A stretch of DNA of 43,180 nt, taken from positions 1 to 43,180 of the forward strand of contig JAKMEW010000403.1 in assembly GCA_022425745.1 (NCBI GenBank). Direction: 5' to 3'. The notes beneath the pieces were generated by a model that did not search any database, was not told the origin of the DNA, and saw only the letters and a program-made list of their open reading frames with translations. Shown in pieces: positions 1 through 43,180 of the stretch. The stretch comes from Rubripirellula sp. (lineage in GTDB: Bacteria; Planctomycetota; Planctomycetia; Pirellulales; Pirellulaceae). Positions within the stretch are counted from its first letter, which is position 1. Each line of letters begins with the position of its first letter. Made by a program: the position numbers and the translations under genes.

Positions 1-2
1 GT

Positions 3-980
3 GGCCTGCGAATTCCATTTGTTGCACATTGGCCCGGAAAGGTGGCACCGAACGAGACAACCGATCATCTCGGTTATTTTCCGGATGTGATGCCGACATT
101 CGCTGAACTCGCCGATGTCGATGTGCCAGACGATATTGATGGTATTAGTTTCGCCCCAACGCTTCTTGGCGAATCCAAAATTGGTCATCCCCAGCGACAG
201 CATGAATATCTTTACTGGGAAATCGGTAACTGGACGGCCATTCGACAAAGTAATTGGCGAGCGGTCCGAAGCTCACCGCAAGGTCAATGGGAGCTGTACA
301 ACCTTACAACGGACCCCAGTGAATCTTCTGATCGTTCAAAAGATGAGCCCGAAATACTCGAGCACTTGATCCAACTTGCTGATGAGGCTCACCAACCGGC
401 GCGGGAAGGCACCTTCTCTTCCACAGAGAGGCACGAACGCGACCGTCGAGCCAAATTTGGTCGACAAGATGAGAGTGACTGGTCAACTAATCAAAATCGA
501 TCAGCAAAACGTTTTGAAGAGATGCCGAAGGAGGGACTCCTCGACAACCAACACTGGAAGCTGATCGCCATTAGTAGCGAAAATAGTGAAAACGGTAAGT
601 TCGCAAGAAATGCATTTGATAATGACCCAGCCACGTGGTGGCACTCACAGTTTTCAAACAGAAAGGCTGATCCGCCCCATACGCTTACGTTTGATCTGGG
701 CGAGTCCTCAATAATCTCAGGTGTCGTCTATATGGCGCGACAAGACGGCAGCCGAAATGGAGCCGTAAAAGACTTCACCATCGAAATTAGCACAGACGGC
801 AAAACTTATCGTGAAGTTACCGCCGGCCAATTTGATTTATCAAAAAAGCCACAAACAAAGCCATTTGTTGCGATAAGCTCACGATTCATACGCGTTATGT
901 GCCACTCTGATTACAGCGAACAGGGGTTCGCCGCTATCTCTGAAATTGGATTTGTCCGAGCAGATAAGGAATCTAAGTAG
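3..980 (+). CDS. Sulfatase (C-terminal part, 5' truncated by window edge) with C-terminal F5/8 type C (discoidin-like) domain
   Basis: The frame is open to the window edge (GLRIPFVAHWPGKVAPNETTDHLGYFPDVMPTFAELADV), typical of the sulfatase C-terminal half. The C-terminus AFDNDPATWWHSQFS...HTLTFDLGE...IRVMCHSDYSEQGFAAISEIGFV is F5/8C-like. Confidence 0.9.
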   Translation, partial: GLRIPFVAHWPGKVAPNETTDHLGYFPDVMPTFAELADVDVPDDIDGISFAPTLLGESKIGHPQRQHEYLYWEIGNWTAIRQSNWRAVRSSPQGQWELYNLTTDPSESSDRSKDEPEILEHLIQLADEAHQPAREGTFSSTERHERDRRAKFGRQDESDWSTNQNRSAKRFEEMPKEGLLDNQHWKLIAISSENSENGKFARNAFDNDPATWWHSQFSNRKADPPHTLTFDLGESSIISGVVYMARQDGSRNGAVKDFTIEISTDGKTYREVTAGQFDLSKKPQTKPFVAISSRFIRVMCHSDYSEQGFAAISEIGFVRADKESK

Positions 981-1014
981 CACTGGTCAAGCTCGCAATA
1001 AAAGTGCGTGTGAA

Positions 1015-1494
1015 CTAAGGCTTCGCTACCTCAAAACCGTTCTTACGCAATTCGTCAAAACCGGCTTTCAAAGGCCGAACATCAAACCCCATTTTCTTCA
1101 ACAAAGGTGCAGCTACCAAGACGCGACGACCAGATCGACAATGAAAATAAACAGGCTCATCCTTATCTAGCCCATCAAGGATCGCTTGCACCTTCGCACT
1201 CGGCTTCGCTTTTTCGAGTTCACTTAAAGGAACTAACGAAGCTGATTTCAAATGTCCGTCATTCCATTCAGAGAGTTCTCGGATATCTAAAAGCGCTGCT
1301 GATTTTGACTCAACTTTTGCTTTGACTTCGCTGAGAGAATCTTTGGTATGCGGAATATCTTCAGCAATCGGTGTCGCAGCGTGGGCGTTATTCTCCTGCT
1401 GAGACTGATAAGAGATGGGCACATTCAATACAGAAAGTACGCATGCCGTCACCATCATTTGAAATCGCTTGGAAGGAAGAAATTGGTTTTGCAT
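1015..1494 (-). CDS. Rhodanese-like domain protein, probably exported
   Basis: ALLDIRELSEWNDGHLKSASLVPLSEL...PVYFHCRSGRRVLVAAPLLKKMGFDVRPLKAG; Cys active-site loop CRSGRR; hydrophobic N-terminus. Confidence 0.88.
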   Translation of the reverse strand: MQNQFLPSKRFQMMVTACVLSVLNVPISYQSQQENNAHAATPIAEDIPHTKDSLSEVKAKVESKSAALLDIRELSEWNDGHLKSASLVPLSELEKAKPSAKVQAILDGLDKDEPVYFHCRSGRRVLVAAPLLKKMGFDVRPLKAGFDELRKNGFEVAKP

Positions 1495-1537
1495 GTTGAA
1501 AACGATACCGTTGTTTTAAGATCAAATAAGTAGCTTT

Positions 1538-3646
1538 TTATTCTGCTGAGGCAGTCGATCCGGCGCCGAGTTGTTTGCCATAATCGATGTTGAATTCAGG
1601 GGCAGTATCTTTTTGATTCAAAAGAAAATGCTCCATCCATCGGATCATCCTCAGATTGTAATCAAATTTTGATGCCGCTCGGCGATTACCATGCCCTTCA
1701 CCGGGATAAAGTACTAAACGCACTGGTGCCTGATTGAGGGTCTTCAAGTGACGGTGTAATTCTAGGGACTGCGACGGATGGACTCGAGGGTCTTCTTTGC
1801 CATGCAGAATTAAAGTAGGCGTTTGATTTCTCTCTACATACCGAATTGGACTCCTTTCTAAGAAATAACCCCAATCTTCCCACAATCGCTTTCGATGATG
1901 CACAAGATACATTTCCTCCGGGATGTCGGTTGTACCCACCTTGGAAAGATTATCGCTGATTCCAACGAACATGACACTCGCCGCAAATCGATCCGAGTAA
2001 TACGTTGAACACCAAGCCGATGCATAGCCGCCGTAGGATCCACCGGTGACACCGATTGCTTCACGATCCGAAATGCCCTCGCTGATGAGAAAATCTATTC
2101 CATCGATCAAATCTTCAAATTCTTTTCCCGCGGCATCACCCTGCCCCATCATCGAAAATTCGACACCTCGTCCGGTGCTGCCACGATAGTTGGGATAAAA
2201 GACCACGAATCCTTTTGCGGCCGCTACCTGACCAGGACGAGAATAAGACGTCAACCAAGCATTTTTTTCATGCGACTCCGGTCCTCCGTGCACGTACATG
2301 ATGGTGGGATAGCTTTTACCAGCTTGATACCCCAGCGGGTAAATCAAAACACCTTCCAATCGCAATCCGTCTTTAGCTACCCACTCAACGGGAACCTGTT
2401 TTCCAAAATCGCGTTCTTCCAACCACGGGTTATGATCAGTCAACCGAGTTACTGTTTTTGTTTTACTCTTTAACAGAAACGCCTCGCTCGCGTGATGGGA
2501 GCTACTTCCAAGGAAAGCTATTCTCGTGGCATCTTCCGACACGGAAAACTGAGTAAAAACAACATCACTTACCAATTTCCACTGACTGAACTCACCCTCG
2601 ACGGAGAGTGTTCCCACACGTGACCCCAAACCTTCTTCAGCTAATAGGATGATCTCATTTTGAGCCAGCCATTGAAGATCGACCACGTGACCCAAATAAT
2701 CGGTGAGATGCGTTTTGGCGGGCTTGCGACCTGACAACCCATGAATCGTGATTCTGCCTTCTGCTGGATCGTGCTTGTCTTTGCCACTAATGATTGCGAT
2801 TTGTTCACCAGAAGGACTCCAACACACTTGCCCTAGCTTGCCCTCTGTTTGCAATGTAGCGGTAATCTTTTCCAGATTTACGTCGTACACATCAACACCT
2901 CGTCGCATATAGCGATCGTCAACAGTCGGCGTCGGTGCAGAAACAATCGCTAAGTGATCACCGCTTGGTGACCAATGCACTTCATAGGCAGATCCTGTCA
3001 GCTCAACAGCTTTCAAATTAACAGCTTGATTGCCATCAAAATCTGCCAACCATACGAGCGTGGATAAATCATCTTCCTCATAAATCTGCTGGTTGAATCC
3101 TTGGCTTCGATACTTCTCAATTTTCTCTTGGCGATTTTCGGCAGCGAGGAATACGATCTGCGTTCCATCTGGTCTTACATCAAATCTTTTCACAGCTTCT
3201 GTGTGCGTCAAGATTTTTCTCGATTCGCCGCCATCTACCGGAATTTGGTACAAGCTGACGTGTTCGTCTCCCAGTCTTTTCGCAGAATAGAAAATCTTTT
3301 GTGAATCATATGACCACTGGATTTCACCTATCGACACTTCGCCGGTAATGAATGGTCTGCTTTGTTTTGTTTCCGCGTTAACCAGATGCAGTTCCGTCCA
3401 AGCTGAACCATCATCACCCAAACCAGGAATGCGAGGAACAGCCAAACGAATCGCAATCCATTTGCCGTTTGGTGAAATATCAACGCTTTGGACTGATTGA
3501 ATTTTCGCGACGTCTGCGCTGGATAGCCCATTGAATCCCTCCGCTTGAATTGTGCCGCAACAAGCGAAATTAAAAAGAATGGTCGCGAAAATTGCTCCGA
3601 CTAACCTCATGTATTCTCTCCGAAATTTGAGGCATCTTGAGTCCAA
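1538..3646 (-). CDS. S9 family peptidase (prolyl oligopeptidase / acylaminoacyl peptidase-like); start may be internal at about 3610 (MRLVGAIF...)
   Basis: N-terminal beta-propeller repeats; catalytic motifs GVTGGSYGGYAS (Ser), LILHGKEDPRVH (Asp), YPGEGHG (His). Confidence 0.92.
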   Translation of the reverse strand: MDSRCLKFRREYMRLVGAIFATILFNFACCGTIQAEGFNGLSSADVAKIQSVQSVDISPNGKWIAIRLAVPRIPGLGDDGSAWTELHLVNAETKQSRPFITGEVSIGEIQWSYDSQKIFYSAKRLGDEHVSLYQIPVDGGESRKILTHTEAVKRFDVRPDGTQIVFLAAENRQEKIEKYRSQGFNQQIYEEDDLSTLVWLADFDGNQAVNLKAVELTGSAYEVHWSPSGDHLAIVSAPTPTVDDRYMRRGVDVYDVNLEKITATLQTEGKLGQVCWSPSGEQIAIISGKDKHDPAEGRITIHGLSGRKPAKTHLTDYLGHVVDLQWLAQNEIILLAEEGLGSRVGTLSVEGEFSQWKLVSDVVFTQFSVSEDATRIAFLGSSSHHASEAFLLKSKTKTVTRLTDHNPWLEERDFGKQVPVEWVAKDGLRLEGVLIYPLGYQAGKSYPTIMYVHGGPESHEKNAWLTSYSRPGQVAAAKGFVVFYPNYRGSTGRGVEFSMMGQGDAAGKEFEDLIDGIDFLISEGISDREAIGVTGGSYGGYASAWCSTYYSDRFAASVMFVGISDNLSKVGTTDIPEEMYLVHHRKRLWEDWGYFLERSPIRYVERNQTPTLILHGKEDPRVHPSQSLELHRHLKTLNQAPVRLVLYPGEGHGNRRAASKFDYNLRMIRWMEHFLLNQKDTAPEFNIDYGKQLGAGSTASAE

Positions 3647-3854
3647 AAAGGCCCAGCAGCAACAGCCCGGCTACCGAGATAACGACTCTCAATTATACGA
3701 GAAAATCGGCAACAAAAGCATCTCGCACCTGCTGGGTAGATGCAGACAAGTTCAAACGCAGGGGAAAACCTTTTTGAGACTTGAAATGATATGATGACCA
3801 CAAAGAGATACGAACAGATGAGATGCAGCACATCGGATCACTGAGGATTTAATC

Positions 3855-6851
3855 ATGCCGTCAGAACTTCGCTCAAACCTCTTTCATTCACTAAGAATGC
3901 CAGTTGGGCTGCTAATCTTATTTCTGCATTGCACTCATTGCGCGTTCGCTGACAATTTTGATTTTTCGAAGTTAGGACTGGATCGTGGTGTTGTTTGCGG
4001 AGTCTGCTTGAGCGATACGGAACTACGCTCGCTGATTACCCAAACGACTCAGAACAAGTGGATTGTTTTTTTTCAAACCGACGATACTGATCTCCTTCAT
4101 TCAGCGAAAACATTAGCGGCAGCAGAAGGGATCTTGGGAACACGTTTCTATGCTGCGCTTGGTACACCAGAACGAATTCAGCTAGCGGACAATGTCGCTG
4201 ATCGCATCATCGTGGGAGAGCGTGTTAGCAAGATGCTGAACCATGCTCAGACGATTCGCCCTCTGTGCCCCGGCGGCATTGCCTTCATCAACGGGGAAAA
4301 AAGAAGCAAAAATCCCCCAGACGGTGTCGATGATTGGTCTCATCCTTACCATGGACCAGATAACAACCCCCAATCGAATGACCAATACGTCAAAGGAGAT
4401 TTTCGCACGCAGTTTATCGGCTACCCAATGTTCAGCCCGATGCCTGAGCAGACAGTGATTGCGAATGGAAAAATCTATAAAGCAATGGGACATCTCGCCC
4501 ATAAACAAAATCAGAACGAGATGCTGAATACTCTGGTCTGCATCAACGCTTACAACGGTCTGATCTTGTGGAAAAGAGATTTGCCAGAAGGTTTCATGCT
4601 CCATCGCAATACGATGATCGCAACTGACAAGGGTCTTCTCTTAGGTGATGACACCTCTTGCAAAATCATTGACGGCACATCCGGAAAAATTGAGCAAGAA
4701 TTAAAAGCCAATGAAAACGTAAGTGACGGACCGGTCTGGAAATGGATGGCAAAGGATCAGGGCGTTCTATACGCATTAGTGGGTAATCAAGAAGTAAAAG
4801 TAGAGACACAGCGTTCAACTCGGAGGGGACTTGGGCACTGGCCCTGGGATATGTGGAAGGGGCATGATTACGATGACCCAGAAACATCTTTTGGCTTCGG
4901 ACGCACTCTAATAGCGATCGATTTAGAAAGCGAAAAAGTACTCTGGACACACCAATCTCGAGATTTTTTTGATTCTCGCGCAGTATGCATGAATGATCGG
5001 GAGATCTTTTGCTACTCACCCAAAAACTGCCTGACCTCAATTGATCGCCGTACCGGTCAAATTCGATGGAGGAATGAGAGTGATGATCTCCTTAACGCGA
5101 TCGGCGACAATCAAAAAGCACAACATTACATCACGGGCTATTCCACAACCTCTTATATGAAGTGTAGTGACGATCACCTGTTTTTTGCGGGTCCTCAGCG
5201 AGAACGTACGGTTGTGGCGTCGACCGGTGATGGTCACCTAGAGTGGACCTACCCGCAAGGAAATCTTCAGCTAGTGCTACGGCAGGATGGAGTTTGGGCG
5301 GCAGGACCGCAGCAATCTGAAAACGGCGTCATGTTGGATTACAAGACTGGCGAAGTACTCAGTACATTCCCTGCTCGCCGTGCATGCACTCGTGCAACTG
5401 GATGCCAAGACAGCATCTTTTTCCGAGCAAATGGAGGAACGGTGCGCGTGCTGACTGAAAATTCCATCGCACAGCATTTTGACCCAATGCGCCCCCCATG
5501 CCAGGACGGCGTGCTGATTGCCGGTGGACATCTCTATTGGGGACCTTGGATGTGTGGATGCCAACTTTCCCTCTACGGTAACATCGGCTTGCGTCCCCAA
5601 CCAAACGGGACTTATCGATCCAGTGAACCCGCTCTTTCGCAGTATCGTCAACCGTCCGTTACCGTAGAACAGATTGCAGCTCCATTGGGCGACTGGACTA
5701 CCTATCGTGGATCCGCATCACGCGATGATCGGTCATCGATACCAATTGCTAGGGAAATTGAGGTTTCTTGGCAAAAAGAGATTTGCAGCGGAGTTCTTCC
5801 CACTGCAGCTTCGACCGCACACGGCGATATCTTTGTTGCGGATCGCCGAGGCGTTATTCAAGCTCTTGATCGCACAGGCAACTTACTGTGGACACAAGCA
5901 ACTGATGGACCGATCTACTATGCGCCAACCTATGCAAATGGTCGTGTGTTTGTTGGATCAGCCGATGGAAGAGTTCACGCATTTGCTGCTGCCAATGGCG
6001 AGCCTCTTTGGAGCTATCGCGTTGGACCGAACGTTGATCGCATCCCCGTCTTTGGGTCTTTAATAACCTCTTGGCCCGTTTCCGGCGGAATCGCGCATCG
6101 CGATGGTGTGATCTATGCCGCCGCCGGATTAACACATTACGACGGAACACATATCGTCGCATTGGATGCCGCTACCGGAGTACTCAAAGCAGAAAACCGA
6201 GACTCTGGTATCCTTCAATCCGACGTAAAAAACGGAATTAGTGTTCAAGGTGAATTGAAAATTGTAAATGATGAACTCCGTTTTCTTGCGGGTGGAGTCT
6301 ATGAAACCGCGAGATATGACCTTGATACCCTACGGTGTCTCAATACTCCGCAACAACAAGTCGACTCACAATATCGCACGGCTTTCTATCCGTATTATCC
6401 TGATTACGGAAAATACATTTCTCTGGACTATCAATGCCAAGACGGTTGCGAACTTAGCCACGATGCCAGCTACGAAGGAAGTCAATTTGTTAATCTCGGA
6501 CTTTACCCGAAGCGGCCTTCGAATATTCCCAAAGTGGCTAAAGAAGAGGCGAGATGGGTGCGCCGTGGTGGCAAAGTCCCCACTCCAATCTGGCAAGATC
6601 GATCCAACCGACGCTTCACCTGCTTTGCAGCTACAGACTCCACACTGTTAGCTGGGGGCCATACCGATGGAGATCCTTCGTCAAGTTTTATTGCCGCGAT
6701 TGACACCCAGAGCGGTAACGACATCTGGCTGGCACCACTGAGCTGCCCACCAGTTAAAGGAGGCTTGAGCTTAGGTCATGACGGTACCATTTTTGTGGTA
6801 CTTGAAGATGGGAGGTTGATCTCGTTGCAACCTGTTGAAAGAAATGAATAA
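3855..6851 (+). CDS. Large exported PQQ-like beta-propeller repeat protein
   Basis: 998 aa; hydrophobic N-terminus; repeated propeller blades such as GNLLWTQATDGPIYYAPTYANGRVFVGSADGRVHAFAAANGEPLWSYRVG. Confidence 0.88.
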   Translation: MPSELRSNLFHSLRMPVGLLILFLHCTHCAFADNFDFSKLGLDRGVVCGVCLSDTELRSLITQTTQNKWIVFFQTDDTDLLHSAKTLAAAEGILGTRFYAALGTPERIQLADNVADRIIVGERVSKMLNHAQTIRPLCPGGIAFINGEKRSKNPPDGVDDWSHPYHGPDNNPQSNDQYVKGDFRTQFIGYPMFSPMPEQTVIANGKIYKAMGHLAHKQNQNEMLNTLVCINAYNGLILWKRDLPEGFMLHRNTMIATDKGLLLGDDTSCKIIDGTSGKIEQELKANENVSDGPVWKWMAKDQGVLYALVGNQEVKVETQRSTRRGLGHWPWDMWKGHDYDDPETSFGFGRTLIAIDLESEKVLWTHQSRDFFDSRAVCMNDREIFCYSPKNCLTSIDRRTGQIRWRNESDDLLNAIGDNQKAQHYITGYSTTSYMKCSDDHLFFAGPQRERTVVASTGDGHLEWTYPQGNLQLVLRQDGVWAAGPQQSENGVMLDYKTGEVLSTFPARRACTRATGCQDSIFFRANGGTVRVLTENSIAQHFDPMRPPCQDGVLIAGGHLYWGPWMCGCQLSLYGNIGLRPQPNGTYRSSEPALSQYRQPSVTVEQIAAPLGDWTTYRGSASRDDRSSIPIAREIEVSWQKEICSGVLPTAASTAHGDIFVADRRGVIQALDRTGNLLWTQATDGPIYYAPTYANGRVFVGSADGRVHAFAAANGEPLWSYRVGPNVDRIPVFGSLITSWPVSGGIAHRDGVIYAAAGLTHYDGTHIVALDAATGVLKAENRDSGILQSDVKNGISVQGELKIVNDELRFLAGGVYETARYDLDTLRCLNTPQQQVDSQYRTAFYPYYPDYGKYISLDYQCQDGCELSHDASYEGSQFVNLGLYPKRPSNIPKVAKEEARWVRRGGKVPTPIWQDRSNRRFTCFAATDSTLLAGGHTDGDPSSSFIAAIDTQSGNDIWLAPLSCPPVKGGLSLGHDGTIFVVLEDGRLISLQPVERNE

Positions 6852-6857
6852 AAGAAA

Positions 6858-9182
6858 TCACTCGCTTTTGATCCGATCAATTGCTTGCTGAATAGTCTCT
6901 CGAAATCGTCCACTTTCGGTTTCGGTGAGCATAGATTCCAGTTTTGGGATTGCTGGTTTTGCCTGTGGACCTATCTTCCCGATCAGAAACATTGCATAAA
7001 AGCGTATCCGACGATCATCTGAATCCAACCCGGGAAGCAAGACGTCCAACGCTTCAGGACCAGCATCGTCAATACTTCTCAATGCACCTCTCGCGGCATC
7101 TTCGTCGATTTCGCTCTGAAGCATCAAAAACAACGATGGCACTGCCGCCTTAGCAGCCGATTCAAAAGATCCAAGGCTCTGCGCTGCGTCCTTTCGAACA
7201 ATCCCATCGCTGTCCTTTAGCATTGGCAATATCACTTGAATTGCATCAATGGGTTCCGCAGCAATACCTGTCAAACAAATAATCGCCGCGGATCGAACCT
7301 CGGCAGACTCATGTGAAAGGTAACTAGCTACATCGCCAAATTGACCGGACGCAGTTTTTGCAAACTGCGTGAGAACTTCCAACAGTTGTACCAACATGAT
7401 CTGATCTGCTATTGGGAAGATGTGCGCAATCTGCTCAGCCAGAACTGGTGTCTTCTCGTCAACAAATGAAATGGCCTCTACCGCGGCTGATCTAATTTCA
7501 GAGGAATCATCGTGAACCAGTCTAAAAATCTGTTCCTGAAAAGGTGGTAAACATTTCTCCCTGCTAACAAGAACATTTACCGCGGCAAGTCGAATAACAG
7601 GGCTGGGATCGGACAGAGAATATCCCAAGAAATCTGAATAATGATCCACAAGTGACACATTTTTTACCATTCCATCCAAAAGCGCTTTTCGGAGCTCGGG
7701 TCTTGAATCTCGACTCACACGGTCAAAGATCAAGCTGGACCGTTCACTCAAAGGATCCACTTGTGCTAGGACAGAAATTGCAGCCATCATGGTCAATGGG
7801 TCGCCTGAACCTGCAAGAGCATGGACTTTATCAATCACCCCAGTGGGTAACTTTTCCTGTCCACGCAGTGCCTTCAAGCAGGCAACGCGAACCTCAGCAA
7901 TGGGATGATCCAGGCAGTTAACCAATTCATCGATCACCTCTGTAGTGAGCGAATCCATCGCGGCCAGCGCATTAGCCGCCCTCGCGGATACGAACGACCT
8001 ATCAGACTTCAGAGCAGCTAGTAACTGTGGAATGACAGACTGATCCAAGGCAGCTATCGCCAGAGCAAGTTTGCGATCGAGCTCATCACTTTGCGACTCA
8101 TGAGCCAAAAGTGCTTCGGCCATGTGATCACCCATGCGCGTAATCGCATCGATTATCTTCGACGTATCACTCGTTGAACGCGACAGCGATTGCAACAAAG
8201 CCTGCTCAGCAACTTCAGAACCGACCGCCGACGAAGCAAGGATCTGCGCCGTCTCGGATCGCACATCTGGATCTTCGGATTGCAAACCTGTGCAAACCGC
8301 ATGCACTAAAAACGGAGAACCCTGATTTCGTTTAAGAAGGAGGATTACTGCGTTGGTGATTGAAGGATGAGCCGATTGTAAATTCTTACTAAGTATCTCT
8401 TCCAAATTCGCTTGATCGATTTTTGCATTACTCATCGCAGAAATCGCCGCCGCTCGCACTGCGACATTGTCCGACTCGCTTTGTCTAATCAAAAGATTAT
8501 TAGCAGAGGTCGGTATTTCCGTGAGTGTGCTGAGACCCTTGGCAGCGGCCTCGATAAGCTCTTCGCGCGGATCCAAGAGTACGTCCGATAGCAGATCTGC
8601 ATTTTTCCGACCGACCATCGATTTAACAGCAGCTAACGCAACCTCTAGGTTCTGGTCATGGGCTGCTGCACCGAGCAGCTTTGCAGCTTCTTCTCCGCAA
8701 CTGTCTCCCATAGAACCGATGGCCAACATGGCCGCCTCACGATGACGTACAGATGCATCGGTTAATGATTCGCTGATGAGGGGTAATGCCTTGCAGCCAA
8801 TCGATGACAAACACCATGCGGCTCGATAACGTCGCTGCTGGCTATCACTATTGAGATGTGCCACAACCTGCTTGGCTGCTCCGATAGCATCGGGCCCCAG
8901 TTTTCCGATTGCTGTAATTGACTGAAACCAGACCTGCGCGTCCTGATCTTCCAAAGCTTGAGCTAATTGCTGGATTGCGGGCAACGCCTCTGGGCCTGCA
9001 TCGGCCAATGCGTACGCGGCATCACGTCTCTCATTTAGATCAACACTACTAAGCTGTTTCGCCAGTGCATCAATCTCTTGAGCGACCACACCAGTGTTCA
9101 AGCTTAATACACAGTAGGTGAGTATGCCAAAAGTGATTGAGCAGCACCTGACCATAAGTTGGTCGCTGTGATTTCGTACCAT
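6858..9182 (-). CDS. HEAT-repeat protein with signal/anchor segment (longer ORF starts at 9221; start placed at M14 to avoid overlap with the upstream gene)
   Basis: Many repeats of the form DAAYALADAGPEALPAIQQLAQALEDQDAQVWFQSITAIGKLGPDA. The ORF from 9221 would overlap the 9197 stop of the DUF1552 gene by 25 nt. Confidence 0.85.
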   Translation of the reverse strand: MVRNHSDQLMVRCCSITFGILTYCVLSLNTGVVAQEIDALAKQLSSVDLNERRDAAYALADAGPEALPAIQQLAQALEDQDAQVWFQSITAIGKLGPDAIGAAKQVVAHLNSDSQQRRYRAAWCLSSIGCKALPLISESLTDASVRHREAAMLAIGSMGDSCGEEAAKLLGAAAHDQNLEVALAAVKSMVGRKNADLLSDVLLDPREELIEAAAKGLSTLTEIPTSANNLLIRQSESDNVAVRAAAISAMSNAKIDQANLEEILSKNLQSAHPSITNAVILLLKRNQGSPFLVHAVCTGLQSEDPDVRSETAQILASSAVGSEVAEQALLQSLSRSTSDTSKIIDAITRMGDHMAEALLAHESQSDELDRKLALAIAALDQSVIPQLLAALKSDRSFVSARAANALAAMDSLTTEVIDELVNCLDHPIAEVRVACLKALRGQEKLPTGVIDKVHALAGSGDPLTMMAAISVLAQVDPLSERSSLIFDRVSRDSRPELRKALLDGMVKNVSLVDHYSDFLGYSLSDPSPVIRLAAVNVLVSREKCLPPFQEQIFRLVHDDSSEIRSAAVEAISFVDEKTPVLAEQIAHIFPIADQIMLVQLLEVLTQFAKTASGQFGDVASYLSHESAEVRSAAIICLTGIAAEPIDAIQVILPMLKDSDGIVRKDAAQSLGSFESAAKAAVPSLFLMLQSEIDEDAARGALRSIDDAGPEALDVLLPGLDSDDRRIRFYAMFLIGKIGPQAKPAIPKLESMLTETESGRFRETIQQAIDRIKSE

Positions 9183-9196
9183 CAAACCACATCTCT

Positions 9197-10552
9197 CTAA
9201 ATCGTTAGGCTGGGCAGGCACCCCGTACTGTCCCCGATAAAATCAACCGGCGTCCCAAACCTTTCAAGCATCGACATAAAAAGGTTGCACATTGGTGTTT
9301 CATTCTCCACCCTGATGTGCCTACCTGAGTCAATGGAACCACCACCGCGTCCCGCAAGCACCACTGGCAAATTCTCATTGTTGTGACGATCTCCATCACT
9401 GATGGCACTTCCGTAGCAGATCATCGAGTGATCAAGAAGTGAACCACTTGGCCCATCTTTCGTCTGCTTCAATCGCTCAAGAAAGTATGCGAGTTGCTGC
9501 ACGTGGAATCGGTTGATTTCCCGAATCTTGGCATGCTTATTAGCATCACCACGATGGTGCGACAAATCGTGATGACCGTCAGGGACATTGATATTTCGAT
9601 AACTACGATTGCTACCAGCATCCGCAAGCATAAAGGTTGCTATCCGTGTTCGGTCGGTCTGAAAAGCCAAAACCATCATGTCACACATGAGACGGATATG
9701 CTCGGCATAGTCTCCCGGAATACCATTGGGCACCGGATAATCGAGTTCGTATTGCTGTTCATCGGCGTGAGCAGATAATTCAATCCTTCGTTCAACTTCG
9801 CGTACCCCAGTCAAATACTCTTCTAATTTTTGCTGATCATTCTTACCCAGTCTTGCTTGCAGAGATCTCGCATCCTCCAGAACGAAATCAAGAATGCTCT
9901 GCTTAAGAATCCTTCTTTTTTCTGCTTGCTGATCTTGTTCTTTTACGGTGCCCGATCCAAACAACCGTTCGAACGCAAACCGCGGGTTCGTTTCTTTACC
10001 CACAGGGGTCGATTCTGAAGACCAAGAAATATTTGATGAGTAGGCGCAACTGTATCCACTATCACAGTTACCTGCACTGCGTCCTGGCTCACATCCAAGT
10101 TCTAGCGAGGAAAATCGTGTTTGCTTACCTCCAAGCCTTGAAGCGACTTGATCGACAGAAACACCTGATCGAATGTCAGATCCGTTCGTTTTACGTGGCT
10201 GGGAGCCCGTCAAGAAGACTGATGCACTCCTCGCGTGGTCACCAGGCCCATCACCATTTGCTCGACCCTTGTCGTGGGTCAGACCACTAATGACCAAGAC
10301 ATCTTCCTGCACTTTACTTAGAGGTTGAAGAATGTGTGGTAAGTCGTAGCCATATCCACTTCTTTGTGGCGTCCAATCAGGAAGATGGACTCCGTTAGGC
10401 ACGAAAAGAAAAGCCATGCGGCGTGGTGAATCGATTCCCGTATCGGGACTCACTTCGGCAGCCGAGGCCAAAGACTCCATCCACGGCAATCCGATAGATA
10501 ATCCAATACCACGCAAGATCTCTCTGCGATTCGCTTTGTTTGTTGAAATCAT
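9197..10552 (-). CDS. DUF1552 domain protein
   Basis: RREILRGIGLSIGLPWMESLA...RRMAFLFVPNGVHLPDWTP...ILQPLSKVQEDVLVISGLTHDKG; typical planctomycete DUF1552 architecture; 4-nt overlap with the upstream DUF1592 gene. Confidence 0.92.
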   Translation of the reverse strand: MISTNKANRREILRGIGLSIGLPWMESLASAAEVSPDTGIDSPRRMAFLFVPNGVHLPDWTPQRSGYGYDLPHILQPLSKVQEDVLVISGLTHDKGRANGDGPGDHARSASVFLTGSQPRKTNGSDIRSGVSVDQVASRLGGKQTRFSSLELGCEPGRSAGNCDSGYSCAYSSNISWSSESTPVGKETNPRFAFERLFGSGTVKEQDQQAEKRRILKQSILDFVLEDARSLQARLGKNDQQKLEEYLTGVREVERRIELSAHADEQQYELDYPVPNGIPGDYAEHIRLMCDMMVLAFQTDRTRIATFMLADAGSNRSYRNINVPDGHHDLSHHRGDANKHAKIREINRFHVQQLAYFLERLKQTKDGPSGSLLDHSMICYGSAISDGDRHNNENLPVVLAGRGGGSIDSGRHIRVENETPMCNLFMSMLERFGTPVDFIGDSTGCLPSLTI

Positions 10553-12546
10553 TTCACCGTTACCTCACACATTGTGAATGGCTCACTCGTAACAATTGCA
10601 GCAATCATCGCACTGAAGCGATACTCGTTTTTTTCCAATGACTCTACGGTGTCATTAACAGCACATCGATCAAAAGATCCTAATCCCCTACCCAACGCAT
10701 AGGTGAGTAATTTTTCGGCAAGGCACCGCGTAAAGGCCTCTTTTTTTTCCTCGGACAAAATTTCCATCAGTGCAGACGCACCCTCGAATACTTGATTACC
10801 CGGAAGTTTTCCGGAGGCATCTATTAGGCCTTGACCATCTTTTTCTCTCCAGACACCAACAGCATCAAAATTCTCGAGACCAAAACCAATTGCATCCATG
10901 GTCCGATGACATACTGCGCATGATGGATTTGCTCGATGTTGTTCCATTTGCTCACGAAGAGATCCAAGCGTCTCTCCACCCTCCTCAAGATCCGGTACAT
11001 CTGCTGGAGGAGGTGGTGGTGGTTCATCAAGCATGTTCTCCAAGATCCATTTGCCACGTTTAACCGGTGATGTTCGAGTAGGATTAGACGTTAGAGTCAA
11101 AATACTCGCGTGGGTTAGAATACCCCTTCGATTACTCTGCAATGCAACGCGTTGAAACTCATCTCCCTCAACACCAGCAATTCCATAATGCTTTGCTAAT
11201 GCACCATCTATGTAGGTGTAATCGGCATTAAGAAACTCCAAGACATTGCGATCTTCTTGGATTAATCTCGCAAAAAACACCTCGGTTTCCTGTCGCATGG
11301 ATCGCCCCAGTTCCTTACTGTAATTGGGGAAAAGTGTTGGATCCGGTGACAATCTTTCGATATCTCTCAATTGCAGCCACTGGCCTGCAAAATTCTCAAC
11401 TAGGGCAGATGCCTTGGGGTCGCGGAGCATGCGTTGGGATTCAGCCACCAACACGGCGGGCTTCACTAACTCTCCTTGCTCAGCCAATTCAAAAAGACGT
11501 TCGTCGGGCATACTGCTCCACAAAAAGTAAGAGAGCCTCGACGCTAACTCGTAACTGTTTAAAATTCGAGTCCCTACTGTCTCACCTGTGTCGAACTGTT
11601 GTTCAATCGGTTCATCCTCAACTCGAAAGATAAAATTTGGATTCGACAAAATGGCAACGGTGATCGTCTGCATGATCTCGGCTTCCGTACCGTCACGTTC
11701 CCAGACATTTCGCATCAGCTGCAAAAACCTCTGAGCCTCCTTTTCACGAATTGGTCTGCGAAATGCCTTCCGCGCAAACAATCGCACATTCTCAGTTGCA
11801 GCAAACACGCGATCTTCGAGGGATTCACTTTTGGGACTATATGGAAACACTTGTTTCCGAATTGCGGGATCCTGCCAAATTGCAGCAGCAATCTTTTCTG
11901 CTGCCTGAATGTATTTCTCAAGAAGTATTGGTGGTATCGATAACACTTCACCAATATTGTCAAATCCGTTACCGACATCATCCGACGGAAAATCATCTGC
12001 CAGGTGTAGATCTAGTCCAGTCAGATCTCGGATCGTGTTGTTGTATTCTGCCTTATTGAGTCGGCGGATGGTCACGCGACCGGGACGCTTCTCGACGGAG
12101 CAGTCAAACTGCGACAACTCGTATTCGATTGCCGAGACGAACTTTTGAATGGAAGTGGCCTGTAATTCTTCGGCGTCCGACGGAGGCATTTGTCGCTCTT
12201 TTACGAGTCGAACCACTTTCTCCCAAAGCTCAAAGTCGGATTGTATTTTTGCCGAATCAACGTACTGATCAAAAGCAATTCCTCCCTCCGCACCATCTGC
12301 TGAATGGCACTCCATGCAGTGCTCCACCAACAATGGCCGAAGATCCTCGGAGAAAGGTGTGCTCTCAGCACAAACCATTTTCTGATTCGTGACGCAAAAC
12401 AACGCCACCCACACTAGGAGCCATAAATGCTCCGATGCTGTTAATCTGAACAAACATCGCCTCCGATATATTGCCCAAGTTATGCGGACAGCTCCAAAGA
12501 TCGTCAGATTCTGCCGCGTGAAACCGGATTGATGAATGGAAAACAA
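10549..12546 (-). CDS. DUF1592-type planctomycete cytochrome-like protein (DUF1587/1592/1588/1585 module) with CxxCH motifs
   Basis: LRPLLVEHCMECHSADGAEGGI (CMECH); RRLNKAEYNNTIRDLTG; RRGILTHASILTLTSNPTRTSPVKRGKWILENML; PSCAVCHRTMDAIGFGLENFDAVG (CAVCH). Confidence 0.93.
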   Translation of the reverse strand: MFSIHQSGFTRQNLTIFGAVRITWAIYRRRCLFRLTASEHLWLLVWVALFCVTNQKMVCAESTPFSEDLRPLLVEHCMECHSADGAEGGIAFDQYVDSAKIQSDFELWEKVVRLVKERQMPPSDAEELQATSIQKFVSAIEYELSQFDCSVEKRPGRVTIRRLNKAEYNNTIRDLTGLDLHLADDFPSDDVGNGFDNIGEVLSIPPILLEKYIQAAEKIAAAIWQDPAIRKQVFPYSPKSESLEDRVFAATENVRLFARKAFRRPIREKEAQRFLQLMRNVWERDGTEAEIMQTITVAILSNPNFIFRVEDEPIEQQFDTGETVGTRILNSYELASRLSYFLWSSMPDERLFELAEQGELVKPAVLVAESQRMLRDPKASALVENFAGQWLQLRDIERLSPDPTLFPNYSKELGRSMRQETEVFFARLIQEDRNVLEFLNADYTYIDGALAKHYGIAGVEGDEFQRVALQSNRRGILTHASILTLTSNPTRTSPVKRGKWILENMLDEPPPPPPADVPDLEEGGETLGSLREQMEQHRANPSCAVCHRTMDAIGFGLENFDAVGVWREKDGQGLIDASGKLPGNQVFEGASALMEILSEEKKEAFTRCLAEKLLTYALGRGLGSFDRCAVNDTVESLEKNEYRFSAMIAAIVTSEPFTMCEVTVK

Positions 12547-12753
12547 TCGAAAACACGACGATCACCCAGAAGATTATCCGAATCTGTGAAGCATCGACTA
12601 CACCGAAAGAAAGTGAACATACCAATTGACTAAAAAAAGCACGTAAAAGCTCGTCGATCGCAACAAAATAACAAGAAGTGTGGCCTTCTTAACAAATGGC
12701 CGATGATTTAATGACAATAGCGAGACAAATTAAAACGTCTTCACGAAACCAAA

Positions 12754-14025
12754 ATGATCACACAAAGCCTTTTGCATCACGTCACGACGATCACAGACCG
12801 AGGATTTAGTCGTTTCTGGGCTTCGGGTCTTCTCTTGCTGATTGGCGTCACTTGGCCGCTGTGGTTTCCCAGACTTCGAGATTTATATCCGTCGGTACCT
12901 CTTGTACCAATCCCTGCAGCCATGCTGCCGATGGCATTGCTTATTGGATTCGTTTGTTCGCTTGCGTTGGTCTCCAGTCTCGCGTGGATCGCTATAGGAA
13001 AAGGAGGCCGCAATTTGTGGTTGGTATGTGCGTCCATGCTTCTGATCGGTTTTCTAATCGACCAACACCGCATTCAGCCGTGGGCATATCAATCTTTTTT
13101 TTACGGCATCATGTTCGCTGTTATACCAGTCGAAGGCTGGAAGCGATGGATACGTCCGCTCATTGTAAGTATCTATGCGTTTAGCGCCCTTGGAAAATTA
13201 GACGCACAATTTCTCAACACAGTGGGTCGTGATTTTGTTGAGATGTTAACGAACTACCTTCCAGGCAACTTGTCGGAACAGGCACAACGCAATCGCGTTA
13301 TACTTAGTGCTGTTCTTCCCATCACTGAATTGCTAATCGCCGGATCACTTTGCTTTGTAAGACTGAGGTTCTTTGGATCGATTGCGGCGATAGCGATGCA
13401 TCTTTCACTCATCGCGATACTCGGTCCATGGGCGAAAAATCATAGTTTAGGCGTTCTCATCTGGAATGCACTATTAATCGGACAACATGTTTACCTGATT
13501 GGTGGGAACGAACATGCTGGTCACGAAACGTCACCGGTTCTCCAAGGTAGATTCGGTATCGAAAAACTAAAAATGCGACTAGTCGGTGCATTATGGCTCA
13601 TTGCAATCACTGCACCGACATTGGAGCGTCAAGGATATTGGGATCATTGGACTTCTTGGTCGCTCTATTCACCCCATACAAGTCGAGCGCGCATTGAACT
13701 GCATCAATCGGTTTTTCACGAACTGAACGATCTTCAACAAACATCATTGATTGGAGATCATGACCTAGACCAATGGCAAGAAATTAGTCTCGGGGATTGG
13801 TCGCTATCTAGCCGGGGCGTGCCCGTCTACCCGCAATCACGGTATCAACTAGAACTTGCAACAATCATTGCGTCTCAATTGAACACCACTGATGGCATAC
13901 GAGTGAAATTACAGAGTGTGTCTGATCGTCGCACAGGAGGACGTCGTGAAGAGCTACTCTTGAATCTGCAAGAGATAAATCAAGCTCGCGGTAATTTCTG
14001 GTTGCGTCCCCAACCCAGTTCCTGA
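12754..14025 (+). CDS. Multi-pass membrane protein (HTTM/DoxX-like, family uncertain)
   Basis: About 8 or more hydrophobic segments over 423 aa; segment VSIYAFSALGKLDAQFLNTVGRDFVEML resembles the conserved Y-x-S-x-x-K-x segment of DoxX/MauE/HTTM-like families. Confidence 0.65.
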   Translation: MITQSLLHHVTTITDRGFSRFWASGLLLLIGVTWPLWFPRLRDLYPSVPLVPIPAAMLPMALLIGFVCSLALVSSLAWIAIGKGGRNLWLVCASMLLIGFLIDQHRIQPWAYQSFFYGIMFAVIPVEGWKRWIRPLIVSIYAFSALGKLDAQFLNTVGRDFVEMLTNYLPGNLSEQAQRNRVILSAVLPITELLIAGSLCFVRLRFFGSIAAIAMHLSLIAILGPWAKNHSLGVLIWNALLIGQHVYLIGGNEHAGHETSPVLQGRFGIEKLKMRLVGALWLIAITAPTLERQGYWDHWTSWSLYSPHTSRARIELHQSVFHELNDLQQTSLIGDHDLDQWQEISLGDWSLSSRGVPVYPQSRYQLELATIIASQLNTTDGIRVKLQSVSDRRTGGRREELLLNLQEINQARGNFWLRPQPSS

Positions 14026-14115
14026 TGAGCAATTTAGAGGATGTCGAGCTGCTTTCTAATGCCGATTGAGGATGGCTTTTCTTTTACGAGAAACATTTAG
14101 TATGTGAGAAACAAA

Positions 14116-14147
14116 AAAACCCACGTGAAATCTCTCACGTGGGTTTT
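14116..14147. terminator. Bidirectional intrinsic terminator
   Basis: AAAACCCACGTGA-aatctc-TCACGTGGGTTTT: perfect 13-bp stem, 6-nt loop, A-tract/T-tract flanks, between convergent genes ending at 14025 (+) and 14195 (-). Confidence 0.85.
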
Positions 14148-14194
14148 GACTTCGGAATTAGTTTTCCGGCTTGTCGAGTTCTTAGAGAATCTCG

Positions 14195-15334
14195 CTAAAC
14201 CTTTTCCCAAGTGTTCGCTTCAGCACTTTTCAACACTGCATCGCAGACTCGTTGCGTCTCTTGAGCGTCACGGAAGGTGGGATGCACCCGACCGCCTGCT
14301 TCGACACCCTTAATGAAGTCTGCCACCTGATGCACAAAGGTGTGCTCATACCCAATTTGAAGACCGGGAACCCACCACTTGTCCATGTAAGGATGCTCTC
14401 CACCATGATCGGTTACATGGATGGATCTCCAGCCTCGCAACTTACCCTCATCACTATGCTCGAAATACTCAAGACGATGAAGATCGTGTAGATCCCAACG
14501 GATCGAAGCGTTTTCACCATTGATTTCCAAAGTGTAGAGCGCTTTGTGACCACGAGCGTACCTAGTGGACTCAAATAGACCCATTGAGCCGTTTTCAAAA
14601 TGGCACATGAAAGCACAAGCATCATCGATCGTAACCGGCTCCACTTTGCCAGTTTCCGTATGCATCCGTTCCTTGACGAACGTCTCTGTCATCGCTGTGA
14701 CATCTGCAATGGAACCATTGAGCCAAATGGCAGTGTCGATGCAGTGAGCAAGCAAATCGCCCGTCACACCCGAACCAGCTGCATCTTTATCGAGACGCCA
14801 TAACGCAGCACCGCCCTGCGGCACATCTTCAGAAATTGTCCAATCCTGCAAAAAATTTGCACGGTAATGAAAAATTCGGCCCAGCCGACCTTCATCGATC
14901 AATTGCTTCGCCATGGTTACCGCTGGCACTCGACGATAGTTGTACCAGACTGTATTGACCACACCAGCCTTTTCCACCGCCTCGCACATCTGTTCGCCTT
15001 GTTCGGTATTCAAGGCCAGAGGCTTCTCGCAGAGAATCATTTTCCCCGCTTCAGCTGCCGCAATCGCAATCTCTGCGTGTGAATTATTTGGGGTACAAAT
15101 ATCGATTGCATCAATATCATCCCGCTTAATTAGATCCCGCCAATCAGTCTCAACGGACTCGTACTGCCATTGGTCTGCAAACGCTTGAACCTTTTCTTGG
15201 TTTCGACCGCAAACAGCTTTTAGACAGGGACGATGCTCTAACTCTGGAAAGAAATCGTTGACTCGCTTGTATCCATTGGAGTGGGTACGTCCCATGAACC
15301 CGTATCCAATAAGGCCAATGTTGAGATTTTTCAT
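14195..15334 (-). CDS. Gfo/Idh/MocA family oxidoreductase
   Basis: [21 protein letters not shown] (Rossmann); [35 protein letters not shown]. Confidence 0.95.
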
Positions 15335-15392
15335 TTCGTGCTTCTGTTCGTTTTTTAAAAGTTAGGACTAGTTAGAAAGACTAATTAAAGGA

Positions 15393-16427
15393 TTACGATT
15401 GCCAGGCGCAAGCATCACGCACATCAATCATCGCTTTCAGGATGACATTCCATGTTTCTGGATTTTCGAGCACTTCGTTCGGGAACATGCAGCCATCCCA
15501 ACAGATGTGTTGTATTCCTCGGCTCTGTGCATCCTTTAGCCAATAGGTAGCGGTCTTTGCGATATCCAGTTTTCCATTAGGATCATCAGCTCGACAATGT
15601 TTACCTGTTTTGTCATGCGATCCAGCACCATGAACTGTGCCGTCATTTTGCGCGACATGGAAGTCAATCGTCCAAGGACGGAGTTTGTCCGTCATCTTCT
15701 CATAGGCCGCGTAGAACTCTTCGTCACTGTAGCCTTCTTGGAGTAACGCATGCTCGGGCGCGTTGTAACCCATCAAATAAAGATAGGTGTGGGCTTGGTC
15801 AGCTTGAAAACCGAATGATTCTGGTCGACCGACTCCCTCCAGAACATCGAGCATGTCCTTCCAACTATGCATGCCAGCCCAACAGATCTCTCCTTCACAC
15901 GCGAGTCGCTCACCATGCTCTTCGGCAATCGTAGCTGCTTTCTGAAATGTGTCGACGATCCGTGCAGTGTTTGCTGATGGATCTTCCCGCCATTTCTCGA
16001 CACCGAATTCCGCGGAATCGATACGAATGACACCGTACTCTCGAATCCCATGATCGTTGAAGACCTTCGCGATTCGACAAGCCTTTCGAATCGCATCGAG
16101 GAATTTACCCTGCTGCTCGTCGTCACCCATCGCGGAATCGCCAACCGTTCCCGGCCAAACTGGAGCAACCAGAGATCCAACTTTGAGGTTGTGGCTACCA
16201 ATCAAATCAGCAATCCGCTTCAACTCATCATCCGAAGCATCAGGGTCGGTGTGCGGATGGAATAAAAAGTAGTCCACGCCCTCAAATTTTTGGCCATCTA
16301 CCTCAGCGCCGGCAGTCAATTCCAACATGCGTTCAAGACTGATTGGGGGTTCCTGCCCTTCCTCATCGCCCTTACCGACGAGACCTGGCCACATAGCGTT
16401 ATGGAGTTTTGGAAGTGGATGGCTCAT
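15393..16427 (-). CDS. Sugar phosphate isomerase/epimerase family TIM-barrel protein
   Basis: 344 aa; [89 protein letters not shown]; adjacent to and co-directional with the Gfo/Idh/MocA gene. Confidence 0.82.
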
Positions 16428-16462
16428 TGATTAGTTGCTCCTGTCGTTAGTGCGATAACACC

Positions 16463-16502
16463 GCTCATGAGTGCGTTGCACGGCTCATGAGTGCGTTGCA
16501 CG
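16463..16502. repeat. Two exact tandem copies of a 20-bp unit (GCTCATGAGTGCGTTGCACG)
   Basis: Read directly: ccGCTCATGAGTGCGTTGCACGGCTCATGAGTGCGTTGCACGatgg. Confidence 0.95.
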
Positions 16503-16687
16503 ATGGTGATGTGGAAAAAGACGATGATGTCAAAAAAGGTGCCAAGCGGGAAAACGGCGGTTTTTGACCCGTTAGGTAGCCACCACCGAGGTTAAATGTT
16601 TTATTAGCTGGGCGCAGCGCATACAAGAATGGCAATTCGAGAGCATTCTGAAAGAATCAACGAAACCGCATACTTCATAAGAGAAAC

Positions 16688-17860
16688 ATGACTACAAAAA
16701 CCTCAGACCTCCGCTCACTACACTCACCAAATCAGCGAATCTCCTGGAATGATCAGTCTCCGCTGAGCATGGAAATTGATACTCGAGAAGGGAAAATCTC
16801 CACGCGTTACGGTATTTTTTCCGGTGGCGCATCGGATGGCGTTGAGGTGATTGAGGTCGCCACGGGGTCCGTGAGAGCCTTGATCTTGCCAACACGGGGG
16901 ATGGGACTCTGGAAAGTAGAAAAAGATGGGGTGGACTTCACATGGGACTCACCGATCTCAGGCCCAATCCATCCATCACTCGTACCCGTCTTTGATCCAA
17001 ATGGCATTGGCTGGCTGGAAGGATTTGACGAACTCGTTGTCCGTTGCGGCTTGGAGAGCAACGGAGCCCCTGAATACGATCCCGCAGGACATCTCCTCTA
17101 CCCACTACACGGCCGTATTGCCAATTTGCCAGCGCAGTCTCTTTCCATTGAGTATGACGAAGCATCTGGCCGTCTCGACGTGATTGGCGAAGTCTTGGAA
17201 TCGAGGCTCTTCATCAAGCGTTTGAGATTGCGAAGTCGTATCCGATTTCACGCCGGTTCGGCAGAAATTTCACTCTTGGATGACGTCACCAACGATCTTT
17301 CTAAGCCAGCAACCATGCAGTTGCTTTACCACATCAATCTTGGACAACCCATCTTGGAAGCAGGATCGGTTTTAGAAGTTCCGGTCGCAACGCTTGCTCC
17401 CAAGGATGAACTTTCTGCCAAAGAAATCGACCAGTGGAATCAATTCAATGGACCAGAAACAGGCTATGCCGAGCGTGTTTACTTTGCAGAATTGAAGTCC
17501 GATGATACTGCTAGCACAACAGCTCTCTTGCGTAATGCCAATCAAACACGAGGGTTCGCTGTTTCTTTCAACACTGCGAAACTACCTCGGTTCATCCTCT
17601 GGAAAAATACGGCGGCAGTATCTGATGGATACGTCGTCGGACTAGAACCCGCTACGAATTTCCCAAACACTCGATCTTTTGAGCAATCGCAAGGTCGCGT
17701 GCTTGAACTACAACCCGAAGAGACCGTTTCCTTCAGAGTGACGCTTGAACCGCTTACTAGCGAGGCAGAAGTTGCCAGAATCTCTGAACGAGTAGCACGT
17801 CTTCGCGACGACGGATCAGAACAGATCCATACCAGTCCAAAGACTGGCTGGTCACCATAA
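16688..17860 (+). CDS. DUF4432 / aldose 1-epimerase-like protein
   Basis: GVEVIEVATGSVRALILPTRGMGLWKVEKDGVDFTWDSPISGPIHPSLVP...GWLEGFDELVVRCGLESNGAPEYD...LYPLHGRIANLPA...MQLLYHINLGQPIL. Confidence 0.85.
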   Translation: MTTKTSDLRSLHSPNQRISWNDQSPLSMEIDTREGKISTRYGIFSGGASDGVEVIEVATGSVRALILPTRGMGLWKVEKDGVDFTWDSPISGPIHPSLVPVFDPNGIGWLEGFDELVVRCGLESNGAPEYDPAGHLLYPLHGRIANLPAQSLSIEYDEASGRLDVIGEVLESRLFIKRLRLRSRIRFHAGSAEISLLDDVTNDLSKPATMQLLYHINLGQPILEAGSVLEVPVATLAPKDELSAKEIDQWNQFNGPETGYAERVYFAELKSDDTASTTALLRNANQTRGFAVSFNTAKLPRFILWKNTAAVSDGYVVGLEPATNFPNTRSFEQSQGRVLELQPEETVSFRVTLEPLTSEAEVARISERVARLRDDGSEQIHTSPKTGWSP

Positions 17861-17918
17861 ACGTCATTCCCAAATGCAGCGGATTCCTTCAGTAATAACT
17901 GCTCACGATCCTGACAAC

Positions 17919-18641
17919 TTACTCGACGTTCAATCCTTCGATACGGAATATCGCCATATGCGTGGCGCCGTTAGGGGATAATCCGGGTGGATACCGGTAC
18001 GATTCTGTATCAATAACGAATCGTCCTGCCACGGTGACGGGACGAGTCACGAAGTCGGTTGTGTTTCCGTCGACCATTTGCACCATGACACAATCATAAA
18101 GCGCAGCTCCCGGACCAAAACAACACTCCTGATTATCTCGTACCAATACAAACTGCGAAATATTGGTTTCCGAAAACAATGTTGATGGCAGGATATAACC
18201 TCTCAGGGTGATATCCCGCCCATCCAGTTGCTTGAGTCCCTCAGTGATCATACTCGACTCAAACGGAGCATCTTTCTCGAGATCAAATTTTAAGTCATCG
18301 AAGTTAATGTCACCTTTGGCGAGAGCACTCTCGCTGCTTCTTCTTTCCTCGACACCGTTAGCTATCTGGGTTTCATCTTCTTTTGGTGGACTCGTCTCAA
18401 CAGCAGAATCTGGAAGATTGCTATCTTCCGAGTCGCTCAATCCAGATCCGGACTTTAATACTGACGAATCCGACTGGCTGATAGAGGCAGAATCGAATGA
18501 CGCACTCTGTGGGGCATCTTCGCTTGGTGTATTAACCGATGACTGAGCTGAATTTTGGCTCGAAGACGACTCGGTGGAACAAGAAACAAAACAAAGTGCG
18601 ATCACCAAAGGAAGACAGATTCCAGTGACATACTTGATCAT
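17919..18641 (-). CDS. Probable lipoprotein with Ser/Asp-rich linker and C-terminal CCFG-motif domain (DUF3299-like, uncertain)
   Basis: MIKYVTGICLPLVIALCFVSC lipobox-like; C-terminal ITLRGYILPSTLFSETNISQFVLVRDNQECCFGPGAALYDCVMVQMVDG aligns by eye with the neighbour at 18853-19530. Confidence 0.72.
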   Translation of the reverse strand: MIKYVTGICLPLVIALCFVSCSTESSSSQNSAQSSVNTPSEDAPQSASFDSASISQSDSSVLKSGSGLSDSEDSNLPDSAVETSPPKEDETQIANGVEERRSSESALAKGDINFDDLKFDLEKDAPFESSMITEGLKQLDGRDITLRGYILPSTLFSETNISQFVLVRDNQECCFGPGAALYDCVMVQMVDGNTTDFVTRPVTVAGRFVIDTESYRYPPGLSPNGATHMAIFRIEGLNVE

Positions 18642-18660
18642 TAGGCTTGGCTTCTCTGAG

Positions 18661-18695
18661 ACTTACAGTGAATTGGCGACTTACAGTGAATCGGC
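18661..18695. repeat. Tandem direct repeat, period 18 bp (ACTTACAGTGAATYGGC)
   Basis: ACTTACAGTGAATTGGCg ACTTACAGTGAATCGGC, one mismatch, just upstream of the minus-strand start at 18641. Confidence 0.9.
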
Positions 18696-18852
18696 AAAAA
18701 GAATCTGTTGATTGTACCAAAATAGAATGCGTTACTCAGCAACGAGCGCAACACAAGAGAGCGTTAACCTTCTTTCTAGGTCCCGATTAAAATGTCACCG
18801 CATGGCATGAAGCTGTTAAAGAGGGATGGCCTAAATTATTCCACAAGAAAAA

Positions 18853-19530
18853 TTACTGGATGATGTCGACCTTCATGCGATAGAAAACATTGTTATCAAA
18901 ATCGGTAACCTTGCGCGAGACTTTATTGACGATAAACTCACCGGCGAGCTTCTTTTTTGTAAGGCCTGCTTTCGTCGCTTGGCCATCCAAAAGCGAGACT
19001 TCTATCATATCGCTGCTCTTGGGTTGCCCACCAAAGCAACACGTTCCGAGATCAGGTACAAGAATGAATTTCTTAAGCATTCCGCTACCTGACGAAGGAT
19101 GAATATAACCTTTCAAAAAAACAGCATCGCCGTCTATCTCGACGGCTCGTTGGGTCGGCATATCGACCGCCTGACTGGCGTCTTGTTGCAGTTCATAGAA
19201 TTGAACGCGGGTGTAACCCTCTGGGACTTCGGTTACATAAACAAAGATGTGGAAAGCGGATCCACCCAAAACGATTAATGCATTTGAGGTAATACCCAGT
19301 AACGCAAGTTTCAGGCCTTCAAATTCTTCCGGGTAGCGACGAATCTGGCGATAGCTCATCCAGCCGCAGAGCACGCCGATCAACGAGAGTCCCAAAGCGG
19401 GCCAAAAGAAGAATCCACCGATCGCACCCAAACCTGCAAATACGGATGAAGTGATCGCAGTCGAACTAATTGCTCGGTAGGGAAATTCAACTGTCTCGGT
19501 CGAAGGTGATAGTTTTTGGTCCATTGACAT
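18853..19530 (-). CDS. Membrane protein (DUF4190-like TM region) with C-terminal CCFG-motif domain, paralogous to 17919-18641
   Basis: Two N-terminal TM stretches; C-terminal VFLKGYIHPSSGSGMLKKFILVPDLGTCCFGGQPKSSDMIEVSLLDG. Confidence 0.72.
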   Translation of the reverse strand: MSMDQKLSPSTETVEFPYRAISSTAITSSVFAGLGAIGGFFFWPALGLSLIGVLCGWMSYRQIRRYPEEFEGLKLALLGITSNALIVLGGSAFHIFVYVTEVPEGYTRVQFYELQQDASQAVDMPTQRAVEIDGDAVFLKGYIHPSSGSGMLKKFILVPDLGTCCFGGQPKSSDMIEVSLLDGQATKAGLTKKKLAGEFIVNKVSRKVTDFDNNVFYRMKVDIIQ

Positions 19531-19673
19531 GGTGAATCACGTGGAAACGAATGAATGAAGCTTCCTTGGAAGGGAAAAGTACTCACTTACTTGGTGATAC
19601 GCCCTCAGATTACTCTAGGTTCGCTACTGACAATTAGTCGAAACGGATCCCGTGCGGCACACCCGGAAAGGTT

Positions 19674-20873
19674 CTAGGCAACTATTTTTAGGTAATCACG
19701 CGACTGATACAGATTGGAGGAACTACTACTTCCTTTATCTCGAGCAGGCACAGGAATGGAAAAGAAGGTATTTGCTCGTCGAACACTTTCCGGGTCAATT
19801 TTCTCGATCTTTTTCAGTGCCTCTTTCGCGGAATCCAATGGACACGCTCGCAAATAATTGACCACGGGAACCCTGACCCAATTATTATCTGGATCGGCAT
19901 TAACGAAGAGATCGACAAGCCGATCAATCTGGCTCCAATCGTTCCATCTAGCGAGATCGGGAATCACCAAGTCGGCCAAATCTTTTCGATCAAGCACGTG
20001 GTGCAATGATTCAACTAAAGCACTACGTGGGATGACGTCACCCTCGGTTCCATGAAATCGCACCGCCATGATCGCTTGATACGTGTCCGCATAGGGTGCC
20101 TGCTTGTTAGCTAGAAAGAGCTCATTAATGAGTCCCAGACCCGATTCACCTCCCAGAGTGAGGTAACAAGCAATCATGGCATCTAAGCCGCCTCGCGTGC
20201 TTTTTGAGGTACTGCGAAGCATCTTCTCAAGCATTTCTAAATCTGATTGATCACCACAAACACCAAGCATCGTGAGATAAAGCCGTTTGCGATCCGTTGG
20301 CATTTCAGGATCGGTAATCCATTTAACTAATTGGCCGTGATCCATCTCGGGAGCAAGCTTTTTCACCGCATCGTAGGGAGCGATGGCAAACTCGTCATAC
20401 GCATCGCGAGCGAGCATCGATTCATCATCTTGTAAGAACTGATAATAGAACCGGAGTCTCTCAAGATCATCATCCGCAATTTTAGTCATCTTCCCGATGT
20501 AACTCTCTGCACGCTCAGTGACTGGCAAGCAAGACCACTGCAATTGTGGAGGATCAACGCCGGAAAGCATAAAGCGCCTTCCCTTAGAGACATCCCCGTA
20601 ATAAATCGCTTCGATTTCATCACCTACCTTGACGAGATCACTGCCCTTGAGCACTTGCACGACTTTCATCTGCAATTTGCCCGTCTCTGAATCTCGCTCA
20701 GTCGCATCTTGTAGTGAAACAGCAAACACCACTGCATCCATTGCAGCCATCTCTTGACGGAGTGTTTGGGAAACAGCGTTACAAAATGGGCATGCGAGCA
20801 AATCGCCGGGAACCAAAGCGATGCATGCCAGCAAGAACAAAGCTGTTGTCTTCAGGGAATGTGTGAGGTTCAT
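19674..20873 (-). CDS. Exported hypothetical protein with N-terminal CPFC motif and helical-repeat-like body (ORF extends to 20885; M5 start preferred)
   Basis: MNLTHSLKTTALFLLACIALVPGDLLACPFCNAVSQTLRQEMAAMDAVVFAVSLQD; signal peptide followed by mature CPFC. Confidence 0.7.
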   Translation of the reverse strand: MNLTHSLKTTALFLLACIALVPGDLLACPFCNAVSQTLRQEMAAMDAVVFAVSLQDATERDSETGKLQMKVVQVLKGSDLVKVGDEIEAIYYGDVSKGRRFMLSGVDPPQLQWSCLPVTERAESYIGKMTKIADDDLERLRFYYQFLQDDESMLARDAYDEFAIAPYDAVKKLAPEMDHGQLVKWITDPEMPTDRKRLYLTMLGVCGDQSDLEMLEKMLRSTSKSTRGGLDAMIACYLTLGGESGLGLINELFLANKQAPYADTYQAIMAVRFHGTEGDVIPRSALVESLHHVLDRKDLADLVIPDLARWNDWSQIDRLVDLFVNADPDNNWVRVPVVNYLRACPLDSAKEALKKIEKIDPESVRRANTFFSIPVPARDKGSSSSSNLYQSRDYLKIVA

Positions 20874-20897
20874 TCGAGGGCACATATGAAAAAGGAT

Positions 20898-21034
20898 TTC
20901 AGTGAGAAGGTTTGCGAAGAACTACCAAATGAACGAGATAATCTCAAAACACGAAGTGTTTTGAGGCTAATTCATCATCTTTGCATCCACAACCGCCTCA
21001 TCATAGGTGCTTAGATGGTTCAGTGAGAAGGTTT
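20898..21034. repeat. 16-bp exact direct repeats (TTCAGTGAGAAGGTTT) at 20898-20913 and 21019-21034 flanking a 105-bp segment
   Basis: Read directly; both copies are identical over 16 nt. Confidence 0.9.
20943..20965. promoter_or_regulatory. Perfect inverted repeat / hairpin in intergenic region
   Basis: CTCAAAACAC-gaa-GTGTTTTGAG: 10-bp perfect arms, 3-nt loop. Confidence 0.6.
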
Positions 21035-21347
21035 TCTGGCTGCGTTACGGAGAAAAGCAAACTGCTTAGAAACCGTTTCGGCTTGAAACAGGTCCGGAAT
21101 TAGCCGGAAAAGCAGTCACGATCGACTAAACCGCTCCTAATGGGAATGCCGATAGTGACGGTAGAACGAGTTTCCATCGGTATGTGGCGGGTGTGCACAC
21201 ACCCAATCAAACCAGCTCGAAATCGCCGAGATTATTGAGAAAACTCCCCGCTAAGAGTCTCCTCAAAAGTCTGGCCCAACAGCAAAACACAATTCTCGTC
21301 GTTGCCATCAAACAATGGGATCGACCGTCTCGAGGGGGGACGTCTGA

Positions 21348-21671
21348 ATGTTACGTCATCTATTGATTGCCGCTGTGCTGCTCTGCAGCTACGCAGTTGG
21401 AACAGAATCGGCGACCGCGGAACAAAAGGCCTACGGTCGCGCGTGGGGAGGACAAGCCGATTTTCGTGATTGGAATCGTTTCTATCACTACCCATATGTC
21501 TACTATCCCCAAAACTTCTACGGGCAAGAGTATTTCCGTAGCAATGATAGTCTCTACCATCGCTACCCTGCGGAAATGAGAATCCCCGTTTACAACAAGC
21601 AGTGGCATAATTTCTATCCGAGCAACCGAAGGTTCCACAGCGGACACCACTTCATGCTCGACGTGTTTTAA
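21348..21671 (+). CDS. Small exported Tyr/Phe/Arg/His-rich protein
   Basis: MLRHLLIAAVLLCSYAVGTESATA signal peptide, then FYHYPYVYYPQNFYGQEYFRSNDSLYHRYPAEMRIPVYNKQWHNFYPSNRRFHSGHH; purine-rich stretch (gagggggacg) upstream. Confidence 0.72.
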   Translation: MLRHLLIAAVLLCSYAVGTESATAEQKAYGRAWGGQADFRDWNRFYHYPYVYYPQNFYGQEYFRSNDSLYHRYPAEMRIPVYNKQWHNFYPSNRRFHSGHHFMLDVF

Positions 21672-21850
21672 AAACAGTTCTGCCATGGCTTTTCGGAGAT
21701 TGATGTCTCCGACCTGAAGCGATGCATGAAACACTGCCGCAACATCTTTCATGTCCAATGAGGATGGGGTTCCATTTCGTTACCGAGTGATTCTGGATTT
21801 CTCGGTAGAGACTTGGGATAACGCGGCGGACACGGCAGTTAGTCCGAAAT

Positions 21851-23260
21851 ATGTCAGCCAGCACAAAGATTCGTCGACTGACTCGTTTACTGGAGTCACC
21901 TGATGCGATTGTGTGGTGCATCAACCACGCTGACGAACTTGTGTTCGTCTCCGCGGGCTGCGCTGCGTGGTTAGGAGTGGATGGTGAAACATTAATCGGG
22001 CGGAAATCTAAAGCGGGCACGCCTGTTTCAGGTAGCACTGAAGATTCAATCGCAGCGAGTCTCTCTCCACCTCCGGGTTTTCGCCGACGCGGTACAGCCA
22101 CTCTCAAAATACATCCGCTTGCGGGAAACGGCTTGCGCGCAGTCAGCCGAGAGGTGCGTTACGTTCGTGTTGGGGATCGAGAAACCGGCTTCACGCTCGG
22201 GGTCGCAAGCGACTTCGAGGATCGCCAGGTCGAATCAGATATTCAAGATGCGGTCGCCACGCGGCAACGTCTCGATCTTTGGCGACAGAGGAATTCAGGT
22301 CTTAGTCTCGCTCTGCTCTCAGGGTCATCAATCGAGGCCAAGCGGCTCCGCAGAAAAATCGGTATCGCTTGTTCTGTGCGGACCCATGTTGGACTCTTCC
22401 AGCCAAACGGAGGTGGCGCGGATCTTCTCGCTTTACACATCCACCACCAATCCGCCCCCGGCGAACCGCTAATCCAACTCGATGGACCATTACTAGACCC
22501 TGAACTACTGATTACGGCTTTGACACCGCTTCTGAACCATCTAAACGCGTCCGACGAGTCCCGGGGATCAGTGCTGTGTAAGCAGATTGATTACACCTCA
22601 ATTGCGACACAGCAGCAACTTTGGACCATTCTGGAGAGCTTTCAGGACCGATTACGTCTCCTGACTGTTGCTGGATTATCACCATTCATCATTAATCGAG
22701 AGCAACAACTTCAAAGTGAATCCAGCGAAGGCCTAAACTCAGGGGTTCTCTGCAACCAGTTAAGCGATTTGATTGACACGGTTCAGATCTCCTGTTCACC
22801 GCTCTCAAATCGTATCGAGGATTTGCAAGCGATGGCGACTGCATTAATGGCACGCTATTCCACACAGCACAAAACCACCGCGGAATATCTTAGCCGGCCT
22901 GCTCTTGATTCATTGGTTAACTACCCTTGGCCCAATAATTTCGTGGAGTTACAAGAGGCGATGGATCATGCGAGCCAGAATGCATCTGGTGAGTCCATTC
23001 AAGTAGAGCATCTTCCCCTCAGTATTCGATCCTACCGCCCTCCACTCCCCCATCCTCCCAAAAAGAGGCGTTCGCTCGATCAATTGATTCAAAAATACGA
23101 AGATTCACTTTTGAATGAGGCGATGATTGCGGCGAACAACAACCGCGCCGAAGCCGCAAGAAGCCTGGGTATATCTCGGTCTCGGCTACTCAGAAAACTC
23201 GAGCAAATGGAAGCAAAGCTACCCGAGGGCGGTGAGACCACTAATGAGCTTCAACGTTGA
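21851..23260 (+). CDS. PAS - degenerate AAA+ (sigma54 activator-like) - Fis-type HTH regulator
   Basis: PAS-like N-terminus (SPDAIVWCINHADELVFVSAGCAAWLGVDGETLIGR); AAA lid-like SPLSNRIEDLQAMATALMARY...LSRPALDSLVNYPWPNNFVELQEAMDHA; C-terminal LLNEAMIAANNNRAEAARSLGISRSRLLRKLEQM (Fis HTH). Confidence 0.82.
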   Translation: MSASTKIRRLTRLLESPDAIVWCINHADELVFVSAGCAAWLGVDGETLIGRKSKAGTPVSGSTEDSIAASLSPPPGFRRRGTATLKIHPLAGNGLRAVSREVRYVRVGDRETGFTLGVASDFEDRQVESDIQDAVATRQRLDLWRQRNSGLSLALLSGSSIEAKRLRRKIGIACSVRTHVGLFQPNGGGADLLALHIHHQSAPGEPLIQLDGPLLDPELLITALTPLLNHLNASDESRGSVLCKQIDYTSIATQQQLWTILESFQDRLRLLTVAGLSPFIINREQQLQSESSEGLNSGVLCNQLSDLIDTVQISCSPLSNRIEDLQAMATALMARYSTQHKTTAEYLSRPALDSLVNYPWPNNFVELQEAMDHASQNASGESIQVEHLPLSIRSYRPPLPHPPKKRRSLDQLIQKYEDSLLNEAMIAANNNRAEAARSLGISRSRLLRKLEQMEAKLPEGGETTNELQR

Positions 23261-23663
23261 AACATTCGATCAGGAACGAGCTTTTGTTGACTGGGTGATC
23301 CTCGAAAATGGCGAACGATGGACAAACTGCATTCGTCGATTCCATCAGGATCTGCTTGGCTCGGATGTTGATGTGCATATCCGTCAGGTGCATCACCATG
23401 GTGATTTACGGGTCCCCACCTCAACACGTCCCACGGTCTTTTTGTTGGAGGTCGGTACTTCCAATTTTGTCGATTCGCTCGACACCTTAACGCAAAAACT
23501 TTGCTCTCCTTCTAACCAACTGTGGCTCATTGCTTGCAATCGTCTGTCCCTCAATCGCCGACTAGTTTTGGGCGAATTGAACATCGCTGGTTTTCTCGAA
23601 CAGCCCGAGAATATTCTGCGGTTTAAGCCGATTCTCGATGGCTACTTCGCAAGAGTGTTCTGA
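23244..23663 (+). CDS. Small hypothetical protein, possibly a degenerate response-regulator receiver-like fold
   Basis: The ORF track starts at 23127, but ATG at 23244 (MSFNVETFDQERAFVDW) fits better, overlapping the regulator stop by 17 nt; TRPTVFLLEVGTSNFVDSLDTLTQKL...QLWLIACNRLSLNRRLVLGELNIAGFLEQPEN resembles a receiver beta/alpha pattern without the Asp pocket. Confidence 0.6.
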   Translation: MSFNVETFDQERAFVDWVILENGERWTNCIRRFHQDLLGSDVDVHIRQVHHHGDLRVPTSTRPTVFLLEVGTSNFVDSLDTLTQKLCSPSNQLWLIACNRLSLNRRLVLGELNIAGFLEQPENILRFKPILDGYFARVF

Positions 23664-23808
23664 TTCGTAGACTACGATGGTGTTCGACAGGTCAGGCCAT
23701 CCTATCGAGCATTTCGCTGGTAGAACCAGAAGCTAGAATCCCAGCTACAGTGGCCAATCCACCGTCTAACCTATTTGTTCAACCTCCTGGCAGACCCCAC
23801 CAAACCTA

Positions 23809-24888
23809 ATGTCCAATTCCATCACCGACACGATCCGCACAGCCATCGGTAACTACCCTGACCCTGAAACAGGTCGCTCGATCGAAAGCATGGGACAAAT
23901 CCGATCCATTGAGGTTCAAGGAGAATGTGTCGAGATTGAGCTTGCACTGAGCTCACACTCAATGCCAATCAAGGAAGATTTTGTCGACGCAATTGAGTCA
24001 AGAATTGCAGCGGCGGCACCCGGCACAAAAACCAATATCACGCTCTCCATTCATGACCGGCCTCCTGTCAGGCTTGGACAGATTGCGCTGCGTGCTAAAA
24101 GTGTGATTGCGGTAGGAAGTGGCAAAGGAGGAGTGGGAAAAAGCACCGTGGCAGCCAGTCTTGCTGTATCCCTGCAAAGATTAGGATCCAAGGTCGGACT
24201 TTTGGATGCTGACGTGTACGGACCAAGCATACCCCAGTTACTGGGGCTATCTGGTCGCCCAGCAGTCAATGCAAATAAGAAGATAGAACCCATCTGTTCT
24301 AAAAGCGGAATGCCGGTGATGTCGATGGGGTTTCTCGTTGAACCTGATCAGGCGGTGATTTGGCGAGGGCCGATGCTCCACGGATCGATCAATCAATTCT
24401 TGGGTGACACCAATTGGGGTGAATTGGATTATCTGATCATCGATATGCCACCGGGCACAGGAGACATCGCTCTAACCATTTCACAAGCAATCCCACTCGC
24501 AGGTGCGGTTGTCGTCTGCACGCCGCAGGAGGTCGCTTTGCTGGACGCCATCAAGGCGATCAGCATGTTCAGAAAGGTAAATATTCCCCTTCTCGGGATG
24601 GTAGAGAATATGAGCGGATTCCTGTGTCCTGATTGCGGCAAAACCTACGACATTTTTGGTAGGGGTGGGGCGAGAGAAAAAGCGGAGCAGTCAAACGTGC
24701 CGTTTCTCGGCTGCTTGCCAATTGATATCTCGCTGCGCACTGCGGGGGACGAAGGCGAACTAGACCAAGTCATCACCAATGACGAGCGTGCACGAGCACC
24801 GCTGGAAGGTGTCGCCAAAGCTGTGGTGAGACAGATCGTGGCCCAGGCCTCTGCAAAACCCAACCAGAGTTCATTGCCAGTCCTATAA
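23809..24888 (+). CDS. mrp: Mrp/NBP35-family P-loop ATPase (Fe-S carrier), with N-terminal MIP18-like domain
   Basis: VIAVGSGKGGVGKSTVAASLAVSLQRLGSKVGLLDADVYGPSIPQLLG; DYLIIDMPPGTGDIALTISQ; GMVENMSGFLCPDCGKTYDIFG (CxxC). Confidence 0.95.
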   Translation: MSNSITDTIRTAIGNYPDPETGRSIESMGQIRSIEVQGECVEIELALSSHSMPIKEDFVDAIESRIAAAAPGTKTNITLSIHDRPPVRLGQIALRAKSVIAVGSGKGGVGKSTVAASLAVSLQRLGSKVGLLDADVYGPSIPQLLGLSGRPAVNANKKIEPICSKSGMPVMSMGFLVEPDQAVIWRGPMLHGSINQFLGDTNWGELDYLIIDMPPGTGDIALTISQAIPLAGAVVVCTPQEVALLDAIKAISMFRKVNIPLLGMVENMSGFLCPDCGKTYDIFGRGGAREKAEQSNVPFLGCLPIDISLRTAGDEGELDQVITNDERARAPLEGVAKAVVRQIVAQASAKPNQSSLPVL

Positions 24889-24906
24889 ATCCAACGGGAC
24901 AATAAA

Positions 24907-24943
24907 AAAAACCAAGCTGGAGATAAACTCTAGCTTGGTTTTT
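24907..24943. terminator. Bidirectional intrinsic terminator
   Basis: AAAAACCAAGCTGGAG-ataaa-CTCTAGCTTGGTTTTT: 16-bp stem including one G.U pair, 5-nt loop, between convergent mrp and the histone-like gene. Confidence 0.88.
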
Positions 24944-24983
24944 GATGGTCATTTGGATCGCAAACTGCGTCCTCGGGACGATT

Positions 24984-25247
24984 TTAGCGACGCTTTTTAG
25001 CGGCTTTCTTAGTAGCACGCTTCTTGGTTGCTTTCTTGGCAGCCTTTTTCTTAGCAGCCTTTTTCTTGGTAGCTTTTTTCTTAGCAACTTTCTTAGTTGC
25101 TTTTTTAGCTGCCTTTTTCTTAGCTGCTTTCTTTTTAGCAACTTTCTTAGTTGCTTTTTTAGCTGCCTTCTTCTTGGTAGCCTTTTTGACTGCCTTTTTT
25201 GCAGTAGCCTTCTTAGCCACTTTCTTCTTCGCTTTTTTCTTGGCCAC
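24984..25247 (-). CDS. Histone H1-like Lys/Ala-rich DNA-binding protein (start GTG at 25247, not the ORF-track 25334)
   Basis: VAKKKAKKKVAKKATAKKAVKKATKKKAAKKATKKVAKKKAAKK...; a Shine-Dalgarno-like GGAGG precedes the GTG (gcGGAGGaaaacGTGGCC on the minus strand). Confidence 0.85.
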   Translation of the reverse strand: MAKKKAKKKVAKKATAKKAVKKATKKKAAKKATKKVAKKKAAKKKAAKKATKKVAKKKATKKKAAKKKAAKKATKKRATKKAAKKRR

Positions 25248-25600
25248 GTTTTCCTCCGCTGAGAAAAGATACGCTGGCGAGTCTTCGTGACTTGTAAAGC
25301 GCCGCTTTAAAAGCCACCGGCCACGGCTCACCAATCGTCATTGGTGGTTAAGAAGTTGAAGCTTTGATGCAAAGCATCGGTCCTGCTTCTCCTCATAACC
25401 GTTACAAACTTCGCGTAACTTTACGCGCTTCCAGAGATTCCGCAACATCTTTTTCTAAAAAAAGTGGTTGCAAGGAAAAATTTTTTTGGTAAGCGACCAA
25501 GTAAATGACAGCCTCCCAAGCTCCTTCCGTCTGATCCTGATCGTCATCAAAGCATAAAAACATCAAACAAAGTTTTCAAAGTTCTTCGAAAGCTGTGTCG

Positions 25601-26383
25601 TTAGTACCTGTGTTGTAACTGCTTCAACGCCTGAAAATTATTCCATCCTAAGATCAAAAACATGAATGCGAGGAACTGCATTTCGTTTTGAAAAGCAAAC
25701 ACTGCGACCACAGCAGATACAGCAACACCGACCTTCATCGTGGTTAAGACAGTGCCACCGAATAATTGAATCAGAGCTTGGATAAATCGACCACCATCCA
25801 AAGGCCAAACCGGTATCAAATTCAAAATTGCCCAATGGATACTTGGCTGAATGTACATGATCGCGACGGCAAGTAGACCGACACTGTCAATCTGCCGACC
25901 CTGTGTCATGTTTACTAAAACGTCAAATTGGTCCAGTGGCCATGGTAGGGGTGCCGCGTAAGAAGCTGCAGAGAGCAACAATATGAAAGCGAGCGCTGAT
26001 GCCAATTGAGCCAGTGGTCCTGCGATCGCTATCCACATCGCCTGCTTTGGCTCCAGCCCATCTTGCAACCCCGAAGATCGAGTTGGAATCGCCATACCGC
26101 CCATAAAATACAAAACGATCCTTGATTCAATCCCGTATTTTCGAAAGGCTAACGCGTGACCTAATTCGTGAATCGTGATTGAAACTAGGATACAAAGCCC
26201 CCAAATTACCAGTAGTGTTAGTACTCCCAGACTCTGCTCGCGCAGCAAACCATCCAGTGAAGTTGCGAGTTCATATCCAATTACGGTCGCCGCAACCCAA
26301 AATGTCCAACTTACTCGAACAGGAAAACCTAATAGTTGGAACTGCAAGTCGTAGGGGCTGGCATCTGGCTCTTGTAAAAACAT
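25601..26383 (-). CDS. Site-2 protease (M50) family metalloprotease, membrane
   Basis: ITIHELGHALAFRKYGIESRIVLYFMGGMAIP (HExxH); LNLIPVWPLDGGRFIQAL; multiple TM segments. Confidence 0.92.
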   Translation of the reverse strand: MFLQEPDASPYDLQFQLLGFPVRVSWTFWVAATVIGYELATSLDGLLREQSLGVLTLLVIWGLCILVSITIHELGHALAFRKYGIESRIVLYFMGGMAIPTRSSGLQDGLEPKQAMWIAIAGPLAQLASALAFILLLSAASYAAPLPWPLDQFDVLVNMTQGRQIDSVGLLAVAIMYIQPSIHWAILNLIPVWPLDGGRFIQALIQLFGGTVLTTMKVGVAVSAVVAVFAFQNEMQFLAFMFLILGWNNFQALKQLQHRY

Positions 26384-26485
26384 TTCTACTTGTGCTTATC
26401 GTACGTAACTCTGTCTGACGGCAATCTTACCGTGGATAGGCTTGATCCTGATCAGTATCAAGCTGAAATAAAGCTTCCTCTGACG

Positions 26486-28645
26486 TCACCTAAGAGTAGC
26501 CATCAGAAATGACCACAAATCGGCGTACTCATCAATCTTTTTGCTCGTCGGCGTACCCGCTCCGTGACCCGCTCGAGTTTCAATCCGAATCAGTACTGGT
26601 TGAGAACATGATTGTGATTCCTGCAATGCAGCAGCAAATTTGAAACTATGACCCGGTACCACTCGATCATCACGTTCTGCAGTGGTAACAAGCGTCGCTG
26701 GGTAGCATGTTCCGGACTTCAGATTATGCAATGGTGAGTAACTCAAAAGATTCTCTATCTGATCCGGTTCATCACTACTGCCGTACTCCGCGACCCAAGC
26801 CCATCCGATCGTGAATTTTTGATATCGCAGCATATCCATCACACCTACGGCAGGGAGGCAAGCACCAAAAAGGTTCGGTCTTTGGGTCATCACTGCTCCC
26901 ACCAGCAAGCCGCCGTTGCTGCGACCTTGTAGTGCCAAGAGACGGTTTGATGTGTAACCTTTTTCGATCAAGAACTCGGCACTCGCAATACAATCGTTGA
27001 AAACATTTTGCTTGTTATGTCGCATTCCCGCTTCATGCCATTCTCTGCCGAATTCCCCACCGCCTCGGAGATTCGCGGCGGCAAAAACACCACCGGATTC
27101 AACCCATGCTGCTGTTGCAGGCGAGAATGAAGGAGTAATAGAAATATTGAAACCACCATAACCATACAGCAGCGCTCGGTTCGACCCATCAAGCTTAAGA
27201 TCTTTTCGTCTGGTGATGATCATTGGAACTTTGGTTCCATCTTTGCTCTCGCTAAAAACCTGCTCGGTCACAAACAAGTCAGGGTCGATCTTTGCCTCGG
27301 GTTGTCGCCACAATTCTGTCTTCTGTGACTTGAGATCGACGCGGTAAATTGCGGTGGGTGTGATGTAGTTGGTGAAAGAGAAAAATGTTTCTTCAGAATC
27401 TTGGGAACCACCAAAACCCGAAATCGTGCCGAGCCCAGGCAAGGCAATTAATCCCTTGTCTTGGCCAGAAAAATCATGCACAGAAATCTTACCGCTAGCG
27501 TTCACTAACCACTGAGCGTAGAAACGTTCACCGAAAAGACTCACGCTCTCGAGAACATCTTTTCTCTCGCTAATGATTTCCGCCCAGTTTTCACGTTTTA
27601 CGTCTCCGACTTCGACCGAAATCAGTCGACGATTCGGAGCATCATGGTCGGTTAGAAAGAACAGTTTGTCCCCTATTGATCCAACGAACGCATATTCAGC
27701 ATCAAATCCTGCGATGAGGGGTTCCACCTCAGAAGAATCATTCGAGAGATCTTTTAGAAAGATCTGCGACTGAGGTTCACTACCCTTCCAGTTTTCGAGA
27801 ATTAGATAACGGCCGTCCTCTGTCACTTTTGGTGAAAATCCCCACTTGGGTTCATCAGTTCTCTGATAGATCAACTGATCCATGGATTGTTTATCACCAA
27901 GTCGATGAAAATAGAGCTTTTGGTGATCATTGGTCCCGGTGAGCTCTTTTCCTTCAATTGGTTCCTCATAACGTCCATAGAAAAAACCGCTGCCATCTGG
28001 CGTCCAGGCGACGCCACTAAATTTCACCCACTGAACCACATCCTCTAGATCTTGGCCGGAAGATACGTCGCGGATTTTCCAAGTCCTCCAATCACTGCCA
28101 CCATCGGCTAACCCGTAAGCGAGGTAACGACCATCCTTTGACGCTGCGTAACCGGCCAAGGAAACAGTTCCATCGCCGCTTAGTTGATTTGGGTCTAGCA
28201 CGACAACACGATCACCAGCAAGGCTCTCCGACCGGTACAGAACGCTTTGATTTTGTAATCCATTATTATGCGAGAAAAAATACGAGTCTCCTCGTTTCTG
28301 AGGGATTCCAAATCGCTCGTAATTCCACAAATCTTCAAGACGTTTGCGGATCTGATCTCGTTCCGGAATCGTTGCTAGGTACTGGTCGGTTAATCCATTC
28401 TGGCTTGCGATCCAATTTTGAGTTGCTTCACTCTCAGTGTCCTCCAGCCAACGATACGGATCCTTCACCAAATGACCATGGTAGTCATCAACAACATTAA
28501 CCTTCGATGTCTCCGGATAATTTAGTTTCACTACCACTGTTTCCTCCTTCTTCTTTAGATCCTGCGCTGCGCTGCAGCAAACTAATCCGAGCATGAAAAT
28601 GCTTGACAATAAAGCGTGCTGGGAAATGTTTAGTAACGTCAACAT
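26486..28645 (-). CDS. Prolyl oligopeptidase (S9A) family serine peptidase, exported
   Basis: VDDYHGHLVKDPYRWLED; ALLYGYGGFNISITPSFS; LALQGRSNGGLLVGAVMTQRPNLFGA; TRAGHGAGTPTSKKIDEYAD. Confidence 0.95.
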   Translation of the reverse strand: MLTLLNISQHALLSSIFMLGLVCCSAAQDLKKKEETVVVKLNYPETSKVNVVDDYHGHLVKDPYRWLEDTESEATQNWIASQNGLTDQYLATIPERDQIRKRLEDLWNYERFGIPQKRGDSYFFSHNNGLQNQSVLYRSESLAGDRVVVLDPNQLSGDGTVSLAGYAASKDGRYLAYGLADGGSDWRTWKIRDVSSGQDLEDVVQWVKFSGVAWTPDGSGFFYGRYEEPIEGKELTGTNDHQKLYFHRLGDKQSMDQLIYQRTDEPKWGFSPKVTEDGRYLILENWKGSEPQSQIFLKDLSNDSSEVEPLIAGFDAEYAFVGSIGDKLFFLTDHDAPNRRLISVEVGDVKRENWAEIISERKDVLESVSLFGERFYAQWLVNASGKISVHDFSGQDKGLIALPGLGTISGFGGSQDSEETFFSFTNYITPTAIYRVDLKSQKTELWRQPEAKIDPDLFVTEQVFSESKDGTKVPMIITRRKDLKLDGSNRALLYGYGGFNISITPSFSPATAAWVESGGVFAAANLRGGGEFGREWHEAGMRHNKQNVFNDCIASAEFLIEKGYTSNRLLALQGRSNGGLLVGAVMTQRPNLFGACLPAVGVMDMLRYQKFTIGWAWVAEYGSSDEPDQIENLLSYSPLHNLKSGTCYPATLVTTAERDDRVVPGHSFKFAAALQESQSCSQPVLIRIETRAGHGAGTPTSKKIDEYADLWSFLMATLR

Positions 28646-28817
28646 TGTGACCCTGTCTATTCAAAGAAATAATTAGGAACGTGCGGCGCTGATTGGGATG
28701 AATCGCTTCACGTGGATCTGCTGCGATTAATTCATCCAAATTGATGATCTGAGGAAAAAAGCGGTCAATCATATTTCGAATACGAGTAATCCAACTTGGC
28801 GGCGTCAGCGTCATCCC

Positions 28818-31322
28818 ATGTTACCGTTCGCCGTGGTATCTGCGAGTGGCGTTCTACTTGATTCACTGATCGAATTATATTTTCCCGGAATTGATTCAGG
28901 TCATCGTTGCATTGCTTGGCTTTGCGCATCTGCTCTGCTTGCCTGCATTGTTCATTGGAGGTCAAAAGCTCGAAAACGATTGCCGCTTTATCACTGCGTC
29001 GTTCTCTGCCTGCCGCTTTTTGCGACTTCACATAGCTTAAAATGCCATCAACGAAACCAGCAACCTCTCAACTATCTCTTAACCCACGATCCGGAATCGT
29101 CTGAATTCGAAGGTCAAATCATCGGCTCGGTTAAGCACTCTCAAGCGGACTCGAGTCGCCTTAGCGGGCTTACGCATTCCAGTACAAGGTTTGATCTAAA
29201 AGTCACCAAAATACGATTAGGGCAAAAGCTAATTCCCGTCCGTGGGATTCTGAAAATCGTTATTTTCGAGGAAGTCGAAAAACTGCACTCGGGATGTGTT
29301 ATCCGAATCTCAGGTAAAGCAAAAGCGTTTCCAGAGGCAACCAATCCGGGCGAAATTGATAGGCATGATTTCGCAGCGAAGCGTGGCTACTCAGGACAAC
29401 TTCAATGCAAAGACGGTTCTTTCGTAACCTTACTCCTTCAAAATAAGGATCTTCGGTTCGCTATTTGGAATCGCTTGCAGTCAATCTCAAGCTCTGGTGT
29501 GCACACTTATTTTCATTTCTTGAAACCTGAAAATGCACAATTCGCTGCAGCATTGGCGTTAGGTCATCGTGAATTGATTCCCGATAACACAAGGGATCAA
29601 TTAATTACGACTGGAACGGCTCATCTTCTCTCTGTGAGCGGCCTTCATTTGGGCCTCGTGATGATCCACCTACATCTCTTGTTAGGTCTATGTCGCGTGG
29701 GGTTGCGAGTAAAGTTATTAACAATGATTTTGCTGAGCTTACTCTATTGCGCGCTCACAGGCCTGAACGCTCCGGTTAACCGCGCAACCATCATGGTGAT
29801 GAATTGGGTGATCGCAAATTGGATTTATCGATCAAACGATGCAATCAATTCGCTCGCGCTTTGTGGTCTAGTTTTCCTTGCTTGGGACTGCTTCCTGCTA
29901 TTTGATATTGGAGTGCAGTTGTCTTTTCTTGCAGTTGGTTTGCTTGTTTCCTTGAACACGAGGCCACACAGAGATTTCACGGATCAACCGTTGGTCAAAG
30001 AAACTTCAGGGAACAGAGCGATCGCTGGCGGTGGTGCTCACCCATCGAATTGGTTGGTTTGCCGAATCATTCAACCATTGAAAGCATCATTTTTTTTAAG
30101 CTTTTACCTCTTCGTTTTCATGACACCATTTTTATGGTTGCACTTTAAAATCATCGCTCCGATCAGCATTGTCACAAATGTTGTTCTCGGCCCACTGGTG
30201 ATCGTCTCTTTGTTCTTGAGCTTGATCTTACCTTTCGCGTCGATGATACATGTAGGTGTTGCTAATCTTCTTAGCATTCCCTGCAATATTAGCCTTGATC
30301 TTGTACGGTGGATCATCGAGCTATCTTCAACCATTGAATATGGTCACTTTTGGTTGCCTCAGCCTCCTTCTATTTCCGTGGCGATTTTCTACTGCGTTCT
30401 ATCATCAACCTTTCTAGGAGGACTTTCTCGTTGTAGAAACTGGATCCAGCTTTTCTTGGTTGTGTTTTGGTACGGCATCCATCTGTCACTTTTGTTCATG
30501 CCTAGCCAGAAGAGCCGTTTTATCGACTTTGTTTTCCTTAACGTTGGACACGGCACGTCCGTAATTATTCAAGACGTCAATGAGGAAACTTGGTTATACG
30601 ACTGCGGCAGCTTAGGCCAATCTCGAACGGCGTCCCGAATTACATCGAACGCGTTGTGGGAATTAGGTATCAGAAAGATTAAGGGTGTTTTTATTTCCCA
30701 TGCCGATTCAGATCATTACAACGGGATCGAAGCGATTCTTAGTCGCTTCCAGGTGGAGCAAATCTATACAACCAGTACAACCCAAACCCTGCCCACAGCA
30801 AATCTAAGACGATTATTCCGAACAGCGCAGTCGTTGGGTGTGGGCGTAGCTACAGTCGACTCATCGAGTGATCCCCTGCCAATTGGCGAATGCACGAATA
30901 TCTTGCATCCCCAACCTAGGATTCACTACGAAAGTGACAATGCGTCGAGCCTTGTGCTCGATATTCGATTTTCTGGGCAGAGCGTCATTCTTCCCGGTGA
31001 CATCGACGGAGAAGGCATCCAAGATCTAATAAGAACGCCATTAGGATTAAATCGAGGATTCGTCATGGCTCCGCATCATGGACGATTTTCAGAAGAGACC
31101 GAATCTTTTCTTGATTGGAGCCTTCCAAGTTGTTGTCTTATCAGTGGTTCCTCTGATGTTTCCAGGACCGAAGTTGCAGACTTATTGAAGGATCGTCAAA
31201 TCGCCATATTATCTACCGCAGCACACCATGCTCTTCGCATTCGGCTTTACAGTGATAACGAGAAAGCAATTCACCATTGGCATGAAAACAAGTGGCAAGC
31301 AATAGCCGTACTAAGGGAGTAG
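28818..31322 (+). CDS. comEC: ComEC/Rec2-family DNA uptake channel with C-terminal metallo-beta-lactamase-like domain
   Basis: TGTAHLLSVSGLHLGLVMIHLHLLLG; ALTGLNAPVNRATIMVM; FLNVGHGTSVIIQD...FISHADSDHYNGIEAIL...VILPGDID...APHHGRFSEET. Confidence 0.93.
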   Translation: MLPFAVVSASGVLLDSLIELYFPGIDSGHRCIAWLCASALLACIVHWRSKARKRLPLYHCVVLCLPLFATSHSLKCHQRNQQPLNYLLTHDPESSEFEGQIIGSVKHSQADSSRLSGLTHSSTRFDLKVTKIRLGQKLIPVRGILKIVIFEEVEKLHSGCVIRISGKAKAFPEATNPGEIDRHDFAAKRGYSGQLQCKDGSFVTLLLQNKDLRFAIWNRLQSISSSGVHTYFHFLKPENAQFAAALALGHRELIPDNTRDQLITTGTAHLLSVSGLHLGLVMIHLHLLLGLCRVGLRVKLLTMILLSLLYCALTGLNAPVNRATIMVMNWVIANWIYRSNDAINSLALCGLVFLAWDCFLLFDIGVQLSFLAVGLLVSLNTRPHRDFTDQPLVKETSGNRAIAGGGAHPSNWLVCRIIQPLKASFFLSFYLFVFMTPFLWLHFKIIAPISIVTNVVLGPLVIVSLFLSLILPFASMIHVGVANLLSIPCNISLDLVRWIIELSSTIEYGHFWLPQPPSISVAIFYCVLSSTFLGGLSRCRNWIQLFLVVFWYGIHLSLLFMPSQKSRFIDFVFLNVGHGTSVIIQDVNEETWLYDCGSLGQSRTASRITSNALWELGIRKIKGVFISHADSDHYNGIEAILSRFQVEQIYTTSTTQTLPTANLRRLFRTAQSLGVGVATVDSSSDPLPIGECTNILHPQPRIHYESDNASSLVLDIRFSGQSVILPGDIDGEGIQDLIRTPLGLNRGFVMAPHHGRFSEETESFLDWSLPSCCLISGSSDVSRTEVADLLKDRQIAILSTAAHHALRIRLYSDNEKAIHHWHENKWQAIAVLRE

Positions 31323-31403
31323 CAGTCGATATCTTGTTAGGCCGCTTATAATTGAGAATGATGCAACTTCGTCAAATATTTTCGCTCAGCAACGGATTTT
31401 GAA

Positions 31404-32327
31404 ATGCTTGCCTTTCTGCAGGAAATCACCGTGACCTGCTTTTTTTGCAGCTACTTAGTTGTATTGCTGTTAGAGCTAACTCGACTGTGGCGTCGTGTAC
31501 CTGGACGGGGTTTACTGGTCATCGTGATGACCAGCCTTGGTCTCTTTGCGCATTTTGCCTACCTTTTCATTCGTGCAACGCAAAGCCTAATCGCTAACTC
31601 GGCGATTCTAGCTTCGTGGTTAGATTGGTCCCTACTACTATCGCTAATCTTGGCTGCAACTTTTTTGGTTTTCTTCGTGCGTCGACCGGACACGATGGTG
31701 GGCTACTTTTTCCTCCCCGCCGTCATGTTTCTTATCGTGGTTGCATTAATATTCCGAGACATGCCTCCATTCTCGCGGACCGAAGCAACACAGCTTTGGA
31801 CGACTCTTCACGCCTTAACAATGATGCTTGGTTCTTTGGGTGTTTTGCTGGGATTTATTTCTGGTTGCATGTATCTCGTTCAATCATGGCGATTGAAAAA
31901 TAAACGGGCCGGATCTGGATTTCGCTTACCCACGCTTGAGTCGCTAGATCGTGTTAATCGTCGATGCTTAATCATTAGTACCGCAGCAGTAACCGGAGGA
32001 TCAGCTGCTGGAATCGCAATGAACCTCAATCGGTTTGGTGAAATTGGAATTGCCGACCGAACTGTTCTACTGAGTTTGCTCTTGCTGCTTTGGTTAGTGA
32101 TAACCTCAGTATTCGAGTTCTATTACGCTCCCACAAGTCACAGCCGGAAAGGCATTTACATGACCTTTGCAAGCCTCGGCTTTTTGATTTTGGCTATGTT
32201 CGGAGCACTAACAAGTTCGCATGGTGGGTCAGTTGTAGAAATCGACCCTATGTCAAAGCGTCAAGAATCCGAATCTTTCCGAAATGCTTACGATGAGCCT
32301 CATCTTTATGAGGAGAGCCTCGTATGA
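31404..32327 (+). CDS. CcsA/HemX-like cytochrome c assembly family membrane protein
   Basis: Eight or so TM segments; LWTTLHALTMMLGSLGVLLGFISGCMYLVQSWRLKNK; immediately upstream of, and 4 nt overlapping, hemA. Confidence 0.82.
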   Translation: MLAFLQEITVTCFFCSYLVVLLLELTRLWRRVPGRGLLVIVMTSLGLFAHFAYLFIRATQSLIANSAILASWLDWSLLLSLILAATFLVFFVRRPDTMVGYFFLPAVMFLIVVALIFRDMPPFSRTEATQLWTTLHALTMMLGSLGVLLGFISGCMYLVQSWRLKNKRAGSGFRLPTLESLDRVNRRCLIISTAAVTGGSAAGIAMNLNRFGEIGIADRTVLLSLLLLLWLVITSVFEFYYAPTSHSRKGIYMTFASLGFLILAMFGALTSSHGGSVVEIDPMSKRQESESFRNAYDEPHLYEESLV

Positions 32328-33601
32328 AACTGCAAATGATTGGCTGTAGTCACCACGACGCAGCAGTTGAGTTTCGGGAAAAAATCTCGTTCACTCCCGA
32401 GGAAGCAGGAAATGCACTAAGTCTTTTCAGACAACAGTTTCCATCGTCGGAGATTGTATTGCTTAGCACCTGCAATCGAGTCGAGCTGTACACCACCTCA
32501 GATAGCGAGGCGGTAGTTGACAAGAACTCCGTAGCAACCTTCTTAGCTCAGCAGCAGGGATTATCGGTTGATGAGGTAATCGACCAGATGATCTACCGAT
32601 CTGGTAATGAGGCGGTAGAACATCTTTTCACGGTTTCCTCGAGTTTAGACAGCATGGTCGTTGGAGAAGCTCAGATTCTCTCGCAGGTGAAACAAGCTTA
32701 TGACTTAGCTTGCAATTGCGATTCCGTTGGACCTCTAACACACGGCGTTTTCCAAGCAGCAAATCGTGCTGCCAAGCGTGTACAGCAGGAAACCGAAATC
32801 CATCGCAGGAGAGTAAGCGTTCCGAGTGTAGCCGTTGGTGAAGTCGCTACAGAAATCTTTGATCATCTCGGTGATAAAAGAATTGTTCTTTGCGGCGCTG
32901 GTGAAATGGGTCAAGAAACCCTTCGTTATCTCAAACAAGCCGGCGCTACGAACATCACGGTCATCAATCGGAATTATGAACGGGCTGTGCGAGTCGCTGA
33001 AATCTTCGATGCTAAGACCGACCTTTGGGATTCGTTAGATCGCCAGATGATGGATGCGGATTTAGTGATCGGAACAACATCAGCAACGGAACCAATCCTA
33101 GACTTGGAAACATTTCTGCCCGTGCATTCAAGACGTGGTCATCGGCTACTGTTGATCTTGGATCTTGCTGTTCCTCGAGACTTTGATCCACGTATTGGTG
33201 AACTCGCTAATGTCTATCTTTATGGCATCGATGATTTGCGTAGCGCGTGCGAAAGAAATCAACGCGAACGCGAAAAAGAGTGGCCGAAAGCCAAATCGAT
33301 CATTGCTGAAGAAACTGCAAAATTCATGCAGGCATTGAATCACCGCGCAACGGGTCCCGTGATTCAAAGACTCAGAGAGCAGGCACACGAGCTTAAACAA
33401 GATGAGCTAACTCGTCTTAAGAATAAATTGCAACTCGATGCACAAGATGCAGGAACCTATAAAGAGATTGAAAAATCATTTGATAGGTTAATCAACAAGC
33501 TACTTCATCCACCTTTGACATCGGTTCGAGACGACGCTGCTGAAGGCCACAGCAAGGGTCTGCTTGAAGCACTGAGGCATCTTTTCAACTTGGGTGACTA
33601 A
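32324..33601 (+). CDS. hemA: Glutamyl-tRNA reductase
   Basis: MIGCSHHDAAVEFREKISF; VLLSTCNRVELYTTS; LFTVSSSLDSMVVGEAQILSQVKQAY; VLCGAGEMGQETLRYLKQAGATNITVINRNYERA. Confidence 0.97.
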   Translation: MKLQMIGCSHHDAAVEFREKISFTPEEAGNALSLFRQQFPSSEIVLLSTCNRVELYTTSDSEAVVDKNSVATFLAQQQGLSVDEVIDQMIYRSGNEAVEHLFTVSSSLDSMVVGEAQILSQVKQAYDLACNCDSVGPLTHGVFQAANRAAKRVQQETEIHRRRVSVPSVAVGEVATEIFDHLGDKRIVLCGAGEMGQETLRYLKQAGATNITVINRNYERAVRVAEIFDAKTDLWDSLDRQMMDADLVIGTTSATEPILDLETFLPVHSRRGHRLLLILDLAVPRDFDPRIGELANVYLYGIDDLRSACERNQREREKEWPKAKSIIAEETAKFMQALNHRATGPVIQRLREQAHELKQDELTRLKNKLQLDAQDAGTYKEIEKSFDRLINKLLHPPLTSVRDDAAEGHSKGLLEALRHLFNLGD

Positions 33602-33701
33602 CTCCACTTCTTAAGGCTGCTCTGTGCACTTATGCATCAGAGACTGGATTTCCAACGAACCAACGGTACCAAGAAGAGGGTCGACGGAGCAAACTCAGAG
33701 A

Positions 33702-34886
33702 CTAATCCCAATCTTCATCATCGTCGTCGTCGTCATCCGAGTCGTCATCCCAGTCGTCGTCTGACTCTTCATCGTCGTCCCAATCATCATCATCATCGTC
33801 ATCGTCATCGTCATCCGAATCGTCGACTTCTTCCCAAGATTCTTCTTCGAGATCGTCATCTGACTCTTCATCGTCGTCATCTTCATCATCGACGTCTTCA
33901 TCATCCCAATCATCGTCGTCGCTGCTCGACCAATCATCTTCCTCTTCATCGTCATCATTATCGTAGTACTCGTTCTCTTCGTCGTCCAATTGTGAAGTTG
34001 GGGACGAGTTGAGAACACACTCGTTGAAAGTGGCATGCTGATCAGCACTTCGATCAACGACTGCTAATTCTGTCTCAGCAAGAACCGGCGCGACAGTAGT
34101 ACTCACGACAAGCTCCTTCGTGGATGTCGATGTCTCTTGGTTTAGTGAATCTTCAATCGGATCGTCTTGCAACGATTCCACCTGAATCGGCGGTAAAGAT
34201 TCGATGCTACGCAATCCAAAAAGTTGTAAAAAACGTTTGGTCGTTCCGTAAAGATAGGGTCGCCCCAGTTCTTCACTTCTTCCGACAATTCGAACCAAAT
34301 CACGTTCCATTAACTGGCGTAATATCTCACCACATCCTACCCCACGGACTGCCTCCGCATTCGCTCGGGAAACCGGTTGGTGGTAGGCAACGACAGCCAA
34401 AGTTTCCATCATCGGAGTTGATATCCGCACTGAAGGAGGCAAATGACCCAATCGAGTTAACCAAGGTGCCAGACTGGGATGTGTGAACATCCTATAACCG
34501 CCGGCAACCTGTTCAACCCTGATTGCCCTGTGATGCAATTCGTAAATTTGGTTGAGTTCGCGAACAAGTGTACGAGCCTGTGTAGCATCCGCCAAGTAAG
34601 CCAGTTGAGCCAGCTTTCTCGGGCTAAGTGCCGTTTTAGAAAGTAGCAAAATCGCTTCGGTGCGTAATCTGGCTGATCGCGGATCGAGTGGTTCGCCACT
34701 TGACTCAATCTGTGTCGTCCCGGCCGCGTCATCTGATTCAGTGTCAGTTGCGAAGTTCGTTACATTTCTTGAAAAATTTGTCTGTGTGGTTAGCCGATAA
34801 CCCCAACCCCTGGGAAGGGGTTGGCACAATTCTGACCGGATCGAGGTTTTCAAACCGCGTTTCGTGAGAAAATGAGCTTGATCCAT
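33702..34886 (-). CDS. scpB: ScpB-family segregation/condensation protein with long Asp/Glu/Trp-rich C-terminal tail (N-terminal start uncertain)
   Basis: RTEAILLLSKTALSPRKLAQLAYLADATQARTLVRELNQIYELHHRAIRVEQVAGGYRMFTHPSLAPWL...MMETLAVVAYHQPVSRANAEAVRGVGCGEILRQLMERDLVRIVGRSEELGRPYLYGTTKRFLQLFGL; tail ...DDDDDDDDDDDWDDDEESDDDWDDDSDDDDDDDEDWD. Confidence 0.92.
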   Translation of the reverse strand: MDQAHFLTKRGLKTSIRSELCQPLPRGWGYRLTTQTNFSRNVTNFATDTESDDAAGTTQIESSGEPLDPRSARLRTEAILLLSKTALSPRKLAQLAYLADATQARTLVRELNQIYELHHRAIRVEQVAGGYRMFTHPSLAPWLTRLGHLPPSVRISTPMMETLAVVAYHQPVSRANAEAVRGVGCGEILRQLMERDLVRIVGRSEELGRPYLYGTTKRFLQLFGLRSIESLPPIQVESLQDDPIEDSLNQETSTSTKELVVSTTVAPVLAETELAVVDRSADQHATFNECVLNSSPTSQLDDEENEYYDNDDDEEEDDWSSSDDDDWDDEDVDDEDDDDEESDDDLEEESWEEVDDSDDDDDDDDDDDWDDDEESDDDWDDDSDDDDDDDEDWD

Positions 34887-35036
34887 GAGAGCGCCCCCCG
34901 TGGTAACCCACTCAGAGTTGATTTTGCCTATTTCATCGAGCGTTTTATAGAGATTACAGTGGAATCTACTACGAGGGGACTTCAGACACGTTTTTCTTAC
35001 CCTCCAACACCATCTACTGATAAGCAGAATAACGAC

Positions 35037-35711
35037 ATGGAATCTAGTGAGAAAAGATCACGATCCGGTTGGTTTATCCGCATTTGGGTATCAGTGATCG
35101 CGTCCTTCATCGTTGCTCTCGTTCTAGCGGCTTTAATACTCATTCAGGGCAGTGTTTCTGGTATTGAATTCTCACCGACTCACCTTGAACAGCGGAGTTT
35201 CCATTTTTTCGAAATCCCTGTGATCGAGCAGCAAATTACCCCGATACGTCGCAAAAAGGTGACAAATGAATGCTTACAATTCTTAAGAACCGGCGGTTAT
35301 GTCAAACGTGCACCAACGTCTGTTCCTCGATGGGATTTGGTTTCGATAACGAGAGGTCTCAGTGGGACAACTCATGCTGACGCTGAATTGTTACTCAGTT
35401 CACTATCTACTGAGCGGGAAGAGGTTGCCTACTGGAAGACTTGGACAGAAAAGAACCCCACCAAAGCGAAATATTTGTGGCCGATCGTTCAGAAATTGGC
35501 CCTCAACAGACTCTATTTATTCATCCCTCCTATTCTTGAAATCGCGGAAAACAGCAATTCTGAAAAGGGTTTTCAGAACGCTATTTTGGTACAGATCAAG
35601 TCGGACTATCAACGTTTAGCTGATTCTTTTGACCGCCAAAAAAAGCCTAGCGTGGCCGAAGAGATAAAAAACAAAGCTTCACAGCTGTTCCCCTCCATTG
35701 AGTGGCCATGA
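35037..35711 (+). CDS. Hypothetical single-pass membrane protein (ORF track start 34872; MESSEKRS start at 35037 preferred)
   Basis: SGWFIRIWVSVIASFIVALVLAALILIQG TM helix near the N-terminus if started at 35037; the 34872 start would overlap the divergent scpB ORF start. Confidence 0.55.
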   Translation: MESSEKRSRSGWFIRIWVSVIASFIVALVLAALILIQGSVSGIEFSPTHLEQRSFHFFEIPVIEQQITPIRRKKVTNECLQFLRTGGYVKRAPTSVPRWDLVSITRGLSGTTHADAELLLSSLSTEREEVAYWKTWTEKNPTKAKYLWPIVQKLALNRLYLFIPPILEIAENSNSEKGFQNAILVQIKSDYQRLADSFDRQKKPSVAEEIKNKASQLFPSIEWP

Positions 35712-35737
35712 GATTACGAGAAGATTTCCATTGGTAA

Positions 35738-36928
35738 TTGCATGCACCCGTTAAGAGTTCCTCCCAACGCAGACGAAACGTGATCCCTATCTATCTCGAC
35801 AATGCTGCAACCACTCAGGTAGATCCAAGCGTGATCGAATGCTTGCAGAAAGTGATGTCGGAAGGCCCGGCAAATCCTTCAAGTCTTCATCATCGTGGTC
35901 GGTATGCCAGATATTCTGTGGAGCGTGCCACAGAACAAATTGGTCAATGTTTGGGAACCCTGTTGGATCAGCCCGGTGGTGATCGGCTCATTTATACCGG
36001 TAGTGGGACTGAGGCAAATAATTTAGTTATTCAGGGCCTCTCTAAGGTTCACCATTACATCTTCAGCCGTATTGAACACCCGAGTGTTCTTGAGGTGGGA
36101 AAATGGCTACAGAAACAAGGGAAAAGTGTTTCTTGGATTGATGCTGACCACAATGGGACGATCTGCTTAGAACACCTGGATTTTTTGCTTAGCTCAGATG
36201 AATCCCCGTCGACCCTAGTAGCAACGATGTGGGCTAATAATGAAACAGGTGTTTTACAACCAATTGAAGAGATAGCGACACTGTGCAAAGCAGCCAACGT
36301 AAGACTTCACGTTGATGCCACCCAGTGTGTTGGGAAAATCCCCTTGAACCTCAATGAGATCGATATCACATCGATCACTTTTTCTGCGCATAAATTTCAC
36401 GGACCCTCCGGAATCGGAGCTTCTTGGATTTCCGGTGGACAAACGATTGAACCCATCATGTTCGGGGGTGAACAACAACTTGAGACCAGACCTGGTACTG
36501 AGCCCGTTGCTCTAATCGCCGGCATGGGCCAAGCGCTCGCTGTCGCGTGTAGCGGTTTAGATCAAGTTACTAAGCACTGCCTGACATTGCGTGATCAACT
36601 CGAACGCGAACTCCTGATTCGATTCCCGGATTTAGTGGTCCAAGGTGTTGGGGTTCCGCGATTACCAGGAACTACCTGTATCTCTTTTGTAGGTGCAGAT
36701 CGGCAGTCGATGCTAATGGCCCTCGACCTCGAAGGAGTAGCTTGCAGTAGCGGATCGGCCTGTAGCAGTGGAAGTAGTCCGCCGAGCCATGTTCTAACGG
36801 CAATGTCTCGCCCAAAAGTAGAAATTGATTCAGCCCTTCGATTCGCTGTCTCGAAGTTTTCCACATCATATGAAATTGATGATGTAATTGATCGTATCTC
36901 TCGTGTTTACAGTCGTTTACGGCGATAA
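35738..36928 (+). CDS. Cysteine desulfurase, NifS/IscS family (possible GTG start at 35780)
   Basis: VIPIYLDNAATTQVDPSV; TGSGTEANNLVIQG; WANNETGVLQPIEEIA; FSAHKFHGPSGIGASW (PLP Lys); GVACSSGSACSSGSSPPSHVL. Confidence 0.95.
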   Translation: MHAPVKSSSQRRRNVIPIYLDNAATTQVDPSVIECLQKVMSEGPANPSSLHHRGRYARYSVERATEQIGQCLGTLLDQPGGDRLIYTGSGTEANNLVIQGLSKVHHYIFSRIEHPSVLEVGKWLQKQGKSVSWIDADHNGTICLEHLDFLLSSDESPSTLVATMWANNETGVLQPIEEIATLCKAANVRLHVDATQCVGKIPLNLNEIDITSITFSAHKFHGPSGIGASWISGGQTIEPIMFGGEQQLETRPGTEPVALIAGMGQALAVACSGLDQVTKHCLTLRDQLERELLIRFPDLVVQGVGVPRLPGTTCISFVGADRQSMLMALDLEGVACSSGSACSSGSSPPSHVLTAMSRPKVEIDSALRFAVSKFSTSYEIDDVIDRISRVYSRLRR

Positions 36929-36932
36929 TATT

Positions 36933-36941
36933 TGTGGAAAA
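36933..36941. promoter_or_regulatory. DnaA-box-like site TGTGGAAAA upstream of dnaA
   Basis: Exact reverse complement of the TTTTCCACA found at 38397-38405 and 36857-36865. Confidence 0.45.
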
Positions 36942-37034
36942 CTTGTTTTATTCCTCGTTTCAGAAGAGAACAGTACTTAAGCTAATAAGGAGCGCATCAG
37001 CGATGACTGACCTTGATTAGACGAAGGTAGTTGG

Positions 37035-38180
37035 ATGACAGAACCAGCTAAAACACCTCCACAGCGTCTCGATTCGATTGCTCTAGAACGCCCACTAGAT
37101 TGGAATCGACGGCGAGATGCTCCCAAAATTCATCCAATCCTGCCTTACTTCATCACTGGTGAAGAAAACCGCCTTACTGCCTTCGTCAGTCAATCTATTT
37201 CTCACGTGTTACCTGAAGGAAACCCAATTCTTCTTACTGGACCTTCAGGAGCCGGTAAAACGGTGATGGTCATTCATCTGGCCGCTCAAATCACTCAATC
37301 AGACAGGCTTAAAAGTGAAGATGAAAAAGCGACCACCGAGCTAAATGATGGCTCAGCAATCGAGGTCCTTTACACCACCGCCAACGATTTCCACCGTGAG
37401 TACACCGAAAATGTTGCCGCTGACGTGCTACAAACAATGCGAGACAAAATCAATCAAGCATCAGTGTGGATCGTTGAAGACTTGGAACACATACGAGAAA
37501 AAGTAAGCTCTCAACAAGAACTTTCCTTGCGTCTGGAATCTCGAATCCTTGATGGCAAGCCCACTCTCTTAACCAGCAATCAACGTCCACACGACGTAAA
37601 AGGATTCAAAGCAGATTTCTGTAGTCGCTGTGTTGGTGGCCTTAGCCTTCCCCTCACACAACCTGGATATGACGCAAAGAAGCAAATTATCTCGGAGTTA
37701 ATGATAAAACATGATGTCAATGCAGCGGAGAATCTCTTAGGGGAATTACTAGCTCGTTTAGATTCCGAAGTTCCCGTTCGAAGTCTAGAAGCTATCATCC
37801 GATCGATCAAACTTTGGTGCACAATGAATCAATCTGAGCCCAAAAGTGAAGCGCTGGATTACGCGACTGAATCGACTTCAAAAACCCTCGATATTTCGTT
37901 GCATAAAATTAACGCGGCTGTTGCCAAACATTTCAAACTAAAACGAGCAGACCTACGAAGCCATTCTCGCAAACAGACATTGGTTCGCGCACGCTCCCTT
38001 GCGATGCTCATCGCTCGCAACGTTACTGACCAAACGATGCAGCAAATTGGTAAGTACTTCGGAGGAAGAGATCACACGACGGTGCTGCATGCACTGCGAT
38101 CTACCGAAAATCGGTTACAAGAAGACCCCCAACTGTTGGACGCAATGGAGAGAATTAAAAGCCAGTTAAAAGTCAATTGA
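37035..38180 (+). CDS. dnaA: Chromosomal replication initiator DnaA, divergent and lacking domain I
   Basis: Walker A LLTGPSGAGKT; domain IV ADLRSHSRKQTLVRARSLAMLIARNVTDQTMQQIGKYFGGRDHTTVLHALRSTENRL; followed by dnaN. Confidence 0.87.
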   Translation: MTEPAKTPPQRLDSIALERPLDWNRRRDAPKIHPILPYFITGEENRLTAFVSQSISHVLPEGNPILLTGPSGAGKTVMVIHLAAQITQSDRLKSEDEKATTELNDGSAIEVLYTTANDFHREYTENVAADVLQTMRDKINQASVWIVEDLEHIREKVSSQQELSLRLESRILDGKPTLLTSNQRPHDVKGFKADFCSRCVGGLSLPLTQPGYDAKKQIISELMIKHDVNAAENLLGELLARLDSEVPVRSLEAIIRSIKLWCTMNQSEPKSEALDYATESTSKTLDISLHKINAAVAKHFKLKRADLRSHSRKQTLVRARSLAMLIARNVTDQTMQQIGKYFGGRDHTTVLHALRSTENRLQEDPQLLDAMERIKSQLKVN

Positions 38181-38659
38181 GTGTTCTCGCATAGCTATTT
38201 TGGAATCCGTTTTTGGTGTGAAAACCCTTATCCCGTTTCCAAGAAATCTAAAAATATTGTGCGTGGAAAACCTGTTGATTCCCTGTCTTCTCCTCTCAGT
38301 TATCAGTGAAGCATTTACGTAGTGCCGCTTTGCTAGTGATGCCAAATGTCAGAACACCACGTGTTTGTCGACCTGACCTTTGCACTATTCAACGCGTTTT
38401 CCACAGCAGTGATATTTTCCTAAAGCATTGCTATTAAACGACTTATGATTTTAAATAGCATTACCCTAACACTGAACGCCTTTCCATTACGAAGAAGACG
38501 ATAAATAAAATTACTAGATAGGAAAGAAGAGAAGCTGCACTCCATAGAAAAACTCAAACCACCATACGTTAGACGGGTGCCGTCTTTGAGCATGGACCGT
38601 CATACTATTGGTGAGTTGAAATTAACTTCCAATGACCACACGCAATTCTTTGCAATTTC
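38181..38659. other. Candidate oriC (dnaA-dnaN intergenic region)
   Basis: 479-bp gap between dnaA and dnaN with DnaA-box-like CGTGGAAAA (38262-38270) and TTTTCCACA (38397-38405) and AT-rich stretches around 38406-38530. Confidence 0.4.
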
Positions 38660-39778
38660 ATGAAAATCATTTGCCAACGCGAATCGCTGACAAACGCTTT
38701 CACTCTTGCTGCGAGTATCGCTCCAACCAGATCTCCAAAAGAGATTCTGATGAACGTGAAGTTGGTTGCCGCTAACAGTCGAATTGTTTTGACTGCCACA
38801 GACATGGAAGTCGGAATCCGCCTGGATGTCGAAGAGGGCATTGAGGTTGAGAGTGAAGGTACGGCTTTATTGCCTGTGCAAAGAACCATGGCGATTCTTC
38901 GTGAGAGTACAGATCCAACTCTGACGATTGAAACGGATCAGTCTGGTATTCGAATTAGTGGTGCACGTAGTAAGTTTCGTTTACCTGGTAGTAACCCAGA
39001 CGAGTTTCCGAGCGTAAGTGGCTTTGAGGAAGATAAGTACCATGTAATTCCCACCCGTCTCTTCCGGGAGATGGTAAAACGAACGGTGTTTGCTACAGAC
39101 TCTGAAAGCAGTCGTTTTGCCCTCGGTGGTGTCTTGTTGGAGTTAGAAAGTGAGAAAGTAATTGCTGTTGGAACGGATGGTCGACGTCTTGCTCGCATGG
39201 AAGGACTCGGGCAGGCAATCGGCGAACATCAGACCAGCGGCTCCAGCACGATCGTTCCAACTCGAGCCATACAGCTTATCGAGCGGGCGTTAAATGATCG
39301 TGATGAATCCGTCGATGTGGCAGCTAGGAACAATGACCTACTCGTCCGAACACCTCGCGGTGTTATTTATTCTCGGTTAGTCGAAGGGCGTTATCCGAAT
39401 TGGCGGCAGGTGTTTCCGCAGCGTGAAAATGCCGTAGAGATCGACATGACAGTAGGCCCACTTTATTCAGCCTTGCGGCAGGCTGCGATTGTTACTGATC
39501 ATGACAGCCGAGGGATTGACTTCACGTTCGCAGATGGGACTCTGAAGATGGAAGCCAATACGGCTGAAATCGGTGAATCACAAATTGAGTTACCAATCGC
39601 GTATGACGGTGAGCCGATCACGTTAACGCTTGATCATCGATATGTGGCAGATTTCTGCAAAGTGCTTGATAACGAACTCAGCTTCGTGATGGAAATCGAG
39701 TCAGCTTCCTCACCAGCATTACTTTTGACTGATGATGGTTATGGCTATGTCATCATGCCGATGGCTCGAGATAAATAA
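38660..39778 (+). CDS. dnaN: DNA polymerase III beta sliding clamp
   Basis: MKIICQRESLTNAFTLAASIAPTRSPKEILMNVKLVAANSRIVLTATDMEVGIRLDVE; FALGGVLLELESEKVIAVGTDGRRLARME; C-terminal YGYVIMPMARDK. Confidence 0.97.
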   Translation: MKIICQRESLTNAFTLAASIAPTRSPKEILMNVKLVAANSRIVLTATDMEVGIRLDVEEGIEVESEGTALLPVQRTMAILRESTDPTLTIETDQSGIRISGARSKFRLPGSNPDEFPSVSGFEEDKYHVIPTRLFREMVKRTVFATDSESSRFALGGVLLELESEKVIAVGTDGRRLARMEGLGQAIGEHQTSGSSTIVPTRAIQLIERALNDRDESVDVAARNNDLLVRTPRGVIYSRLVEGRYPNWRQVFPQRENAVEIDMTVGPLYSALRQAAIVTDHDSRGIDFTFADGTLKMEANTAEIGESQIELPIAYDGEPITLTLDHRYVADFCKVLDNELSFVMEIESASSPALLLTDDGYGYVIMPMARDK

Positions 39779-39794
39779 ACCTACCAAAGGCAAA

Positions 39795-39826
39795 AAAAAA
39801 ACCTGCTAGTTTGAGCAGGTTTTTTT
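39795..39826. terminator. Bidirectional intrinsic terminator
   Basis: AAAAAAACCTGCT-agtttg-AGCAGGTTTTTTT between convergent dnaN and clpC. Confidence 0.9.
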
Positions 39827-39849
39827 GTTTATTTAGAAGCCAAGATTGC

Positions 39850-42468
39850 TCAGGAACCTTCTGTAGATCCGGCGGCGACGGTTTGATCTACTTCTGGGAG
39901 ACCTCTTGATTCGCCTTTAAAATCTAATCGCACTAATTTGATTTTTGAATTTTTTGGGCCAACGATCTTTCCGTCTTCTTTGATCGAGACTTTCGAAGTT
40001 GGAACTTGCTTCCCATCTTCATTTTCAGCGATTACATCAACGATGATCGTATCGTGATTCTCGAAAGCTCCACGAAGTAATTCTTCACTCAGAGGATCTT
40101 CAATTCTTTGTTCAAGTGCACGACGTAATGGCCTAGCTCCGTAGTCAAGATTGCTGCCTTTTTTTACTAAGAATTCTTTAGCAAGATCGGTCAACTCTAA
40201 ATTGAGACCACGATCCAAGAGCCGCTGTCGAACTTTGGCTAATTCAAAGTCGATCACGCCTTTAAGGTCGTGGTTTGTTAAGTGTCTGAAGATGATCGTG
40301 TCATCGAGCCGGTTGAGGAATTCGGGTCGGAATACTCTTTCAATTTGATCCATGACACGCTGTTTCATGGAATCATAACTCGCATCATCATCCGGTTTTT
40401 GAAAACCAAAAGCCGACTGATTCTTGATAGCTTCGGCTCCCGCATTGGTAGTCATGATCAGGATGGTGTTACGGAAATCTACATTTCGGCCGAAAGAATC
40501 GGTAAGGCGACCCTCTTCCATCACCTGCAACATCATGTTGAAGACGTCAGGGTGCGCCTTCTCAATCTCGTCGAACAATACGACAGCGTACGGGCGGCGA
40601 CGAATTTTTTCGGTGAGTTGTCCACCTTCTTCATAACCGACGAATCCTGGAGGTGCACCAATCAAGCGACTGACGTTGTGCTTTTCCATGTATTCACTCA
40701 TATCGATATGAACGAGTGCATCAGAGTCGCCGAAGAGGTATTCGGCGAGTGACTTAGCGAGTAGTGTTTTACCCACGCCAGTAGGGCCGGCGAAAATGAA
40801 ACAACCTGTTGGTCGTTTTGGATCCTTCAATCCGCTACGGCTACGTCGGACTGCTTTGGACACAGCAGTAACAGCAGTAGTTTGACTAACCACTCGCTTG
40901 TGAAGTTCTTCTTCCATTTTGATCAAGCGCAGACTGTCTTCTGTGGACAGACGCGTTAGCGGTATCCCCGTCATCTTGCTGACCACCTCAGCGATGATCT
41001 CTTCGTCGACAACGCCGTCGGTCTGTTGACTTTTATCACGCCAATCTTGGGTGATTTGATCTTTCTTTTTGCGAAGCTTTTCCGCTTGATCTCGAAGGTT
41101 TGCAGCTTTTTCGAAGTCTTGGTTCGCAACCGCTTCTTCTTTTTCCTTATTTAGCTTTTCAACCTCTTCGTCAATTTCTTTTAGGTCTGGTGGGCGAGTC
41201 ATGGTTCGCAATCGAACCCGAGCGCCAGCTTCGTCAATCACATCGATTGCTTTATCGGGTAAACATCTAGCAGTGATGTATCGTTCACTCATTTCGACGG
41301 CAGCAACAATAGCATCGTCGGTGAACTGTACTCGATGATGTTCTTCATAACGGCCTCTCAATCCCTTGAGAATTTCTATGGTTTCGACCTGTCCAGTTGG
41401 TTCAACCATGATTTCTTGGAATCGGCGAGCCAACGCGTTATCTTTCTCGATGTACTTCCGATACTCATCAAGGGTGGTCGCACCAATGCATTGGATTTCA
41501 CCGCGTGCCAGAGCTGGCTTGAGTACGTTTGCAGCATCGATCGCGCCTTCAGCACCACCGGCTCCGACGAGCGTGTGAAGTTCGTCAATGAATAAGATGG
41601 TGTTCTTAACTCGTCGCACTTCTGTCATGACAGCTTTGATGCGTTCTTCAAATTGTCCACGGTATTTCGTACCGGCGACCATCATCGCTAAGTCGAGAAC
41701 AACAATTCTTTTTTCGGCCAAGATTTCCGGAACATCGCCCTCGATGACTCGTTGTGCGAAACCTTCAACGATAGCGGTTTTTCCAACCCCTGCTTCCCCA
41801 AGTAGAACGGGGTTGTTTTTCGTTCGACGACATAAAATCTGGATAGCGCGTTCAATTTCACGGGCGCGACCAATGACCGGGTCCAGTTCACCCTTCTTAG
41901 CAAGTTCTGTTAAGTCGCGACCGAAGCTATCGAGAGCTGGTGTTTTGCTCTTACTGGTTTTTCCGGAACTGGCAGCGCCTTCGCTCTCACCGGAGCGGCC
42001 ACCACGTTCTCCAACTTCAGCACCTTCTAGGCCATGACCGAGAAGATTGAGAACTTCCTCCCGAACGTCTTCCAATTTGAGGCCCAGGTTCATGAGAACT
42101 TGTGCAGCCACACCCTCCTGTTCGCGGAGAAGACCCAAGAGGATGTGCTCCGTTCCGACGTAGCTATGATTCAAATTACGAGCTTCTTCCATCGAATACT
42201 CGATGACTTTCTTAGCTCGAGGTGTTTGGGGTAGTTTCCCGACGGTCACCATTTCAGGACCGCTTTGAACTAATTTTTCAACCTCTAGCCGAATCTTACG
42301 AAGATCCACTTCAAGGTTCTTCAGCACGTTCGCAGCTACTCCACTTCCTTCTTTGACAAGCCCAAGAAGGATGTGCTCCGTCCCGATGTATTCGTGGTTG
42401 AAACGTTGCGCTTCTTGATTAGCCAGTTGCATGACTTTTCGAGCGCGGTCAGTAAATCGTTCGTACAT
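39850..42468 (-). CDS. clpC: ClpC-family AAA+ ATPase chaperone/unfoldase
   Basis: [71 protein letters not shown]-like [48 protein letters not shown]. Confidence 0.98.
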
Positions 42469-42890
42469 GGTCTATCTCGTTACGATTCAGTTGCTGATTT
42501 TCTGCCTTCACCGTTATCAACGATTGAAAATCAACGACTCAAGCGGGGTGTCTTGGTCTTATTTAATCTTTTGGGCTGACAATCTCTTGTCAAATTGGCT
42601 GTCCGTTCAAGCTGCTACAGGGAGACAGCAAACCACACGCCATATGATTGCACTATGGCTACCACTTTTCCGAAGGTTTTTGCAAGTCAAAGCAGGTAAA
42701 GCAGCCAATTAACAACGTAAATTCTATCCATTTAACGCAAAATCGGGGATGGGTACTGAAAAATGAAAGGCTTCAAAACCACAATACCCTCGATGCAGTC
42801 GACTTTTGCCAGTCACCTTTCCTTAAAGCGTCCGAACGGACAATTGGGGGGGATGTGGACTTGGTGCATCTTCTGTTGTCACATCACCCG

Positions 42891-43180
42891 CTAAAAAGCA
42901 ATTTTTTCTGATACCGGTTTGTCGCCTACTTGAGCAGCAATTCGACGCTCTTCGGCTTGAATTTCTAGCCACCATCGATCTGCAACCTCTAAACGCTGCA
43001 TTTCGCGAAGCAAGAGTTTTGCAGCATCATAACGATTTGTTGTGCGGTAAAGTCCAGCGAGCAAGAGAAGTGCTGGTGGATCGCGTGGCTCTATTGCTAG
43101 CATATCCGTCAATACGCCTTCGGCTTCAGCGTACTGGTTTCTCAGGGTGTGTGCCAAAGCGTCATTGAAAAGATCAGCGG
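42891..43180 (-). CDS. TPR-containing protein, C-terminal part (truncated by window edge)
   Basis: Frame open to the edge: ADLFNDALAHTLRNQYAEAEGVLTDMLAIEPRDPPALLLLAGLYRTTNRYDAAKLLLREMQRLE. Confidence 0.72.
   Translation of the reverse strand, partial: ADLFNDALAHTLRNQYAEAEGVLTDMLAIEPRDPPALLLLAGLYRTTNRYDAAKLLLREMQRLEVADRWWLEIQAEERRIAAQVGDKPVSEKIAF

Follow-up and report, generated by a model that had tools for sequence, protein, structure and literature searches.

A gene pair predicted to encode a sigma54-type AAA+ regulator without GAFTGA or Walker motifs and a stand-alone pseudo-receiver

Background

VpsR of Vibrio cholerae is an AAA+ regulator in which the receiver is fused to the AAA+ chain. 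It has been reported to work at sigma70 promoters without ATP (PMC10274813). NtrC of Rhodobacter capsulatus and Caulobacter, from which loop 1 including the GAFTGA motif is deleted, is also found at sigma70 promoters (PMC10274813), and TyrR, DhaR, and HupR, once sigma54 activators, have no working GAFTGA and are sigma70-dependent (PMC3162934). Single regulators outside the sigma54 pathway are known already; the family described here is kept over much of a bacterial class.

In CpaE/TadZ proteins a MinD-like ATPase is fused to a receiver. FleN, a SIMIBI ATPase, binds to the AAA+ domain of a separate protein, the sigma54-type regulator FleQ, and controls that domain (PMC10723142). For receivers that lack the phosphorylated aspartate, glutamate is the commonest replacement (PMC4395418). 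Glutamate can mimic phosphorylation in NtrC, although a 2025 review cautions against generalizing from this and calls the mode of action of pseudo-receivers a mystery (PMC12632262).

Here we describe two overlapping genes, called REG and SMALL, in the window, which is the whole 43,180-nt stretch of Rubripirellula sp. DNA that was analyzed. The coordinates, reading frames and 17-nt overlap (23244-23260) given for them in a preliminary description proved correct.

21851..23260, + strand: REG, 469 aa, a predicted regulator with PAS domain, degenerate sigma54-type AAA+ domain, lid and Fis HTH
23244..23663, + strand: SMALL, 139 aa, a predicted stand-alone pseudo-receiver, overlapping REG by 17 nt

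We consider it probable that REG regulates outside the sigma54 pathway, binding DNA without a need for ATP and with its AAA+ domain as a scaffold, and that it works with SMALL at promoters of the main sigma factor, including those of Fe-S genes.

Results and Discussion

Comparison with described systems

REG resembles VpsR in having an AAA+ domain without GAFTGA and a Fis HTH, and the REG-SMALL pair shares with it a receiver-type regulatory domain that does not need phosphorylation. However, the receiver is encoded by a separate gene and REG begins with a PAS domain. The deletion of loop 1 including GAFTGA is a feature that REG shares with NtrC of R. capsulatus and Caulobacter. Those proteins differ in binding ATP (in Caulobacter the residues for hydrolysis are also present) and in carrying a phosphorylated receiver, whereas REG has a PAS domain and is missing both Walker motifs. 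Like TyrR, DhaR, and HupR, REG descends from sigma54 activators and has no working GAFTGA. However, it scores far under the equivalog cut-offs; DhaR is its top NCBIfam match (2.6e-19, far under the cut-off). To our knowledge no separate pseudo-receiver gene accompanies TyrR, DhaR, or HupR.

Domain organization of REG

21851..22210, + strand: PAS domain of REG, residues 1-120, with family-level Pfam matches and modelled strands and helices
22808..23038, + strand: AAA lid of REG, residues 320-396 (AAA_lid_14, 2.3e-12), with the sensor II arginine lost
23099..23206, + strand: Fis-type HTH of REG, residues 417-452 (HTH_8, 1.2e-6), kept in 24/24 members scanned

Profile searches and structure prediction agree on this architecture, in which the PAS domain is followed by a helical linker and by a sigma54-type AAA+ core at residues ~158-317. 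Of 24 REG orthologues, up to 13 have a Pfam match to PAS families, while the match to the REG of the window alone is not significant. Of the 24 family members, 23 have a Pfam match to the sigma54 AAA core, the best at 1.3e-21, and the match of Sigma54_activ_2 to the REG of the window is marginal (0.014). Residues 160-451 align to ZraR with a phmmer E-value of 1.6e-14. The core is modelled by AlphaFold2 at a pLDDT of ~90, and the best fold matches include VpsR (7v2b, 3e-11) and FleQ. REG is thus predicted to have the fold of an enhancer-binding protein, a sigma54-type AAA+ domain with lid and Fis HTH. The preliminary description had recognized the layout of a sigma54 activator in the C-terminal half of the protein, and the lid and HTH matches bear this out.

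SMALL, a predicted pseudo-receiver

23448..23450, + strand: codon for Glu69 of SMALL, aligned to the receiver phospho-Asp (hhalign)

Pfam and PDB sequence searches with SMALL returned no meaningful match. The AlphaFold2 model has a receiver-like alpha/beta fold (pLDDT 88, pTM 0.81), and SMALL is aligned to receivers over its full length by hhalign with a probability of 94%. Its top PDB fold matches in Foldseek are the atypical receivers of CpaE/TadZ (E 9e-5, TM ~0.6), with many receivers besides. SMALL nevertheless differs from the CpaE/TadZ fusions, as its 139 aa stand alone and the MinD-class gene of the locus, mrp, is separate.

At the positions that characterize receivers, SMALL has Glu21 as the first acidic residue, Glu69 for the phospho-Asp, Cys98 for the threonine, and Gln120 for the lysine. 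Among 94 members from the same order, 67 carry Glu at position 69 and 3 carry Asp. SMALL therefore has the predicted fold of a receiver but not its phospho-Asp, Lys, or Thr/Ser, as in aspartate-less receivers, and the modelled pocket is occupied by glutamate. The lysine and threonine that a phosphomimic needs are both absent. An earlier reading of SMALL as receiver-like but without a clear phospho-acceptor pocket is consistent with the fold and the missing catalytic residues; the phospho-acceptor position itself, however, holds a conserved glutamate. As a stand-alone pseudo-receiver, SMALL would be a clean case for learning how pseudo-receivers work.

Membership in the Pfam VpsR domain was considered and rejected for SMALL. 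One distant SMALL passes the cut-off (2.8e-5) but the other SMALLs fail, and the model also weakly matches many ORFs of response-regulator length. This match is therefore read only as a signal of the receiver clan.

Gene neighborhood

23809..24888, + strand: mrp/apbC, Fe-S cluster carrier P-loop ATPase, the conserved third gene and the sole copy found in the genome

We compared 123 distinct REG loci of the order, each with at least 1.3 kb downstream. SMALL lies beside REG in 92 of them and mrp in 83. The full series REG-SMALL-mrp is present in 80, and this arrangement occurs in ten of the 18 families encountered. In a family of another order (f23), a SMALL-like gene adjoins REG in 18 of 21 loci, and the SMALL sets of the two orders are related by profile (hhalign probability 98%). 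The length of the overlap between REG and SMALL varies (17, 4, 1, or 0 nt, or a short gap) while adjacency is kept. The wider neighborhood is syntenic inside the genus, so conservation at that level carries little weight and the evidence lies in conservation between families. By this comparison of sequences the REG-SMALL gene order is conserved, in agreement with the gene pair proposed in the preliminary description.

It is nonetheless conceivable, if rather unlikely, that REG and SMALL are both functional but unrelated, and that inherited gene order gives them co-expression only. Neither SMALL nor mrp lies beside REG in 28 of the 123 loci, and 17 loci read from four further families (f21, f22, f24, and f25) yielded no SMALL next to REG. 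SMALL is thus not obligatory, at least as a neighbor. The conservation of the wider neighborhood in the genus also fits this reading, and adjacency can last without interaction. However, ten or more families and a second order have kept the pair while the other neighbors mostly differ, and a receiver-type partner is expected for this regulator family. We prefer the reading in which REG and SMALL work together.

The third gene was missed by the preliminary description, as was the gene that stands in its place in the other order, where in 17 of the 21 f23 loci the SMALL-like gene is followed at once by a gene for a 2[4Fe-4S] ferredoxin. The presence of Fe-S genes in third place in two orders suggests, but does not prove, a link of REG-SMALL to Fe-S biology, and offers a concrete hypothesis of function in a little-studied phylum. 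A more specific proposal, which we put forward tentatively as one possibility, is that REG and SMALL form an undescribed regulator of Fe-S homeostasis in this class, a pseudo-ATPase of sigma54-activator descent under the control of a free pseudo-receiver subunit, wired to Fe-S proteins (Mrp in one order, ferredoxin in another) that report on or supply clusters. The gap between SMALL and mrp, 145 nt in the window, is often 50-280 nt, so mrp may have its own promoter.

Mrp might also act on REG directly. REG and Mrp resemble FleQ and FleN in combining a sigma54-type AAA+ regulator with a SIMIBI ATPase as a separate protein, and Mrp, with an intact GKGGVGKS P-loop and a NUBPL/MinD-class domain, could supply the nucleotide control of REG in trans, hence the loss of REG's own ATPase. 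The frequency of mrp as third gene, the match of the REG fold to FleQ chains, including that from the FleN-FleQ complex (7ejw), and the FleQ-FleN precedent itself are in keeping with this idea. However, most sigma54-type AAA domains match REG about equally well by fold, FleQ has kept its Walker motifs, and mrp is absent beside REG in 40 of the 123 loci and replaced by ferredoxin in f23. Additionally, Mrp carries FeS_assembly as its N-terminal domain and is matched best in NCBIfam by Fe-S carriers, so a housekeeping role is enough to account for it. We regard a FleN-like role of Mrp as unlikely.

Loss of the nucleotide and GAFTGA motifs

22400..22423, + strand: degenerate Walker A of REG, QPNGGGAD, residues 184-191, with Lys replaced by Ala190
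22484..22546, + strand: former loop 1 site of REG, residues 212-232, GPLLDPELLITALTPLLNHLN, with GAFTGA deleted
22562..22588, + strand: degenerate Walker B of REG, RGSVLCKQI, residues 238-246, with DE replaced by K244 Q245

Alignment to canonical activators of the same genome places QPNGGGAD at the canonical GExGxGKE and KQ at the DE of Walker B. In REG 54 residues separate the two Walker motifs, compared with 65 in these activators, because loop 1 with GAFTGA is deleted. The GAFTGA loop 1, Walker A, and Walker B of enhancer-binding proteins are therefore all missing. The same absences were noted in the preliminary description, which took orthologues with GAFTGA as evidence that would speak against it; we found GAFTGA in 0 of 129 distinct orthologues of the same order. 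The Walker B aspartate occurs in 1 of the 129 and the Walker A lysine in 10, with arginine in its place in 67, and no orthologue has both key Walker residues. The sensor II arginine is found in 11, and residues at the two arginine-finger positions in 38 and 28. Judged by these alignments, the loss of the nucleotide motifs and GAFTGA is real and shared by orthologues rather than local damage.

The loss of Walker A needs a qualification, as some orthologues, above all in other orders of the class, have this motif intact. Orthologues from other orders of the class are without GAFTGA and, with one exception, without the Walker B aspartate; their Walker A is mostly intact (GEPGTGKE). Nucleotide binding would therefore have gone at a late stage and in just part of the family, and it is likely that GAFTGA and Walker B were lost first and the P-loop afterwards. 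The two-protein regulatory unit of the preliminary description needs the same qualification, in that the motif losses, the conserved pair, and the pseudo-receiver agree with it, while the P-loop is lost only in part of the family. The steps of decay are still visible, from an intact Walker A in sister orders through replacement of Lys by Arg to full loss, with GAFTGA and Walker B gone throughout. These natural variants allow the role of an AAA+ fold that does not burn ATP to be tested.

The same variants raise the question of whether REG binds ATP or another nucleotide as a switch without hydrolyzing it, like NtrC of R. capsulatus. Other orders mostly keep GExGxGKE and many members of the order retain GPxGSGR, with Lys replaced by Arg. 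However, the lineage of the window has QPNGGGAD, with neither Lys nor Arg, and has also lost Walker B, the arginine fingers, and sensor II, so we find a nucleotide switch improbable. Given the loss of loop 1 with GAFTGA, Walker B, the arginine fingers, and sensor II, and of the P-loop too in the lineage of the window, REG would be unable to hydrolyze ATP or engage sigma54.

Descent and selection

Full-length REG members, with a match from the PAS domain on, are spread across the class. In a sample of 148 genomes from the phylum, most matches outside the class begin close to the AAA domain. The two longer matches that were examined have Walker motifs together with GAFTGA or a motif very like it. 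In a tree computed by a quick method, with the motif columns left out and SH-aLRT rather than bootstrap support, all canonical activators from the same genome and from other bacteria are split from the REG members by a branch with 100% SH-aLRT, and each REG lineage forms its own group. REG thus descends from the activator family and has lost GAFTGA, as have other GAFTGA-less activators. Measured against the closest relative (78% identity), REG has a dN/dS of 0.10, SMALL of 0.26, and Mrp of 0.04. These values indicate that REG and SMALL are not decaying freely, though both evolve faster than Mrp. The comparisons support REG members as one family by common descent, under purifying selection.

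It is very improbable that REG is the decaying remnant of a sigma54 activator. REG evolves faster than its neighbors (within the genus mostly 40-78% identity, compared with 70-92% for mrp). However, a relic or pseudogene is contradicted by the dN/dS of 0.10, obtained at dS = 1.35, and by class-wide retention; in addition, the frames are open, with no stops in the full-length order members listed, and the HTH and lid have invariant residues. We give next to no credence to REG as a still working sigma54 activator with unusual motifs, since, despite the shared fold and lid and the sigma54 of the genome, essentially all members have a deletion of loop 1 and no longer have Walker B, and known activators need both. 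The genome of the window has sigma54 and nine canonical activators, so REG is no stand-in for them.

Proposed mode of action

REG would be a former sigma54 activator that binds DNA without ATP hydrolysis, its AAA+ fold serving as a scaffold for assembly and partner binding between the PAS sensor domain and the Fis HTH. Canonical activators have their regulatory part fused at the N terminus; SMALL most likely takes this role in trans, as a separate subunit, and may contact REG directly. Protein contact or level, and not phosphorylation, would set the state of SMALL. The GAFTGA-less activators at sigma70 promoters, some of them independent of ATP, provide the analogy by which REG may be ATP-independent, use its AAA+ domain for assembly, and control sigma70 promoters. 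Promoters of the main sigma factor are the probable targets of the pair, for example those of Fe-S metabolism genes such as the mrp of its own cluster, and the signal that the pair receives could be tied to Fe-S.

Upstream region and other features of the window

21348..21671, + strand: 107-aa gene without assigned function, with 76-98% identity inside the genus, present in two other families as well

This gene is found in the same place and on the same strand upstream of REG in relatives, and is far better conserved than REG. Its product has a hydrophobic N terminus, is rich in Tyr, Phe, and His, and has no Pfam or NCBIfam match. The gap to REG is ~13 nt in some genus members, which makes a private REG promoter unlikely in those members. 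A search upstream of the cluster for conserved palindromes as a REG site found none clearly above shuffles.

Directly 5' of the 107-aa gene is CGTCTCGAGGGGGGACG (21326-21342, + strand), 10-mers of which occur in 14-15 of 19 upstream regions. It has one match in the window, where 0.02 are expected, and is possibly a leader element. Farther upstream, k-mers of TGCCGATAGTGACG (21147-21160, + strand) occur in ~14 of 19 upstream regions; at two mismatches 0.29 matches are expected by chance in the window.

Elsewhere in the window, a Lys/Ala-rich repetitive protein (KKATKKVAKKKAAKK) is encoded at 24984-25334 on the - strand, a short part of which is conserved in relatives. A scpB-like gene at 33702-34886, also on the - strand, encodes a long acidic tail rich in Asp and Glu.
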